DNA from: Companilactobacillus ginsenosidimutans
GTDB taxonomy: Bacteria; Bacillota; Bacilli; Lactobacillales; Lactobacillaceae
Reading direction: 5' to 3'
NCBI RefSeq assembly: GCF_001050475.1
Contig: NZ_CP012034.1
Location: 1,984,001 to 2,048,000 of the forward strand
DNA length: 64,000 nucleotides
Numbering within the stretch: position 1 is the first letter of the stretch; each line of letters begins with the position of its first letter. The translations under genes were made by a program, and so were the position numbers. Shown piece after piece: positions 1 through 64,000 of the stretch. Under the pieces are notes generated by a model, which saw only the letters and a list, made by a program, of their open reading frames with translations, was not told where the DNA came from and searched no databases.

Positions 1-626
1 ACATCGAACGTAATGTTCCATTTAGAACTATTACTGGTAGACAGTCATACTACTTGGATCACGAAATTTTCCAAGAATATGGTGAAGAGTTAGCAACTTA
101 CAAACCAACACTTCCACCATTTGTTATGGCACCAACTGATACCCATGTTGAAAAAGCTGATAAAGAAGTAACTTTACGGTACTTAACACCACATGGTAAG
201 TGGAATATTCATACTACTTATCAAGATAATCTTTACATGTTGACTCTATTTAGAGGTGGTCCAACCGTTTGGTTAAGTTTGGACGACGCTAAGAAGATTG
301 ATGTTGAAGATAACGATTGGGTAGAACTTTACAACAAGAATGGTGTTGTTACTGCCAGAGCTGTTGTATCACAAAGAATGCCTGATGGAACGATGTACAT
401 GTACCACGCTCAAGATATGGAAATTGAAGAACCATTATCAACAATTACTGGTAACCGTGGTGGTAGTCACAATGCCCCAACTCAAATTCACGTTAAACCA
501 ACTCAAATGGTTGGTGGCTACGGACAATTAAGTTATGGATTTAACTACTACGGACCAATCGGTAACCAAAGAGACTTATACGTTAATGTTAGAAAACTAA
601 AGGAGGTCAAGTGGAATGAAGGTTAA
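1..626 (+). CDS. narG: Respiratory nitrate reductase alpha subunit, C-terminal part (5' end outside window)
   Basis: This is the end of an open frame that enters from outside the window at base 3. It is the C-terminal molybdopterin-dinucleotide-binding part of NarG, the catalytic Mo-bisMGD subunit that reduces nitrate to nitrite with electrons from NarH. The sequence shows the typical NarG tail, with FRTITGRQSYYLDH near the window edge and NRGGSHNAPTQIHVKPTQM further on. The ATG of narH lies inside the last codons, an 11-nt overlap, so the two are translationally coupled. The identification rests on this tail and on the narHJI order that follows; the catalytic domains cannot be seen. Confidence 0.95.
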   Translation, partial: IERNVPFRTITGRQSYYLDHEIFQEYGEELATYKPTLPPFVMAPTDTHVEKADKEVTLRYLTPHGKWNIHTTYQDNLYMLTLFRGGPTVWLSLDDAKKIDVEDNDWVELYNKNGVVTARAVVSQRMPDGTMYMYHAQDMEIEEPLSTITGNRGGSHNAPTQIHVKPTQMVGGYGQLSYGFNYYGPIGNQRDLYVNVRKLKEVKWNEG

Positions 627-2175
627 AGCACAAATTTCCATGGTTCTAAACTTGGATAAGTGTATCGGATGTCATACTTGTTCTGTTACATGTAAACAAA
701 CTTGGACTAACCGTCCCGGTGCTGAATACATGTGGTTTAACAACGTTGAAACTAGACCTGGTGTCGGCTATCCCAAAAAATGGGAAGATGAAAGTCACTA
801 CAAGGGTGGCTGGAAACTTAACCGTAAAGGTAAGCTAGAATTACGTGCCGGCAGCAAGTTAAACAAGGTTTCACTAGCAAAAATTTTCTACAATCCTGAT
901 ATGCCTAATCTTGATGATTATTACGAACCATGGACATACGATTATCAAACATTATTCGGTAAAGAAACTAAGCACCAACCAGTTGCTCGTGCAAAATCAC
1001 AAATTACTGGTGAATACATGAAGCTAAACAATGGTCCTAACTGGGACGATGATTTGGCTGGATCAGACCGTAGTTTCGGCGAAGATCCTAATATGCAAAA
1101 TATCGAAGCTGACATCAAAGGTAACTTTGAAAAAACTTTCATGATGTACTTGCCTCGTTTATGTGAACACTGTCTAAACGCTGCCTGTGTTGCATCTTGC
1201 CCTAGTGGTGCGATGTACAAACGTGACGAAGACGGTATCGTATTAGTCGACCAAGAACGTTGTCGTGGATGGAGATTCTGTATGACAGGATGTCCTTACA
1301 AAAAGGTTTACTTCAACTGGAAAACTAATAAAGCTGAAAAATGTACTTTCTGTTATCCAAGAATTGAAGAAGGTTTGCCAACAGTTTGTTCTGAAACTTG
1401 TGTTGGTCGTATTCGTTACATCGGGGTTATTTTATATGATGCTGACCGTGTACAAGAAGCCTGTGAAGAACCTGATGATACAAAACTTTATGAAGCACAA
1501 TTGGGATTGTTCTTAGACCCTAATGATCCAGAAGTTATCGAACAAGCTTTGGATGACGGTGTGGATATGGAAACTATCAAATGTGCTCAACGTTCACCTA
1601 TTTACAAGATGGCTGTTGAACAAAAGATTGCTTTCCCATTGCACCCTGAATACCGTACAATGCCAATGGTTTGGTATGTGCCACCGCTATCACCAATCAT
1701 GAATTACTTTGAAGGTAAGAACTCAATCAAGTATCCTGAACTTATCTTCCCAGCTATTGAAGAAATGCGTATTCCTGTTGAATATTTAGCAAATCTTTTG
1801 GCTGGTGGAAACACTGAAGTAATTAAGAATGCATTATACAAATTAGCAATGATGAGATTATATATGCGTGCAAAAACAAGTGGTAAAGATTTCGATGCTG
1901 AAAAACTTGATCGTGTTGATTTGACTGAAGAATCAGCAACTTCACTATATCGTCTATTGGCTATTGCTAAATACGATGACAGATTCGTTATTCCTAAAGC
2001 TAAAAAGGAAAAAATCGAGCATGTTGAAGACGAACAAGGTGGATTAGGCTACGAAGAATGTAACGGCTGTGCCTTAGCTCCAGAACACGGCAGCATGTTA
2101 CGTAAAGCTAAAGCAGGAATGTCATCAAAGGATGTCTATGCAGAAAGTTTCTATGGAGGAATTTGGCGTGATTAA
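616..2175 (+). CDS. narH: Respiratory nitrate reductase beta subunit
   Basis: NarH is the Fe-S electron-transfer subunit of the membrane-bound nitrate reductase. The 519 residues match the usual length. Cysteine clusters are visible at about residues 16-27 (CIGCHTCSVTC), 183-195 (CEHC...CVASCP), 215-226 (CRGWRFCMTGCP) and 241-260. The Trp in CRGW replaces a Cys, as expected for the [3Fe-4S] centre of NarH. The start ATG follows AAAGGAGG. The 3' end overlaps the likely GTG start of narJ. Confidence 0.97.
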   Translation: MKVKAQISMVLNLDKCIGCHTCSVTCKQTWTNRPGAEYMWFNNVETRPGVGYPKKWEDESHYKGGWKLNRKGKLELRAGSKLNKVSLAKIFYNPDMPNLDDYYEPWTYDYQTLFGKETKHQPVARAKSQITGEYMKLNNGPNWDDDLAGSDRSFGEDPNMQNIEADIKGNFEKTFMMYLPRLCEHCLNAACVASCPSGAMYKRDEDGIVLVDQERCRGWRFCMTGCPYKKVYFNWKTNKAEKCTFCYPRIEEGLPTVCSETCVGRIRYIGVILYDADRVQEACEEPDDTKLYEAQLGLFLDPNDPEVIEQALDDGVDMETIKCAQRSPIYKMAVEQKIAFPLHPEYRTMPMVWYVPPLSPIMNYFEGKNSIKYPELIFPAIEEMRIPVEYLANLLAGGNTEVIKNALYKLAMMRLYMRAKTSGKDFDAEKLDRVDLTEESATSLYRLLAIAKYDDRFVIPKAKKEKIEHVEDEQGGLGYEECNGCALAPEHGSMLRKAKAGMSSKDVYAESFYGGIWRD

Positions 2176-2767
2176 TATTGAGAAGCTTAACAGCTTAAAA
2201 GGTGGTTTCATTTACCTTTCAAAAATGATTGACTACCCAACTCAAGACATTTTGAATCCAGATTTTTTGGACGATTTCAAAAAAAATTACCCAAATACTC
2301 CGCATAAAGATGAATTGACTGAGATTATCACTGCGATGCAAGCTTACACACTTGAAGATATTAAGACTCACTATGTTTCACTTTTTGAATTGAACAATCG
2401 TTACACTTTATATATGACGTATTACAAGATGACTGATTCCCGCGAACGTGGACAAGTTTTAGCCAAACTGAAGATGCTTTATGAGATGTTTGGCGTCCAA
2501 ATTGAAGGAACAGAATTATCTGATTATCTACCATTGATGTTGGAATTCTTAACTTTCAGCGATTGGAAAGATGATTACCGTCAACAAGATTTGAAGTTAC
2601 TATTTTCAGTTATTGAGGATGGAACGTTTAACTTATTGGAAAAGTCAGAAGAGGAATCTGATGATTTATACTTCAGAACTATTAGTATAATTAGAGCTGA
2701 ACTTAGATCATGCGTGGAACAGCCAGAAGTTAAACAACCGAAGATGACACAAACAGGGGGAGAATAA
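2168..2767 (+). CDS. narJ: Nitrate reductase molybdenum cofactor assembly chaperone
   Basis: NarJ is a TorD/NarJ-type chaperone that inserts the Mo cofactor into NarG before membrane docking. The protein is helical and acidic, with about 199 residues and a typical PLMLEFLTFSDW stretch. I chose the GTG at 2168 because GGAGGA at 2155-2160 sits 7 nt before it and it overlaps the narH stop by 8 nt. The in-frame ATG codons at 2132, 2138 and 2150 lie deeper in narH and have no better ribosome binding site. Its identity is supported by its position between narH and narI. Confidence 0.92.
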   Translation: MINIEKLNSLKGGFIYLSKMIDYPTQDILNPDFLDDFKKNYPNTPHKDELTEIITAMQAYTLEDIKTHYVSLFELNNRYTLYMTYYKMTDSRERGQVLAKLKMLYEMFGVQIEGTELSDYLPLMLEFLTFSDWKDDYRQQDLKLLFSVIEDGTFNLLEKSEEESDDLYFRTISIIRAELRSCVEQPEVKQPKMTQTGGE

Positions 2768-2769
2768 AG

Positions 2770-3483
2770 ATGAATGATATCGGAGCTTTCTTTTTATGGG
2801 ACATATTCCCGTACATTGCGTTAGCCTCATTTTTCATAGGGATCATTGTTCGTTTTGCACGAAACCGTTTTTCAATTACGGCTAAATCAAGTGAATTACT
2901 TGAGAAAAAACAATTAATGGTCGGAAGTATTCTCTTCCACGTTGGTATTATTTTCGTCTTCTTCGGACACGTTGTCGGAGTTTTAATTCCTAAAGCTTTT
3001 ACTGATTGGCTGGGAATTCCGAACGAAATGTACCATATCGGTGCTTTAGTTATGGGTGGATTGGCCGGATTTATGGCATTAGCAGGGATGATAATTCTTA
3101 CTTACCGTAGATTCAACAATAAACGTGTTTTCATCACTAGTTCATTCAGCGACTTGGTCGTTGACTTGTCACTTTTGATCATGATTGTTTTAGGATTAAG
3201 TGCTTCGCTTATTGAAGGACCTTTCTTCCATCCTGAATTCAATTATCGTTTGAACTTGTCAGTTTGGGCACGACAAATATTCATGCTTAAACCAGATTTC
3301 CATCTGATGCAACAAGTTCCACCAGTTTTCCAAATTCACGTCATTTGTGGATTTTTGATTTTCGCCTTCTTCCCTTATACTAGACTTATCCACGCTTTGA
3401 CATTGCCTTGGCAATATCTCTTCAGAAGTCCTGAAGTATATCGTAGAAAACCAAGTATTAGAGGGGACCAATATCGTGGCTAA
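2770..3483 (+). CDS. narI: Respiratory nitrate reductase gamma subunit (cytochrome b)
   Basis: NarI is the diheme membrane cytochrome that oxidises menaquinol and passes electrons to NarH. It has 237 residues with five hydrophobic segments. Two His pairs match the heme ligands of the family. One is in LFHVGIIFVFFGHVVG, with a 10-residue spacing. The other is in IHVICG...RLIHALTLP, with an 18-residue spacing. A GGGGGAG ribosome binding site precedes the ATG. The end overlaps the GTG start of the next gene by 8 nt, tying the ABC importer to the nar operon. Lactobacilli generally need external heme and menaquinone for this enzyme to work. Confidence 0.96.
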   Translation: MNDIGAFFLWDIFPYIALASFFIGIIVRFARNRFSITAKSSELLEKKQLMVGSILFHVGIIFVFFGHVVGVLIPKAFTDWLGIPNEMYHIGALVMGGLAGFMALAGMIILTYRRFNNKRVFITSSFSDLVVDLSLLIMIVLGLSASLIEGPFFHPEFNYRLNLSVWARQIFMLKPDFHLMQQVPPVFQIHVICGFLIFAFFPYTRLIHALTLPWQYLFRSPEVYRRKPSIRGDQYRG

Positions 3484-4468
3484 TCGTCACAAAAACAAAA
3501 TTGCAATGATATCTGCAGCAGTTTTATTACTAATTCTATTGGTAGTTTCAATGGGAATGGGTCGCTACAGTCTATCGCTGCATGATGTGATAAATTACTT
3601 TTTCAATCGGGCAGATAGCTCGACAAAATTGATTCTCAGATTAAGATTTATTCGAATTATAGCGGTTGTATTAGTTGGCGCGGGTATATCGATGGCCGGC
3701 GCCACTTTTCAATCTGTCTTCAATAATGGTTTAGCATCACCAAATATTTTAGGAGTGGCGACCGGAGCAAGTGTTGGGGCCGCCTTTGCTATTTTATACG
3801 GGATGCCAATATATATTATTGAGATCAGCGCCTTTGTTACGGGTGTTTTGACGATGTTTCTGACATTGTTGATTGATAAATTTTTACACAGCAATTCGAG
3901 TATTACGTTGATTTTGGCCGGAATTATTATGGCTGGATTGATGCAATCTGTTTTGGGATCAATCAAATACATGGCTGACCCGGAAGTCCAGTTGCAGAGC
4001 ATTGTTTACTGGGAGCTCGGTAGTTTTATGAAGGTTGATTTGAGTTCATTGATGTCAGTCGGACCAGTTTTATTGGTAGGAATTTTATTCTTATTTTTCG
4101 CACGCTGGAGGTTGAATGTTTTGTCTTTGGACGAAGCGACGATTAAGACTATTGGCGTTAATCCAAAGATAAATCGCAATTTGATGATTTTGGTGGCAAC
4201 TCTGCTAACAGCCGCAGCAGTTTGTATCTGTGGTGTTATCGGCTGGATTGGTTTAGTCGTTCCACACATTAGTCGCAGTATTGTTGGAGGTGACAATCGA
4301 GTTTCACTTCCAATGACAGGTTTAACAGGCGCTGCTCTGTTATTGATTTGCGACACGATTGCCCGAAGTATTTCAGTCAACGATATTCCTTTGAGTATTG
4401 TGACTGGATTTATCGGTGTGCCAATTTTCATATTCATCTTAATAAGGAGGAAAGATACCGTTGTCTGA
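3476..4468 (+). CDS. FecCD-family ABC importer permease (candidate molybdate/oxyanion or iron-chelate)
   Basis: This is a polytopic permease of the BtuC/FecCD family, about 330 residues with 8-10 hydrophobic segments. It shows family signatures such as GAGISMAGATFQSVFNNGLASPNILGV split over about residues 60-90, and GWIGLVVPHISR near residue 260. The GTG start overlaps the narI stop and follows GAGGGG. Such permeases usually carry siderophores, heme or cobalamin, and a subgroup (MolB) carries molybdate. Its position inside a nar-moa cluster makes molybdate the better guess here, although L. plantarum nar-moa loci carry similar genes annotated fec. The substrate is inferred from context only. 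Confidence 0.88.
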   Translation: MANRHKNKIAMISAAVLLLILLVVSMGMGRYSLSLHDVINYFFNRADSSTKLILRLRFIRIIAVVLVGAGISMAGATFQSVFNNGLASPNILGVATGASVGAAFAILYGMPIYIIEISAFVTGVLTMFLTLLIDKFLHSNSSITLILAGIIMAGLMQSVLGSIKYMADPEVQLQSIVYWELGSFMKVDLSSLMSVGPVLLVGILFLFFARWRLNVLSLDEATIKTIGVNPKINRNLMILVATLLTAAAVCICGVIGWIGLVVPHISRSIVGGDNRVSLPMTGLTGAALLLICDTIARSISVNDIPLSIVTGFIGVPIFIFILIRRKDTVV

Positions 4469-5237
4469 AATCTATACAAAGAATCTTAGTTTTGCCTATG
4501 ACACTGAAAAAATTATTGATAATGTCGACTTGAAAGTAGACGATGGTCAAGTTTTGGTGATTTTAGGACCGAACGGTATCGGTAAGAGTACTCTTTTAGC
4601 TTGTTTAAGTGGCTTGCATGATGATTATTCAGGTCAGATAAAGCTTGAAGATCAAGAATTGAAGCAAATTCCGAACCGGGAACTTTCTCATCGGTTGGCA
4701 TTGGTCAGTCAAGGTGTAAACGTTAAGAGTGGTCTGAATTTGTATGACTACTTGTTGCTCGGACGTAGTGCGTTTCATTCTATCTTCAGTCAGCCTGATG
4801 AACGTGATCGGCAACAAGTTGAGCATGTTTTATCGCAAATTGGCTTAGCTGAATATCGAGATGTTAGTTTGCAGGATATGTCTGGTGGTCAGAGGCAGTT
4901 AGCCCAGATTGGCCGGGCTTTGGTGCAAGAACCAAAATTGCTAATTATGGATGAACCAACTTCAGCATTAGATTATAAAAATCAAATTTTAGTTTTAAAA
5001 CTTATAAAAGCCCTTTCAGTTATCGATATTTCAATTATAATAAGTACACATGATCCAAATCAGGCAATGATGATTGGTGATTCAGTGGGCTTGTTAGTTG
5101 ATAACCAGACTTATATTCAAGGTAAGACTGAGGAAATCTTGACCGAAAAATATTTGACTGAACTATACAAGACTCCGATTGTTTCGACGTTTAACGAAGA
5201 ATTAGACCGAAATATATTTGGGACGAGGATGGATTAA
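4461..5237 (+). CDS. ABC importer ATP-binding subunit (FecE-like)
   Basis: This is the ATPase partner of the preceding permease, with 258 residues. Walker A GPNGIGKST is at about residues 36-44. The signature MSGGQRQLAQIGRAL is near residue 140, Walker B LLIMDEPTSALD near 158-169, and the H-loop STHDPNQA follows. The start is TTG at 4461, preceded by AAGGAGG, and overlaps the permease end by 8 nt. The arrangement is the classic one for type II importers (BtuCD, FecCDE, MolBC). Confidence 0.93.
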   Translation: MSEIYTKNLSFAYDTEKIIDNVDLKVDDGQVLVILGPNGIGKSTLLACLSGLHDDYSGQIKLEDQELKQIPNRELSHRLALVSQGVNVKSGLNLYDYLLLGRSAFHSIFSQPDERDRQQVEHVLSQIGLAEYRDVSLQDMSGGQRQLAQIGRALVQEPKLLIMDEPTSALDYKNQILVLKLIKALSVIDISIIISTHDPNQAMMIGDSVGLLVDNQTYIQGKTEEILTEKYLTELYKTPIVSTFNEELDRNIFGTRMD

Positions 5238-5239
5238 TT

Positions 5240-6286
5240 ATGAGGAATAAAAAATCAATTATTATTGCGCTATTAGCAGTATTGTTATTTGTTGGTGTGG
5301 GCGTAGGTAGTATTCAAGCTAATACTTCTGCCGCGTCGAACACTCGAGTGGTTAAAGATAACAAAGGAAAGAAAGTTACTATTCCTAAAAAAGTTAAGCG
5401 TGTCGCTGATTTGTGGCATGCTAACAACCCAATTTTATTAATGTTGGGTGGGGAAAAAGACTTGGTTGCTACTACGCAATTGATTCACGACAACAAGCTT
5501 TTGACCAAGCTTTATCCTTCAGTTAAGAAACAAGCTGTACCATTCAATGGTGACAGTATTAATACGGAAGAATTGATTGCTCAAAAGCCTGATGTGGTAA
5601 TTGGTTCAGACCCAGCTCAAATTGAAACTATCAGAAAAGCGGGTATCCCGGCTGTTAATTCTATGTTCCAAGATTATAAAGGAATGAAGAAAACGGTTAC
5701 ATTAACTGGTAATATATTAGGTGGCAAGGCTGTTAAAAATGCCAAGATTTATAACCAACAACTGACTGATGATATTGAAGAAGTTGGTAACTTAACTCGT
5801 GGCGCCGGTACACCGAGTGTATTGCACATTGTAAATAAGTCAGATTTGACCAAAGTCGACGGTCGTAAAACGATTGTTGATCAATGGATCAAGACTGCTG
5901 GTGGTAAAAATGCCATCAAGAGTAAGGGTAATATGATCTCAGTTTCTGCAGAAGAGATTATCAAATCAAATCCTGACATCATTATCGTCGGTAATACTAC
6001 TAGTAAAAAAGCTTTAAAGGCGTTGAAGAAGGATTCTCGTTTCAAGTCGCTTAAAGCTGTTAAGCACAACAAAGTTTATGGTAACCCAACTTGTATTTTC
6101 CAATGGGATAGATACAGTGTGGAATCTGACCTTCAACTCTGGTGGGCCGCAAGTAAGATTCACCCATCTGAGATGAAAGATTTCAGTGTTGAGCAGAAGA
6201 CTGCAGCATTTTACCAAGCTTACTTTAATCACAAATTTAGCAAGAAACAGATTAAACAAATTTTGAACGGGGAGGTGCTTAAATGA
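5240..6286 (+). CDS. ABC importer substrate-binding protein (FecB/MolA-like), without lipobox
   Basis: This is a cluster A-II (helical backbone) binding protein of 348 residues with one N-terminal hydrophobic segment at about residues 6-24. The two lobes show the usual features, with KVTIPKKVKRVADLWHANNP near the start of the mature part and a second lobe after about residue 190. The N-terminus reads VGVGVGSIQANTS, with no Cys to acylate, so a normal lipoprotein anchor is missing. The only Cys is near residue 285. It may be tethered by an uncleaved signal anchor or released. It lies 2 nt after the ATPase gene and overlaps moaE by 4 nt, which supports a molybdenum-related role. Confidence 0.85.
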   Translation: MRNKKSIIIALLAVLLFVGVGVGSIQANTSAASNTRVVKDNKGKKVTIPKKVKRVADLWHANNPILLMLGGEKDLVATTQLIHDNKLLTKLYPSVKKQAVPFNGDSINTEELIAQKPDVVIGSDPAQIETIRKAGIPAVNSMFQDYKGMKKTVTLTGNILGGKAVKNAKIYNQQLTDDIEEVGNLTRGAGTPSVLHIVNKSDLTKVDGRKTIVDQWIKTAGGKNAIKSKGNMISVSAEEIIKSNPDIIIVGNTTSKKALKALKKDSRFKSLKAVKHNKVYGNPTCIFQWDRYSVESDLQLWWAASKIHPSEMKDFSVEQKTAAFYQAYFNHKFSKKQIKQILNGEVLK

Positions 6287-6693
6287 GCCTCGTCAAAATT
6301 GTAGATAAACCGATTGATGTTGATACGCTGACGAAAAGTTTGATTCATAATGAATTTGGCGGTGTTGATATTTTCTTAGGCAATATTCGACAATACACTG
6401 ACGACATCGAAACTGAAAAAATCGAGTACACGACTTACAAATCAATGGCTGAAAAGGAAATGCAAAAATTGGCCGATATTGTTTTGGCAAAAGGGATGGA
6501 CGTGGTTATGGTTCATCGTGTTGGAGAATTACAGTTAGGTGACGTTGCAGTATTTATCGGAGTGTCGGCGCCACATCGAGCGGAAGCATTTGAAAATTGT
6601 CAGATGCTGATCGATCAGTTGAAACACACTGTGCCGATTTGGAAGAAAGAGTATGACAAAGACAAAATTCGCTGGGGAGGTCTTGAAGAATGA
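6283..6693 (+). CDS. moaE: Molybdopterin synthase catalytic subunit
   Basis: MoaE is the large subunit of molybdopterin synthase, which puts the dithiolene sulfurs into precursor Z using thiocarboxylated MoaD. It has 136 residues. The family motifs VGELQLGDVAVFIGVSAPHR and IDQLKHTVPIWKKE are clear, and the catalytic lysine lies in the IWKKE stretch. It is translationally coupled at both ends (ATGA overlaps), with the binding protein before it and moaD after it. It supplies cofactor for the NarG encoded upstream. Confidence 0.96.
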   Translation: MSLVKIVDKPIDVDTLTKSLIHNEFGGVDIFLGNIRQYTDDIETEKIEYTTYKSMAEKEMQKLADIVLAKGMDVVMVHRVGELQLGDVAVFIGVSAPHRAEAFENCQMLIDQLKHTVPIWKKEYDKDKIRWGGLEE

Positions 6694-6929
6694 GAATCAA
6701 ATTATTTTCAGTTTTAGCCGAGAAAATTGGTCCAACAATCGAATTAGATTTACCAGAGACGTTTACTGCTCAAAATATTTTGGAAAGAATTAAGTCACTT
6801 CATCCTGATTATGAGGATGTGCTTGACCAGTCATTAGTCGCAGTTAACGAGGAATACACTAATGATGAGAAAATTTCACTTGAGTCAGTTGATGAAATAG
6901 CAATAATTCCACCGGTAAGTGGTGGCTAG
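6690..6929 (+). CDS. moaD: Molybdopterin synthase sulfur carrier subunit
   Basis: This is a small ubiquitin-like beta-grasp protein of 79 residues. It ends in the diagnostic Gly-Gly (IIPPVSGG), the site of adenylation and thiocarboxylation. It partners with MoaE, with which it overlaps by 4 nt. The middle contains AVNEEYTNDEKISLESVDEIAIIPP, typical of MoaD when read in two parts. Confidence 0.95.
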   Translation: MRIKLFSVLAEKIGPTIELDLPETFTAQNILERIKSLHPDYEDVLDQSLVAVNEEYTNDEKISLESVDEIAIIPPVSGG

Positions 6930-6969
6930 AATTAAATGATTTTTCGTTAAATAATTGGGGGTATTTAAG

Positions 6970-8142
6970 ATGGAAAGTAAAGGGAAATCGTATCTTGCTT
7001 TAACTATGGGAACATTAGCTATGATGGTCTGCTTCATGGTCTGGCTTTGTTTATCACCATTGCTTGATGTTATTTTGAAGAATGCCGGAGTTCAAGTCTC
7101 CGAATTTCAACGTACATTCTTGTTAGCTACACCAATTTTATTGGGATCAATTATGCGTATCCCAATGGGAATCGTTTCAGATAGATGGGGTGGTAAAAAA
7201 ACTTATATCGCCTTGATGATATTCTTGATCATCCCAGTTTTGATGATGCCAAGAGTTCATTCTTACGGCATGCTAATTTTCACAGCCTTATTACTAGGAA
7301 TGGCCGGAACATCATTTGCCATCGGTGTTTCGTATGTCACAGGATTTTTCCCACCAGAAAAACAAGGTTTGGTGTTAGGTATCGTTGCTGTTGGTAATAT
7401 CGGTACCGCATTTTCAGTATTTTTCCTACCACGTTTAATTAAAGTTATGAGCTTGAACGGAATCTTCTATTTATTAGTAGCATTGCTAGTATTATTCACG
7501 CTGCTGATGCTAATTTGTCCTGAATCCAAGCCAAACAAAGACTCAACCTTGGGCAAATCTTTATCCGTTGCCAAAGAAAAGGATACTTGGTTCTTAGCAC
7601 TATTTTATTTCTTAACATTCGGACTATTCATGTCATGGAGTAACTTACTTCCAACATTTATGTCAGGATTATACAGTCAATCACTAGTTGACGCCGGAAT
7701 TTGGGCCGCAGTATTCGCTGTTATCGGAACATTGTTACGTCCAGTTGGTGGCTATATCTCTGATAAAGTCCGTCCAATGACTTTGCTAAAATATGATTTC
7801 ATCGGATTAATTGTTGTCGCAATTGTGCTAGGAATTTTCCTTCAATCACAAGGAGTATTCTCAACAATGATCGTCTTAATGGGAATTTTAGTTGGGGTCG
7901 GAAATGGTATCATTTTCAAAATGGTCCCATTCGTATCATCAGGAAATACCGGTGCAGTTACTGGATTCGTTGGTGCCATGGGTGGTCTGGGTGGATATTT
8001 CCCACCAATCGTTTTAGGAATTATCAAACAATCTACCGGTGGCTACTCAATCGGATTGTATTTAATCGCCGTAGTTGCCATAATTTGTTTAGTACTATTA
8101 CAAAAAGAATATATTACCGGCGCTCACAAGATTGTAAAGTAG
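6970..8142 (+). CDS. narK: Nitrate/nitrite transporter of the NNP (NarK) family
   Basis: This 12-TM major facilitator imports nitrate and/or exchanges it for nitrite. Family signatures are visible: the first-half loop PMGIVSDRWGGKKTY, and the second nitrate signature GNTGAVTGFVGAMGGLGG near residue 325. I chose ATG 6970, with GGGGGT 7-8 nt upstream, rather than the TTG at 6955. That gives 390 residues, a normal NarK length. It follows moaD by 40 nt in the same direction and is probably in the nar operon. Confidence 0.93.
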   Translation: MESKGKSYLALTMGTLAMMVCFMVWLCLSPLLDVILKNAGVQVSEFQRTFLLATPILLGSIMRIPMGIVSDRWGGKKTYIALMIFLIIPVLMMPRVHSYGMLIFTALLLGMAGTSFAIGVSYVTGFFPPEKQGLVLGIVAVGNIGTAFSVFFLPRLIKVMSLNGIFYLLVALLVLFTLLMLICPESKPNKDSTLGKSLSVAKEKDTWFLALFYFLTFGLFMSWSNLLPTFMSGLYSQSLVDAGIWAAVFAVIGTLLRPVGGYISDKVRPMTLLKYDFIGLIVVAIVLGIFLQSQGVFSTMIVLMGILVGVGNGIIFKMVPFVSSGNTGAVTGFVGAMGGLGGYFPPIVLGIIKQSTGGYSIGLYLIAVVAIICLVLLQKEYITGAHKIVK

Positions 8143-8157
8143 GAATGAGGTTTTATT

Positions 8158-8478
8158 ATGGAAGAAACTGAAAACAAACAAAAAAATGATGAAATCATGG
8201 AAGCTCTAGAAAACGTCATCGATCCCGAATTAGGAATCGATATCGTCAACCTTGGCTTGATTTACGGTCTTGAGATTGAAGGTTCAAAGTGTACCGTTAC
8301 CATGACTTTAACTACCATGGGCTGCCCATTGAGTGACATGATCAACAATGATATTCATCAGGCTGTTGAGTCGGTTGAAGGAATTGACAGCTGTGATATT
8401 AATTTGGTTTGGTATCCGATTTGGGATATGAGTAAGATGAGTAGGTTTGCAAAGATTGCTCTTGGTATTCATGGATAG
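8158..8478 (+). CDS. DUF59/MIP18-family Fe-S cluster assembly factor
   Basis: The 106 residues carry the whole DUF59 (SufT/PaaD/MIP18) domain: ALENVIDPELGIDIVNLGLIYG and then LTTMGCPLSDMI with its conserved Cys. Proteins of this family help mature Fe-S proteins. Placed last in the nar locus, it may serve the Fe-S clusters of NarG and NarH, but this is inference. Its start follows AATGAGG, 15 nt after narK. Confidence 0.88.
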   Translation: MEETENKQKNDEIMEALENVIDPELGIDIVNLGLIYGLEIEGSKCTVTMTLTTMGCPLSDMINNDIHQAVESVEGIDSCDINLVWYPIWDMSKMSRFAKIALGIHG

Positions 8479-8500
8479 AGAGTAATTTTGGATTGTGGTG

Positions 8501-8680
8501 GTTCACTGCCGCCCTCCGGTCAGGTTCCGCGGGGGCCGTGGTCGCTGTGAACACGATTTTGAGCTTTTCCAAGTTCGGGAAAATCTCAAAACTCGGTTTT
8601 TATGTAAGCCTGCCCTTTGGCAGGCAAACATAAACGCCACGGCTTGGGCCCCCGCGGAACCTGACCTGCGGGCTAGTACT
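8501..8680 (+). repeat. Structured palindromic element, copy 1
   Basis: This non-coding element has an 18-bp perfect outer stem, 8518-8535 with 8649-8666 (GGTCAGGTTCCGCGGGGG and its complement). The stem extends inward through CCGTGG/CCACGG. Two inner hairpins are visible: TTTTGAG...CTCAAAA enclosing TTTTCC/GGGAAAA (about 8557-8591), and TTTATGT...ACATAAA enclosing CCTGCC/GGCAGG (about 8599-8633). It opens with GTTCACTGC. It is about 85% identical to copy 2, with paired changes that keep the helices. It starts about 20 nt after the DUF59 gene. Function unknown. Confidence 0.85.
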
Positions 8681-8876
8681 ATCGCAATCTTATTTTTTTG
8701 GTGGGTGTGGTCGTTGGACTAGTTATCTGTTTTGTCTGTAGTGTTTGAGCTTTTGTTCCACTTTAGATATGTCGTTGATGGCTTTTAACCCATTGGTATC
8801 CATTGATACTAACAAATGATTTTTTTACTTAAGAAATATTATATAGATTTAATCTGGTTCAAAGGTTGAGGTAAGA

Positions 8877-9070
8877 CCGGAAACCAGTCGGAAGAGCTGA
8901 GAAATATTCGAAGGCAGTGAAAGTGGCGTTATGGCTTTAGCCATTACACCACCGGGCGAGTTTGGAGACTTACCGTACTTTGGTAAGGCTTCAAACCGAG
9001 TTTCGAGACCGCACTTCAGGCTCGGAACGTCCCGCACTGCCGAAGAATATTCCTCAGCTCTGCAGACGGC
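8877..9070 (-). repeat. Structured palindromic element, copy 3 (diverged)
   Basis: The outer stem pairs 8894-8919 with 9035-9060 (GAGCTGAG-AATATTC-GGCAGTG and its near complement). Inner hairpins are GTGG...GGC/GCC...CCAC (about 8922-8952) and GTTTGGAGACTTACC/GGTAAGGCTTCAAAC (about 8960-8995). Read on the minus strand it starts GCCGTCTGCAG and contains CTCGAAACTCGGTTT. Both also occur in copies 1 and 2 at matching places, so it is a distant relative in opposite orientation. It ends 20 nt before the ATG of the DUF1858 gene, so it lies in that gene's leader or promoter. Confidence 0.7.
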
Positions 9071-9089
9071 ATCAACAAGGAGTGTAAAT

Positions 9090-9329
9090 ATGAGTGATAA
9101 GGTAATCGATTTTGAAGTGCCGATTCATTCTTTGGCCGAGGATTACCCCGACTTCGTAGATATAATGTATTCAATCGGGTTCACCAAAATAAAAGTGCCC
9201 GGAATGTTAAATACAGTTGGGAAAATTATTAATCTTAAAAAGGGTTCAAGAGCTATGGGAATCCCTTTGGATTCTATTGCTCGAGCCTTTCAGGAAAGGG
9301 GCTATGAGCTGAAAAATTATGACGAATGA
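9090..9329 (+). CDS. DUF1858 domain protein
   Basis: This small protein of 79 residues is almost entirely a DUF1858 domain, with DFEVPIHSLAEDYPDFVDIMYSIGF split across residues 6-30 and SRAMGIPLDSIARAFQERGY near the end. DUF1858 often sits next to or fused with DUF438/hemerythrin proteins, as here. The ATG at 9090 follows AAGGAG. The longer reading frame upstream runs through the palindromic element and is not used. The end overlaps the next gene by 11 nt. Its biochemical role is unknown. Confidence 0.88.
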   Translation: MSDKVIDFEVPIHSLAEDYPDFVDIMYSIGFTKIKVPGMLNTVGKIINLKKGSRAMGIPLDSIARAFQERGYELKNYDE

Positions 9330-10761
9330 TACTTTGAATAGTGTACAAAGACAGAAGAAAATTGTTGAAATCCTTAACTTTCTGCATGAGGGTGGGGATT
9401 TTGACGTTGCTAAGAAGATGTTTGATGACTCTTTTTCTAGTGTTGATGTTTCGGAAATTACTTCTGCCGAGCGTGAATTGATTGCTAGCGGATTAAATCC
9501 GATGGAAATTCAAAATTTGTGTAATGTTCACGCTGCTGTTTTTAAGGGCTCGATTACTGGAAATTCCAGTACTCCAGCTTTTGAAAAACCAGGTCATCCG
9601 GTTGCTACTATGAAGCTGGAAAACATGGTTATTTCTTCTTTGATCAATGATGAGTTGTTGCCTTGCTTGAAAAAGTGGCAACAGGATGGGCAGAATGCGA
9701 AGTATCTTGAACGTATGCAGAATGCGTTGAAAGATTTGATGACCATCGACAAACACTACAGTCGCAAGGAAAATAATATTTTTCCATTAATGGACAAGTA
9801 CGGCATTACTGCTCCGCCAAAAGTTATGTGGGGAGTAGATGACGAAATCCGCGGCTGGATCAAGGACGCTTATGATATGGTTACAAGCGTTCCGGTTCCG
9901 GACAAGTACAAGGTTGAAGCGGCGGTTGAGAAAGCTTGCAAGGAAGTCATGGAGATGATTTTCAAGGAAGAAGAAATCATGATTCCGATGCTCGATGAAG
10001 TTGCCACCCCTGAGGATTGGTACATGGTTGAGCAGGATGAAAATGATATTGGCTATACTTTAATTGCTGAACCACTGCCTTGGAAACCAACTGATAAAGA
10101 GATTGCCGAAGGTCAGAAAAAGGATAATTCTAAAGTTGCTAAGGAGTTGAATAAAATGGCTCAAGGATTAGCTGACTCAGAAGGATTGAAACCTGCTGAC
10201 AAGAAAAATAAGAAGAAACAAATTCCAATTGTTGACGTTACGCCAAGTTTTCATGAAGAAGACGTTCCAGAAAAACATGAAGGAAAAATGTCGAAGCATG
10301 ACGAAATTCGTAATCGTGCTAAGCATGTTAAAACCGGATTGGAAATGCCAAGTGACGAAGTCAACATCAGTTTCAATACTGGTAAATTGAACTTGGACGA
10401 ATTGACGGCCATTTTCGAAATAATGCCAGTCGACATGACATTTGTTGACGCAAATGATCGAGTAAAATGGTTCTCAAATTCACCAGAACGTGTTTTCCCA
10501 AGAACCAAGGCTGTAATCGGTCGTGCAGTTATCAACTGTCACCCACCTAAGAGTGTGGACAAGGTTATGGCTATTTTGAAAGACTTCCACGAAGGTAAGT
10601 CTGATCAAAACGAGTTCTGGATCAATTTGCATGGCGAAACTTTTGTTTATATTCGTTATTATGCTTTGCGTGATGATGATGGTGAGTATTTGGGTTGTCT
10701 TGAGGTTTCGCAGGATGTTACTCATATTCGTAGTTTGGAAGGCGAAAAGCGTTTGCTTTAG
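9319..10761 (+). CDS. DUF438/hemerythrin-like/PAS sensor-type protein
   Basis: The protein has 480 residues in three parts. DUF438 is at about residues 12-78. A hemerythrin-like HHE region is at about 95-240, with HYSRKENNIFPLMDKYG and FKEEEIMIPMLDE. A linker rich in Lys and Glu follows, then a C-terminal PAS domain at about 365-470 containing NCHPPKSVDKV. The domains point to sensing of a diatomic gas or redox state, or to Fe-S or NO-related repair, but no output domain is visible. The usual His near VMWG(x)HDEIR appears as Asp (VMWGVDDEIR), so iron binding may be altered. It is coupled to the DUF1858 gene. Confidence 0.87.
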   Translation: MTNDTLNSVQRQKKIVEILNFLHEGGDFDVAKKMFDDSFSSVDVSEITSAERELIASGLNPMEIQNLCNVHAAVFKGSITGNSSTPAFEKPGHPVATMKLENMVISSLINDELLPCLKKWQQDGQNAKYLERMQNALKDLMTIDKHYSRKENNIFPLMDKYGITAPPKVMWGVDDEIRGWIKDAYDMVTSVPVPDKYKVEAAVEKACKEVMEMIFKEEEIMIPMLDEVATPEDWYMVEQDENDIGYTLIAEPLPWKPTDKEIAEGQKKDNSKVAKELNKMAQGLADSEGLKPADKKNKKKQIPIVDVTPSFHEEDVPEKHEGKMSKHDEIRNRAKHVKTGLEMPSDEVNISFNTGKLNLDELTAIFEIMPVDMTFVDANDRVKWFSNSPERVFPRTKAVIGRAVINCHPPKSVDKVMAILKDFHEGKSDQNEFWINLHGETFVYIRYYALRDDDGEYLGCLEVSQDVTHIRSLEGEKRLL

Positions 10762-10775
10762 GTTGTTTTGTTGGT

Positions 10776-10955
10776 GGTTCACTGCCGTCCGCAGGTCAGG
10801 TTCTTGGGGGCCGTGGTCGCTGTGAACACGAATTCGAGCTTTTCCAAGTTCGGGAAAATCTCGAATCTCGGTTTTGTCCTAACCCTGCCCGATGGCAGGC
10901 TAACGACAACGCCACGGCTCGGGCCCCCAAGAACCTGACCTGCGGACTAGGGAAT
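10776..10955 (+). repeat. Structured palindromic element, copy 2
   Basis: A 24-bp perfect outer stem pairs 10787-10810 with 10924-10947. Inner hairpins are ATTCGAG...CTCGAAT with TTTTCC/GGGAAAA inside, and TTGTC...GACAA with CCTGCC/GGCAGG inside. Compared with copy 1, CCGCGG becomes CTTGG on one side and the other arm changes to match. TTTGAG/CTCAAA becomes TTCGAG/CTCGAA, and TATGT/ACATA becomes TGTCC-side TTGTC/GACAA. These are compensatory changes. It begins about 15 nt after the DUF438 gene. Confidence 0.85.
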
Positions 10956-11100
10956 CACTAACATTCTTTCTTTGGTGTGGAGTGGATGTTCACTGTTTTG
11001 TAGTGGATCTCAGTGCCTCAGATATTAAAGAAATTTTGAATAGTGGGTTTATTCCAAATTTGAATTTTCAAATTCTAAGAAAAATAAATATATAACTATT

Positions 11101-11137
11101 AGACTTATTTCCAAATGGGGAGTAAGTCTATTTTTTG
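11101..11137 (+). terminator. Rho-independent terminator
   Basis: The hairpin AGACTTA..TCC-aaat-GGG..TAAGTCT is followed by ATTTTTT. It lies about 340 nt downstream of the DUF438 gene, after copy 2 of the element, and would end that transcript. A short palindrome AATTTGAA-TT-TTCAAATT lies just upstream at about 11057-11074. Confidence 0.75.
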
Positions 11138-11289
11138 TCCTAGAGCCAAGTTTTTGGACTTCTCTCGTGTTTTAACTAGAGTCACAACTAAGTACATTAG
11201 TCTTGTATTAAATCCCCAGAACCCTAAACAGGAGATTGTAGTATTTGAGTGAACCTCAACCAAAGACACAAAACAAAAAGATGGTTGTC

Positions 11290-11475
11290 CCCCTCGCACG
11301 GAGGTTGGGATTATTTTTGGCTCAATAGCTAAATTTTACTTATTCGAGTGGTTTTCTCGGATTAGTAAAAGGTCCAGCTTAGAGACTTTTCGGGCTTTGA
11401 AAAGGCTCTAAGTGGGCCAGCTATGTTCCAGCCAAAAAATAATCCCGACCGGAGTGCAGCAGTGAACATCCAAAA
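11290..11475 (-). repeat. Structured palindromic element, copy 4 (diverged)
   Basis: The outer stem pairs GGTTGGGATTATTTTTGGCT (11303-11322) with 11430-11450. Inner hairpins are TTTACTTA/TTAGTAAA with TCGAG/CTCGG inside, and CTTAGAG/CTCTAAG with CTTTTC/GAAAAG inside. Read on the minus strand it opens GTTCACTGCTGCACTCCGGTC, nearly the same as copy 1, and closes ACCTCCGTGCGAG, matching ACCTGCGGGCTAG of copy 1. It lies about 95 nt before the ABC exporter gene. Confidence 0.75.
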
Positions 11476-11570
11476 AAAAATCCAAAACAAAAACAATACA
11501 AACCCTTGCCTTCCACCACACTCTAAGGTATAGAATAAAAACCATAATAAAATAAAATAGGTGAAATAAT

Positions 11571-13331
11571 ATGGGGATTTTTTCTCGGTTGAGTTGGTTT
11601 TTTAAACACCGCTGGAAGCAGTACTCGTTTGGAGTTTTAGCCCTGCTCCTGGTCGCTGCTTGTAACGTAATACCACCACGAATTGTTGGTGTAGTGGTTG
11701 ATGCTGTCAGTAAGAAAACTATGACCATCAACTTTTTAATGATGAATTTAGGATTATTAATTGTCGTTGCCATTCTTGGATATTTTTTGAGATTTGTTTG
11801 GCAAAAGATGATTTTCGGTAGCTCTTATGTTCTTGAGCGTGATTTGCGTGATCGTTTGTTCCGACACTTTATGAAAATGGATACTACTTTTTATCAGAAG
11901 TGGCGGACTGGTGATTTGATGGCGCACGCTACTAATGATATTGACGCTGTCCGTGAAGTTGCTGGACCTGGTGTTTTGACGCTGGCAGATTCTTTGATTA
12001 CTGGACTATCGATGATTTTTGCGATGGGAATGTTCGTTGACTGGAAGCTGACACTTTATGCTATCTTGCCACTGATTTTGTTGGCTGTTATGGCTAATGT
12101 TCTAGGTAACAAGATTCACGACGCCTTCATGAAGTCACAGGCGGCTTTTTCTAGTATCAACAATAAGACGCAAGAAAGTGTTGTTGGTATCAAAGTTTTG
12201 AAGGCGCTTGGTCAAGAGAAACAGGACGAAGAAGATTTCGATACGTATGTTAATCAAAATATTAAGGCTAATAAAAAGTCTTATCGATTGGATGCAATGT
12301 TTGATCCGCTGACTTCGATTATCATGGGTATTTCTTACGTCATCACTATTATTCTTGGTGGTTTGGCGGTTATCCACTCACAAATTACCATTGGTGAACT
12401 CGTTTCGTTCATCACATACATGGCGGAATTAACTTGGCCAATGTTTGCGATTGGTAGTCTGTTCAATATTTTGGAACGTGGGTCGGCTAGTTATGACCGT
12501 ATAACCGAACTTCTTGGTGAAAAATCTTCATTGGTTACACCACGGCATGAGGTGAAAACGGCTCCGAATGGGACGTTAGATTTTGAAATGAAGAAGTTCC
12601 ATTATCCTGATGACAAGGCGATTGCTTTAAACAACGTCAGCTTTGAACTCAAAGAGGGTCAGACGATGGGAATTGTTGGCCCAACTGGTGGCGGAAAGTC
12701 GACTATCATTGGCTTGCTGATGCGTGACTTTGACCATTACAACGGTCAGATTACTGTTGGTGATCATGATATTCGTGACTTCAAGTTAGATGATTATCTC
12801 GATACCATCGGCTATGTTCCACAAACTAACTTTTTATTCTCAACTGATATTCGCGACAATATTCGATTCGCTAATATTGATGCTACTGACCAACAAGTTG
12901 AGGAAGCTGCGCATGTTGCCGACCTTGATGATGATATTCACGACATGCCAAAAGGGTATGACACCCAAGTTGGTGAGCTCGGAGTTTCGTTATCCGGTGG
13001 GCAAAAGCAGCGATTGGCAATTGCCCGTGCTGTTTTGAGTAATCCTGAACTGTTGATTTTGGATGATTCATTGTCAGCTGTCGACTCCAAGACTGAGCGA
13101 AATATCGAGGAGCGGATTGCTGAAAACAGATGCAATGGGACGACGATTATTGCCGCCAGTCGCCTGAGTTCCGTTGAACATGCCGACCAGATTTTAGTCG
13201 TCGACGACGGAACCATCATCGAACACGGAACGCATGAAGAGTTACTCGCAGCGCACGGTTGGTATTACGACACCTTCAACTTGCAAGCCAAGAACGCCGA
13301 ACTCGAAGGGAGGTTGAATAACCGTGGATAA
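11571..13331 (+). CDS. Heterodimeric ABC exporter, subunit with degenerate ATP site
   Basis: This half-transporter of 586 residues has six TM helices (about residues 15-320) followed by a nucleotide-binding domain. Walker A GPTGGGKST is near residue 370 and the canonical signature LSGGQKQRL near 473. Walker B reads LLILDDS near 494, with Asp where the catalytic Glu should be, and the switch-loop His is replaced (AASRLSSVEHAD). This is the degenerate half of a BmrC/LmrC-type exporter. It overlaps the partner gene by 8 nt, so one heterodimer is very likely. Such pairs export drugs, peptides or lipids; the substrate is unknown. The start is an ATG after AGGTG. Confidence 0.94.
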   Translation: MGIFSRLSWFFKHRWKQYSFGVLALLLVAACNVIPPRIVGVVVDAVSKKTMTINFLMMNLGLLIVVAILGYFLRFVWQKMIFGSSYVLERDLRDRLFRHFMKMDTTFYQKWRTGDLMAHATNDIDAVREVAGPGVLTLADSLITGLSMIFAMGMFVDWKLTLYAILPLILLAVMANVLGNKIHDAFMKSQAAFSSINNKTQESVVGIKVLKALGQEKQDEEDFDTYVNQNIKANKKSYRLDAMFDPLTSIIMGISYVITIILGGLAVIHSQITIGELVSFITYMAELTWPMFAIGSLFNILERGSASYDRITELLGEKSSLVTPRHEVKTAPNGTLDFEMKKFHYPDDKAIALNNVSFELKEGQTMGIVGPTGGGKSTIIGLLMRDFDHYNGQITVGDHDIRDFKLDDYLDTIGYVPQTNFLFSTDIRDNIRFANIDATDQQVEEAAHVADLDDDIHDMPKGYDTQVGELGVSLSGGQKQRLAIARAVLSNPELLILDDSLSAVDSKTERNIEERIAENRCNGTTIIAASRLSSVEHADQILVVDDGTIIEHGTHEELLAAHGWYYDTFNLQAKNAELEGRLNNRG

Positions 13332-15111
13332 AAAAGAAGCAGAAACAATTAGCGACATTCAAGCTCTATCTCGTAAGCAACAACGCAATATTTTAAAAAG
13401 GTTATTCAGCTTCGCTTGGGCATTCAAGCGTCAATTTATCACAGCAATAATATTCGCGATTGTGTTGAGCATTATCAATGTAATCTTGCCAAGATTGCTG
13501 CAATACTACATGGACCACTATCTGGTGCATCAAGACACCGGAATTCAAATTATCGTCGGATTTGCGATTGTCTACTTCATCGGAACAATAATCAAAGCAA
13601 TCGTCCAGTTTATTCAAAACTTTGCTTTCTCAATGGGGGCAGAGCGGACACTGGAGAAAATTCGTAGTCAATTATTCAGAAAACTACATACATTGGGAAT
13701 GGATTATTTCGACAAGACACCCGCCGGATCAATTGTTTCAAGAGTTACTAACGATACCAAGACACTTTACGATTTCTGGACACTATTCTTGATGATCTTA
13801 GTAGCCGCATTCTCAATGGTTTCAGCTTTCGTGGCGATGATGTCAGTCAACGTCACATTGGCAATTGCGACCGCATTATTCGTAATCGTTTTGTACTTAT
13901 TGATTTGGTTGTATCAACGATTGAGCTCAAAAATTTATCAGCGTTTACGTGAATATTTGAGTCAAATCAATACTAAATTAAACGAGTCACTGATGGGTAT
14001 CAGCATCATTCAACAATTTGGTCAACAAAAACGGATGATCTCTGAATTTGAGCAAAAGAACCATCAGTACTTCACGCAACGAAACAAAATGATCAACGTG
14101 AACTCATTCTTGCTATATCCAACGATAACCTTGATGTTCACATTGGCAGAAGTAATTTCGTTAGGTGGGTTCGGACTGGAAAGTACTCACACCATCGTGG
14201 CAGCCGGTGTCATCTATGCGTTCATTTCCTACCAACAAAACTTTTTCAATCCATTGTCTAACGTTATGAATTACATGTCATACTTTCAGGACGGGATGGT
14301 CGCCGGTTATCGGATTATGAGGCTGTTCGATAATGACACGACGAGTCCTGAGCAAAATGAGGACAGTGATGCCAAGATTGAGATTGGAAAAATTGAATTC
14401 CGTCACGTTACTTTTGGTTATGTGCCAGGTGAACCAATTTTGAAGGATATTTCCTTCACGGCTGAACCTGGTCAAACTGTGGCTTTAGTCGGTCACACTG
14501 GTAGTGGTAAGAGTTCGATTATAAATATCTTGTTGAGGTTTTATGAGTTTGGCAAGGGTCAAATTTTGATTGACGACCATGATATTCGTGATTACTCAAC
14601 CAGGGAACTCCGTGAAAAGCTTGGTCTGGTTATCCAAGAGCCATACTTGTTCTACGGTGATATTGCCAAAAACATTCGTATGTACGACGACAGTATTACT
14701 GATGAACAAGTTGAACAAGCCGCTAAGTTCGTTGACGCGGATGGATTTGTTGAAAAGCTACCTAATAAATATCATGCCAAGGTTATCGAACGTGGAAGCA
14801 GTTTTTCTACTGGTCAACGACAACTAATTTCGTTTGCCAGAACAATTGTACGTAATCCAAAAGTATTGATTTTGGACGAAGCAACCGCTAATATCGATCC
14901 ACAAACTGAACAGAGCATTACTCGAGGATTGTCGAAGATGAGGGATGACAGAACAACCATCGCCATCGCCCACAGATTATCGACGGTCCAAGATGCTGAT
15001 CAAATTCTAGTTTTGAGCCACGGACGAATTGCTGAACGCGGAACACATGATGAATTATTAAAAGCCGGTGGACTTTATTCAGAACTATATGAATTGCAGT
15101 CCATGGACTAA
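13324..15111 (+). CDS. Heterodimeric ABC exporter, subunit with catalytic Walker B
   Basis: This is the partner half-transporter, 595 residues with six TM helices and then an ATPase domain. Walker A GHTGSGKSS is near residue 389, Walker B VLILDEATANID near 515 with the catalytic Glu, and the switch His in AIAHRLSTV near 548. The signature is FSTGQRQL rather than LSGGQ. With the first subunit this gives one full site (this Walker A/B plus the partner's LSGGQ) and one degenerate site. That is the known asymmetry of BmrCD/LmrCD/TM287-288. The start codon is GTG at 13324. Confidence 0.94.
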   Translation: MDKKEAETISDIQALSRKQQRNILKRLFSFAWAFKRQFITAIIFAIVLSIINVILPRLLQYYMDHYLVHQDTGIQIIVGFAIVYFIGTIIKAIVQFIQNFAFSMGAERTLEKIRSQLFRKLHTLGMDYFDKTPAGSIVSRVTNDTKTLYDFWTLFLMILVAAFSMVSAFVAMMSVNVTLAIATALFVIVLYLLIWLYQRLSSKIYQRLREYLSQINTKLNESLMGISIIQQFGQQKRMISEFEQKNHQYFTQRNKMINVNSFLLYPTITLMFTLAEVISLGGFGLESTHTIVAAGVIYAFISYQQNFFNPLSNVMNYMSYFQDGMVAGYRIMRLFDNDTTSPEQNEDSDAKIEIGKIEFRHVTFGYVPGEPILKDISFTAEPGQTVALVGHTGSGKSSIINILLRFYEFGKGQILIDDHDIRDYSTRELREKLGLVIQEPYLFYGDIAKNIRMYDDSITDEQVEQAAKFVDADGFVEKLPNKYHAKVIERGSSFSTGQRQLISFARTIVRNPKVLILDEATANIDPQTEQSITRGLSKMRDDRTTIAIAHRLSTVQDADQILVLSHGRIAERGTHDELLKAGGLYSELYELQSMD

Positions 15112-15144
15112 ATTACACAAAAAATTTACAAACAGGTGAAATAA

Positions 15145-16002
15145 ATGAAAAAAACTATTAATGAACAATATTTTGAAGGCGAACGTCCTTTATTCAAAGA
15201 ACACGACGCTGCAATTACAGACACAACCTTTGGTGAAGGTGAATCGCCACTAAAAGAAGCCCGTGACATAGACTTAACTGATGTTGTATTCAAATGGAAA
15301 TACCCATTGTGGTACGCAAAGAACGTTAAAGTTGAAGATTCAATCTTTGAAACAATGTCACGTTCAGGAATTTGGTATACAGATAATATCGAAATCAAAA
15401 ATTCCGCACTTCAAGCACCAAAATTATTTAGACGTGCTAGCCAAATTAAACTAGAAAACGTCCACTTCGCAGATGCCGAAGAAACAATGTGGAGCTGCAA
15501 AGATATTAACTTAAAGAACGTCCAAGTAAACGGAAATTACTTTGGAATGAACAGCGAAAACATCTATGCCGACAACATCAACGTTGTAGGAAACTACGTC
15601 TTTGACGGTGCTAAAAACGTCGAAGTTCACAACTCAACCTTCGTATCAAAAGATGCCTTCTGGAACTGTGAGAACGTTACAATTTACGATTCAAAAATCA
15701 GTGGTGAATATTTAGCATGGAACACAAAGAACATCACCCTAGTAAACTGTACAATCGAAAGTGACCAAGGACTTTGTTACATCGACAATCTAAAGATGGT
15801 AAACTGCAAAGCCTTAAGAACAGATTTAGCATTCGAATATTGTTCAAACATCGATGCTGAAATCACAACAAACGTAATGAGCATTAAAAACCCAATCAGC
15901 GGAACAATCAAAGTAGCCTCAGTCAATAACATAATCTTCGACGACCCAGAGATTGATCCAGATAAAACAAATATCGAGACAAAAAAACTTGCTGCCAAAT
16001 AA
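15145..16002 (+). CDS. DUF3737 family protein (predicted beta-helix)
   Basis: The 285 residues consist of short repeated beta-strand units of the type NITLVNCTIES, IYDSKISGEY and VEVHNSTFVS, which would stack as a right-handed parallel beta-helix. It matches the DUF3737 family of lactobacilli and bacilli, whose role is unknown. There is no signal peptide, so it is probably cytoplasmic. It lies 33 nt after the ABC exporter with its own AGGTG ribosome binding site, so it may belong to that transcript. The final codons form part of the terminator hairpin. Confidence 0.85.
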   Translation: MKKTINEQYFEGERPLFKEHDAAITDTTFGEGESPLKEARDIDLTDVVFKWKYPLWYAKNVKVEDSIFETMSRSGIWYTDNIEIKNSALQAPKLFRRASQIKLENVHFADAEETMWSCKDINLKNVQVNGNYFGMNSENIYADNINVVGNYVFDGAKNVEVHNSTFVSKDAFWNCENVTIYDSKISGEYLAWNTKNITLVNCTIESDQGLCYIDNLKMVNCKALRTDLAFEYCSNIDAEITTNVMSIKNPISGTIKVASVNNIIFDDPEIDPDKTNIETKKLAAK

Positions 16003-16020
16003 TGGCAACAAGTTTTTTTA
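15985..16020. terminator. Bidirectional terminator between DUF3737 and surface protein genes
   Basis: The hairpin AAACTTGCTGCCA-aataa-TGGCAACAAGTTT has a run of T on the plus side and a run of A before it, so it can serve both converging genes. The stop codon of the DUF3737 gene is within the loop. Confidence 0.85.
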
Positions 16021-16064
16021 TTGGTTTTGGATTAGAAAGGGAAGGATAAGGGAGTGCAGGAAAA

Positions 16065-17696
16065 TTATTTAACGATAACATCAGATGCAGCAACAAATTC
16101 GTTAGTTGATACACGGTGATAAGTCTTACCGTTAATTGTAACAATACGATCAGAAGCCCAAGCAGTATTCTTAGCTAAACCACGGTTAGCAACTCTCTTA
16201 TCACGTGAGTTAACCAAGTCTTTACTTGATGTATCATCCTTAGTAACAACAGTGTGTTTTTGTTCTGAATATTCATAAACATCGTCAGCAGAAACCCATT
16301 CGTTAGTAGATACACGGAAGTAAGTCTTGCCACCAATAGTCATTTCTTGATCACTGTACCAAGAAGTGTTTGTACCGATGCTACGGTTTGAACGGTGAAG
16401 TGACTTGCTGAATAATGAACCTGATTTTGTTGTTGCGTGAACTGTGATTTTACGGATTGCTTTTTTGATTGTTGGTTTTTCTGTTGGTTTTGGTGTTTTG
16501 TCTTTGTCAGGCTTTTGTGCTGATGATGAAGAGGAGCCAACTGCTCCACCTGTAGATGGAGTCGAAGGAACAGTTGGATTTGTAGAGTCAGATTTATAAA
16601 CTACTTTTCCGGTGTTTTGAGGATCGATAACTTTAATGTCATATTCAGTCACGAGTGCGTTTACAACTTTTTTATTTGCAGTGAAACCTTTGATTTTTGG
16701 AACATTTATCTGAATGATTGTTCCAATGAATCCAGTAACTGATTTTTCTGAATAAACTTTACTTTTTAAATTCGTGAATAGTTCAACATCTCTTGTTAAT
16801 GTTTTATTTGATCGAATTATTCTTGTAAAAAGAGTTGGTTCGTCATTTTTAAGGTTTGGTGATTCTTTGAGAATCTCAGAAGTGCTTAAAACATTAATAT
16901 CTCTATTTTTATCATTAAATACCCATTTATATGGATCGTTACCAATCAATGAATCATTTACTAATGAAGTGTCTCCTAATTTGAATTGTGAGTTTACTTT
17001 TAGAGATGTCAAAAATGTGTTTTCAAACATGCCTGAAACATCTGTTGAATCAGCAATTTTCCAACTTGATAAGTCTAAGGAAACTAGTGAAGTGTTTTTA
17101 AACATTTTGCTTAGGGATTTTGCTTGTGAAATATCCAAATTGTTGATATTAACTAAATCCTCTAGGTTAATAAATTGTGAAAATAGACCTGATGCATTTT
17201 CAGGAGCTGCTATTTTTGTGTCGAAAATAATCTTAGTTATTTTTTCAGTTGATTTTTTTGATAACTTACTAAATGAATCAGACTCAAGTTTGCTACCTGA
17301 GATATGTAATTCATTAGTTTTTGTTACATACCAATTGTAAGTTGGTTGGGAAGTCTGCTCAACATGCGAGTTGTCAATTTGAACGTTGATGTGGTGGTGT
17401 CCTGCTTGATCTGTGGAGTCAGTAGAGTCAATATGAATTTGATGATCCTTGTTGTAATCTGGTGGTGTTGGTTCTGGATCCTTATCGTGTGTATCGGTTC
17501 CGTCAAAATCACCTGGCTTACCAACTTGAACATTAGTAGTATTATTTGGAAGAGTAGTGGCATTGGCAACTGCAGGGCTGATTTCTGATAAAATCATTCC
17601 ACATGTTAGTGTTAATCCTGCGATTGCTGCGATTTTTGTTGTCTTTGAAGCCATCTTCTTTGGATCGTTATTACGTGTTCTTTTGTTTTTGTTCAT
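16065..17696 (-). CDS. BspA-type LRR surface protein with two C-terminal SLAP domains
   Basis: This secreted protein has 543 residues. The signal region KTTKIAAIAGLTLTCGM...SPAVANA (about residues 19-47) is nearly the same as in the giant paralogue upstream. A Pro/Asp-rich stretch follows. One BspA-like (DUF285) leucine-rich module is at about 120-330, with LSKMFKNTSLVSLDLSSWKI and MFENTFLTSLKV. A Ser/Pro/Lys linker leads to two SLAP domains at about 415-475 and 485-543, each with [10 protein letters not shown] or YHRVSTNEFV. SLAP domains bind the cell wall non-covalently; no LPXTG is present. The likely role is adhesion or surface coating. It has its own RBS (AAAGGA). Confidence 0.88.
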   Translation of the reverse strand: MNKNKRTRNNDPKKMASKTTKIAAIAGLTLTCGMILSEISPAVANATTLPNNTTNVQVGKPGDFDGTDTHDKDPEPTPPDYNKDHQIHIDSTDSTDQAGHHHINVQIDNSHVEQTSQPTYNWYVTKTNELHISGSKLESDSFSKLSKKSTEKITKIIFDTKIAAPENASGLFSQFINLEDLVNINNLDISQAKSLSKMFKNTSLVSLDLSSWKIADSTDVSGMFENTFLTSLKVNSQFKLGDTSLVNDSLIGNDPYKWVFNDKNRDINVLSTSEILKESPNLKNDEPTLFTRIIRSNKTLTRDVELFTNLKSKVYSEKSVTGFIGTIIQINVPKIKGFTANKKVVNALVTEYDIKVIDPQNTGKVVYKSDSTNPTVPSTPSTGGAVGSSSSSAQKPDKDKTPKPTEKPTIKKAIRKITVHATTKSGSLFSKSLHRSNRSIGTNTSWYSDQEMTIGGKTYFRVSTNEWVSADDVYEYSEQKHTVVTKDDTSSKDLVNSRDKRVANRGLAKNTAWASDRIVTINGKTYHRVSTNEFVAASDVIVK

Positions 17697-18065
17697 AATT
17701 TGGTCCTTTTCTGTTTAGAATATGGTTTTATTTTTGGTATTGCACGAAAAAGCATATCATGATGGTTATCAAAATGTGAAATTTAAATTGTAATTATCTG
17801 AGATTTATATTTAATAAATACGATTATATTGATTACAATTGTTATTAATTACAAGCGGTTTCATGTGTTGATAATATTGAATAGTTAAAACTATCTTGGT
17901 GAGTGGTGCCTAAACCATGAATTCAAAACAAGAATCATTTTTTGTCTGAATAATGAACTATTAGTTTTGAACACAAAATTCTGTATGTGATTTTATAAAT
18001 GAAACTTTTTCAAAATTCCTTATTTTTAGTATTAATTTAACTTAAAAAATACAAAAATATACACA
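17697..18065. other. AT-rich upstream region of the 543-residue surface protein gene
   Basis: This 370-nt region has no gene and holds the promoter of the minus-strand gene before it. A weak cre-like site, TACAAGCGGTTTCA at 17850-17863 (two mismatches to the CcpA consensus), is the only regulatory candidate I see. No open frame with a ribosome binding site is present. Confidence 0.5.
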
Positions 18066-18110
18066 AAAAAGCATCTTACCAATGGGAGGTTGGCAAGATG
18101 CTTTAATTTT
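18066..18110. terminator. Terminator of the giant surface protein gene
   Basis: The hairpin AAAGCATCTT-a-CCAA...TTGG-c-AAGATGCTTT has an A-run on one side and TTTT on the other. It ends the minus-strand gene that stops at 18118. Confidence 0.85.
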
Positions 18111-18117
18111 TAGTTTC

Positions 18118-21100
18118 TTATTTAATGGTTACATCATCATCTGCGACGAATTCGTCGGTTGAAACTCGGTGATAAAGTTTCCCATTAAGTGTGATTGTTC
18201 GGTCGGATCTCCATGCGGAATTCTTTGATAGTGAACGGTTAACAATTGTTTTACCTAATGAGTTGACGAGTTGCTTAGGTGTGCCACCTTTAGTCGTGAT
18301 GGTTACTAGATGTTCTGCGTATTCGTAAACATCATTGGCACGAACCCATTCATTAGTTGAAACTCGGAAGTATTTAATACCATCCTTCGTCATTTCCTTG
18401 TCACTGAACCAAGGTGTGTTTGGAGATAGACTACGATTCTTAATAAGTTTTAGAGCTGAATTGTAAAGCTTAATAGCCGTTTTTCTGACGTGTGTGGATA
18501 TCTTTCTAATAGCTTTCACAATTGTTGTTACAGGCTTAAATTCGTGATGTGTATTGAAGTGGAAATCAGGGAAGTCTGGTAAGTTTAACCAGTTGTGATT
18601 TGAGTTATCAGTTGTAGTTGATCCAGTTGAGGTTGAACTTGAACCTGAATTGTTGTTACCCTGATTGCCTGTATCTGGTTGTTCTGGTACAGGGATGCTC
18701 TCATATGATAATTTGTCGTGAACATCAACAGCAGCTGGAATTCCAGTTTTGTTTGTTGGTATTTCAATTTCCCCTTTGGGTTGATAATACCCATCGACAT
18801 GTGGTTTATCGACTGTGATTGTATTTCCGGGAACAAATGTGTAGCTTAATCCTGTTGTAAAAGGTTTAGAATTCCCGTCGAACGCAGCTATTAAATCAAG
18901 TTTATGTGATTCGTAAACTCCTTTTTTCAAATTTAGTGTTGTTCCTGTGGTTGAATCCAAATTACCATCTGCGACAATCGTAGAATAAGCATCATTGCCT
19001 CCTTTTTGTGCGTCGTCTAATAACCATGTGTGTCCCTCGGTGGGAGTCAATCCTGTTTTACTTAGTTTTACATTTTTGGGCAAAGTTAATCTGGTTAGTG
19101 CTGTTTTTAAAAACATGCCGTCTGCAGTAGGTTGATTAACAGGAAGAGTCCAGGAAGATAAATCTAGATCTTTAATTCCTGAATTTTCAAACATTCCTTG
19201 GACAGATGTTACCTTATTGAGATTCCAAGCTACTTTATTAGCTACCGGGTTAGTTTGTTCTTTTTCTTTGTCATTCGTTGTGATTGGAGCAGGGGCGAAA
19301 ATAATATTTGTCAATTCTGGGGTGTCTTTGAACATGTTTGCAGTTGAAGTCACATTGGAAGTATCAAGGTTTGAGAGGTCAATACTTTCTAAAGCAGTAC
19401 CAGCAAACATATTACTCATATCAGTGGCTTTTGAAGTATCCAAGTACTGAAGGCCGTCAATAACCTTTAGATGTGTAAATCCAGAAAATAAGTTGGCTAA
19501 ATCAGTTCCAGATACTGTTATTTTCTCTGGTCCTTTAATGTGAATTTCCTCAACTGTTTGACCGTTACCCTTACTAAAATTAATTATTGATTGTGAGTTA
19601 AAGTTTTTAGCTGTTATATCGGTTTTGTTGCCTTTGTTAATCAAGACTTTTGCTTCAGGTGTATACACTAATTCATTTTTAGGAGTCAGCGCTTTATTTG
19701 ATCCATCATCCGTTAGTGTTATCGTCTGCTGATTAGCTACAAAATCGGGCTTGTCGGGTACCTTGATTTCAAATGAATCTCCAATTTTTCTGAATATTGA
19801 TTTAACAGCAATAGTATCAGACTTTCCGTCTTTAACAATATTCACAGTGATGTCATTGTTTTTGAATTCACCTGGAACGAGTTGGTACTCGTCAAAGTTA
19901 TCAGAATTGTCAGTTTGAGTGGGTACAATATTAATAAGAGTATCTGATCCTAGAATCTTATTATTTTCCGGTTTATTATCTTTGCCCTCAAACCATGTTG
20001 ATTTTTCAGAATCAGTTGACTCCCCGGTGGGCAAATTGACATTGGATAATTTTGTTCCTTTCTTTAATTTCAAATCATTGATGGATGAATTTTGAAACAT
20101 GTTATCGGTGGTTACATTTTCGTTGAATAACCAATCTTGTATATCCAAAGATTTTACTTTTGTATTTTTAAACATTCTATCCATATGTTGTACATTTGAA
20201 ACATCTAATTTGTTTAGTCCGGTGATTTTCTCTAATTTGTTATATGAACTGAATAAATCTGTCAGATCATTGGAGATATCTGAAAGTTTTATTTCAGGGT
20301 CAATACTGATAGTGTGGACGTCTGTGGATTGAGAAAATTTCTTGATATTATCAACATTAAAATTATCAGGGGTCAGACTTAGATTGCCGTTAACAACAAC
20401 TAAATCATTTGAGTTGTTTGAATCCTTTGTATAAATTGGCGAAGTTAAGCTTATTTCACTATCCAAATTACTCCCGACATTAAGAACTGTGTTGAGATTA
20501 TCCATAGCGTGATATCCCTTAATTTTTGGTGCTGGGACAGTGATTGACTGATTAGGACTAACGGTATACATGTCTTGCGTTGATGCCTGTACAGAATCAT
20601 TTCTACCCTTTACTTTTATTAAAACGTTCAGTGCTCTAGTGTGGAATTCTCCAGGCACTCTATAGAAGGTTGTGGCTGTTTCTTTACTTTTGAGAAGTGT
20701 ATTCTCTAGAGCTAGTTTTCCTTGGTAGTTTTGTGTTCCGGGAATTGCATCTTGGATGAAGGAAATCTTTTTCCCGTCCAAGATGTCTGGCAAACCAGTT
20801 CTGGTTAATTCGCCGTTTAACAAATTCTTATTTCCAGGTAGGGTAAGTTTTTCCAGTGCATTATCAGCAAGGAATAAATTTACATTTGTGTTCGAGTTTT
20901 CTTTAAATTTCCAATTTTCCAAGTTTAGCTCTTTAATTGAAGTACCTTCGAACATTTGTTGAAAGGTTATTACATTTCTTACGTCAAAATGAGAAACATC
21001 AAGGTTTTCCAAAGATACATCACCTTGGAACATGTAATCCATATTTGTAACGTTAGAAGTATCAAGATCAGATAGTCCTTCAATTTTTGTTAAATTAGTA

Positions 21101-23076
21101 TATCCATGAAACAATCTTGACAGATTTTCACTAAGTTTAATGTCTTTATCCATTACGATTGTCTGGACCTTGCTTTTTTGACTAGCATCCAGTTGGTTTT
21201 TACTAAATTCCTTGAAGTTGCTGGATGTCACATGTAGTGTTCCGTCGGATAGGACTATTAATTTATCTTTTGAGATGCAGCTAACCGGTTGATCAGTCAC
21301 TGGATTAGATGTTAAATCATTAAATGTTAAATTAACATTATTGGGTGTAAAAATATAGTTAACATCTAGTTTTGATAGATCAAAACTCTTTTTAGTGTCT
21401 CCACTTTGTCTTAAAATTCTTCCAAGTGAAATGGATGAATTTCCTTGACCATCTTTAGTCACATTCAAAGTTACAGGAGAATTAGCATATTTTCCGCTTT
21501 TCATTTGGAAATATGTTTTGTCACTGGCAGACTTTGCAGGAGTTAGTGAAGTAAGATCGGTGTCGCTAATGATATCAGCATTAGTAAAATCATCAGTTGT
21601 ATTCATTTCTTTGTTATATTTGAACCAGGTTGATTTATCTGAGGATGGAAGACTCAATTTCGAAAGTGGCTGGGTTGAAGACACTACTAACTTAACAAGC
21701 CCGGTATTTGAAAACATATTATTTGCTGATTCAAGTTTACTTAAGTCCCAGGAAGACATGTCTAAAGAACTTATTTTAGTTCCAGCAAACAGGTTATCCA
21801 TGTTAGTAATGTTTGAGGTCTTTACATTAAGTACGTCAGAACTTCCGTTAAAATCGATGAGATTATTAAATCCACTGAATAAACGGCTTATATTTCCAGT
21901 CAATTCGATATCATTATCAAAAATGAGGTGTTTTACTTCTGACTTTTCTTTAAAGCTCGTGACATTTTCTTTTGAATAGTTTTCTGGTGTGATGCGCAAT
22001 GTGTCACCATTAGTCAATTTAAGAGGGTTTGCAGGTTCAACAGGTTGATTATTCAACTGGTAGAGGTCTGTCCTGTCAATTGAAACAGATTTGCCAGTTG
22101 TGTAGTCATTAGGAATATTAATTTTTGTGCTTTCAGAAGTACGTGAATATTTTGGATCGGGACTTTCTGGGAGCATTATGGTGTTTGGCACTCCATTTTT
22201 AACCAAAATATTATAGACTGTGATATTTAATGGCGAATCGCTTCCGTCGACAGAAATAGCTAATTTTAAATCCGTTTTCCAATAATTTCCAGGAAATTTG
22301 TTAATGGTAATTGAATTTGATGGCATTGAGAAGTTGTCATCGATTTTTTGACCGTATGCTGGCATGTCTGGATGTTTTGAATCCATCTTAATCCAAGTGT
22401 CTCCAGCGGCTGTAGTTTTTGAAATTGAATCCTTTAGGTTGGTGTTACCAGGAAGTGTTATTTTTTCAAGAGTGGGTATAGCCAATAAACTATCAATTGT
22501 CTTATCGGATATGTTCAGATTAGAAAAATCAAGTTCCTTAATTTGGGTTTTATTAAAGGCATTGTTAAGGGTGGTCAATGCACGGATATCTAATTTGTCG
22601 ATGCCATTGACTGTCGTTAGTTTTTTAAATCTGTTGAAAAGTGTTGCCATTGCTTGATCATCTGAAACTTGGTAATCGGAATCTCCAGAAAAGGTAATTG
22701 TCTCAATGTTGTCGAATGAATGATCTGTAGAGGTATCTATATTTTTGAAATCGTTAAATTGATCAGCACTAGTTATTGATAATGTTGTCCCGTCAGGTTT
22801 TAAATCGTTGGTATCTGGAGTTTCAGGGGTGGCAGGTGTTTCCGGAGTGGGACCTTTTTCTCCACTGGGAGCGGGGACAGTGCTTGTTGGCTTCTGTGTA
22901 TGTGTAACTGGGGTACCCTCAGCTGCACTAACTCTCTGTTCCCCAAAAACAACGGGGCTAATCTCAGACAAGATCATTCCACATGTCATGGTTAATCCGG
23001 CGATTGCGGCGATTTTTGTTGTGCGGTGGGCCATTTTCTGATGATGCATATTACTTGAACTCTTTTTTGAAGTCAT
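18118..23076 (-). CDS. Giant surface protein with five BspA-type LRR modules and two SLAP domains
   Basis: The protein has about 1652 residues. The signal peptide (KIAAIAGLTMTCGMILSEIS) is at about residues 21-50, then a short Pro/Thr stretch. Five homologous modules of about 250-280 residues begin near 95, 355, 610, 890 and 1150. Each has an opening NF...FS strand, an LSRLFSGF..L..I.GL..LDTSNVTNMD..F leucine-rich core and a TW...closing part. A Ser/Thr/Asn linker follows at about 1465-1500, then a Lys/Arg-rich stretch and two SLAP domains (about 1530-1652) with FRVSTNEWV and HRVSTDEFV. I chose the ATG at 23076 because AAAGGATG precedes it at normal distance; an in-frame ATG lies at 23094. 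It probably acts in adhesion. Confidence 0.88.
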   Translation of the reverse strand: MTSKKSSSNMHHQKMAHRTTKIAAIAGLTMTCGMILSEISPVVFGEQRVSAAEGTPVTHTQKPTSTVPAPSGEKGPTPETPATPETPDTNDLKPDGTTLSITSADQFNDFKNIDTSTDHSFDNIETITFSGDSDYQVSDDQAMATLFNRFKKLTTVNGIDKLDIRALTTLNNAFNKTQIKELDFSNLNISDKTIDSLLAIPTLEKITLPGNTNLKDSISKTTAAGDTWIKMDSKHPDMPAYGQKIDDNFSMPSNSITINKFPGNYWKTDLKLAISVDGSDSPLNITVYNILVKNGVPNTIMLPESPDPKYSRTSESTKINIPNDYTTGKSVSIDRTDLYQLNNQPVEPANPLKLTNGDTLRITPENYSKENVTSFKEKSEVKHLIFDNDIELTGNISRLFSGFNNLIDFNGSSDVLNVKTSNITNMDNLFAGTKISSLDMSSWDLSKLESANNMFSNTGLVKLVVSSTQPLSKLSLPSSDKSTWFKYNKEMNTTDDFTNADIISDTDLTSLTPAKSASDKTYFQMKSGKYANSPVTLNVTKDGQGNSSISLGRILRQSGDTKKSFDLSKLDVNYIFTPNNVNLTFNDLTSNPVTDQPVSCISKDKLIVLSDGTLHVTSSNFKEFSKNQLDASQKSKVQTIVMDKDIKLSENLSRLFHGYTNLTKIEGLSDLDTSNVTNMDYMFQGDVSLENLDVSHFDVRNVITFQQMFEGTSIKELNLENWKFKENSNTNVNLFLADNALEKLTLPGNKNLLNGELTRTGLPDILDGKKISFIQDAIPGTQNYQGKLALENTLLKSKETATTFYRVPGEFHTRALNVLIKVKGRNDSVQASTQDMYTVSPNQSITVPAPKIKGYHAMDNLNTVLNVGSNLDSEISLTSPIYTKDSNNSNDLVVVNGNLSLTPDNFNVDNIKKFSQSTDVHTISIDPEIKLSDISNDLTDLFSSYNKLEKITGLNKLDVSNVQHMDRMFKNTKVKSLDIQDWLFNENVTTDNMFQNSSINDLKLKKGTKLSNVNLPTGESTDSEKSTWFEGKDNKPENNKILGSDTLINIVPTQTDNSDNFDEYQLVPGEFKNNDITVNIVKDGKSDTIAVKSIFRKIGDSFEIKVPDKPDFVANQQTITLTDDGSNKALTPKNELVYTPEAKVLINKGNKTDITAKNFNSQSIINFSKGNGQTVEEIHIKGPEKITVSGTDLANLFSGFTHLKVIDGLQYLDTSKATDMSNMFAGTALESIDLSNLDTSNVTSTANMFKDTPELTNIIFAPAPITTNDKEKEQTNPVANKVAWNLNKVTSVQGMFENSGIKDLDLSSWTLPVNQPTADGMFLKTALTRLTLPKNVKLSKTGLTPTEGHTWLLDDAQKGGNDAYSTIVADGNLDSTTGTTLNLKKGVYESHKLDLIAAFDGNSKPFTTGLSYTFVPGNTITVDKPHVDGYYQPKGEIEIPTNKTGIPAAVDVHDKLSYESIPVPEQPDTGNQGNNNSGSSSTSTGSTTTDNSNHNWLNLPDFPDFHFNTHHEFKPVTTIVKAIRKISTHVRKTAIKLYNSALKLIKNRSLSPNTPWFSDKEMTKDGIKYFRVSTNEWVRANDVYEYAEHLVTITTKGGTPKQLVNSLGKTIVNRSLSKNSAWRSDRTITLNGKLYHRVSTDEFVADDDVTIK

Positions 23077-23205
23077 AATATCATCCTTTATCATTTATTT
23101 TTTCACAGAAATCTTATCATTTGTTAAGACAAAACTTATAATTTAAATAGTTGTATTTTGTGATTTTTAGATAATGATTATTTTCATATGATTTCAAAAA
23201 TAAGT

Positions 23206-23312
23206 TAAAATAAAAGCGCTAACATTCACTTTTGGTGGGATGTTAGCGCTGGTTACTTTCGCATTATTTGGTTCGTTTATTTATCTAGTGATTCACTATA
23301 ATTTGAAATTCC
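23206..23312 (-). ncRNA. Possible short leader transcript or sRNA upstream of the giant surface gene
   Basis: On the minus strand an 11-bp perfect hairpin (AGCGCTAACAT/ATGTTAGCGCT, 23215-23250) is followed by TTTTATTTT, which looks like an intrinsic terminator. It lies about 130 nt upstream of the giant gene's start. A TATAAT box lies upstream on the same strand (23319-23324). RNA started there would be about 100 nt long and end before the gene. It could be an sRNA or an attenuated leader. No convincing -35 box or small frame was found. Confidence 0.35.
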
Positions 23313-23416
23313 ATTCACATTATACCGACTTGGCTACGTGAAATATAAATCAAACTTTTTTTCGAAATTCTTATTATTGTTTGAATTTTGTTAATGAACT
23401 ATAATTATAGACATAA

Positions 23417-23456
23417 ATAAAAACTTGCTAACCGATGTGGTCAGCAAGTTTTTTAT
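23417..23456. terminator. Terminator of the YagU-like gene
   Basis: The hairpin AACTTGCT-aaccgatgtggtc-AGCAAGTT is flanked by A and T runs. It lies just beyond the stop of the minus-strand gene at 23463. Confidence 0.85.
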
Positions 23457-23462
23457 TCGTAA

Positions 23463-23999
23463 TTAGATTGTTGTGGTAAATTCTCGATCTGGTTCATGTG
23501 TTATTCGACTTCTGAAGTCACGTCTGCAGATTTCAATTGCCCATGCCCATACCATGTGGCCTAGTGCTTCGGAGAAGTGTTCTTCGAATGGTTGGTTCCA
23601 AACTGCTGGAACTGTGCCCATTAGTGGCATGATTAGTAGATGGAACAATACCCAGATTACTAGTCCGTAAATGGTACCTTGGCCTAGTTTAACTTGTGGG
23701 AAATACTCTGCGAGTACACAATAAATGATGGCGAAAGTAATTGAGAATCCAAAGTGCATGATGAAACTTACCCAAGGCATTTGTTGGCCTGAATATGTGT
23801 AAGTTAAATGTGTGATTGCCTTTGGAATACCGAATTGTTGTAACAATTCTTGTGGTGGATTTGTTAAGTTTCTGGCGATTGTTCTTGGTGGAAGTAAAAC
23901 TTCCCAACCTAATTTAACAATCCCTGAAATAATACCACCAATAATACCTGCAAAGACTGCTGCCCAAACTCGGGCTGGTCTTTTAGTAGTAATTTTCAT
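23463..23999 (-). CDS. YagU-like (DUF1440) membrane protein
   Basis: This is a 178-residue inner-membrane protein with about four hydrophobic segments. It matches the DUF1440/YagU family with WAAVFAGIIGGIISGIVKLG at the start and NPPQELLQQFG, SFIMHFGFS and GHMVWAWAIEICR later. E. coli YagU is linked to acid resistance; the function here is unknown. The ATG follows AGGGGGC. It is a single gene with its own terminator, between the two groups of surface protein genes. Confidence 0.85.
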   Translation of the reverse strand: MKITTKRPARVWAAVFAGIIGGIISGIVKLGWEVLLPPRTIARNLTNPPQELLQQFGIPKAITHLTYTYSGQQMPWVSFIMHFGFSITFAIIYCVLAEYFPQVKLGQGTIYGLVIWVLFHLLIMPLMGTVPAVWNQPFEEHFSEALGHMVWAWAIEICRRDFRSRITHEPDREFTTTI

Positions 24000-24137
24000 G
24001 ATGATGCCCCCTAATTTTGTAACAGTTCATTTATAATCTTTTTTATTAGTGTATACAATAATTATTGGGAAAAATTAATATAGTTTAGAAAAATTTATGG
24101 TTAGTTAAAGTTAACTTTTTGTGAAAGAGGAGATTGT

Positions 24138-25079
24138 ATGAAAGCTGTTGTAATTAATGAATATGGAGATCGTAACGAGTTACATATGACCAATTTGGCG
24201 ATTCCTGAAATCGCTGACGACGAGGTATTAGTTGAGGTTAAAGCTACTTCAGTTAATCCTATCGATTGGAAGTTGCGCGAAGGATATCTTGCTGAAGCAA
24301 TTCCATTGAAGTTTCCAATTGTTCTTGGTTGGGATGTTGCGGGTAAAATCACTCGTACCGGTTCAGCAGTCAAAGATTTCCACGCTGGTGACAAAATTTT
24401 GGCTCGTCCAGATTTGACCGACCGTGGAACTTACGCTGAATATACTGCTGTCAAAGAAGACAAGCTCGCCTTGCTTCCTGAAAATGTTTCTTATGAGGAT
24501 GCTGCAGCCTTGCCACTTGCTGGTTTGACTGCTTGGCAATGTATTTACGACTATCTTAAGGTTCAACCTGGTCAAACTGTTTTAGTTCAAGGTGGAGCCG
24601 GTGGTGTTGGTTTGTTTGCTATTCAAATCTTGAAACACATTGGCGCCAAGGTTATCACGACTGCTAGTCCAGCCAATTTTGATCTGTTAAAAGACTTAGG
24701 TGCTGATCAGATAATTGATTACCACACTGAGGACTTTAGCCAGGTATTAAGCAATATTGACGCCGTTTTCGACACTATTGGTGGAGACATTTTGTCAAAA
24801 AGTTATGGCATCATTAAGCCTGAGGGTAGTCTGGTTACGACTGCTGGTGCGGCTGACGAGGATTTGGCTAAAGCTAATCACATCAACGCTTCTGGCATGT
24901 GGCTTCACCCTAATGGCAAGCAATTGACTGAGTTGGTTGATTTGGTGAGTCGCGGGGTCGTCAAGGTGGTCACGGACAGTGTACATCCATTTACTGAGGA
25001 TGGTGTTAAAGACGCCCAGGCTGTCAGTGAAGGCATGCATGCTAAGGGTAAAATTGTTATTTCTATGCAAAAAAGTTAG
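24138..25079 (+). CDS. NADPH:quinone oxidoreductase-like MDR protein
   Basis: This is a zinc-independent medium-chain dehydrogenase/reductase of 313 residues. It has the N-terminal GroES-like part (VEVKATSVNPIDWKLREGY), the quinone reductase cofactor motif VLVQGGAGGVGLFAIQ near residue 150, and IDAVFDTIGGD near 205. It probably reduces quinones or enones with NADPH. No zinc-ligand Cys cluster is present. A GAGGAG ribosome binding site precedes the ATG. It stands alone and has no visible tie to its neighbours. Confidence 0.88.
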   Translation: MKAVVINEYGDRNELHMTNLAIPEIADDEVLVEVKATSVNPIDWKLREGYLAEAIPLKFPIVLGWDVAGKITRTGSAVKDFHAGDKILARPDLTDRGTYAEYTAVKEDKLALLPENVSYEDAAALPLAGLTAWQCIYDYLKVQPGQTVLVQGGAGGVGLFAIQILKHIGAKVITTASPANFDLLKDLGADQIIDYHTEDFSQVLSNIDAVFDTIGGDILSKSYGIIKPEGSLVTTAGAADEDLAKANHINASGMWLHPNGKQLTELVDLVSRGVVKVVTDSVHPFTEDGVKDAQAVSEGMHAKGKIVISMQKS

Positions 25080-25210
25080 AATGTGAGAAATTATTTTCGG
25101 TGGTTCTGACGGATATTATGTTTTGTATAAGAAAATATTCGTTATCCTTTATGAAATATTTATTCGTACTAACATGAAATTATTAATATAGTTTTATGAA
25201 GAGGATAAAT

Positions 25211-26347
25211 ATGAAAAATACTAAATCGAATGTTTTGAAAGGTTTAATTTTTTCAGGAGTAGTGCTTGGAACTATTGGACTTCAATCAACTATCGTCAAT
25301 GCTGCAACTGACGCTGGTATTGAAGCTGCGACAACTACTACTGAGAAGGCAACAACTAAAATTACCAATCCTATTATCTTTACAAGTGGTGGAGCTGAAA
25401 TTGGTAACGGAACTATGCTCCAAGGCGACAAGGTGGGTCAATCTGTTGATATCACTAAGTTGATTCCAGCTGGTTATCAAGTTGCCAGTGGTAGCAATGT
25501 TTTGTCATTGAAGGACAATGGTACAAGTCAAACTGTTCAATTGACTAAGGCTGGCGACGTGACTGCGACTGTCCACTACGTTTACAATAGTGGTGTTATT
25601 GGTACAGAAACTTTGACTGGCCTAGCTGGTAGTTCAGTTGATGTTAAGAGTGTTCCTGCTGGTTATTATCTAGCTAACAAGAACCAGGGTACTGTAATTC
25701 TTGGATCTGGATCATCTGACGTCTATCTTGATGTAAATAAAGATATCAGTAATACGATTTCATTTGTAAAAGATGATACAGCCAAAACTCAAGTCGGCAC
25801 TGGTATCGTTTATGGCGAAAAAGCTGGCGACAAGGTCACTGTTGATGCTAAGCAACTTCCTGAAGGCTATTCATTTAAGAATTCTGCCGATGCAACATTC
25901 ACCATGCAACCAGACGGTACTCAAAAACAAATCACAGTCGTTAAACAATCAACAACTGAAGATTCAAAAGGTACAGTCGCAACTTTGGACAAGGTAACTC
26001 CACTTTACACAGTTGATGGCAAGAAAGTCGATGGCCGTGCATTAGGTGCATCAAGCGATTGGGCTACTGATAAAAAGCTTACACTCAATGGAGAAGCATA
26101 CTATCGTGTGTCAACATCCGAGTGGGTTAAAGCATCAGACGTGTACGTATACACATCAAATCCTGATACAGTAACAACAAAAGCTGCTGGAATCGCACCA
26201 TTGTACGATTTCAATGGTAAAAAATTAACAACTAGAGCCGTAGCCGCAAGTTCTGCTTGGTACACCGACAGAACAATCACAATCAACGGTCAAAAGTATT
26301 ACCGTGTTTCAACAACAGAGTTCTTATCTGCTGCTGATATTAAATAA
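25211..26347 (+). CDS. Surface protein with three PxGY repeats and two SLAP domains
   Basis: The protein has about 378 residues. The signal peptide (GLIFSGVVLGTIG...VNAATD) ends near residue 31. Three repeats of about 60 residues follow, each with a G-x-x-G-x-x-VD turn and a PAGY or PEGY motif (IPAGYQVASG, VPAGYYLANK, LPEGYSFKNS). Two SLAP domains end the protein, with YYRVSTSEWVKASDV and YYRVSTTEFLSAADI. I chose the ATG at 25211, after GAAGAGGA. This is the smallest complete member of a four-gene plus-strand series. It is presumably a wall-bound adhesin or coat protein. Confidence 0.88.
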   Translation: MKNTKSNVLKGLIFSGVVLGTIGLQSTIVNAATDAGIEAATTTTEKATTKITNPIIFTSGGAEIGNGTMLQGDKVGQSVDITKLIPAGYQVASGSNVLSLKDNGTSQTVQLTKAGDVTATVHYVYNSGVIGTETLTGLAGSSVDVKSVPAGYYLANKNQGTVILGSGSSDVYLDVNKDISNTISFVKDDTAKTQVGTGIVYGEKAGDKVTVDAKQLPEGYSFKNSADATFTMQPDGTQKQITVVKQSTTEDSKGTVATLDKVTPLYTVDGKKVDGRALGASSDWATDKKLTLNGEAYYRVSTSEWVKASDVYVYTSNPDTVTTKAAGIAPLYDFNGKKLTTRAVAASSAWYTDRTITINGQKYYRVSTTEFLSAADIK

Positions 26348-26362
26348 ATAGATAAAGTTTGA

Positions 26363-26391
26363 GCCTCACTGAGATCAGTGAGGCTTTTTTT
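26363..26391 (+). terminator. Rho-independent terminator
   Basis: GCCTCACT-gagatc-AGTGAGGC followed by TTTTTTT, 15 nt after the stop of the first plus-strand SLAP gene. Confidence 0.92.
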
Positions 26392-26531
26392 GTGGAAATA
26401 TTTAAATAGAAATATTCAAAACAACAAAATTTGAATGAAAACGCGTCCCCAATAGATAATCTAAAAGTAATCCTATATATTAGAATTAAGTTATAAAATA
26501 TATTCGATAATAGGAAATTAGGGGATTAGCA

Positions 26532-28664
26532 ATGAAGAAAAGAAATATGGTTGTAGGTGCTTTAGTGTGTGGAATGTTGTTGAGCAGTATCTCGGAACCA
26601 GTAATTGTGGGTGCCGAAATGTTACAAGGAGTTGCGCGGGACGAAGACCAAATTAAGAATTCTGTATACATGCGTTTTTATTTTTACGACAATGATGAGA
26701 GAATTGGTTCTCAATCTATTTTTGGTAATGAAGGCGATACATATGAGCTGTCAAAAATTAAATTGCCAAATGGATACAAATTGGACACTGATAATCCAAA
26801 AGATGTTAAGTTAACTGATAATGAATCTGAACCGTTTAAAATCAAGGTTGTTAAAGTTAAAAGAATTGTCACTCTCAGATACGTTGATGTGACAAATGGA
26901 GCTGAAAAAGCAGTTGCTGATGTCAAACTCTCGGTGCCGATATTGGACAGGTCAATTTCAGAAAAAAATATTATGGAACGCTTGCCAAAAGGATTTATCC
27001 TTACTGAAGAGTCTGATAAGCCCATCAACATACGAGATACTAATGAAAAAACATATACAATTAAAGTCAAAAGAGTGGAGAATGATTTATATACAAATAC
27101 CATTCAGTTTCGCGATTATGATACACAAAAATCTGTAGGGAAACCGTTTTTGATTTCCGGCAAATTGAATCGTCCAAAGATTTTAGACATTAGTAATCTT
27201 CCAACTGGATACTTTTTTCAATATTCTAATTTGGGTAATTATTCAAGTGTTATAACGATTACTTCCTCTGAAAAAACGAGATATGTCGATGTAAGGCGAG
27301 ATCAAGAAGATTCACGTGTTAGAAATTTTGTCCATTTTATTGATAAATCTGGGAAACTGTTAGAAACAAAAATATTAACTGAAAATGAAGGTAAGACGGT
27401 TGACTTGGGAAAACTATTTCCAGTCTATGACTTTGGAGATGATTACCAATATAAAATATCAAAAGATGGAACGGAAGCAACTATTAAAAATGTAAAGCGA
27501 GAATACGTCGAGCAAAAAATTAAATTTGTTGACGAACACGGACACCTGTCGGGTCGTACGTCACTCATTATGAAAATTGGTCATACATTTGAAGCACAGC
27601 AAGGTTTAGCTCCTGCTGGATATAAAATAAAAAACACTTCTGATACCTTTACAGCCCAAAGTAGCCCTTCTGAAGTTGTTATTGTAGTGATTCCGAATAC
27701 CGTTTTTAACATGTTCAAAATTGTTGATTATGATAATGAAGAAGATGTATTAATGAATGAAGTACTTATTAAGGGATTGTTTGGACATACGCCTGTATTC
27801 CCGCCTGATCTAATTCCTGGATATAAATTAAGTAGCCGTAACTATACGCAAATGAATTACTCAAGTAAAATTGAAACAATTAGTTTCATGAAGGTAGTAA
27901 AGAACACAATTAGATTTATTGACAATGGCTCGGGTAAAGTAATTGATGAGAAGGTAGTCAAAGGTGTAAGGGATGAATCGTATTCAGTAGAAATTCCTTT
28001 AGGGTATAAGTTAAATAGTGGTGAGAAAAAAATTGAGGGAACAATTAATGATCCGAGATGGGGAACAAAAACGATATTCGTTTATAAAAAGAACAATTCT
28101 GATGGTATTAATAGTGGAACACATGTGGGGAATAATTCTAACTCTCATGTAACCAAACCAGATGTTAGTCAAAGCCAAAATGAAACAGATGGGAAACCAT
28201 CTCCAAATTCTCAAATTGATAAAACTGCAAATGGTGAAGCTCCAAACATTAATGAGGTGTTTAGTAATGAGCAAAAATATTTAGGTGTAATTTCAACTCA
28301 TTCAGGATCTAGATTAATTCCGTTGTTTAGTATGAAGGGCAAACAATCAAATCGAAGCTTATCTGCAAACACGGACTGGAAGATTGATAGGAAGGCAACC
28401 ATCAATGGAGAAACATTCTATCGAGTATCTACTAACGAATGGGTGAAAGCTGCTCATGTGTTTGAGTACAGTGTTATTAATCAAAATATAACTACAAAAG
28501 CAGGTAAGACTGCAGAACTGTATAACAGCAAATTCAAACTTTCTAATAGAAGTCTTGCTGGTGATACTAGTTGGCATACTGATAAATCTCGTGTTGTTGA
28601 TGGTAAAACTTATTATCGGGTTTCAACAGATGAGTGGGTTGCTGCAACTGATATTAATAAATAG
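26532..28664 (+). CDS. Surface protein with multiple PxGY repeats and two SLAP domains
   Basis: The protein has 710 residues. The signal peptide (MVVGALVCGMLLSSISEPVIVGAE) is split over residues 5-28. Seven or so related beta repeats fill about 30-530, with motifs such as LPNGYKLDTD, LPKGFILTEE, LPTGYFFQYS and LAPAGYKIKN. A low-complexity Asn/Ser/Gly linker is at about 530-580. Two SLAP domains follow with [15 protein letters not shown] and YYRVSTDEWVAATDI. An AGGGGAT ribosome binding site precedes the ATG. Its repeats are less regular than those of its neighbours. No LPXTG anchor is present. Confidence 0.87.
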   Translation: MKKRNMVVGALVCGMLLSSISEPVIVGAEMLQGVARDEDQIKNSVYMRFYFYDNDERIGSQSIFGNEGDTYELSKIKLPNGYKLDTDNPKDVKLTDNESEPFKIKVVKVKRIVTLRYVDVTNGAEKAVADVKLSVPILDRSISEKNIMERLPKGFILTEESDKPINIRDTNEKTYTIKVKRVENDLYTNTIQFRDYDTQKSVGKPFLISGKLNRPKILDISNLPTGYFFQYSNLGNYSSVITITSSEKTRYVDVRRDQEDSRVRNFVHFIDKSGKLLETKILTENEGKTVDLGKLFPVYDFGDDYQYKISKDGTEATIKNVKREYVEQKIKFVDEHGHLSGRTSLIMKIGHTFEAQQGLAPAGYKIKNTSDTFTAQSSPSEVVIVVIPNTVFNMFKIVDYDNEEDVLMNEVLIKGLFGHTPVFPPDLIPGYKLSSRNYTQMNYSSKIETISFMKVVKNTIRFIDNGSGKVIDEKVVKGVRDESYSVEIPLGYKLNSGEKKIEGTINDPRWGTKTIFVYKKNNSDGINSGTHVGNNSNSHVTKPDVSQSQNETDGKPSPNSQIDKTANGEAPNINEVFSNEQKYLGVISTHSGSRLIPLFSMKGKQSNRSLSANTDWKIDRKATINGETFYRVSTNEWVKAAHVFEYSVINQNITTKAGKTAELYNSKFKLSNRSLAGDTSWHTDKSRVVDGKTYYRVSTDEWVAATDINK

Positions 28665-28675
28665 ATAATTTCAAT

Positions 28676-28707
28676 TGATCCTCATCAGAAATGATGGGGA
28701 TTTTTTT
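28676..28707 (+). terminator. Rho-independent terminator
   Basis: ATCCTCATC-agaaat-GATGGGGAT with a following T-run, just after the 710-residue SLAP protein gene. Confidence 0.85.
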
Positions 28708-28867
28708 GTGCCGTTTATATTTTCCATTTATATACAAATGAAGCTTGCTAACAAATTTGGTATAGGTGGTTATAAATCTCGAATTTCTATTGAATTGGTC
28801 TACCTCTGACTAGTATATTTTGAAATATATTTGAAAAAGGTTAAGAGAGATTAAGGGGAATTGATTT

Positions 28868-31405
28868 ATGAAACGTAGTTTTTTAGTGGGTACTATTTTG
28901 AGTACTTTGATGCTTGGATCAGTTATTGCACCGAGTGCTGTTAGTGCTGCCGAGTTAATGAGTGAAGAGTCTGAAAAGAAGAAGAAAGTTAAGATTAAGT
29001 TTTCTACCGATTATGGTTCACCTAGTAGCATTGAGGTTGATGTTAAGCGTGGTGGAAAGATTGATATTTCAAAGAAGATTCCTAAGGGATATATCCTTGC
29101 TGAAGGAGAATCTGCACATATTAAATTAGATAAAGATGACACAGATGTGACGGTTAAACTTGTTGCAACTACACGTTGGGATACGATTCAATTCATGGGT
29201 TGGCGTGGAGTTATGACTAGAGCTATTGAGAAGCATACGGGTGAGAAGATAACTATCAAGGATTATCAGAAATTCGTGCCGGATGGATATGAAATTGATA
29301 CGACACGCAATACTAATTTTGTTTCTGGAAACGACGTTTGGGGACAAACTTTTCATGTTTATTTGAACAAAGTTGCAGAAAAAGTTACCGTGAAAAATAC
29401 TGTTAAATTTGTGTCAGATTCTGAAGAGATATCGTCGATTTCAATGAGTGGTATAGTCCATAGTTTTGTGAATATTGCTGACAAAATTCCAGCTGGATAC
29501 AGTCTTGCTAAAGACCAATCCGGATTAGTTAAGTTGGGGAAAGATAATTCTACAACTATCGTGAAGCTGACAGCTGATTCACATTATGATTCTATACAAT
29601 TTTTCGGCACAGCGAACTTCAGTAGTATCAAAATGAAGACTGGCGAAAAAATTACTTTTGAGAAGTACAAACACTTAATTCCTAAGGGTTACAAGGTTGA
29701 TATGACGAAACCTCACGAATTTGTTTCGGGTACGTTTGGTCAAAACTTTATTATTTATTTAACGAAACTTCCTGCGGTTACTTGCACGGTTAACTGTGTT
29801 GATAAGCACGGTAACGTTGTTGATACTCAGACTGTCACTGGATACGAGGGTGAAAAAGTTAAGGTTAAGGAGTCGGACAAGTTCAAGATTAAGGGCGACC
29901 GAATCGTGACTATTAATCCAAGTGCGGCTTCAGTTAGTATTCAAGTTGAGTCAACTCAAGTTGAAAAGGAAATCCGTTTTGTTGACGAAGACGGCGTAAA
30001 AGTTGCTGAATACAAAGGTAAATTCGATATTCGTGGTCAAATTAAGATTGATCCAAGTAAGATTCCATCCGGATATGAGGTTAAGTTGGGATACTTGAGT
30101 GTTACGGATGATGGGAAGAAAATTATCATTATCAAAGTGTTCAAGACTCACAAGAATACTGTTCAATTTGTGACACCACATGGGGAAGTCGTTGGCACGA
30201 CTGATATTAAAGGACAGAGTGGCAGTGAAGTCATCGTTAATCCGCCTAAAGGTTATGAGTTTCTAGATAGCTCATTCAAGATTTTCAATGTTTACAAAGG
30301 TACTCTTGTTCAAAAAGTTATTGTCATGAATACTGCTGAATTAGACAAAACTGAAATTGTCAGTAATCCTGTTGAACCTGTGCAAACTTCAGATAAGAAT
30401 ATAATTTCCAGTGGAATTGTTGAGAAACCTGTTCAAACGCCAGTTACACCGGAACTTCCTTCAGTATTGCCAGATAAAGATAATGACGGTTCAAATGAAA
30501 ATAACTTGGTTGAAGTTCCAAATCTAACACCAATGCCAGAGCCAATTCCTGTTCCGGTCGAGCCAGTGCCCGAACCAGCTGCCCCAAATCCTGAACCAGA
30601 ACCAGAGCCAATTCCAGATCCAGAACCAACTCCAGAACCAGAGCCTACACCAGACCCTGAACCAACACCGGATCCAGAACCTGTTCCAGATCCTGATCCT
30701 GTTCCTAGTCCAGAACCAACACCGGAACCAGAACCAGCGCCAGACCCAGAACCAAATCCAGATCCTGAACCAGCACCAAATCCAGAACCAACGCCAGATC
30801 CAGAACCAACTCCTGATCCGGAACCTATTCCGGATCCAGAGCCCACACCGGACCCGGACCCAGAACCTGTTCCTGACCCTGAGCCTGTCCCAGAGCCGGA
30901 ACCAGCACCAGATCCAGAACCTTCAGCTCCAATTCCGGACCCAGAACCAACACCGACGCCAGCTCCAAACCCAGAACCAACACCAGAACCAACACCAAAC
31001 CCAGGACCAAACATCCAAGACATCACCGGAAAAGTAACAATCCACGGTGACCGCACACATACTCAACTGGTTAACACCAAAGGTGAGTCGATTGAATACA
31101 ACTTGCTTCCTCAGACTGACTGGTTGATTGATAAGGTTGCTACTATCAATGGTGAAAAATATTATCGTGTTTCAACTGATGGTTGGGTTAAGGCTGATCA
31201 TAGTCTTGTCTTTGAATATACGACAGGGGTGGTTACTACTCGTCCTGGAAAGGTTGCGCGCCTTGTTGATAGTCAGGGTAATGTCAGTGTTCGTAATTTG
31301 GCCGGTGATTCTGCTTGGAAGACTGATAAGACGGCAACTATTAATGGTAAAATTCACTATCGCGTATCTACTAACGAGTGGGTTTGTATTGACGATTTAA
31401 TCTAA
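28868..31405 (+). CDS. Surface protein with PxGY repeats, a Pro-Glu/Asp spacer and two SLAP domains
   Basis: The protein has 845 residues. The signal peptide ([20 protein letters not shown]) ends near residue 28. The next 460 residues hold 'PxGY' repeats ([60 protein letters not shown]). Two of these form longer pairs with QFMGW/QFFGT. About 165 residues of [13 protein letters not shown] repeat (about 555-720) act as a stiff wall-spanning spacer. Two SLAP domains end the protein, with [13 protein letters not shown] and [14 protein letters not shown]; the Cys there is unusual. An AAGGGGA site precedes the ATG. Confidence 0.88.
30540..31010 (+). repeat. Low-complexity CCAGAACC/CCAGATCC coding repeat
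   Basis: This is a tandem array of degenerate 6-12 nt units encoding Pro-Glu-Pro and Pro-Asp-Pro within the 845-residue SLAP protein. Such arrays change length easily, so the spacer may vary between strains. The minus strand happens to be open here and would encode Gly-Ser repeats; that frame is not a gene. Confidence 0.9.
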
Positions 31406-31517
31406 ATTTTCAAGCGTTTTTATAGCTTAATCTAGCTTGATTTCGTATATTATTAGTAATTAAGTTTTTTCGAAAAATATTGAATTATTCGGTCTGTTTT
31501 TGGTTCGAGGCGTTAAA

Positions 31518-32435
31518 ATGAAAGATGAATTGAACAAAAAACGTAATTTAATTACGATGAAATTGAACTTCGAAATTGGCGATAAAGTTGTGTCTTCAAG
31601 CTTGATAACTGGCGAGGAAGGTTTAATTGTCGACATCCGCAGTCAGGTTCCTGAGGGTTATCAGTTGATTGAGACGGAACAGTCGTGTTTTGTCATCAAT
31701 TCAACTATGTCTGAAGGGGTGTATATCAAAATGGTAGAACTTAAAGATAAAAAGCCTGATTCAACTCGTCCGGAAAATAATTTGGTCAAAAACACAATTC
31801 ACTTTCTCACTAATACCGACAAAGAAGTCAGTCGTACCACGGTTCAAGGTGCTGACAAGTCGAAGGTTAAAGTTATGCCACCGAGAGGGTACAAATTTGC
31901 GTCACCAATGTGGAATTTTGTCGTTATTTCATCGACCAATGTTAATCAGAAAATGTATGTGAAGTCTAATGGATCAACAATTACTAGACCTTCCGCAAAG
32001 CCAGTTGAAGAACTGATGGTTTTCCAAGATACTTGGCAATATTCGGGCTATTTCACAACTTTCTCCACTAACACTCAAATTCCGGTTATAAATAATTCTG
32101 GTAAAACTATTTATTATTTAACCAATAACTACGATTTCCACGTACGACAAATGGCTAATCATGCTGGACAAACATTTTGCCAAATAGCTGATTCGGCTTG
32201 GGTTAACATCACTGACATGTACGAGTATCAGCCAATTTATACGCAGATTACGATCAAGCAAGATGTATACGCAAGACTACATGATTTTCGAGGCAACGTT
32301 GTTGCACGGAGACAATTAACTCCCGGAACCACTTGGTACACTGACAGAAAAATGAATATTGGAAGTTCGACATATTATCGTGTCACCACCACAACTTGGG
32401 TGGATGGTAAAGATGTTGTGACTTCTAGAACCTAA
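31518..32435 (+). CDS. SLAP-family protein without signal peptide
   Basis: The protein has about 305 residues and is built like its neighbours: two 'PxGY' repeats (VPEGYQLIET and PPRGYKFASP), then two diverged SLAP-like domains (about 185-245 and 250-305) ending YYRVTTTTWVDGKDV. Unlike all other members it has no signal peptide; the start MKDELNKKRNLITM is charged. The frame upstream stops at a TAA about 50 nt before and offers no hydrophobic segment. The ATG at 31518 follows GAGG. It is either an N-terminally truncated relative or a protein exported in another way. Confidence 0.75.
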   Translation: MKDELNKKRNLITMKLNFEIGDKVVSSSLITGEEGLIVDIRSQVPEGYQLIETEQSCFVINSTMSEGVYIKMVELKDKKPDSTRPENNLVKNTIHFLTNTDKEVSRTTVQGADKSKVKVMPPRGYKFASPMWNFVVISSTNVNQKMYVKSNGSTITRPSAKPVEELMVFQDTWQYSGYFTTFSTNTQIPVINNSGKTIYYLTNNYDFHVRQMANHAGQTFCQIADSAWVNITDMYEYQPIYTQITIKQDVYARLHDFRGNVVARRQLTPGTTWYTDRKMNIGSSTYYRVTTTTWVDGKDVVTSRT

Positions 32436-32464
32436 AAAAGAAATAGCTATGCTATTTCTTTTTT
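32434..32464. terminator. Rho-independent terminator
   Basis: AAAAAAGAAATAGC-tat-GCTATTTCTTTTTT, a perfect 14-bp stem directly after the signal-less SLAP gene. Confidence 0.92.
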
Positions 32465-32507
32465 GTTTTCTGTATAATTTGGTTATTAATATGAGGGAGT
32501 ACAAAAT

Positions 32508-33311
32508 ATGATTGATCCTAATTTTTTTACAAATTACCACGACAGTGAACATATGTTACAAGTTCAGAATGCAATAAATCTTTGGGATGAAACAATGAGC
32601 GATGAGGCCAGAAGAATTATTGAAAAAAAGGCTGCTGACGTTGAAGTAATAGTATGGAAGGGTGCAGTTTTTGCAGAGCCGGCACCCATCGGAATGTTTA
32701 AGGCTGAGAGGCATGGATTATTACTAATCAATAACGTATATATTCTTTCATTTACGTCTAACCCTCCAACTGAAAACTCTGGGTGGAATCTTTTAATGTT
32801 AACCAATGCTAATGTATCATTAAAAAATGATGGTGTTGAGATTCTGGATGCTTCAGATTATGTGCAATATGGCATAAAGATAGAAGGCAATGGCATAACA
32901 CCCAATGATTTATACAATAATATCAAAAGTATTATTAATGAACGTAAGAAATTAGTTGTTGAGAACTATGAGGCTAAGAAAGAATACAGAGAGAAAAAAA
33001 TTCAGAATTCAAATATCCCGCCTGAATTTTCATTCAAAAAAACACCGTATATCATCAGTGCAAATCCAATTCCAAATGGTTTTACCTATGAAAGACCAGT
33101 TATGCTTTCTTATACGAAAAGAATGGGACTATCCAACTATGCTAATCCGAGTTCAGGATACCAAGTTGCTTTTCAAGCATGTATAAATGGTATCAAGGAA
33201 TCGATTGACAATCGTGAATATGATGCTCTTTTCAATTTAAAAGTCATTTCGAATTCAGTTGAAGGTGATTATGATGTGGTAGTATACGGGGATGCCGTTA
33301 AGGTTTATTAA
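32508..33311 (+). CDS. Hypothetical protein with YbjQ-like C-terminal domain
   Basis: The 267 residues fall into two parts. The first 150 residues match no family I recognise. The last 85 residues (from YIISANPIPNG to YGDAVKVY) resemble the YbjQ/UPF0145 'heavy-metal-binding' fold: a long helix with QACINGIKESIDN, then the EYDALFNLKVISN strand and the closing DVVVYGDAVKV. There is no signal peptide. A GAGGGAG site precedes the ATG, and strong terminators lie on both sides, so it is a single-gene unit. The link to YbjQ is by motif only. Confidence 0.6.
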   Translation: MIDPNFFTNYHDSEHMLQVQNAINLWDETMSDEARRIIEKKAADVEVIVWKGAVFAEPAPIGMFKAERHGLLLINNVYILSFTSNPPTENSGWNLLMLTNANVSLKNDGVEILDASDYVQYGIKIEGNGITPNDLYNNIKSIINERKKLVVENYEAKKEYREKKIQNSNIPPEFSFKKTPYIISANPIPNGFTYERPVMLSYTKRMGLSNYANPSSGYQVAFQACINGIKESIDNREYDALFNLKVISNSVEGDYDVVVYGDAVKVY

Positions 33312-33318
33312 TTCAATT

Positions 33319-33360
33319 AAAAAAGAGCACCACTTCAACTAAGAAGTGGTGCTCTTATTA
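33319..33360. terminator. Bidirectional terminator
   Basis: AAGAGCACCACTT-caactaag-AAGTGGTGCTCTT, flanked by A and T runs between converging genes. Confidence 0.92.
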
Positions 33361-33364
33361 ATTT

Positions 33365-34084
33365 CTAAAAGAATGTTGTCCAAACTTTAACTGCACAAAT
33401 GGCACCGACGATTGGTGCTACGACTGGAACCCAGCTGTATTCCCATTGTGATGAACCTTTGTGTTGTAGTGGAAGGATTGCGTGTAGAATTCTTGGTCCC
33501 AAGTCACGAGCGGGATTAAGTGCTGGTCCAGTTGCTCCACCAAGTGAAATAACTAAGGCCATAACTAGAAATCCTAGTCCGATGAAGTCGGCACGTGAAT
33601 CAACTTTGTCACTTGTAAGTGCCACAGCACCAAGGACAAGGACGAATGTTCCGAGGAATTCGTTGATGAATCCATTTAATTTACTATGTGCATTATCAAT
33701 TGTTGAGAATGTTCCCAAAATTGAATCAGCGTTGGTTGTGTGATCATAGTATGGTTTGTATGCTGCCACGATCAAAGCTTGACCAAAAATTGCGCCCAAG
33801 AATTGAGCTGCTAAATATGGTAAAACTTCTGACCAAGGGAATAATCCGTTAGTGGCCATTCCTAGTGTCATAGCAGGGTTGAATGCACCGCCAGAAATAC
33901 CAGCGAACATCATTACGGGGATCATAACACCGATACCATAACCAAAACCTATAAGAATCCACCCCCCGTGGAAACCCTTTGTACCCTTTAGCTCAACGTT
34001 TGCAACAGATCCGTTACCCAGCGCCACCATCAAGGCAGTACCGATAAACTCGGCAACGCAGCGAATAAATAGTGTGTAGTGCAT
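33365..34084 (-). CDS. Glycerol/water channel of the MIP family
   Basis: This is a six-TM aquaporin-family channel of 239 residues. Both half-helix motifs are present: GGAFNPAMTLG near residue 68 and GPALNPARDLGPR near 190. Asp after the second NPAR is the mark of the glycerol-conducting (GlpF) branch, which in lactobacilli also passes water and small solutes such as lactic acid. Its ribosome binding site is weak. No glycerol kinase is nearby, so it is unlikely to be part of a glycerol operon. Confidence 0.9.
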   Translation of the reverse strand: MHYTLFIRCVAEFIGTALMVALGNGSVANVELKGTKGFHGGWILIGFGYGIGVMIPVMMFAGISGGAFNPAMTLGMATNGLFPWSEVLPYLAAQFLGAIFGQALIVAAYKPYYDHTTNADSILGTFSTIDNAHSKLNGFINEFLGTFVLVLGAVALTSDKVDSRADFIGLGFLVMALVISLGGATGPALNPARDLGPRILHAILPLQHKGSSQWEYSWVPVVAPIVGAICAVKVWTTFF

Positions 34085-34230
34085 AATTTCTGTACCCCAT
34101 AAATATATATTTGCCCAGTCGAATCTTTGCTTAGCTTGGCTTAATTAGTCTTCTAAGGTCTCAATCAGACCGCAACTCTAATGATTATAGCACATGACAC
34201 AGTCAATCCTGGCAGGTTGTGAAATTTTTT

Positions 34231-35622
34231 TTATGAATTCTTTGATAGTTTTGTAGCTGAATTCAACATAATACCAGCAATTACCAAAAATACTAACAGC
34301 AAAATGAACGAATTTTGTGAACCAATTGCCGTTCTCGCCGCATAACTTTTTGGCATGCTAGCACTCTGAGCAAGCGCCATAATAGTAGACACAATCGAAG
34401 TTCCTACCGCGCCGGCAAATTGTTGTACAGTATTGAATAAGCCATTGCCGTCAGCACTTTTTTCTTGCGGTAACTGTTTTAGACCGTTGGTCATAGTATT
34501 ACCCATCACCAATCCCATTCCGAGCATGAATAATAGATAGAAGGTAAGAATCAATCCATTTGAAAGCTGGCGTCCAAATCCGACATAGAGCACCATCGCG
34601 ATTATTTCGATGATGATTCCAATAAGAATAGGTTTTCGTGCACCAAATTTGTCTAGAATAGCGCCTCCAAGTGGAGCAAATGCTGCACCTAAAAGTGCTC
34701 CAGGAAGGACAAGTAAACCGGCAACCAAGGCGGTTTTCATATTAACAAGTTGAACATAATTTGGAAGTACAAAAGACATTCCAAGTGCACCTAATTGGAC
34801 AAGGAAAAATGCTCCAAGATGTTCAGAATATTTGTGGTTTTTCAAAATCTTTAAATCAATCAATGGACTGTTGCTATGTGTTGATTTATAGATAAATAAA
34901 ATTAAGGCGATTACCCCAACAACTAGTGGAATCCAGAAGCCGACGGGATTTTGGGCAACAGCCGACAAGTTAGAGAATCCAATGATAAGTCCGATAAAGG
35001 CGACTGACACAAGTAAAATATCGATAATGTTTAACTTGGTTTTTTCAGGAGGGGTGATTTGCTGAATTGCAAAAGCACCTATAAATAGTGCGATGACAAC
35101 TAGTGGTATGAGAATAATGAAAATACTTCTCCAGCCGAGTGAGTTGACGATTAGTCCACCGAAAGTTGGTCCAATTGCTGGTGCAATTGCAGTGATCAAG
35201 GTTCCGACTCCCATTAATAGTCCGATTTTTGAAGCTGGAGCTTGTTCAAGAATGATGTTGAACATTAGTGGTAAGGCAATTCCGGCTCCGATTCCTTGAA
35301 TGACTCGACCAAGGACTAGCAGTGAAAAAGCTGGTGCAAGTGCATCAAGTGCTAGTCCGATGATGAACGAACTAGCTGCCGTAATAAATAATTTTTTTGA
35401 AGTGAAATTAGTTTTTAAATATGCAGACAGTGGCATCATGATTGATGCGACTAATAAATATCCAGTTGTCATCCACTGAACAGCTGAAGTATTGACGCTG
35501 AATTCCTTCATTAGTGTTGGAAAAGTCACGTTTGTGGCAGTTTCAACAACAACTCCGGAGAAGGACAGTAGTCCAGTAGCGATGATAGATAAAATTAATT
35601 TAGTGTTTAGTTGACGATTCAT
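34231..35622 (-). CDS. DHA2-family (EmrB/QacA-type) multidrug efflux transporter
   Basis: This 463-residue transporter has about 14 TM segments. It shows ATNVTFPTLMKEF near the start, the first-loop region QWMTTGYLLVASIMMPL, and the motif GRVIQGIGAGIALPLMFN near residue 107. It exports toxic compounds using proton motive force. It is divergent from a MarR regulator, with a palindrome between them, so it is probably repressed by that protein. AGGAGG precedes the ATG. Confidence 0.92.
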   Translation of the reverse strand: MNRQLNTKLILSIIATGLLSFSGVVVETATNVTFPTLMKEFSVNTSAVQWMTTGYLLVASIMMPLSAYLKTNFTSKKLFITAASSFIIGLALDALAPAFSLLVLGRVIQGIGAGIALPLMFNIILEQAPASKIGLLMGVGTLITAIAPAIGPTFGGLIVNSLGWRSIFIILIPLVVIALFIGAFAIQQITPPEKTKLNIIDILLVSVAFIGLIIGFSNLSAVAQNPVGFWIPLVVGVIALILFIYKSTHSNSPLIDLKILKNHKYSEHLGAFFLVQLGALGMSFVLPNYVQLVNMKTALVAGLLVLPGALLGAAFAPLGGAILDKFGARKPILIGIIIEIIAMVLYVGFGRQLSNGLILTFYLLFMLGMGLVMGNTMTNGLKQLPQEKSADGNGLFNTVQQFAGAVGTSIVSTIMALAQSASMPKSYAARTAIGSQNSFILLLVFLVIAGIMLNSATKLSKNS

Positions 35623-35637
35623 GTATTCCTCCTATTT

Positions 35638-35651
35638 GTTAGAATTCTAAC
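35638..35651. promoter_or_regulatory. Probable MarR operator
   Basis: The perfect 14-bp palindrome GTTAGAATTCTAAC lies between the divergent efflux and marR genes. A half-site, GTTAGAAATC, recurs at about 35703-35712, near the regulator's own start. MarR proteins bind such palindromes. Confidence 0.65.
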
Positions 35652-35731
35652 TAACGTTATTTGTTATATCATAAATAGGTATAAGTGTGCTAGTATAAAT
35701 TCATGTTAGAAATCAAACAATGAGGCTAAAT

Positions 35732-36157
35732 ATGGACAGAAATTTTGGCATTTTAATTAAGCAAGCAGGTAATGTAATGGCTCGCGACGCTGATAAATAC
35801 GCACAAACTATGGATTTAACAGGAATGCAAATGAGTATTATTGATTACATTTCAAATCATGAAAATGATTCAAATATTTTTCAGAAAAATATTGAAAATG
35901 AATTTAATATTCGACGTCCAAGTGCCACTAGTGCATTAAAATTAATGGAGAAAAGAGACTTGTTAGTCCGTGTCCCTATGGAGAATGATGCGAGATTAAA
36001 ACGGATAATATTGACTCCCAAAGCAAGAAAATTATCAAAATCAATTAATGATTATTTTTCCAAGAATGAGATAATTATTGCAAATGCAATCGGTGCTGAA
36101 AACATTTCAGCCGTGAAAACAGGATTGAAAAGCATCTCGAATGTATTTTCAGATTAA
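35732..36157 (+). CDS. MarR-family transcriptional regulator
   Basis: This winged-helix regulator has 141 residues. The recognition helix lies in FNIRRPSATSALKLMEKRDLL, split at about residues 55-75. The wing follows, with DARLKRIILTPKARK. I chose the ATG at 35732, with GAGG 6 nt before it; an in-frame ATG at 35720 has no ribosome binding site. It probably represses the divergent DHA2 exporter and itself. The Na+/H+ antiporter gene begins 22 nt after it and may be co-transcribed. Confidence 0.9.
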   Translation: MDRNFGILIKQAGNVMARDADKYAQTMDLTGMQMSIIDYISNHENDSNIFQKNIENEFNIRRPSATSALKLMEKRDLLVRVPMENDARLKRIILTPKARKLSKSINDYFSKNEIIIANAIGAENISAVKTGLKSISNVFSD

Positions 36158-36178
36158 GCAACAAGGTGGGGGATTGAT

Positions 36179-37762
36179 ATGGCAATACTAATATCAAGTG
36201 GACTGATTGTAATTGCCATTGCAATCGCAAATATATTGGCTAAATTCGTACCTGGTATTTCTAATACCTATGTTAATTTGGCGATGGGGATAGTTTTTGG
36301 ATTAATTCCACTTACCGATAAATTAATACTTGGTTTCAATAACGAAATTTTTATGTTCGCCATTATTGCACCTTTATTATTCTTCGAAGGTCAAGGTACT
36401 CGGAACTTTGTGGTAAGAAATCAAGCTAGCAGAATCATTGGAATGTCAGTGATACTTGCAATAATCACAGCAATTTTAGTTGGCTGGTCAATCAACTTAG
36501 TGTTTGGAATGTTTTTCCCATTCACATTGATTATGGCAGCAATTAGTACACCGACTGATGCGACGGCTTTTGACTCAGTTGTTGAGGGTCGTGAGATTCC
36601 TGATGCGGTTGGAAATAACCTGAAGATGGAATCATTATTCAATGACGCAACCGGAATTATTTTGTTGGCTGCTGGATTAACGTGGCTCCAAACAGGACAC
36701 TTATCATTCACTGCAAATATTTCAAGTTTCTTAGTTTCAGCTGTTGGTGGTGTAATCTTCGGTGCCGTGTTTGCCTATCTAGTAATGATCTTTAGACAAA
36801 TATTAGTCCGTTCAAAAGTTAATGTTATTTCATCTCAAACAATAATTTTTCTCATAACTCCATTTGTAATTTACTATTTAGCCGAAGAGATTCACGTCTC
36901 CGGAATCATCGCTGTAGTCTGTGCAGGACTGGTCAGTAACTCCGAAGCCAGTCGAAGCAGATTTTCATCTTCACACCAATTTCACCTTGGAACACAATTG
37001 ATGTTATTCATATCAGAAGTCCTCAATAGCTTCGTTTTCGTTACACTCGGAATCACATTAGTCCGTATAATTCGCGATAATTTCCAAGAAATAACCTTGT
37101 CATTTAGCTGGCTATGGATTGGAATCATGATCTACTTAGTATCGCTTATCGTAAGATATCTTTATGCAAAATTTATCATGCACGATACTGCAACGGATGC
37201 CGTCACCTTCTCATTTGGAGGTATCCATGGCGCCGTTACGTTAGCTATGGTATTCAGTGTTAGCAGACAAATCGTTGGTCAGAAAAATTTTGATTTATTG
37301 ATATTAATTGAGACAGTCGTAATTATATTAAGCATGGTTGTGCCAACTATTTTGTTCAAATTTACTTTGACGGCTACCCCCGATGATACCGACATTTTGG
37401 CTCAAGTTGCAGATATTCGTGACGAGATGGTTAAACGTGGAATTGCTCAAGTAAATGAAATGCATCTCGATAAGAGTGTTCGCAAATCCGTCATTTATGA
37501 TTTACGGGACCAAAACAAGAAAAATGATATGTTTTCATTTTTACATCAATGGCGTGCTGCCAATAAAAACCGCTTTGATTTTGACGAGAAACAACGGCTG
37601 GATGAAAGAAGAGCTTTGATGTATGCGTTCGATGTTGAACGAGACTATTTACATGATGTTTCACTAGAGCATCGTTTTTATAGCAGTTATTTATATACCT
37701 TACACAGCGAAGTACTCCTAGCAGAATCATTAGTGCTAGATCCAATTAATCAACAAAATTAA
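36179..37762 (+). CDS. Na+(K+)/H+ antiporter, CPA1 (NhaP) family
   Basis: The 527 residues comprise about 12 TM segments and then a cytoplasmic C-terminal tail (about residues 390-527) rich in charged residues. The ion-binding region reads MESLFNDATGIIL near 155 (the NDATG motif with its conserved Asp), and the later TM shows SFGGIHGAVTLAM. It exchanges Na+ or K+ for H+ for pH and salt homeostasis. A GGTGGGGG site precedes the ATG. It follows marR in the same direction. Confidence 0.92.
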   Translation: MAILISSGLIVIAIAIANILAKFVPGISNTYVNLAMGIVFGLIPLTDKLILGFNNEIFMFAIIAPLLFFEGQGTRNFVVRNQASRIIGMSVILAIITAILVGWSINLVFGMFFPFTLIMAAISTPTDATAFDSVVEGREIPDAVGNNLKMESLFNDATGIILLAAGLTWLQTGHLSFTANISSFLVSAVGGVIFGAVFAYLVMIFRQILVRSKVNVISSQTIIFLITPFVIYYLAEEIHVSGIIAVVCAGLVSNSEASRSRFSSSHQFHLGTQLMLFISEVLNSFVFVTLGITLVRIIRDNFQEITLSFSWLWIGIMIYLVSLIVRYLYAKFIMHDTATDAVTFSFGGIHGAVTLAMVFSVSRQIVGQKNFDLLILIETVVIILSMVVPTILFKFTLTATPDDTDILAQVADIRDEMVKRGIAQVNEMHLDKSVRKSVIYDLRDQNKKNDMFSFLHQWRAANKNRFDFDEKQRLDERRALMYAFDVERDYLHDVSLEHRFYSSYLYTLHSEVLLAESLVLDPINQQN

Positions 37763-37763
37763 T

Positions 37764-37790
37764 TTGACAAAACAAATAAAGTAATATAAT
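37764..37790 (+). promoter_or_regulatory. Promoter of the cysteine leader/cbs-cgl operon
   Basis: TTGACA (37764-37769) and TATAAT (37785-37790) are both perfect hexamers, with a short 15-nt spacer. Transcription would start at about 37797 and include the leader peptide gene and attenuator. Confidence 0.75.
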
Positions 37791-37820
37791 CTCAGTACAT
37801 AAATTAATCGGAGGAATTCA

Positions 37821-37904
37821 ATGATGACTAATGCAAACTTTGTTACATCAACAAGTTGTTGTTGTGAATCGCATCTTATGCGATTCACTGGTTTGCGTGC
37901 CTAA
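37821..37904 (+). CDS. Cysteine-rich leader peptide (27 residues)
   Basis: This short frame has a strong ribosome binding site (GGAGG at 37810-37814). It starts MMTNANF, runs through TSTSCCCESHLM and ends FTGLRA before TAA. Three consecutive TGT cysteine codons lie at 37857-37865, directly before the first attenuator hairpin. It is too short for an enzyme, and its position between a good promoter and a terminator in front of cysteine-synthesis genes marks it as a regulatory peptide. Stalling at the Cys codons when Cys-tRNA is low would decide which RNA structure forms. Confidence 0.85.
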   Translation: MMTNANFVTSTSCCCESHLMRFTGLRA

Positions 37905-37984
37905 ATTGTCTTTCTTTGGGTAAAACATAAATCAGATCAATCGTATAAGGTGCAGATTTTAATTAGAAATCTGCACCTTTTTTG
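37864..37984 (+). promoter_or_regulatory. Cysteine-responsive transcription attenuator
   Basis: Three mutually exclusive pairings can be read. Hairpin 1:2 is GTGAATCGCAT (37864-37874) with ATGCGATTCAC (37878-37888). The antiterminator 2:3 is GCATCTTATGCGATT (37871-37885) with AATCGTATAAGGTGC (37939-37953), 15 bp with two G-U pairs. The terminator 3:4 is AAGGTGCAGATTT (37947-37959) with AAATCTGCACCTT (37967-37979), 13 bp, followed by a T-run. A ribosome held at the Cys codons would cover strand 1 and favour 2:3, so the cbs-cgl genes are read. Free passage allows 1:2 and termination. Confidence 0.85.
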
Positions 37985-38009
37985 TATCTAATTGAGTGGG
38001 GGAGGGAAA

Positions 38010-38933
38010 ATGTTAGTAGAGAATATATATCAGACAATCGGCAACACACCGCTGTTAAAACTTGATATCGAAGCACCTAACAACGCCAAGATCTATGCCA
38101 AACTCGAGATGTTTAATCCCGGTGGTTCGGTCAAGGATCGCCTAGGAGTGAACTTAATTGAAAATGGGTTGAAGAGCGGTAAAATTAAAAACGGCACTAC
38201 GATAATTGAGCCGACGGCTGGTAATACTGGCATCGGAGTAGCGTTGGCAGCTCAACAATACCACCTGCCAGTCAAGCTAGTTGTACCAGAAAAATTTAGT
38301 CAGGAAAAACAGATATTGATGAAAGCTTTGGGTGCAGAAATTATTCATACACCGTCTGAAGATGGCATCGTCGGAGCAATCGCCAAGGCGAAGGAATTAG
38401 CTGCTGAAACAGATAATTCATACGTCCCACTTCAGTTTGAAAATCCAGCCAATCCAGAAGCTTACTACAAAACGTTAGGCCCAGAAATCATCAAAGATTT
38501 GCCCAATCAAAAAATTGATGCATTCGTAGCTGGCTCTGGTAGTGGTGGAACTTTTGTTGGTGTAACTCAAGCTTTGCAAGACAAATATCCTGATATGAAA
38601 GCAATCACAGTCGAACCAGAAGGATCAATTTTGAATGGTGGTAAGGAACATTCACATCGTACCGAGGGAATTGGAGTCGAATTCGTTCCGCCATTTTTCA
38701 AATCTATCACAGTTGATTCAGTGAAAACTATTAGCGATGATGACGCATTTTCATACGTTAGATGGTTGGCTGATAATGAAGGCGTATTCGCTGGTAGTTC
38801 TAGTGGTGCAGCTCTTGCGGCAGCATTACAAGTTGCTGAAAATTTACCTGAAAATTCAACTATCGTTACAATTTTCCCAGATTCAAGTGAGCGTTACTTG
38901 AGCAAAAACATTTACGGAGACGAGGAGAAATAA
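38010..38933 (+). CDS. Cystathionine beta-synthase / cysteine synthase-type PLP enzyme
   Basis: This fold-type II PLP enzyme has about 307 residues. The cofactor lysine is in NPGGSVKDR near residue 42, and the phosphate loop [10 protein letters not shown] near 177. [14 protein letters not shown] near 70 holds the substrate loop. It makes cystathionine from serine and homocysteine or cysteine from O-acetylserine. Pairing with a cystathionine gamma-lyase favours the first reaction in a reverse transsulfuration route. ATG 38010 follows GGGGGAGGG; the TTG at 37992 lies too close to the terminator. The leader attenuator controls it. Confidence 0.88.
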
Positions 38934-38935
38934 TT

Positions 38936-40075
38936 ATGAAATTTAATACTAAACTTATTCACGGTGGCATTAGCGAAGACAAGGCAACAGGAGCAGTTTC
39001 AATTCCAGTTTATCGTTCATCAACTTTCCACCAACACGTACTAGGTGGCGAACCAAAATGGGAGTACGCACGTACTGGTAACCCAACTCGTGCTGCACTA
39101 GAAGCCTTAGTAGCAGACATTGAAGACGGAACTGCAGCATTCGCATTTGCTTCCGGATCAGCCGCAATTCACACTACTTTTTCACTATTTTCAGCAGGTG
39201 ACCACATTGTCATTGGAAATGATGTCTATGGTGGAACTTTCCGTTTGGTAAACAAAGTCTTGAAACGCTTTGGTCTTGAATTCACAGTTGTTGATACACG
39301 TGATCTTGATGCAGTTGAAAAAGCTATCCAAGATAATACAGTCGCAATTTATTTGGAAACACCAACTAATCCTTTACTTCATGTGTCAGATATTCACGCG
39401 ATTGCTGAAATTGCTAAAAAGCATGATTTGAAAACAATTGTCGACAATACATTTGCCACACCTTATAACCAAAATCCATTAGATTTAGGTGCTAATATTG
39501 TAGTTCACTCAGCCACTAAATATTTAGGTGGCCATTCAGATGTCGTTGCTGGATTGGCAGTTACTAACGATCCTAAAATTGCTGAAGATTTAGCCTTTTT
39601 GCAAAATTCGATTGGTTCAACACTTGGACCTGATGATAGTTGGTTACTCATGCGAGGTATTAAGACACTCGGCGTAAGAATGAGAGTTCACCAAGAAAAT
39701 ACTCAAATAATCTATGACTACTTGAAGAACAACGATAAAGTCGCCAACGTGTACTATCCTGGAGATCCTGAAAGCGAAGGATATGAAATTGCCAAGAAAC
39801 AAATGCATGGTTTCGGTGCGATGATTTCATTTGAATTAAACGAAGGCTTAGATGCTAAAAAGTTTGTTGAAAGTTTAAACTTGATTGATTTAGCCGAAAG
39901 TTTGGGTGGAATTGAAAGCTTAATTGAAGTACCAGCTGTTATGACACATGCCGCAATTCCTCGTGAGATTAGATTAAAAAATGGTATCAAAGATGAATTA
40001 ATTAGACTCTCTGTCGGAGTTGAAGATGACACTGATTTGATAGCTGATTTGGAGCAAGCGTTTTCTAAAATTTAA
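38936..40075 (+). CDS. Cystathionine gamma-lyase (Cys/Met metabolism PLP enzyme)
   Basis: This fold-type I PLP enzyme has 379 residues. The cofactor lysine is in VVHSATKYLGGHSD near residue 196. The N-terminal YRSSTFHQHVLGGEPKWEYARTGNPTR, split over about 25-52, contains the phosphate-contacting Tyr and Arg. It cleaves cystathionine to cysteine, 2-oxobutyrate and ammonia; a cystathionine gamma-synthase activity cannot be excluded from sequence alone. It starts 2 nt after the beta-synthase gene. The pair would make cysteine from homocysteine. No cysE serine acetyltransferase follows, unlike some lactobacillus clusters. Confidence 0.9.
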   Translation: MKFNTKLIHGGISEDKATGAVSIPVYRSSTFHQHVLGGEPKWEYARTGNPTRAALEALVADIEDGTAAFAFASGSAAIHTTFSLFSAGDHIVIGNDVYGGTFRLVNKVLKRFGLEFTVVDTRDLDAVEKAIQDNTVAIYLETPTNPLLHVSDIHAIAEIAKKHDLKTIVDNTFATPYNQNPLDLGANIVVHSATKYLGGHSDVVAGLAVTNDPKIAEDLAFLQNSIGSTLGPDDSWLLMRGIKTLGVRMRVHQENTQIIYDYLKNNDKVANVYYPGDPESEGYEIAKKQMHGFGAMISFELNEGLDAKKFVESLNLIDLAESLGGIESLIEVPAVMTHAAIPREIRLKNGIKDELIRLSVGVEDDTDLIADLEQAFSKI

Positions 40076-40133
40076 TAAAATGATATTGTCATAATTTTTT
40101 ATGAGTGATATTATTCATGTAACAACTAAATAG

Positions 40134-40262
40134 ATTTCTTCGGGGCAGGGTGAAATTCCCGACCGACGGTAACAACATAAGTTGAAGTCCGTGACCCGCG
40201 TAAGCGGTTGACCCAGTGAGATTCTGGGACCGACAGTAAAGTCTGGATGGGAGAAGAAGAAA
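40134..40262 (+). ncRNA. FMN riboswitch (RFN element)
   Basis: The conserved RFN sequence is plain: TTCTTCGGGGCAGGGTGAAA at the 5' side, then CCCGACCG, GTCCGTGACCC, GGTTGACCCAGTGA, GGGACCGACAGT and CTGGATGGGAGAAGAA. The closing stem pairs TTTCTTC with GAAGAA. It binds FMN and turns off the riboflavin operon through the terminator downstream. It lies 130 nt before ribD. Confidence 0.97.
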
Positions 40263-40344
40263 TAGTAACATTTCATACCATTAGTGGCACTTTTTGTGCT
40301 ACGCATAATCTCGTATGAGATCTTATTTGGCTTATTAAATGTGG

Positions 40345-40373
40345 CCCCGCATTCCTATGCGGGGTCTTTTTTT
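40345..40373 (+). terminator. Expression-platform terminator of the FMN riboswitch
   Basis: CCCCGCAT-tcct-ATGCGGGG then TCTTTTTTT, directly before ribD. It forms when FMN is bound. Confidence 0.93.
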
Positions 40374-40389
40374 GTGAGGTGGATAGGAT

Positions 40390-41439
40390 TTGGAAGAAAA
40401 AGAATTTATGAATATCGCTTTTCAAGAAGCGAAAAAAGGGAAGTCAACTTGGACTAATCCGCAAGTAGGAGCGGTCATAGTTAAAGACGGGAAAATCCTA
40501 GCTCAAGGTCATCATGAAAAATTTGGTGGTCCGCATGCTGAAGTTAATACGTTAAATAAGTTGGAGTATATTTCCGATGCAAAAGGTGCCGACATGTATG
40601 TGACTCTGGAACCTTGTTCACATTTTGGTAAAACACCACCTTGTGTGCAGCGAGTAACTGAAGTTGGAATTAAACGTGTGTTCATTGGCATGCAAGATCC
40701 TAACCCGATTGTCAGTGGCAATGGAATTAAGTATCTCAAAGACCACAATATTGAGGTTGAAGTTTGCAATGACACCGGAGACATAAACGAAGCATATATT
40801 TTTTATTATCAAAATAAGCGACCATTGATTACGGTCAAATATGCAATGTCTGTTGATGGAAAAATTAACAAGACAGGACATCATCGAACAATTATTACTG
40901 GTGAAGAGGCTTATGAGGATGCCCAAAAATTGCGTTCAGAAAACCAGGCAATTTTGATTGGCGAGCACACAGTAATTATTGATAATCCTCAGCTTACAGT
41001 TAGAAATAGAGAAATGGATTTCCCCCCGATTCGGGTGGTTGTAGTTCGTGACGTCAATACTGTGGAATTCGGATATAAAATTTTTCAAAATGATGGGATT
41101 AAGACGTTGATATTCAGTCAAACAAAGTCAAGACGTCGACTACCAGAAAATGTTGAGGTCGCAGTTCGAGACGACTGGACTCCTGACAAGATTGTTGAAG
41201 AATTAGCTCAACGAAATATCGAATCACTCCTAGTTGAAGGTGGCAGCAAGCTCCAAGCAGAGTTTGTTCATGCGGGTTTAGTCGACAAGGTTGTCACGTA
41301 TATCGCTCCAAAATTGTTTGGTGGAGCAAGTTTGCCAGCTGTTCAAGGAGATTATCGATCGTCTGAAATTGATTTTGAAGAAACCGAAATCACCAAATTG
41401 GGTTCAGATTTGAAAATCGAATTGAGGAGGTCGAAGTGA
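40390..41439 (+). CDS. ribD: Bifunctional riboflavin deaminase/reductase
   Basis: The 349 residues form two domains. The N-terminal zinc deaminase (about 1-145) has PHAEVNTL (His and Glu) and TLEPCSHFGKTPPC (two Cys). The C-terminal NADPH reductase (about 146-349) has VKYAMSVDGKI and SLLVEGGSKL. It carries out the second and third steps from the pyrimidine product of RibBA. The start is TTG at 40390 after GAGGTGG; it includes the conserved EFMNIAFQEAKKG helix that the ATG at 40408 would cut. First gene of the riboflavin operon. Confidence 0.96.
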   Translation: MEEKEFMNIAFQEAKKGKSTWTNPQVGAVIVKDGKILAQGHHEKFGGPHAEVNTLNKLEYISDAKGADMYVTLEPCSHFGKTPPCVQRVTEVGIKRVFIGMQDPNPIVSGNGIKYLKDHNIEVEVCNDTGDINEAYIFYYQNKRPLITVKYAMSVDGKINKTGHHRTIITGEEAYEDAQKLRSENQAILIGEHTVIIDNPQLTVRNREMDFPPIRVVVVRDVNTVEFGYKIFQNDGIKTLIFSQTKSRRRLPENVEVAVRDDWTPDKIVEELAQRNIESLLVEGGSKLQAEFVHAGLVDKVVTYIAPKLFGGASLPAVQGDYRSSEIDFEETEITKLGSDLKIELRRSK

Positions 41440-42044
41440 TGTTTACTGGAATAATTAAGGATGTGGGAACAGTTTCAGCTATTGAAAAACATGGTGAAAC
41501 CTTTAAGTTAGCTATCAAATTAAATCAGTTGAAGAATGCTGAAATTTCACTCGGTGACAGTATTGCTGTCAATGGAACTTGTCTGACGGTCACTGATTTG
41601 TTAGACAGTGGCTTTGCAGTTGAAGCAATGCCGGAAACTTTCCGAAGGACAAATTTGGGACAGTTAGAAATTGGCAATCACGTAAATATTGAACCGGCTC
41701 TTGGCGCTAGCGACAAGTTAGATGGCCACTTTGTATTGGGCCACGTGGATACAACCGCTGAATTGGTCAACAAAACTGATGATCAGAATTCAACTGTTCT
41801 GAGTTTCAGAGTCTCACCTGAGTATCGTAAATATATCGTCGAAAAAGGTTCAGTAGCCATCGATGGAGTTAGCTTAACGGTTTCGGGTGTTGAGAAAGAT
41901 ATTTTCCAAGTTTCACTCATTCCATACACACTGTCACATACCATACTCGGTGAATTAAACGTTGAAGACTCAATTAATTTGGAAACAGATATTTTAGGCA
42001 AATATATTTTAGATTCGAAAGTGGAGGCTTACCAAAATGACTAG
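41439..42044 (+). CDS. ribE: Riboflavin synthase alpha chain
   Basis: The 201 residues hold two homologous barrel domains. The starts MFTGIIKDVG and (second half) SDKLDGHFVLGHVD/GVSLTVSGVE are typical, as are NGTCLTV and IDGVSLTV at the two active-site loops. It dismutates two 6,7-dimethyl-8-ribityllumazine molecules to riboflavin. I chose the ATG at 41439, which overlaps the ribD TGA; a GTG three bases upstream is in frame. AGGAGG lies upstream within ribD. Confidence 0.96.
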   Translation: MFTGIIKDVGTVSAIEKHGETFKLAIKLNQLKNAEISLGDSIAVNGTCLTVTDLLDSGFAVEAMPETFRRTNLGQLEIGNHVNIEPALGASDKLDGHFVLGHVDTTAELVNKTDDQNSTVLSFRVSPEYRKYIVEKGSVAIDGVSLTVSGVEKDIFQVSLIPYTLSHTILGELNVEDSINLETDILGKYILDSKVEAYQND

Positions 42045-43254
42045 CACAGAAATTATTGAAAAAGTTGAAAATGCTCTAACTGAATTAAAGAAAGGTAATT
42101 TGATTATTGTTGCTGATTCACCTGATCGTGAATCTGAAGGTGACATGATTGGCTTGGCTGACTTTGCTACTGGCGAAAATGTTAACACAATGATTAAGCA
42201 TGCTCGTGGACTTTTATGTGTGCCAATGTCACCTGAATATGCACAACGCTTGAAGTTGAAACCAATGGTCCCTGACGGAGAGGATGCCTATGGAACGGCC
42301 TTTACGATTAGTACTGACGCCAAAACGACTACTACTGGAATATCAGCTTTCGACCGAGCAAAGACCATCAACGCACTCGCCGATCCAAGCAGCAGTTATG
42401 ATGACTTCTATCATCCTGGGCATATCTTCCCACTAGTTGCTGCCGGAAATGGAATATTCGAAAGAACAGGTCACACTGAAGCTGCCGTTGATTTAGCCAA
42501 ACTTGCTGGCGGCTCACCGGTTGCCTATATTTGCGAATGCGTTAAGGAAAGCGGAACGATGGCTCGGCTCAAGGATCTTCGTGTGATTGCTGAGAAAAAT
42601 AATCTTGAGCTCATCACGATCGAGGACATTATCGAATATCGTCGAATGAAGGATACAAGTTACATTGAAGAAATCGCTGATGTAAATTTGCCATCAAAGT
42701 ACGGCGATTTCAAGATGAAAGCTTTCAAAGTTAATGAAACTGACGAGCCAACTTTGCTGATTTATAATGGTGAAATCAACGGTGCCGACCCACTATTATT
42801 CAGAATGCATTCCGAGTGCTTGACAGGTGATATTCTTGGCTCAAAACGGTGTGACTGCGGTCAACAACTAGAAACTGCACTGCGTGCGATTGAGAAAAAT
42901 GGTTCTGGAGCAGTCTTATATTTGCGTCAAGAAGGACGTGGAATTGGGCTTGCCAATAAACTTAAAGCTTATGAGCTTCAAGAACAAGGCTACGACACAG
43001 TTGAAGCCAACATAAAATTAGGTTTTAAACCAGACGAACGTGAGTATGGTCTAGCCGCCTCGATTCTTAAAATGGAAAATATCGATCATGTTCAGTTGAT
43101 GACTAATAATCCGGATAAAATCGAAAAGTTGGAACAACTAGGAATCAAAGTTGACCGCCGTATTCCTATTGAAACGAAGCCTATCAAGGAAAATATTAGA
43201 TATTTGGAAACTAAGAAAATCAAATTTCATCATTTATTAAGCGAGGTAAATTAA
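42037..43254 (+). CDS. ribBA: Bifunctional DHBP synthase / GTP cyclohydrolase II
   Basis: The protein has 405 residues. The N-terminal RibB half (about 1-205) has DSPDRESEGDM, and FDRAKTINALADP and GHTEAAVDLAKLAG later. The RibA half (about 206-405) has RMHSECLTGD with the zinc site DILGSKRCDCGQQL and LRQEGRGIGL. It makes 3,4-dihydroxy-2-butanone 4-phosphate from ribulose 5-phosphate and the pyrimidine from GTP. It overlaps ribE by 8 nt. One point to check is the RibB stretch AKTTTTGISAFDRA, where the usual Asp/Glu in 'TGISA(x)DRA' is Phe. Confidence 0.96.
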   Translation: MTSTEIIEKVENALTELKKGNLIIVADSPDRESEGDMIGLADFATGENVNTMIKHARGLLCVPMSPEYAQRLKLKPMVPDGEDAYGTAFTISTDAKTTTTGISAFDRAKTINALADPSSSYDDFYHPGHIFPLVAAGNGIFERTGHTEAAVDLAKLAGGSPVAYICECVKESGTMARLKDLRVIAEKNNLELITIEDIIEYRRMKDTSYIEEIADVNLPSKYGDFKMKAFKVNETDEPTLLIYNGEINGADPLLFRMHSECLTGDILGSKRCDCGQQLETALRAIEKNGSGAVLYLRQEGRGIGLANKLKAYELQEQGYDTVEANIKLGFKPDEREYGLAASILKMENIDHVQLMTNNPDKIEKLEQLGIKVDRRIPIETKPIKENIRYLETKKIKFHHLLSEVN

Positions 43255-43255
43255 G

Positions 43256-43717
43256 ATGGCAGAAATCCGTGGAAAAATTGACGGCAAAGGTTTAAAAATT
43301 GGAATCGTCGTTGCTCAATTCAATGAAATTGTTACTAGCAAATTATTATGTGGAGCTGTCAATGAGCTGGAGAAGTACAACGTTGCAGCAGACGATATCA
43401 CGACATTGTGGGTACCAGGTGCAGTTGAAATTCCGAGAATAGTCAAAAAGCTCTCTGACAGTGGAGAAGTAGACGGAATTATTACCCTTGGGGCAGTCGT
43501 TCGTGGTGAAACGGCCCATTTCGATTATGTTTGTGCAGAATCAGCCAATGGGATTGCTGAAGTTTCATTGCATGGAGATGTACCCGTAATGTACGGAGTA
43601 TTAACAACCAATACAATGGATCAAGCAATGAATCGTGCCGGAGGCAAAGCGGGTAACAAAGGTGCTGATTGTGCCTCTGGAGTGCTTGAAATGATTAACT
43701 TGGAGAAGAGTATTTAA
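43256..43717 (+). CDS. ribH: 6,7-dimethyl-8-ribityllumazine synthase
   Basis: The 153 residues match the usual size. Motifs are VVAQFNEIVTSKLL, WVPGAVEIP, ITLGAVVRGETAHFDYVC with the catalytic His, and VLTTNT. It condenses the RibD product with 3,4-dihydroxy-2-butanone 4-phosphate and forms the 60-mer shell around riboflavin synthase. It starts 2 nt after ribBA and is the last gene of the operon. Confidence 0.97.
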   Translation: MAEIRGKIDGKGLKIGIVVAQFNEIVTSKLLCGAVNELEKYNVAADDITTLWVPGAVEIPRIVKKLSDSGEVDGIITLGAVVRGETAHFDYVCAESANGIAEVSLHGDVPVMYGVLTTNTMDQAMNRAGGKAGNKGADCASGVLEMINLEKSI

Positions 43718-43789
43718 TTATATTGAAACGTTGACAATTTACATCCATCAGTTTAAGATTAGTTTCAATAAATTTATTGCAATACTTTT

Positions 43790-44070
43790 TTAAAAAAAGG
43801 GAAGAGTAGCCACGTGTTTGTCGATACAGAAAGTCTATGTTGCTGAGAATAGACATGATATAGCGTAGTGAACATGAGCCCAGATTTTTATTCGACGGTT
43901 GAAAGGCTGTTGGGTCGCAAGGATGCGTTACAATCCCGAGCTTGAACACGAGCTGATGAGGTCTAGTAAGCGTGCCTATTTTGGATTACTAGATAAATTA
44001 AGGTGGTAACGCGATTTTGTCGTCCTTAAATTTGTACAGGAATGTATAAGTTTAGGGACGATTTTTTTTA
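43790..44070 (+). ncRNA. T-box leader, probably methionine specific
   Basis: The T-box core AAGGTGGTAACGCG is at 44000-44013. It is followed by the terminator hairpin CGTCCTTAAA/TTTAGGGACG (44021-44060) and eight T. Stem I starts with GGGAAGAG at about 43799. The likely specifier loop reads GTGAACATGAGCCC, giving ATG (43874-43876) followed by a purine, so the sensed tRNA is tRNA-Met. A Met T-box fits the O-acetylhomoserine sulfhydrylase downstream. The T-box is certain; the specifier assignment is by eye. Confidence 0.92.
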
Positions 44071-44097
44071 TACAAAAAATTTTATCGGGGTGCAAAT

Positions 44098-45402
44098 ATG
44101 ACTGAAAATAAATTTGATACAAAACGTATTCACGCTGGTTATGATCCAGCAAAACACAACTATGCTAGTTCAATTCCTATATATCAAAATGTCGCATTTG
44201 CTTTGGGGGATGCACGTCGTGGTGAGGCTGTCGCTGCAGGAACTTTACCAGATACTTATAGTTATTCGAGAGTTGCTAATCCAACCGTTGAGGTTTTTGA
44301 AAAAAGAATTGCGGCAATAAGTAATGCGGTTGGTGCGGTAGCTGTAGGCTCCGGTATGGCGGCAATTACATACACTATCTTGAACACTCTCGAAGGTGGC
44401 GGTCGACTAATTGCACCTAAGGACATTTATGGAGCATCACTCGATGAATTCGAAACGTTCTTGCCTAAATATAATATACATACCGATTTTGTTGATGATA
44501 TCAATGACGTCGACGAGTTGAAACGAACTATCAAACCAGATACTAAAGCAATTTTTGCTGAAAGTGTCGCTAATCCGTCAACGGCAATTTCTGATGTTGA
44601 GGCAATCGCTGAAGTTGCCCATGAAGCTGGGATTCCGCTAATAATCGACAATACATTTTGTACGCCATATCTGTTTAATCCCATCGATTTTGGTGCCGAC
44701 ATAGTAGTTTATTCGTCCACAAAGGGCATTAATGGTCATGGGAATGTTGTCTCAGGTTTAGTTGTTGATGGTGGGCATTTTGATTGGTCAAACGGTAAGT
44801 TTCCTCAGTTTGAAGAAAATGAATTCACTATCAAGAGTGAGCAATTTCCGGAAAACTACAGTTTTGCGAACGTCTTTGGTGTGGAAGCATTTATTCAAAG
44901 AATTCGTCTGAAATATTTACGATTATTTGGTGCGGTACTCGATCCATTCGCTGCATATTTAGAACTGATAGGTCTCGAAACTATTTCTGAAAGACTAGAT
45001 AAAGAAGTCAGCACGGGTCTTAAAATAGCTAAGTTTCTGAAGCAGAATCCACATGTTAAAAATGTTTATTACTCTGGATTGCCGGATTCTGCTCAATATA
45101 ATTTAGCTGAGAAATATTTTCCAAAAGGAATTGGTTCGACCTTCTCATTCGATTTGGATGGTGACTTGGATAACGTTAGGAAGTTGTTGGATTCGGTTAA
45201 AGTGTTCCTTTACCTGCCTAATGTTGGGGACAGTCGATCATTGATTGTTAATCCAGTGCAGGTCACACATCGTGAAGTTCAAGAAGATAAGCGTGCAGCC
45301 AACCATTTAACTAATCAATTACTGCGTCTTTCAATTGGATTGGAAGATTCAGATGATTTAATTGCTGACTTGGATCAAGCCATTAATCATGCGTTTGAAT
45401 AG
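44098..45402 (+). CDS. O-acetylhomoserine aminocarboxypropyltransferase (sulfhydrylase)
   Basis: This PLP enzyme of the Cys/Met metabolism family has 434 residues. The long form with YASSIPIYQNVAFALGD near the start, SYSRVANPTVEVFEKR and the cofactor lysine in VVYSSTKGINGHGN near residue 213 is typical of O-acetylhomoserine sulfhydrylase (MetY). It makes homocysteine from O-acetylhomoserine and sulfide. The Met T-box controls it, so it would feed methionine. Its homocysteine can also feed the cbs-cgl pair 6 kb upstream. A GGGGTG site precedes the ATG. Confidence 0.9.
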   Translation: MTENKFDTKRIHAGYDPAKHNYASSIPIYQNVAFALGDARRGEAVAAGTLPDTYSYSRVANPTVEVFEKRIAAISNAVGAVAVGSGMAAITYTILNTLEGGGRLIAPKDIYGASLDEFETFLPKYNIHTDFVDDINDVDELKRTIKPDTKAIFAESVANPSTAISDVEAIAEVAHEAGIPLIIDNTFCTPYLFNPIDFGADIVVYSSTKGINGHGNVVSGLVVDGGHFDWSNGKFPQFEENEFTIKSEQFPENYSFANVFGVEAFIQRIRLKYLRLFGAVLDPFAAYLELIGLETISERLDKEVSTGLKIAKFLKQNPHVKNVYYSGLPDSAQYNLAEKYFPKGIGSTFSFDLDGDLDNVRKLLDSVKVFLYLPNVGDSRSLIVNPVQVTHREVQEDKRAANHLTNQLLRLSIGLEDSDDLIADLDQAINHAFE

Positions 45403-45445
45403 AAAAAAACAGAGTTCATTCTTAAAGGGATGAACTCTGTTTTAG
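45403..45445. terminator. Bidirectional terminator
   Basis: ACAGAGTTCAT-tcttaaaggg-ATGAACTCTGT flanked by A and T runs, between the sulfhydrylase gene and the converging Rrf2 gene. Confidence 0.92.
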
Positions 45446-45454
45446 ATTTAATTA

Positions 45455-45889
45455 TCAATTACGTTCGGATTCACGAACCAAAATATCTTTAATCAGACTT
45501 TGCAATGAAATATCACGCATACTATTTTCTGCAGCAGTTTGAACTTGTGCATAAGCGCTGTCTAAGGTGTCCTGAATGTTTCTACCAACCGGACAATCGA
45601 TATTAGTTTTTTCGTCAATATGAAGTAAATTGTGGTCATCATCGATTGCTTTGTAGATATCTAATAATGAAATTTCACTTGCAGGACGAGCTAATTTTGG
45701 TGCAACCGTACCAGACTGTGTGTCAAGCAATCCTGCCTTTGAAAGAGCAGACATTAGTCGTCTGACTAAGCTAGGATTTGACTCAAGACTTCCAGCGATA
45801 GCTTTGCTAGACAAGTCTTCACCGTTAGAAAAAATGTCTATGTACGACAAAATATGAACGGCATCACTTAATTTATGAGAGTATTTCAA
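45455..45889 (-). CDS. Rrf2-family transcriptional regulator
   Basis: This winged-helix regulator has 144 residues. The DNA-binding part is at about 1-65 (SLESNPSLVRRLMSALSKAGLL, split) and a dimer helix follows. Only one Cys is visible in the place where Fe-S-binding Rrf2 proteins have three (NIDCPVGRNIQ), so it probably does not hold a cluster. The start is TTG at 45889. It lies 21 nt after the NmrA-like gene on the same strand and probably controls it. Confidence 0.88.
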   Translation of the reverse strand: MKYSHKLSDAVHILSYIDIFSNGEDLSSKAIAGSLESNPSLVRRLMSALSKAGLLDTQSGTVAPKLARPASEISLLDIYKAIDDDHNLLHIDEKTNIDCPVGRNIQDTLDSAYAQVQTAAENSMRDISLQSLIKDILVRESERN

Positions 45890-45910
45890 TTTTTACACCA
45901 CGATTCGTTT

Positions 45911-46768
45911 TTACTCAGCAAGAGCCTCTTTAACTTGATCAGCAATACTTGGTAAAGCAGTTCCTAGTACGTCTGGTAAGTCAGTAGATGGTACATCTAG
46001 ATTACCATCTCGAATAAAGGTTTGCATGCTGGCAATAAAGTCGGCTGTGTCTGAATCCATTCCAGATCCTTGTAGAACTTTGCTATAAGCGGCATCATCA
46101 ATAGATTCCACATCGAAAACTTTTCCAGTAGCATCTTTAACGGCTTGTGCTAGGTCAGCGTAAGTAATCATTTTGCCACCAAATTCATAGACGGATTTGG
46201 GTGATTCAAGTGTCAAAACTTTAGCGGCAGCTTCAGCATAAAATCTTTCCAAAGTCCAACCTGCACGTCCTGAACCGGCTGAATAAACAAATGGTTTGCC
46301 AGCAGCACCAGCAGCAAGAGCTCCCAAATCATTTTCCACATACCAGTTATTTCTCAAGAACGAATAATCCAGACCAGAAGCTTTAATAAGTTTCTCAGTT
46401 CCTTGATGATCTGCTGCAAGTGGGGCAGTAGAAGTGTCGGCCGAAGGGAAACTAGTGTAAGCAATATACTTAACTCCAGCAGCCTTAGCAGCATTTATAA
46501 CATTAGTGTGCTGCACCAAACGGGGAGTGGCAGCACCAGGTTGAGAAGAAATAAAGAGCAAACGATCAACCCCATCAAGAGAAGCAGTCAAAGCATCCAC
46601 GTCTTCATAAGAACCAGGACGAACCTCAATCCCAGCAGGCAGCAATTCATGAGCCTTTTCTTCATTACGAGCCAAAGCAATAACATCAGAAGCATCAACC
46701 AACTTCAATAAATCCTCAACAGCCTTACGACCAAATTTACCAGTAGAACCTGTAATAGCATATTTCAT
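45911..46768 (-). CDS. NmrA/QorB-like NAD(P)H-binding protein
   Basis: This atypical short-chain dehydrogenase has 285 residues. The Rossmann motif YAITGSTGKFGRKAVEDL is at residue 3 on. YIAYTSFPSAD and FLRNNWYVEN are typical of NmrA/QorB proteins, which reduce quinones with NADPH or sense NADP. The ATG follows AAAGGAG. It is the first gene of a two-gene unit with the Rrf2 regulator. Confidence 0.88.
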   Translation of the reverse strand: MKYAITGSTGKFGRKAVEDLLKLVDASDVIALARNEEKAHELLPAGIEVRPGSYEDVDALTASLDGVDRLLFISSQPGAATPRLVQHTNVINAAKAAGVKYIAYTSFPSADTSTAPLAADHQGTEKLIKASGLDYSFLRNNWYVENDLGALAAGAAGKPFVYSAGSGRAGWTLERFYAEAAAKVLTLESPKSVYEFGGKMITYADLAQAVKDATGKVFDVESIDDAAYSKVLQGSGMDSDTADFIASMQTFIRDGNLDVPSTDLPDVLGTALPSIADQVKEALAE

Positions 46769-46792
46769 ATTTAAAAATCTCCTTTAACAGCT

Positions 46793-46826
46793 GTTACTTT
46801 ATTAGTAACTTGTTATTTACATAGTA
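46793..46826. promoter_or_regulatory. Repeated GTTACT/AGTAAC operator upstream of the NmrA-like gene
   Basis: GTTACT-ttatt-AGTAAC (46793-46809) is followed by a second AGTAAC copy ending at about 46826. This gives overlapping inverted and direct repeats in the promoter. A redox regulator, perhaps the Rrf2 protein encoded in the same unit or an HxlR-type regulator, may bind here. Confidence 0.55.
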
Positions 46827-46860
46827 ACACCTTAAATGGAGAATGCAAGAAAGAAGTTGA

Positions 46861-47080
46861 GAAAAGTTATTTTTTTTGATTGTAATTTTTACATTGGCAG
46901 TAGTGAGTTCAAAAGCAATAAAACACCAAAGTTCGAACAAATGTACATCTTAAACAAATAAAAGAAGCTGCAATCTATACAATAGATTACAACTCAGCAA
47001 AAGAAGATTTTGAATTACAAATTTTGAGTTCAGATGGATACTAGTCCGCAGGGCAGCAGGTATACATCTAACCAAACATT
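46861..47080. other. Non-coding AT-rich stretch with small hairpins and an element-like remnant
   Basis: There is no gene here. A hairpin AATCTAT-aca-ATAGATT lies at about 46972-46988. AGATGGATAC...GTATACATCT (47033-47059) encloses CTAGTCCGCAGG, which is the same as the complement of the 3' end of palindromic element copy 2. It may be a decayed copy. No promoter or reading frame is convincing. Confidence 0.4.
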
Positions 47081-47845
47081 TTATTCAAAGTGAAGCTTAG
47101 CGTCACCCAATTGGGCCGACTTACCAGCCAACTCACCAGAAGAACCAAAAACCAAATCAGTAATATAATTATCCGTACCAGACCTAAACACAATCTGCTT
47201 CAAACCAAAGTCAATCTCGTAATCATTACCCTTACGAATAGGACTAACACCAACGAATTGACCCCATTTGATAGCAACCATCTCAGGGTTAGTAACGGTA
47301 TAAATTGCTTGCTTAACAAAAATGCCCTTTTGTTTATGCTCGACCAGCAATTGTTTCTTAATCAAGTTTTCTTTTCTAATGTAGTCAGGATCATTCCATT
47401 GAACAACATAAGGATAGGCGACATCGAAGAACTTGTTTCTGACAAAAAAGATTTTCCAAGTAATCATATTTCCTCGTGGATCTCTTCTTTGTCCGGTTTG
47501 AATGTCTTCAACAGGGAAGTTTTGCGATAATAATCGTTCATGAACAGAGTTAATATCGTTAGTTCTGAAACCGATGGTATTAATATGTTGATTTGGAAGG
47601 TCGTGAATACAATCGTAAATTGAAGTAGCACCATCACGGACAACGTGACTTGCCAATTCTGGGTTGTAAACGCCCATTAACTCAATATAATTAAGCCCAA
47701 AATAACCAACGGCATTTTCTGTACCCCATTGCTCATGCTTTCCACCTTGATGGAAAGTAATACCAAGATCATCAAACCATTTTACGGCAGCATCGATATC
47801 ATTAACATCAATGATAGTGTGATCCCACTTTAATTTTTCAGCCAT
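47081..47845 (-). CDS. VOC-superfamily (glyoxalase-like) protein
   Basis: The 254 residues contain an N-terminal vicinal-oxygen-chelate unit starting WDHTIIDVNDIDAAVKWF. A likely metal ligand (His7) lies in the first strand and Glu in YIELMGVYN near residue 57. A related second half follows, so it looks like the Glyoxalase_3 type with two fused modules. The substrate is unknown. A cre site overlaps its promoter region. It is a single gene, with AGAGGGAG before the ATG. Confidence 0.85.
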   Translation of the reverse strand: MAEKLKWDHTIIDVNDIDAAVKWFDDLGITFHQGGKHEQWGTENAVGYFGLNYIELMGVYNPELASHVVRDGATSIYDCIHDLPNQHINTIGFRTNDINSVHERLLSQNFPVEDIQTGQRRDPRGNMITWKIFFVRNKFFDVAYPYVVQWNDPDYIRKENLIKKQLLVEHKQKGIFVKQAIYTVTNPEMVAIKWGQFVGVSPIRKGNDYEIDFGLKQIVFRSGTDNYITDLVFGSSGELAGKSAQLGDAKLHFE

Positions 47846-47946
47846 ACTAAGACTCCCTCTCGTAAAACAGTTTCATTAAGTAATTTATATCAGTTTTACT
47901 CAAAAAACAATACAAATATTTTTACCGATATAACCATGATATCCAC

Positions 47947-47960
47947 TCTAAGCGCTTACA
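47947..47960. promoter_or_regulatory. cre site (CcpA) upstream of the VOC gene
   Basis: TCTAAGCGCTTACA differs from the cre consensus at one base. On the minus strand it lies just downstream of a TATACT -10 box (complement of 47966-47971), where bound CcpA would block transcription. The VOC gene starts about 100 nt further on. Confidence 0.65.
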
Positions 47961-48007
47961 TATAGAGTATAATCCATATTAATATTTTTGTTTAATCAGG
48001 TCAACTA

Positions 48008-48047
48008 AAAAAGTATTTAAGCCAATTATGACTTAAATACTTTTTTT
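48008..48047. terminator. Terminator of the leftward sugar/inositol operon
   Basis: AAAGTATTTAAG-ccaattatga-CTTAAATACTTTTTTT, with an A-run on the other side, directly after the nucleoside hydrolase stop codon on the minus strand. Confidence 0.9.
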
Positions 48048-48984
48048 ATAATTGAAATGTTTTTACACTTTCAATAATTAGATTAGCAAACCATTTTTGA
48101 TCAACGTGGAAGAGTACTTCCGCGTTAGGTTTACGTTTACTTACATTATAGTAGTCAATGATAGTCTCGCCAGTTGTAAGTTCACCTTGGGTTTCTATTT
48201 CTACATTACAGAATCTACTTGAAAACTTTTCGGGATCTATTAGCCATGCGATCGTACATGGATCATAAAGGGGAACTCCTGCGAAATCTCTACTTAGTAA
48301 ATCAAATGAGAAACGGTAGGTGCTGACTAAGCCTGTCACTGCTTCTGCCACGTCATTATTCTTAATTTTGGAAATAGTTTTGATGTCACTGTCCATTAGT
48401 TGGGCCTCAAAACCTACATTTAATGGTGCTAAGACGATAGGAACGCCCGATTCCATGACAATCTTAGCAGCTTCAGGATCAACGGCAACATTGAATTCTT
48501 CGGTAGGTCCAATGTTACCAACACCCATACCACCACCTAAAATTACAATCTGTTTAACTAAAGTTTTAATTTCAGGATGAACGGAGAAGAGTAAAGCAAC
48601 GTTGGTGCAAGGTCCGGTTACGACAAGAGTTACATTCTGAGGGTACTCAGAAATGATTGAATTCATGAGTTCAATCGCATTTGTTTTTTGAGGAGAGAAA
48701 TTTGGATTTGGTAATTCTGTCCCGTCTAAACCGGTAATACCATGCATCGTAATTCCTGGAACTAAATCTCTGACTAAAGGCTTGTAATTTCCTGAGGCAA
48801 CAGGGATGTCACGCTTTTTCATTAAAGTAAGTAGTGACATCGCGTTTCTCAACGTCTGCCCGTGTTTTTGATTTCCGGCTGACGTTGTAACAGCTAGTAC
48901 GTTTATTTTCGATGAGGCAACAGCCATAATCATGGCAATAGCGTCATCATGACCAGGGTCACAGTCTAAAATTATGTTTTCCAA
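48046..48984 (-). CDS. Inosine-uridine-type nucleoside hydrolase
   Basis: The 312 residues begin with the calcium-binding motif DCDPGHDDAIAM (residues 5-16), the hallmark of IU nucleoside N-ribohydrolases. VTGPCTNVALLF and ILGGGMGVGN near 120-155 and LYDPCTIAWLI near 240 complete the active site. It hydrolyses the N-glycosidic bond of ribonucleosides. It is the last gene of a leftward operon whose other genes are of sugar/inositol type, which is an unusual setting. The start is TTG after AAAGGAATGAG. Confidence 0.9.
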   Translation of the reverse strand: MENIILDCDPGHDDAIAMIMAVASSKINVLAVTTSAGNQKHGQTLRNAMSLLTLMKKRDIPVASGNYKPLVRDLVPGITMHGITGLDGTELPNPNFSPQKTNAIELMNSIISEYPQNVTLVVTGPCTNVALLFSVHPEIKTLVKQIVILGGGMGVGNIGPTEEFNVAVDPEAAKIVMESGVPIVLAPLNVGFEAQLMDSDIKTISKIKNNDVAEAVTGLVSTYRFSFDLLSRDFAGVPLYDPCTIAWLIDPEKFSSRFCNVEIETQGELTTGETIIDYYNVSKRKPNAEVLFHVDQKWFANLIIESVKTFQL

Positions 48985-49011
48985 TGCAACTCATTCCTTT
49001 GTTCATTAACA

Positions 49012-49947
49012 TTAAAGCTTAATGATGACCTTACCGTTAGTATTGCCGTTTTCAACAGCATCTTGAGCAGATCTAATGCCCTTTAATGAAAATGCTTCTA
49101 GTTTGTCGATTGGCACGTGTAATTGGTTGTTACTGATCATTAAAGATATTGCAGCAAATGCATCACTATCGCGATATTCACGTTTAGCTATCATTTGTTT
49201 GAAGTTAACACCTGGTTTTTTGTGTTGATCATAGGGAAGAGTAGTTAGAGAAACATAAGTACCATTATCCTTAACAATATCGATACCGGCTTTGCCACCA
49301 TCTCCATTGTTTGTAGCGTCGATTAAGACGTCAGCAATGTTAGCAAATTTTTCTCTGACACTTTCAGTATCAAAGGCACCAAATTCTGAGGCACCTAAAC
49401 TCAATACTTGTTCCTTAGCTGAAGAAAGGTCAGTTCCGATTACATATAGTCCAAGTGCCTTTGCCATTTGTACTAACATGGCTCCAACACCGCCCCCGGA
49501 TCCTAATATTGCAATCGTTTGGCCAGCTCCAACATGAGCTACGTGGACCAAAGTGTTGTATGCAGTTATACCTGATAAAGGTAATCCTGCAGCTTCGTAT
49601 GAATCATAATTTCTTGGTACTAAACCTATTCTGTCTGAACCTACTTTGAAGTATTCTGCGTAAGTGCCGATACCAGGGTGAGCTAAAACATCATCCCCAA
49701 CCTTAAAAGTATCAACATTTGAGCCAACTTTGACAATACGTCCAACGGCATCACTACCTAGGATCAGTGGAAAGAGCATCGTAACATTATTTCTAAATTG
49801 ACCATTTCGAACGGCAATGTCAAAAGCATTGATTGCGAACGCTGATGTCTTAACTAAAACATCGTTAGTTCCAATTTTGGGTTGTGGCAATTCAAACTCA
49901 GACATGACGCTGGAATTGCCATACTGATTAAATCCATATGCTTTCAC
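49012..49947 (-). CDS. MDR-family NAD(P)-dependent oxidoreductase
   Basis: This medium-chain dehydrogenase/reductase without zinc ligands has 311 residues. VKTSAFAINAFDIAVRNGQ near the start and the cofactor motif ILGSGGGVGAMLVQMAKALG near 150 are visible. It resembles quinone oxidoreductase/alginate-type reductases; a ketone or enone is a likely substrate. The start is GTG after GAGGAGG. It is fourth in the leftward operon, 22 nt after the UPF0303 gene, so it may process a keto-sugar or cyclic ketone, which is inference. Confidence 0.85.
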   Translation of the reverse strand: MKAYGFNQYGNSSVMSEFELPQPKIGTNDVLVKTSAFAINAFDIAVRNGQFRNNVTMLFPLILGSDAVGRIVKVGSNVDTFKVGDDVLAHPGIGTYAEYFKVGSDRIGLVPRNYDSYEAAGLPLSGITAYNTLVHVAHVGAGQTIAILGSGGGVGAMLVQMAKALGLYVIGTDLSSAKEQVLSLGASEFGAFDTESVREKFANIADVLIDATNNGDGGKAGIDIVKDNGTYVSLTTLPYDQHKKPGVNFKQMIAKREYRDSDAFAAISLMISNNQLHVPIDKLEAFSLKGIRSAQDAVENGNTNGKVIIKL

Positions 49948-49969
49948 AATTAATTACCTCCTCGAAATA

Positions 49970-50434
49970 TTAATTTAGTGATGATTTTAAATCTAATAAT
50001 GCATTGTATGCTAATTCGTGATCACCAGTATCAGTTAAACCTGAAACAACTACACTACCAATTACTCCAGTGCCAGTTATAGCAATGGGGTATCCACCAC
50101 CAACAATAGCATAGTCTTTAGGACTTAAACCAGTTTCTTTATAGAAATCGTCTGGATTATCTTGATAAGCCAATTTCTTAAACAAAGAACTGTGATCAAA
50201 GGCGTCAACAACATTTTCCTTTTTCTTGATCCAAAGGTTGTTTTCATGTGTTGTTTGGTTACCAGCGTGGAAATAGACAACACGTTGATTGATTTTAATT
50301 AATACACAAACCTTGTTAAAATCATCTTTACCAATTTTTTTTAGTGATTCTACGAGACCATCTACGTCATCCAAATTGAAATGGGGTAGTTCGGTCTCTT
50401 TTTCTTGTGTTAAAACATCATCTACTGTGACCAT
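49970..50434 (-). CDS. UPF0303 / heme-degrading-domain family protein
   Basis: The protein has about 154 residues. FNKVCVLIKINQRVVYFHAGN near residue 50 and PIAITGTGVIGSVVVSGL near 115 match the UPF0303 (HbpS/GlcG-like, YBR137W) family. Members bind small ligands or heme, or act as chaperones; the true role is unclear. I chose the ATG at 50434, directly after AGGAGG, over the GTG at 50458. It is embedded in the leftward operon between the Gfo/Idh and MDR genes, as GlcG-like proteins often are in catabolic operons. Confidence 0.8.
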   Translation of the reverse strand: MVTVDDVLTQEKETELPHFNLDDVDGLVESLKKIGKDDFNKVCVLIKINQRVVYFHAGNQTTHENNLWIKKKENVVDAFDHSSLFKKLAYQDNPDDFYKETGLSPKDYAIVGGGYPIAITGTGVIGSVVVSGLTDTGDHELAYNALLDLKSSLN

Positions 50435-50467
50435 TTTATCCTCCTGAATCCTTATCACTGAATCTGA

Positions 50468-51514
50468 TTAGGCGTTAGTTTTAGTTTCATCTAATGAGAA
50501 AGTTGTATCTACCTTTTGTGGAAGTCCTGTATCTAATGACTTCTTAGCAGCGTTTGCAACACGTTGAGCCATGATAACGTCAGAACCTTGAGCAACTAAT
50601 GGAGTGTCATTCAAAATTGAGTCAACGAAGGCTTTCATTTCTTCGGTGTAAGCTTCCTTATAACGTTTTTGGAACATTGGAAGTGGTTTCTTCAACTCTT
50701 CACGTTTGTCGTTATAAAGTTCGACAGTACTATTATTAACGTTTTCAGCTTTGAGCATACCTTCTGAACCAAATACTTCAACACGTTGGTCATAGCCATA
50801 AACAGCACGTCTACTATTATCGATGACACCAAAGGCACCATTTTCAAATTGTAGAACTAATGCAAGTGTATCTACATCATCGATATCTTTAAGAGTTGGA
50901 TCGATTAATGTACCACCCTTAGCGTAAACTTCACTAATATTGCTTCCCATCATGTAACGAGCCATATCAAAGTCATGCATTGTAAAGTCTTGTAGAAGTC
51001 CACCAATTCTTTGAATCAAATCATGTGGCAATAAATCAGGGTCACGTGATGTGATTTTAACCATTTGTGGAGTACCAATTTTACCTTCACGGACGTTTTC
51101 AAAAATTGTTCTGAATTGTGGATCCATACGACGGTTGAAACCAATTTGTAGTTTAACGTTGTTCTTCTTAACAGCTCTAAGAACATCCAAACTAGCTTCC
51201 TCATCGTGACTCATACTTAATGGTTTTTCACAGAAAATATTCTTTCCTGCATTAGCTGCATCTGTAACAATTTGTTCGTGTGTATCAGTAGAAGTAAATA
51301 CGAAAACTGTATCAATATCAGGGTTGTTCAAAATTTCATGATAGTCAGTTGTTTGGTTAGTAACACCAAGATCATTTAATTTGTCTGAAATCTTGTCGAT
51401 GAAAACATCAGCAACTTGAATAATGTTTATTTCTGGAATTGTCATCAAATTTCTTAAGTGCATTTGTCCTGCACGACCTAAACCGATAATACCTGCATTA
51501 ACGTGTTTCATCAT
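50468..51514 (-). CDS. Gfo/Idh family oxidoreductase (inositol 2-dehydrogenase-like)
   Basis: This two-domain NAD-dependent dehydrogenase has 348 residues. The Rossmann start AGIIGLGRAGQMHLRN is at about 6-21, and the catalytic lysine in FCEKPLS near 97. The pair DFTMHDFDMARYMMG near 172 gives the Asp and His of the active site in the usual D-x3-H spacing. It closely resembles the plus-strand relative at 53407. Its likely role is oxidation of a cyclitol or sugar at a ring carbon. It is second in the leftward operon after the transporter. Confidence 0.9.
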   Translation of the reverse strand: MMKHVNAGIIGLGRAGQMHLRNLMTIPEINIIQVADVFIDKISDKLNDLGVTNQTTDYHEILNNPDIDTVFVFTSTDTHEQIVTDAANAGKNIFCEKPLSMSHDEEASLDVLRAVKKNNVKLQIGFNRRMDPQFRTIFENVREGKIGTPQMVKITSRDPDLLPHDLIQRIGGLLQDFTMHDFDMARYMMGSNISEVYAKGGTLIDPTLKDIDDVDTLALVLQFENGAFGVIDNSRRAVYGYDQRVEVFGSEGMLKAENVNNSTVELYNDKREELKKPLPMFQKRYKEAYTEEMKAFVDSILNDTPLVAQGSDVIMAQRVANAAKKSLDTGLPQKVDTTFSLDETKTNA

Positions 51515-51551
51515 AATATATACTCATCCTTTTCATTTTAATTAACATATT

Positions 51552-53054
51552 TTATTTATCTTCGGGGTTAACACCTGAAGAAGAACCGTACTGAAATTCC
51601 ATCTGGATACGTTCAAGCGATTTACCTCTTGTTTCTGGTGCATATTTATATGCAAACCAGAAAGATAGAATATTAAATCCTACGAAAATCAAGAAAGTAA
51701 ATGTCATTCCGACTGCACTTAATAGTACAGGGAAGAAGTATCCAACTAAGAAATTAGAGAACCATAGGAAGAACGATGAGATTCCCATTCCTAAGCCACG
51801 AAGGTTTTGAGGGAAGATCTCTGATAGTAGCAACCAAACGAGTGGTGAAATGAATCCTTGGAAGAATCCCAAGAATAGCATGGTACAAAGAATCACGGCG
51901 ATTGGTAAGAAGCTACTATTTGATAATGTTGCTGAAACGATTGAAATCAGTGCTAATGAAATTGTTGTACCAATGATACCTGTCATTAGCATTTTTCTTC
52001 GGTTGACCCGGTTCATAAATGACATACCAATAATGGTTGCGACTGTCGAAACAATACCGTTGAAGATATTAGCAATCAAGGCTGCGTTGTGTGAAAAACC
52101 TGATTGTTGAAGAATCGTCGTTCCATAATACATCATTATGTTGATTCCAATAAATTGTTGCATAACACCTAGGCCGATTCCGATTAAGACTAATCTACGA
52201 ATCCAAGGTGTTGCTAAATCTTTGACTGTGGCTTGTTTGATTTCAGATTCTTGTTCTAGTGCATCTTGAATCTGGCTAATCTCACTTTCACAGTCTTTTT
52301 TGGTATTTCTAATTCCACTGAGTGCTTCGAGAGCTTTATTATTCTTTCCAACCATTACAAGCCATCTTGGAGACTCGGGAATTAAAAACATTCCAAGGAA
52401 CAAGGCGGCTGCAGGAATAGTTCCGAAAGCAATCATGTATCTCCAAATACTTGAGATATGTCCGAAATAGTTTCCTAATCCTGCGTTAACGATAAAAGCA
52501 AGAAGCTGCCCGGTAACGATCATTAACTCATTTTGAGTAACGACACGGCCTCTAATATCTGGTGTAGAAATTTCTGCTAGATAGGTAGGAACTATTACTG
52601 AAGCGCCACCAACTGCTAAACCTAACAGTGCTCTAAAAATGATAAGTGCGGTCGCGGTTCTGGCGGTTGCACATAGAATCGTAAAAATAAAGAAGAGAAT
52701 TGATAGATACCAGAGAAGTCTTTTTCTACCAATTTTATCGGATAACCTACCAGCAATTACTGCACCAAAGGCTGCACCTAAAGTGATACCGCTGGTGACT
52801 AATCCTTCATTACTTGGTGACAGGTTTAATTCCTGTGGTGATGCGATATATCCAATAGCACCATTAATAACACCCGTATCAACACCAAACAACAAACCAC
52901 CTAAAGTAGAGATAGTAGCGATCATTCTTAAATGCTTCTCCGCTTTAGTTTTTTTCTTTTTCTCACTTCCTTGCTTGCCAACATCTCGTGGCTTAACAAC
53001 CTGAACGAAATCTTTTTCGGTCATTACATTCACCCCAATTTTATCGGCCATCAT
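51552..53054 (-). CDS. Sugar-porter MFS transporter (IolT/MIT-like)
   Basis: This 12-TM sugar/H+ symporter has about 500 residues. It shows the family motifs GRLSDKIGRKRLLW, RALLGLAVGGASVIVPTYLAEI, PESPRWLVMVGK, QQFIGINIMMYYG and PETRGKSLERIQ. Its relatives import myo-inositol (IolT) or hexoses. Two starts are possible: ATG 53054 with GGGGTGAG close before it, or ATG 53024 with GGGGTGA 5 nt before it. It is the first gene of the leftward operon and is divergent from the rightward iol-type operon. Confidence 0.9.
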   Translation of the reverse strand: MMADKIGVNVMTEKDFVQVVKPRDVGKQGSEKKKKTKAEKHLRMIATISTLGGLLFGVDTGVINGAIGYIASPQELNLSPSNEGLVTSGITLGAAFGAVIAGRLSDKIGRKRLLWYLSILFFIFTILCATARTATALIIFRALLGLAVGGASVIVPTYLAEISTPDIRGRVVTQNELMIVTGQLLAFIVNAGLGNYFGHISSIWRYMIAFGTIPAAALFLGMFLIPESPRWLVMVGKNNKALEALSGIRNTKKDCESEISQIQDALEQESEIKQATVKDLATPWIRRLVLIGIGLGVMQQFIGINIMMYYGTTILQQSGFSHNAALIANIFNGIVSTVATIIGMSFMNRVNRRKMLMTGIIGTTISLALISIVSATLSNSSFLPIAVILCTMLFLGFFQGFISPLVWLLLSEIFPQNLRGLGMGISSFFLWFSNFLVGYFFPVLLSAVGMTFTFLIFVGFNILSFWFAYKYAPETRGKSLERIQMEFQYGSSSGVNPEDK

Positions 53055-53406
53055 ACTCACCCCGAATACTACTAATTAATGGAACAACTGCATTAGATAC
53101 AGTGAGTAACGGCTTCGAAATAACTTTTAATAGTAAATTTTGAATCAAATTATCCATTACACAAAGTGTCCATGTACTACGACAGTTATTATTTCACGAT
53201 AGATTGTGAATGTCAACACTTTCTCTGAAAGCGGTTAATTTTGTTATTTTTATCACAAATACCCTTGACAAAGGTTGAGTTAGCGGATATTCTGGTATCG
53301 TACACAGGGATGAAGCGTGGTAATCGATATTTAGTAATCGATAAATAGAAAGTTTATTTCACAAGCGATTGTTCAGCACCGAAATGTTGATGAAAGGGGT
53401 ATTATC
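53055..53406. promoter_or_regulatory. Divergent control region of the two sugar/inositol operons
   Basis: This 350-nt non-coding region holds a cre-like site TGAAAGCGGTTAAT (53226-53239, two mismatches). It also holds two direct copies of TAATCGATA (53321-53329 and 53335-53343), spaced 14 nt start to start, about 65 nt before the rightward GTG start. These could be operators for a LacI- or DeoR-type regulator, but no regulator gene lies in the window near here. No gene is visible in it. Confidence 0.55.
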
Positions 53407-54453
53407 GTGGAGAAAAGCACAAGTTTCACAAATGAGAACGTCACAATCGGTATTATCGGTATGGGACGTATCGGAAACGTACATTATAAGAACTTAAAAC
53501 GTATTTCTAACGTTACTATTAAGTACATTGCCGATATTGTTGCTACTGATGAATGGCCAGCTAAATATAGTGAGGCCGAAAAAATTGTGACTGACTACCA
53601 TGAAATTCTGAATGATCCAGAAGTACAAGCCGTAATGATTTGTACACCAACTGATCTTCATCCAGAAATGACAATTGCAGCTGCAAAGGCCGGAAAAGAT
53701 ATCTTCTGTGAAAAACCAGTTGGGTTCAATGACAAAGATATTATGGAAGCTTTTGAAACTGTAAAGAAATGCAACGTTAAGTTTGAGGTTGGATTCAATA
53801 GAAGATTTGATAAAAACTTCAAGCGCATCGTTGATCATCGTGAGAACGGTGATATCGGGGATGAACAAATTTTAAAGATTACATCAAGAGACCCTGAACC
53901 ACCATCAATGGATTACGTAAAACGTTCCGGCGGTATTTTCATGGATATGACAATTCATGATTTCGATATGGCTAGATTTATTACTGATGCAGAAGTTGAT
54001 CAGGTTTATGTAGCTGGGAACGTAATGGTTGATCCAAAGATTGGTGAGGCAGGCGATATTGATACCGCAATTATTACCTTGCAATTCAAGAACGGCATGA
54101 TGGGTGTTATTGATAACAGTCGTCAAGCTGTTTATGGATATGATCAAAGAATTGAGTTATTTGGTTCAAAAGGGATGTCTAAAGCAGACAATGTTTTGGA
54201 TAGCACAACAACATTTTCTGGTAAGGATGATGTAAGCGCTGACAAGCCAACGTTCTTCTTCTTACAAAGATATATTGATGCTTATAAGACAGAACTTGAA
54301 TCATTCCTTGATGCAGTTCGTGGAAATCACGAAGTTGAATGTTCATTCGAGGACGGAATCAAAGCAATTAGATTAGCTCAAGCAGCTAAGAAATCATTGA
54401 ATAGTGGAAAGCCTGAAAAGGTTAATTCAGTTCAAAATTTTGAGGAGGTATAG
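53407..54453 (+). CDS. Gfo/Idh family oxidoreductase (inositol 2-dehydrogenase-like)
   Basis: The 348 residues have the NAD motif IGIIGMGRIGNVHYKN at about 13-28 and FCEKPVG near 100. GGIFMDMTIHDFDMARF near 175 has the complete D-x3-H catalytic pair. It is the paralogue of the leftward gene at 50468 (same RDPEPPSMD/RDPDLLPHD segment and VIDNSR.AVYGYDQR). It is first in a rightward operon with iolE 4 nt after its stop. The start is GTG after AAAGGGG. A myo- or scyllo-inositol oxidation giving the substrate of IolE is the simplest guess. Confidence 0.9.
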   Translation: MEKSTSFTNENVTIGIIGMGRIGNVHYKNLKRISNVTIKYIADIVATDEWPAKYSEAEKIVTDYHEILNDPEVQAVMICTPTDLHPEMTIAAAKAGKDIFCEKPVGFNDKDIMEAFETVKKCNVKFEVGFNRRFDKNFKRIVDHRENGDIGDEQILKITSRDPEPPSMDYVKRSGGIFMDMTIHDFDMARFITDAEVDQVYVAGNVMVDPKIGEAGDIDTAIITLQFKNGMMGVIDNSRQAVYGYDQRIELFGSKGMSKADNVLDSTTTFSGKDDVSADKPTFFFLQRYIDAYKTELESFLDAVRGNHEVECSFEDGIKAIRLAQAAKKSLNSGKPEKVNSVQNFEEV

Positions 54454-54456
54454 ATA

Positions 54457-55368
54457 ATGGCTTCAGATATTAAGAATGATATTAAATGGGGAATTGCTCC
54501 AATTGGTTGGAGAAATGATGATATTCCTTCAATCGGTGCAGACAACAACTTACAACAACTACTAAGTGACATCGTTGTTGCTGGATTCCAAGGAACAGAA
54601 ATAGGTGGCTTCTTCCCTGGACCGGACAAATTGAATTACGAATTAAAACTAAGAAATCTACAAATTGCTGGACAATGGTTCAGTAGTTTCATCCTTCGTG
54701 ATGGTATTGAAAAAGCTAGTGAAGCTTTTGAAAAGCACTGTCAATACTTGAAGGCAGTTAATGCACCAATCGCTGTTGTTTCAGAACAAACTTATACAAT
54801 TCAACAATCAGACTCAAAGAACATCTTTACTGACAAAGCTCATATGACAGATGCTCAATGGGATGAAGTATGTAAAGGCTTGAACCACTATGGTGAGATT
54901 GCTGCTAAGTATGGTATCAAGGTCGCATATCACCACCACATGGGAACTGTTATCCAAACAAAGGAAGAAACAGACCGTTTGATGGCTAACACAGATCCAA
55001 AACTAGTTGGACTTCTATATGACACAGGTCACATTGCAGTTTCAGATGGCGACTACATGTCACTTCTAAAAGATCACATTGACCGTGTTGTCCACGTTCA
55101 CTTCAAGGATGTTCGTTTAGCAAAAGAGAAGGAATGCCGTGAAAAAGGTATGACTTTCCAACAATCATTCTTAAATGGTATGTTCACTGTTCCTGGCGAC
55201 GGAGACTTAGACTTCAAACCAGTATTCAAAGAATTAGTTGATCACAACTACAAAGGCTGGATTGTAGTTGAAGCTGAACAAGATCCAGACAAAGCAAACC
55301 CATTGGAATATGCACAAAAAGCACACAAGTATATTGAAGATGAATTGCTCAAACAAACTGTTCAATAG
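54457..55368 (+). CDS. iolE: 2-keto-myo-inositol (inosose) dehydratase
   Basis: This metal-dependent TIM-barrel enzyme has 303 residues. [18 protein letters not shown] at residues 9-26 and [20 protein letters not shown] after it are the IolE hallmark. Metal ligands appear in [23 protein letters not shown] and [10 protein letters not shown], and the final Glu in IVVEAEQDP. It dehydrates 2-keto-myo-inositol to the 1,2-dione, which IolD would then open. IolD is not in the window. Coupled to the preceding dehydrogenase gene. Confidence 0.93.
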
Positions 55369-55441
55369 GATTTATTCGTAAGTATATAAATTTGGGAGTT
55401 TACTATACAAAAAATTTTTTAACAAATAGGAGAATGTAATT

Positions 55442-56497
55442 ATGGCTGAAACACACGTAACAAAAGTAGGTATCGTCGGAATTGGTTTTATTGGATCTGA
55501 TCATTTGCACCGTTTAACAAAGACTGTTGCTAACGTTGATGTAACTGCTGTCTGTGATATTGTTCCTGGAAAAGCTCAAAAACAATTAGACAAGCAAGGA
55601 CTTGAAGCAAAAGACTATAGTGACTATCACGATTTGATTAATGATCCTAATGTTGAAGTTGTTGTATGTACAGCAAACAACGAAGCTCACTATGAAATCG
55701 TTATGGCAGCTCTTAAAGCTGGCAAGTTCACATTCTGTGAAAAACCATTGGCTTTGGATGCTAAACAATGTATGGACATTATCAACGCTGAAGAAAAGCT
55801 TGGCCGTAGAATGTTGCAAGTTGGATTCATGCGTCACTATGCACCAGAATATGTACAAATGAAGAAAATGATTGATGACGGTGTTATTGGTAAACCACTT
55901 ATGATGGACCAACGTCACTACAACCAAACACAACCAGAGGAATATGATTCAACACGTTCAATTATTGAAACTGCTATTCACGAAATTGATATTGACCACT
56001 GGTTGGTAAACGACTCATACGCTAACATTCGTGTGTTCAGTCCAAAACAAACTAAATATGTTCAAAACAAGAATATCCAAGATCCACAAATCGTTATGAT
56101 TACAACAAAGACGGGAATCAACATTATTAATGAAGTCTTCGTTCGTTGCCAATACGGTTATGACATTAAATGTGATGTTATCGGTGAAGAAGGAGTTCTT
56201 GAATTACCAACAGTTCCACAAGTAGCAACAAGATTAAATGCTGAATACAGCACAGCTATTTTGACAGACTGGAAAGCAAGATTTGAAAGTGCTTATGATA
56301 TTGAATTCAGAGACTTTATCAACCATGTATCACAAGACCAATCACCAGTTGGACCTTCATCATGGGATGGATACATCGCCGCTGTTACAGCTGATGCAGC
56401 TATCAAGTCATTGAATGAAGATGGCGCAACACAAGACTTAGACTTCCCAGACACACCAGAATTTTATCAAGAAAACAGTGCAGTTAAATCTGTATAG
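55442..56497 (+). CDS. Gfo/Idh family oxidoreductase, IolG type with Glu at the catalytic Asp site
   Basis: The 351 residues align along their length with B. subtilis IolG. The start is VGIVGIGFIGSDHLHRL, then FCEKPLALDAKQCM with the catalytic Lys, MLQVGFMRHY, and GPSSWDGYIAAVTADA near the end. In the active-site loop IIETAIHEIDIDHW the His is kept but the preceding Asp of IolG (DTLVHEIDVLHW) is Glu. Activity on inositol isomers is likely, though the preferred isomer may differ. A 73-nt gap with its own AGGAG separates it from iolE. Confidence 0.9.
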   Translation: MAETHVTKVGIVGIGFIGSDHLHRLTKTVANVDVTAVCDIVPGKAQKQLDKQGLEAKDYSDYHDLINDPNVEVVVCTANNEAHYEIVMAALKAGKFTFCEKPLALDAKQCMDIINAEEKLGRRMLQVGFMRHYAPEYVQMKKMIDDGVIGKPLMMDQRHYNQTQPEEYDSTRSIIETAIHEIDIDHWLVNDSYANIRVFSPKQTKYVQNKNIQDPQIVMITTKTGINIINEVFVRCQYGYDIKCDVIGEEGVLELPTVPQVATRLNAEYSTAILTDWKARFESAYDIEFRDFINHVSQDQSPVGPSSWDGYIAAVTADAAIKSLNEDGATQDLDFPDTPEFYQENSAVKSV

Positions 56498-56527
56498 AGA
56501 TCTATAAAATTTTAGGGGAGAAACACT

Positions 56528-57565
56528 ATGTCAAAACAAGCCACTGTAGTAAAAGCAGGAATCATAGGTTTAGGTAGATTAGGTTCGAGACATGCTCGTC
56601 ACTTAGTTGAAAAGATTCAGGGAATTGACTTAATCGCAGCTTGTGCCCTGGACGATGAACAATTGAAATGGGCTCACGATGATTTGGGAGTTGCTAACAC
56701 ATATAAAGACTACAAAGAGATGATCGATAAAGAAGACATCGATGCAGTATTTATTGTTGCACCAACACCATTTCATCCTGAAATGACAATTTATGCTATG
56801 AATGCGGGATTAAATGTCTTTTGTGAGAAACCATTGGGACTTGATCTTAATGAAGTAAACAAGATGGCAGAAGTAATTAACCGGCATCCAAAACAAGTGT
56901 TCCAAAGCGGATTTATGCGTAGATATGACGAATCATATCGTTATGCGAAGAAGCTAGTTGACGAAGGTAAAATTGGGAAAATCATTTACATGCGTGGATA
57001 CGGAATTGATCCTATTTCAGGCATGGAAAGTTTTACAAAGTTCGCAACTGAAGCTGATTCAGGTGGTATCTTCGTTGATATGAATATTCATGATGTCGAC
57101 TTAATCCGCTGGTTTACACACCAAGAACCAGTTCAGGCATATGGAATAACAAGTAACATTGCTGCTCCAGAGCTTGAAAAAATTGGTGAATTTGAGACTG
57201 GTGTTGCACAACTTAAAATGGACGGTGGCGTAATTGCTACCCTCATTGGCGGAAGACATGCGGCACATGGTAATCAAGTTGAATTAGAAATTATGGGTTC
57301 AGATGGATGGTTAAGAGTCGGTGAACATCCAGATTTGAACCGAGTTACAGTCTTTAGTGAAAATGGGGTCACTAAACCATCACTTCAAAGTTTCGGAGAG
57401 AGATTTGATAATGCCTTTACTGATGAGGTTCAAGACTTTGTTCATAATGTTGAACAAGGTACTCAACCAGAAGTAACGGTTGAAGATGGAATTAAAGCAC
57501 TCAAGATTGCTAAGGCATGCCAAGAGTCTGCAAATGAAGGCCAATTGGTAAATATCAAATTATAA
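56528..57565 (+). CDS. Gfo/Idh family oxidoreductase, scyllo-inositol dehydrogenase (IolX)-like
   Basis: The 345 residues show VKAGIIGLGRLGSRHARHL at the start, FCEKPLGLDLNEV near 97 and GGIFVDMNIHDVDLIRWF near 173 with the D-x3-H pair. HAAHGNQVELEIMGSDGWLRVG in the C-terminal domain (split) is typical of the IolX/IolW side of the family. It would interconvert scyllo-inositol and its ketone, feeding IolE. A GGGGAG site precedes the ATG. Third Gfo/Idh gene of the rightward operon. Confidence 0.88.
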   Translation: MSKQATVVKAGIIGLGRLGSRHARHLVEKIQGIDLIAACALDDEQLKWAHDDLGVANTYKDYKEMIDKEDIDAVFIVAPTPFHPEMTIYAMNAGLNVFCEKPLGLDLNEVNKMAEVINRHPKQVFQSGFMRRYDESYRYAKKLVDEGKIGKIIYMRGYGIDPISGMESFTKFATEADSGGIFVDMNIHDVDLIRWFTHQEPVQAYGITSNIAAPELEKIGEFETGVAQLKMDGGVIATLIGGRHAAHGNQVELEIMGSDGWLRVGEHPDLNRVTVFSENGVTKPSLQSFGERFDNAFTDEVQDFVHNVEQGTQPEVTVEDGIKALKIAKACQESANEGQLVNIKL

Positions 57566-57608
57566 ATTAGTAGAATGATCCAATCTCTTAACGAAAGAAG
57601 GCTTAACA

Positions 57609-59021
57609 ATGGATACTAGTACTACTACTAAAAAATCAGAATCAAACCACAGTGGATTTTTGTGGGCTGCCACATTTATTGCTGCCATGGGTTCATTACT
57701 ATTCGGTTATGACACAGGTATCGTTAACGGTTCTCTTGTGTTTATCGCTGATAAGAGTCAATTAGACTTAAATGCCTTTCAACAAGGTATTGTTTCTTCA
57801 GGATTAACTTTAGGTGCTGCATTTGGTGCCATCTTTGGTGGTCCACTTGCTGATAAAATTGGTAGAAAGAAAATCCTTACTATTCTTGGTATCGTTTTTT
57901 CTATTGGTGCACTTGGATGTGCATTCTCTACTAACATCGCAATTTTAATCGTATTTAGATTTTTACTAGGTTTAGCCGTTGGTTCAGCTTCAGCTAACGT
58001 TCCAGTTTATATCGCTGAAATTGCTCCTTCAGAACTACGTGGTAAGATGGTTACCACTGCTCAAGTTATGATTGTTACAGGTCAGTTCGTTGCCTTTGGT
58101 GTCAACGCTGCCTTAACTCCACTTGGCTCAGGAAATGCTGCCATCTGGCGTTGGATGTTAGGTTTAGGTACGATTCCTGCCATTGTTTTATGGTTAGGTA
58201 TGTATCTTGTTCCAGAATCACCAAGATGGTTAGTATCACAAGGTAAAATTGATAAAGCTTTAAACGTATTAAGACGTATCAGAGCTGCTGCTGTCGTTGA
58301 TCCTGAAATGAAGGAAATCAAGGACAAAGATGCTCAAGATAAAGCAGAATCTGCAGAACAAGCTACATTTAAAGAACTTGTTAGCACAAAATGGATTCTT
58401 CAAATTCTTATTACTGGTTCAGTCTTAGGATTAATCCAACAGTTTGCTGGTATTAATTCAATCATGTATTATGGTGGTCAAATCATTTCTGACTCAGGAT
58501 TTAGCACAACTACTGCCGCTCTTTTAAACACTGGTAATGGTTTGTTCTCAATCGTTGGTGCTGTGTTAGGAATGTTCACCATTGATTGGCTAGGTAGAAA
58601 GAAACTTGAATTTGCTGGACTTACAATTTGTGGACTTGCCTTAGTTGCTGCTGGTGTTATTCACACTGCATTTGCTAGCGCAAGCTGGGCCGGAATTACA
58701 ATTGTTATCCTAGTTTATGTTTATATTATCTTCTTCCAAGGAACATTAGGTCCTGTTACTTGGTTGATCAATTCTGAAATTTTCCCACAAAGATATCGTG
58801 GAATCGGTACAGGTGTTACAATTTTCGTTCTCTGGTTAGGTAACTTCTTCGTTGGATTACTTTCACCAGTTCTTCTTCAATGGAATATGGCTTATACCTT
58901 CTATATCTTTGCTGCATGCTGTGTATTCGGAATTATTTTCGTCGCAGCCAGAGTTCCAGAAACAAAGGGTGTACCTCTTGAAGAAATTGAAAAATACTTT
59001 AGAAATAAGTATGACAAATAG
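57609..59021 (+). CDS. Sugar-porter MFS transporter (IolT/MIT-like)
   Basis: The protein has 470 residues and 12 TM segments. Motifs are GSLLFGYDTGIVNGSL, GGPLADKIGRKKILT, RFLLGLAVGSASANVPVYIAEI, PESPRWLVSQGK, QQFAGINSIMYYG and PETKGVPLEEIEKYF. It is closer to the inositol-type transporters than to glucose facilitators in the overall set of motifs, but this cannot be decided by eye. It ends the rightward operon and would import the cyclitol used by the four enzymes before it. Confidence 0.91.
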   Translation: MDTSTTTKKSESNHSGFLWAATFIAAMGSLLFGYDTGIVNGSLVFIADKSQLDLNAFQQGIVSSGLTLGAAFGAIFGGPLADKIGRKKILTILGIVFSIGALGCAFSTNIAILIVFRFLLGLAVGSASANVPVYIAEIAPSELRGKMVTTAQVMIVTGQFVAFGVNAALTPLGSGNAAIWRWMLGLGTIPAIVLWLGMYLVPESPRWLVSQGKIDKALNVLRRIRAAAVVDPEMKEIKDKDAQDKAESAEQATFKELVSTKWILQILITGSVLGLIQQFAGINSIMYYGGQIISDSGFSTTTAALLNTGNGLFSIVGAVLGMFTIDWLGRKKLEFAGLTICGLALVAAGVIHTAFASASWAGITIVILVYVYIIFFQGTLGPVTWLINSEIFPQRYRGIGTGVTIFVLWLGNFFVGLLSPVLLQWNMAYTFYIFAACCVFGIIFVAARVPETKGVPLEEIEKYFRNKYDK

Positions 59022-59072
59022 TTCAACTCTTTGATTTTGTAGTTTTAATAGATTCATTGTTGAGTCTAAAGA

Positions 59073-59109
59073 AAATCCTCCTAAGTTTATAGCTTGGGAG
59101 GATTTTTTT
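59073..59109 (+). terminator. Rho-independent terminator of the rightward operon
   Basis: AAATCCTCC-t-AAG...CTT-g-GGAGGATTTTTTT, about 50 nt after the transporter stop codon. Confidence 0.92.
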
Positions 59110-59382
59110 GTCTTATATAATAATTAGGTGGCCTGTTAAATCGCCTGTTGATTGATGTATGAGGTTTTCCTTGAGCAATAGGTAATCGTTGAGGGAATTG
59201 TATTTAGGCTTCCATATGTGCATGAGATGCTTCATATTTGAAGTGCGATTAGACGATGATAATACTGATTTAATTGTAAATGAATGGAAGCAAAAAGGAG
59301 CCTGTGGCATATGTCACAGGTTTCTGGGAGTTTACTTAATTATGACTAGGGTAGTTCTTACTTAAGATCTTTGAAGCTGGTT
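59110..59382. other. Intergenic region between converging operons
   Basis: I see no gene here. An inverted repeat CCTGTG-gcatatg-...CACAGG at about 59303-59321 may serve as a weak terminator for the minus-strand gene that ends at 59383. An open frame on the minus strand (59113-59310) has no ribosome binding site and no recognisable motif. Confidence 0.5.
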
Positions 59383-60426
59383 CTAAACGGTTTTCTTAAT
59401 TTTTGTTACGCCGTAAAATTCAGGATCGGGGCAATCGATTAAATTGATTGATTCGGTCTTTCCAGTTTCACGAGATTTTGAAGCTGCAGCGGTTGATACT
59501 GAGGCACAATATCCATCCCAAGCTGATGGACCACTTGTTTTATCGGCAATTACTGAGTTTGTCCATGATTGGAACTCTGAGTCATAAGCTTGGATAAAAC
59601 GGTCACTCCAGTCTTCAGAAATAGGAACTGAATCTTGGTTTGCGGTTTTGACTTCGTGATAATGGGGATCTAATAAGCTGATTTCACCAGTTTCGCAGAC
59701 AACTTTACAGTTGATATCATAGCCCCATTGGCAATTAACGAAGACTTCGAGGTCAACTAAAACACCAGATTCGGTTTCGAGATAAATCATTTGTGGATCG
59801 TGTAAGTTGCTGTGAGTGTTTCTAGTTTGCTTTCTTGGTAGTGTTACTTTGGCACTAATGAAGTTTTCCCCAAGTAGCCAAGGTAAGGTAAACATTTCGT
59901 GAACAGCAGTGTTTTCAACTGCCATAGGAGTGTCATATTCTGTTCCGACAGAAGGGTTTCTGTGTGTGCAGTGGAGTAGAAGTGGGTCACCGTATTTGTG
60001 ACTCTCGAGTTCTGCCTTTACTTCATCATATCCGCGATCAAAGGCACGCATGAATCCAACTTGGACCAGTCGTTTACCGTGTTTCATTTCTGCATCCATA
60101 ACTTTGATACAGTCAGCGGGGTCAACGGCCATTGGTTTTTCACAAAAGACGTGTTTATTAGCCTCAATTGCAGCCAAAGTGTATTGAGGATGTGCAGGGT
60201 CATTAGTTGTAATTACAACCGCATCGACTTTGTCGCTTTTTATTAGCTCAAAGCCATCAGAAAAATATTCTGCACCAATTTCTTTAGCGATTTGTTTAGT
60301 CTCTGCTTCCTTCTTTGGGAGATCACAAACAGCGACAACTTGTGCGCCACTGATTCTGTTTTGCATTCTTTCAATATGAACTTTTCCAATAGCTCCAACA
60401 CCAATTAATCCAACATTTACAACCAT
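59383..60426 (-). CDS. Gfo/Idh family oxidoreductase, IolG type with altered catalytic Asp
   Basis: The protein has about 347 residues and aligns with B. subtilis IolG throughout: VNVGLIGVGAIGKVHIERM, FCEKPMAVDPADCI, RLVQVGFMRAFD, LLHCTHRNPSVG and GPSAWDGYCASVS. The active-site loop reads AVENTAVHEMFTLPW where IolG has AVVDTLVHEIDVLHW. So the catalytic Asp is Asn, the later Asp is Phe, and only the His remains. It may use a different substrate or have another role. I chose the ATG at 60426, after AAAGGATG. It follows a TIM-barrel gene in the same leftward unit. Confidence 0.88.
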   Translation of the reverse strand: MVVNVGLIGVGAIGKVHIERMQNRISGAQVVAVCDLPKKEAETKQIAKEIGAEYFSDGFELIKSDKVDAVVITTNDPAHPQYTLAAIEANKHVFCEKPMAVDPADCIKVMDAEMKHGKRLVQVGFMRAFDRGYDEVKAELESHKYGDPLLLHCTHRNPSVGTEYDTPMAVENTAVHEMFTLPWLLGENFISAKVTLPRKQTRNTHSNLHDPQMIYLETESGVLVDLEVFVNCQWGYDINCKVVCETGEISLLDPHYHEVKTANQDSVPISEDWSDRFIQAYDSEFQSWTNSVIADKTSGPSAWDGYCASVSTAAASKSRETGKTESINLIDCPDPEFYGVTKIKKTV

Positions 60427-60459
60427 CTTTATACATCCTTTCCTAATTTGCATATTATT

Positions 60460-61401
60460 TTATTTACTTAGTGTTTGTTGCATTGCATCTATAGAAGTTC
60501 TAACTCCAGCTTCTGGACTCATAGTCAAATCTTCCATTTCTAGGGAAACGTAATCGTTGTATCCAGTCATTCTGATAACTGAGAAGAATTCCTTCCACCA
60601 TTGAAGAGCTTGGCCACATCCAACTGCTACATAATTCCAAGCGCGATCGGCTATTTCATCTATAGGTTTAGTTTCGAGGACTCCATTTACATCGACTTTG
60701 CCACGTTCTAAGCGGACGTCTTTTCCGTGGACGTGATAAATCGCTGGTCCTAGTTCACGTGCTGCAGCAATAGGGTCGGCACCCATCCAAATCAAATGAC
60801 TAGGGTCTAAGTTTAATCCGACCATTGGGCCGACAGCGTCACGTAGTCTGAAGAGTGTATCAGGATTGTAAACTAGTTGAGAACTGAAGTTCTCAAGAGC
60901 AATTTTTTCAATACCTGATTGCTCAGCGAGTTTTACTAACCCTTTCCAGTAAGGTATGGCTACGTCATTCCACTGATAGTCTAAATTCTTTTTGAGTGAC
61001 TCTGGCCAGCTAACTGTATAAGTAATCCAATTAGGAACCTTATCCTCTGGGCTTGCTGCTGGAAGGCCGCTCATCATGATGATCTTCTTTATTCCAAATA
61101 TTTTTGCTAATTTGAAAGTTTTTTCGGTGACAGCTCTGTGCTCTGCTCCCATTGGTCCGGGATCAAGTGGATTTCCTGAACAATTCAAAGCAATTAGTTT
61201 CATACCACGTTTATCTAATTCATTTTTAAACTTGTCGCGAGCGGTTTCACTTGCTAACAATCCATCGAGATCTAGATGTGGTGCTGGTGACCATCCACCA
61301 GTTGTCATTTCTAAATTTGTGACACCCATGGACTTAACTTTATCTAACATGCCTGTAAAAGATAAATAGCCCAAACTATCTGAAATGTATGATAACTCCA
61401 T
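60460..61401 (-). CDS. Sugar phosphate isomerase/epimerase family TIM-barrel protein
   Basis: This Xyl_Isom/AP-endonuclease-2-type barrel has 313 residues. The metal-site pattern is visible: Glu in LEMTTGGW near 31, Glu in IALENFSSQ near 170, Asp-x-x-His in LNLDPSHLIWMG near 198, His in YHVHGKDVR near 225, and the last Glu in SLEMEDL near 290. Proteins of this type are often paired with Gfo/Idh enzymes for keto-sugar or cyclitol isomerisation. It has its own leader region after the upstream terminator and GGAGG before the ATG. Confidence 0.87.
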   Translation of the reverse strand: MELSYISDSLGYLSFTGMLDKVKSMGVTNLEMTTGGWSPAPHLDLDGLLASETARDKFKNELDKRGMKLIALNCSGNPLDPGPMGAEHRAVTEKTFKLAKIFGIKKIIMMSGLPAASPEDKVPNWITYTVSWPESLKKNLDYQWNDVAIPYWKGLVKLAEQSGIEKIALENFSSQLVYNPDTLFRLRDAVGPMVGLNLDPSHLIWMGADPIAAARELGPAIYHVHGKDVRLERGKVDVNGVLETKPIDEIADRAWNYVAVGCGQALQWWKEFFSVIRMTGYNDYVSLEMEDLTMSPEAGVRTSIDAMQQTLSK

Positions 61402-61521
61402 TAGTATTAACCTCCATAAATGATTATTAATTAATTCACAAGTTCAATTTACCATGATTATGACTATTAATCTTTAGAACAAAACGACCATTATTTACAA
61501 AATAGTGACATTAATTTTGGA

Positions 61522-61561
61522 CAAAAAAGATTCTCAGATTTTATCATCATCTGAGAATCTA
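61522..61561 (-). terminator. Rho-independent terminator (minus strand)
   Basis: AGATTCTCAGAT-tttatcatc-ATCTGAGAATCT with a run of six A on the plus strand (T on the minus strand). It ends the unit whose last gene stops at 61589. Confidence 0.9.
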
Positions 61562-61588
61562 ATTGGGAGTTCATTATGGCTGAAAATT

Positions 61589-62455
61589 CTATACTAGAGT
61601 GTTTTCGGCATCTCTGACTAATTTGATGCTGTTTTCTAGTTCGTTCTTAACTTTTGCTTCGTTCCACTCTTTGAGGTCATCTGAGAATGGTTCGAATGCA
61701 TAAATTCCTTTATATCCACTAGCTTCGATCTTTTGTGCATGCTCGGCTGACTGCATAACATCGTCTTCACCAAGCATGTATCTATCTTGGTCATCCAAAT
61801 CGTCACGTTTCTTGTTGGCGAATACGGAGCTAAGATGTACCAAACCAATATAGTCGATATTAACTTTTTCCTTGAATTGTTGGTCAGTTACATTGGCAAG
61901 ATAGTAGTGGAAACTATCAGCGACAAGCTTGAAATTATCAACACCTGCGCCGTCAATAACAGCTTGGCCTTCCCAAGGAGTTCTGAGTGAACTGTCGGTA
62001 AAGCCTAATGGTTCAATGAGTCCGTTAACGTTATACTTCTTCAAAACTTTTGAATATTCTTTGACGTTAGCAATTGCCTCTGATTTCTTTTCTTCGGCAC
62101 TTCTTGTGTCGTCAGTTGATCTGACAGGGCAGAAGACAAAGTTCTTAAGGCCCAAGTCCTTGGTCATTTCAAGCATTTCAGTTAGGCTCTTAATATTTTC
62201 ATCAACCATGCTTCGTTTGTCCATGTTACCGATAGCATTAATAGTTTCGATACTTACATTATTTTTTTGTAGACCAGCTTTGACATCAGCATTACTCATG
62301 TTGTCCATGATCGAACTATTGTCAGGAGCGCCATACAAGTCATTACGGAGTTCAATGTTTTTAACACCCAATGAACTAATTAAGTCTAAAGTTTTATCAA
62401 GCTTAATTCCGGGAGCGGCTTTTCTGTTTAAACAAAATCTTTCGGTTGAAATCAT
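61589..62455 (-). CDS. IolI-like TIM-barrel isomerase
   Basis: The 288 residues resemble inosose isomerase IolI: VKNIELRNDLYG near 34 (Glu ligand), GLIEPLGF near 143, FKLVADSFHYYLA near 176 (Asp and His as in the IolI motif DSFHFHAMG), VHLSSVFAN near 208 and YAFEPFSDD near 260 with the final Glu. IolI interconverts inosose isomers such as 2-keto and 1-keto forms, allowing use of D-chiro-inositol. AGGAGG precedes the ATG. It is 47 nt after the IolH-like gene in the same unit. Confidence 0.85.
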   Translation of the reverse strand: MISTERFCLNRKAAPGIKLDKTLDLISSLGVKNIELRNDLYGAPDNSSIMDNMSNADVKAGLQKNNVSIETINAIGNMDKRSMVDENIKSLTEMLEMTKDLGLKNFVFCPVRSTDDTRSAEEKKSEAIANVKEYSKVLKKYNVNGLIEPLGFTDSSLRTPWEGQAVIDGAGVDNFKLVADSFHYYLANVTDQQFKEKVNIDYIGLVHLSSVFANKKRDDLDDQDRYMLGEDDVMQSAEHAQKIEASGYKGIYAFEPFSDDLKEWNEAKVKNELENSIKLVRDAENTLV

Positions 62456-62502
62456 GTAAAATCCTCCTTAAATTTTTTTAAGTTGTACACAAGGAAATTA
62501 TT

Positions 62503-63366
62503 CTAGAGTCCTAAACCTTTTTTGATTGATGGTAATGTCTTTTCGTTTGACCAATCAACTTTGTCAGGCCATGCGAAAACATTATTCGTCACGATTCCGT
62601 CAAAATTAATGTCCTTCAAAGCTTTATACATTGCAGGGAAGTCAACTTCACCTTCACCAGGATTTAAGTGTTGGTGAATTGTTACTGGTGCCCCGGGTGG
62701 GTTGATGATATAACGTAATCCAAAGTTGCTCTTAAAGTTAAGAGTGTCGGCAATTAGGATGTGTGTTAAGACGTCTGCACTGTCGTGGATTTGTTTAGTT
62801 ACGTCACCAATTCCTCCATCTGAGTAGAAGGCGTGGGCTGAACACCATACTTGAGAAACCCAATCTTTATCCAATGAGCGAATCAATTTGGCAGCTTCGT
62901 TGCTTGATTCAATAAAGTCGTTAGGGTGTGCTTGAATTTCTAGTTTGATATGGTTCTTTTCAAAGTCAGGAATTAATTCTTCCATTGACTTGTACCATTG
63001 ACCTTCTGAGGCCACTGGGTTTTGCTTGTCGCCTGAGAATTCAGTGTTGAGTGTATCAACACCAAGCTCAGAGGTAATTTCGATTGTCCGACGCATATTG
63101 CGAACGGCTGCTTGTCTTTCTTGTTCATCTGGTGATGACCATTGTTGAACAGGCAAGACTGACGAAAGTTCTACACCAGCATCAGATAGCCATTTCTTAA
63201 CATTTTTAATCATTTCTGAATTTACTTTAGGATACTGATAGAACCAGATAAAGTCTGAGCGAGGAGACAATTCGATGTATTTGTATCCTAAGCGAGCGGT
63301 TTTTTCAATCATGTCGTGAAATGAAGTATTATCACGAAACATGGATGGATCATAAGCTAATTTCAT
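62503..63366 (-). CDS. IolH-like TIM-barrel protein
   Basis: The 287 residues match the IolH group closely: MKLAYDPSMFRD at the start, YKYIELSPRSDFIWFYQYP, SSVLPVQQWSSPDEQERQ, VRNMRRTIEI and ELGVDTLNTEFSG. The exact reaction of IolH in inositol breakdown is not settled, but it is found in iol operons of Bacillus and Lactobacillus. The metal-site Glu lies in KLEIQAHPND. GAGGAGG precedes the ATG. The previous gene in the unit is the IolG-type protein at the window edge. Confidence 0.88.
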   Translation of the reverse strand: MKLAYDPSMFRDNTSFHDMIEKTARLGYKYIELSPRSDFIWFYQYPKVNSEMIKNVKKWLSDAGVELSSVLPVQQWSSPDEQERQAAVRNMRRTIEITSELGVDTLNTEFSGDKQNPVASEGQWYKSMEELIPDFEKNHIKLEIQAHPNDFIESSNEAAKLIRSLDKDWVSQVWCSAHAFYSDGGIGDVTKQIHDSADVLTHILIADTLNFKSNFGLRYIINPPGAPVTIHQHLNPGEGEVDFPAMYKALKDINFDGIVTNNVFAWPDKVDWSNEKTLPSIKKGLGL

Positions 63367-63385
63367 AAAAAATCTACCTCCTCAA

Positions 63386-64000
63386 TTAAGCATTTTGTGT
63401 AACTTTATCTTCATAAATTGCTGGTTTGTTATCAGGTAACTTGATGGCAACTCTTTCAGCATTGTTATCACGTGATTTAGCTAAGGCATCACATGTAACC
63501 ATTGCTACTAAGCCATCCCATGATGAAGGACCAGTAACTTTGTTTTGTTGTACGTCATTTACCCAGTGTTGTAATTCGTTGTCATAAGCTGTCTTGAAAC
63601 GTTCTGTACAGTCGACTGGAATCTTTGTTTGATTCTTTAATGTATTTGTTTTAACTGATGTTACTGAAGGTGTTCCTAAACGAACGATTCCGTCTTCACA
63701 AACAACCTCACAGTTGATATCGTAACCAATTTGATCGTTAACGAAGACTTCCAAATCGATGTGAACACCTGATTTAGTATCCAAAGTGATAATTTGTGGA
63801 TCGTGTAACTTGGAGTGTGTGTATTTAGTTTGTTTCTTAGGAAGGAATGTTGTACCTGATTCGTAATCCTCACCAAGTAACCAGTGCAATACATCAGCTT
63901 CGTGGATGGCTGTTTCAATGATTGACATTGATGTGTCATATGTTTCATCAACAGAAACATTTCTATGTGTAGCATGGATTAGTAATGGCTCACCATATTC
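63386..64000 (-). CDS. Gfo/Idh family oxidoreductase, IolG type (N-terminal part outside window)
   Basis: This is the C-terminal 204 or so residues of an IolG-type dehydrogenase. The frame is open to base 64000 and the NAD-binding half lies beyond it. LLIHATHRNVSV, IIETAIHEADVLHWLLGE and VTGPSSWDGLVAMVT match IolG. As in the gene at 55442, the catalytic Asp is Glu while the His is kept. It is probably coupled to the IolH-like gene 19 nt downstream, and more iol genes may continue past the window edge. Confidence 0.88.
   Translation of the reverse strand, partial: EYGEPLLIHATHRNVSVDETYDTSMSIIETAIHEADVLHWLLGEDYESGTTFLPKKQTKYTHSKLHDPQIITLDTKSGVHIDLEVFVNDQIGYDINCEVVCEDGIVRLGTPSVTSVKTNTLKNQTKIPVDCTERFKTAYDNELQHWVNDVQQNKVTGPSSWDGLVAMVTCDALAKSRDNNAERVAIKLPDNKPAIYEDKVTQNA

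Follow-up and report, generated by a model that had tools for sequence, protein, structure and literature searches.

What controls the cbs-cgl operon of Companilactobacillus ginsenosidimutans? In the 64,000-nucleotide stretch of DNA that was analysed (the window), a cbs or cysK-like gene at 38010–38933 (+ strand; Pfam PALP; best NCBIfam model TIGR01139 cysK, below cut-off) is followed by a cgl-like gene at 38936–40075 (+ strand; Pfam Cys_Met_Meta_PP; best NCBIfam models cystathionine gamma-synthase and gamma-lyase, below their cut-offs). The upstream antiporter gene stops at 37762. After cgl lies an FMN riboswitch (RF00050, 122 bits) at 40132–40262, and the genes downstream of it (40390–43254) probably serve riboflavin synthesis, as judged by reading their translations. 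The ribosome-mediated attenuators of the trp and his operons of enterobacteria combine a run of codons in a leader peptide, RNA strands shared between pairings and an intrinsic terminator. We consider it very probable that the leader of cbs-cgl is a transcription attenuator of this type, sensing charged tRNA-Cys.

All elements of the leader lie on the + strand. A promoter-like site (37764–37792, direct reading) opens with TTGACA (37764–37769), which the earlier note had paired with TATAAT (37785–37790). Both boxes are present, but their spacing is 15 nt, and for this reason the pair is missing from a promoter scan at 16–18-nt spacing. TAATCT (37787–37792) stands at 17 nt, where many relatives in the genus have TATTCT; TTGACA itself is seen in 19 of 20 genus leaders (in L015 the script chose another site). 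The relatives suggest that the −10 box lies two bases downstream of TATAAT, with 17-nt spacing. About 30 nt past the −10, and led by the Shine–Dalgarno sequence GGAGG (37810–37814), starts a frame of 27 codons (37821–37901, TAA at 37902–37904) encoding the peptide MMTNANFVTSTSCCCESHLMRFTGLRA; direct reading of 37810–37904 confirms the three TGT codons in a row described earlier, which occupy 37857–37865. Among the 35 Shine–Dalgarno-led ATG frames of 15–50 codons in the window, CC or CCC occurs in this leader alone (both its ATGs counted). The peptide belongs to no Pfam family and finds a sub-threshold leu-leader match alone in NCBIfam (E 0.079).

Three pairings follow. Hairpin 1:2 (37864–37888) is a perfect 11-bp stem with a 3-nt loop, its arms 37864–37874 and 37878–37888 starting from the third Cys codon. 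The intrinsic terminator 3:4 with its T-run (37947–37983) has a perfect 13-bp stem (37947–37959/37967–37979) and six positions of T-run (37978–37983); it was also recovered by a terminator scan, in which shuffles average 0.7 such sites. Both are as the earlier note had them. Its 15-bp alternative pairing exists too, with two G-U pairs, but at a corrected position: strand 2 at 37871–37885 pairs with strand 3 at 37939–37953, and strand 3 shares 7 nt with the base of the terminator stem. The coordinates confirm the 1:2 / 2:3 / 3:4 sharing of strands claimed for this leader by analogy with trp and his. The whole leader folds with z = −5.8, and 0/200 shuffles are equally stable.

The proposed switch would work as follows. 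With ample Cys-tRNA the ribosome would clear the three Cys codons and reach the stop codon, where hairpin 1:2 would form and use up strand 2; with strand 2 sequestered, terminator 3:4 would halt transcription ahead of cbs-cgl. With scarce Cys-tRNA the ribosome would stall as the first Cys codon occupies its A site, cover the RNA to about 37869 and so prevent 1:2. Strand 2, just beyond the ribosome, would then pair with strand 3 and hold the base of the terminator stem, its last-forming part, allowing read-through into cbs-cgl and the making of cysteine from homocysteine and serine. The lower pairs of a terminator form last and complete termination; pairing 2:3, once in place, would block the lower seven and prevent termination. 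The sequence shows anatomy, conservation, co-evolution and gene association; we infer ribosome stalling, the kinetics, the exact enzyme reactions and the response to charged tRNA-Cys in this organism.

Folding calculations bear on how such a switch could operate. At equilibrium the full leader without a ribosome has 1:2 at 0.92 and 3:4 at 0.98, and these values are 0.59 and 0.98 when a ribosome occupies the stop codon. Blocking strand 1, a check proposed in the earlier note, gives a mixed outcome: a ribosome placed on the Cys codons removes 1:2 and raises 2:3 to 0.59–0.62, but leaves 3:4 at 0.87–0.90. A reading of the switch from equilibrium only is incomplete. The computed barrier of the direct path from 2:3 to 3:4 is also low (4.4–5.3 kcal/mol); taken with the persistence of 3:4, this means that the switch, if it works as proposed, must be kinetic and may leak. 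When the RNA extends only to 37963, 2:3 reaches 0.99, 0.77 and 0.64 with Cys1, Cys2 and Cys3 in the A site, and it is favoured as well on ribosome-free RNA (0.99) and when the ribosome sits at the stop codon (0.92). Termination therefore requires that 1:2 forms before 2:3 and stays in place; leaving 1:2 has a computed barrier of about 19 kcal/mol.

Searching the DNA of 60 genomes (the own genome included, 36 of them in the genus of the window) gave matches in 19, every one in that genus. These 19 genomes supplied twenty leaders, after removal of one match in which the terminator palindrome had been hit on the reverse strand. CCC is encoded by 20/20, and the leaders precede cbs or cgl (at L007 the contig ends); in several species without a cbs ortholog, cgl comes directly after the leader. 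In two of the genomes (L004 in G016, L006 in G007) the gap from leader to cbs is some 350–550 bases in place of the usual 30 or so, and that of L004 looks repeat-like by eye. A covariance model (R1) then reached 63 of 397 genomes of the family, in 10 of 40 genera. From the DNA and model searches 75 loci were extracted; one (L160) is a chance match, which leaves 74 leaders from 9 genera.

A further model (R3), built from these 74, matched 103 of the 397 family genomes and 17 of the 40 genera. Reading another 47 of its family matches gave 32 leaders with a Cys run (31 CC, 1 CPC) before cbs or a permease; the other 15 comprise one before cbs without a start by the rule used, one cut by a contig end and 13 chance matches with no Cys frame. 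By such reading 9 of the 103 genomes hold chance matches only, 2 are unread (G186, G249) and 92 are judged real, so that the attenuator is placed in 92/397 family genomes and 12/40 genera. In 395 genomes of the order R3 matched 23, of which 9 lie outside the family; 2 of these 9, both of one genus (g83), carry real leaders before cbs. In 299 genomes of the class the only real match is in the own genome, together with 2 weak matches without a Cys frame. Searches of more than 40 genomes used stricter filters, by which weak matches are lost. The R1 and R3 matches L196–L199, L201–L204, L206, L210 and L160 were rejected as chance, having no Cys frame.

The earlier note made its reading depend on the Cys codons and pairing 2:3 being kept in relatives. 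Cys is present at codon 1 in 74/74, at codon 2 in 71/74 and at codon 3 in 69/74 leaders; TGT and TGC both occur at each of the three, and variation is mostly between these two. A Shine–Dalgarno sequence and start stand in frame with them in 73/74 leaders and out of frame in 0/74. By tblastn with four query proteins, the nearest downstream gene of the 74 is cbs in 37, cgl in 27, an ABC permease in 6 and a MetA-like gene in 2; L007 and L147, with at most 174 readable bases downstream, have no gene assigned. Among 40 later leaders it is cbs in 39 and a permease in 1. Cysteine-related genes are therefore found downstream of 72/74 and 40/40 leaders. The permeases are of the amino-acid ABC type (L119, L132, L146, L149, L153, L155 and L334; 6/74 and 1/40), and because the same leader type precedes them, the regulon may extend to a system that takes up cystine or cysteine.

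Covariation was assessed for each helix. In the alignment of the 20 genus leaders 89.1% of cells are paired for 1:2, 95.7% for 2:3 and 95.4% for 3:4. For 2:3 and 3:4 none of 500 shuffles reaches the observed percentage paired, two-sided cells or covariation score (the score of 2:3 is 0.307 vs 0.201 shuffled). Coarser measures are less clear: for 2:3 and 3:4 respectively, pairs with two-sided change are reached by 8 and 15 of 500 shuffles, and pair types by 15 and 154. Helix 1:2 is the weakest in this set, with 16/500 shuffles reaching the percentage paired, 9/500 the score and 0/500 the two-sided cells. Over the 74 leaders (72 distinct) from 9 genera, 12 of the 14 pairs of 2:3 are changed on both sides, with 97 two-sided cells vs 35 shuffled (0/500; slid controls at most 21), in an alignment fitted to 1:2 and 3:4 and not to 2:3. 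Helices 1:2 and 3:4 together show two-sided change in 22/24 pairs and 228 cells vs 54 shuffled (0/500).

Pairing 2:3 was also examined by exchanging strands. In the 74 leaders the native duplex of strands 2 and 3 has −25.7 kcal/mol vs −16.7 kcal/mol with strands from other genera (0/2000 permutations); the 9 genus groups agree, and in 40/74 the native pair beats every other-genus swap. Repeated on 38 leaders outside both the model and the first test (40 rows, 2 with duplicate strands left out; permutation independent of genus labels), the values are −25.1 vs −18.3 (0/2000). In the 14 leaders printed from this second set the duplex enters the terminator arm by 6–8 nt, strand 3 having been clipped 8 nt into the arm, so that a longer overlap could not appear. 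Two Enterococcus leaders fail the test (native −13.1, swapped −14.9). Related genomes, in which the earlier note had recommended looking for CCC frames upstream of cysK or cbs, hold a family whose three helices co-vary and whose native antiterminator strands bind better than swapped ones. The two outcomes that the earlier note would have taken as refuting, lack of conservation of the Cys codons or of 2:3, are thus the reverse of what the relatives show. The attenuator reading is strongly supported, holding in every part that sequence can address: Cys codons, frame, helices and downstream cysteine genes.

The same genome has a second, distinct CCC leader, MKNLKNVKMNACCCVMMKNHYTFSACLIPLN, at G000:C1:2364103-2364236 (L082, L183), before a MetA-like gene (Pfam HTS; NCBIfam MetA models below cut-off) behind which lies the second cysK of the genome, 42% identical. 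According to excerpts of PMC6004538, an L. paracasei gene called metA encodes a serine acetyltransferase. We refer to the class of the window leader as type A and to this one as type B. A type B model (R2) matched 28/397 family genomes, namely all 26 sampled genus genomes and 2 of genus g52; a type A match is absent from 6 of the 26. As in type A, the third Cys codon is where the type B hairpin starts; its strand 2 occupies the end of the ORF. Its antiterminator is weaker yet also prefers native strands (−12.2 vs −9.6, 0/2000) in the 21 of 28 loci used, duplicates and rows unmatched by the expressions of the script being left out. Beyond CCC the peptides are partly conserved, with SHLMR in many type A leaders and CLIPLN in most of type B. 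Four type B leaders (L184–L187) carry the conserved RNA tail in another frame, reading MPNTTLN in place of CLIPLN, and provide a natural experiment on whether the RNA or the peptide is conserved. The earlier note understated the extent of the system, which spans 12 of 40 sampled genera and is represented in this genome by a second class as well.

A T-box or metabolite riboswitch might instead drive the terminator, the short frame being incidental. Conservation of the hairpin could by itself indicate an aptamer, the genome has 28 T-box matches (E ≤ 0.001), 5 of them over the cut-off, and the excerpts of PMC6004538 report a Cys T-box at one transporter operon of L. paracasei. None of the 28 falls at either Cys leader, and no Rfam 15 family, RF00230 included, matches the window leader or 36 further loci from relatives at gathering score; the frame is moreover kept, with its Cys codons exchanged mostly between TGT and TGC. 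We regard this explanation as exceedingly unlikely. One T-box match of 84.6 bits (Rfam cut-off 93) lies at 43790–44030 of the window (G000:C1:2027790-2028030) and precedes a frame resembling O-acetylhomoserine sulfhydrylase, a name that comes from reading its N-terminus.

Translation of the leader could also act through the nascent peptide, Rho or translational coupling, not through stalling for tRNA-Cys and a choice between terminator and antiterminator. The conserved SHLMR and CLIPLN would fit a working peptide, but these parts fall in paired RNA strands, the four leaders with MPNTTLN preserve the RNA and not the peptide, and terminator and antiterminator co-vary; such a mode of action seems very unlikely to us. 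The terminator stem is, in addition, a strongly conserved palindrome, at which a regulator might bind or the upstream antiporter gene might end. It would then be an operator or ordinary terminator with no leader-peptide control, in the manner of the palindromic motif that excerpts of PMC6004538 attribute to Liu et al. 2012. That account leaves unexplained the conserved Cys codons, hairpin 1:2, the co-evolving antiterminator and the occurrence of one leader type ahead of various cysteine-related genes, and we find it extremely improbable. Attenuation by a ribosome at the Cys codons remains our preferred reading.

Leaders of this family also occur on plasmids. In plasmid records, leaders that fit the model stand before cbs-like genes of Lacticaseibacillus paracasei, L. 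rhamnosus, L. casei, Limosilactobacillus fermentum (80.7 bits) and Enterococcus faecalis (35.7 bits). Model-fitting leaders upstream of cbs-like genes are likewise present in Ligilactobacillus apodemi and Enterococcus hermanniensis. Two leaders from different genera (L355 of G295, g28; L358 of G335, g30) are near-identical, as are the starts of their cbs genes, which suggests a mobile cluster. An E. faecalis 'hypothetical protein', WP_002355203.1 (L294 2774–2911), contains CCC and lies before cbs-cgl; the antiterminator of its locus departs from the type A model. The family suggests that short 'hypothetical proteins' before cysteine genes, such as this one, are leader peptides.

A regulatory effect compatible with the model has been published. 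The excerpts of PMC6004538 describe the cysK2-ctl1-cysE2 operon of L. paracasei, whose level in cysteine-deficient medium is about 2^3 times that in methionine-deficient medium; its 5′-UTR is highly covered by reads and contains a terminator but no T-box, and the mechanism is left unexplained there. They also propose an antisense RNA at this operon, which counts against a reading by attenuator only. Upstream of the cysteine-repressed operon of strain FAM18149 they report the motif AAGGGCGCGAAA-N16-TTTCGCGCCCTT. In the pLC2W copy of the cluster (its own sequence, not that of FAM18149) we find a leader ending in NCCCRTTRFWRCSAC and a terminator equal to AAGGGCGCGAAA-N16-TTTCGCGCCCTT. The attenuator offers a testable mechanism for the repression of this methionine-to-cysteine operon. 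It also appears to be a widespread amino-acid switch missing from Rfam 15, and adds a clear case of leader-peptide attenuation alongside many T-boxes in one genome. We lean towards a broader view, in which the two related classes of Cys-codon attenuator would form the main protein-free cysteine regulon of much of the Lactobacillales, covering synthesis, conversion of methionine and uptake and replacing the expected T-boxes, with one class portable on mobile cbs-cgl-cysE clusters.

The system is known in kind, being of the trp/his type, while the family itself is apparently undescribed. The earlier note doubted that this is a textbook case, which agrees with the Rfam result and with the literature searched (mostly papers outside subscription), where no Cys leader peptide of lactobacilli is described. 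The enterobacterial trp and his leaders share with it a Shine–Dalgarno-led frame, consecutive codons for the pathway's own amino acid, the 1:2 / 2:3 / 3:4 arrangement and an intrinsic terminator. The leader here differs in its Cys codons and low-GC Gram-positive host, and in that strand 2 begins inside the 5′ arm of 1:2 and 7 of the 15 antiterminator pairs overlap the terminator stem. Mycobacteria have polycysteine short ORFs, leaderless uORFs with a Cys run upstream of cysteine genes that respond to cysteine. A leaderless start is not found at the window leader, which is Shine–Dalgarno-led and has an intrinsic terminator and a co-evolving antiterminator. The uORFC-8-2 motif of cysS in Rhodobacterales, as given in excerpts of PMC8632094, shares a tandem-Cys uORF, Cys codons in the first stem and a terminal U-run; it differs in belonging to alphaproteobacteria, in its gene and in having two Cys codons, and the likeness is one of described features. 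Other Firmicutes, too, use attenuation by leader peptides where T-boxes might stand, as described for the His leader peptides of bacilli (excerpts of PMC2965389) and for Listeria ilv (PMC5864092), with other amino acids and genes. A further parallel is the L. paracasei operon, for which the excerpts of PMC6004538 give a terminator and an antisense RNA, and in those excerpts no leader peptide or antiterminator; it has the same kind of genes, is repressed by cysteine and has a terminator in its 5′-UTR, and the CCC leader of pLC2W fits the model.
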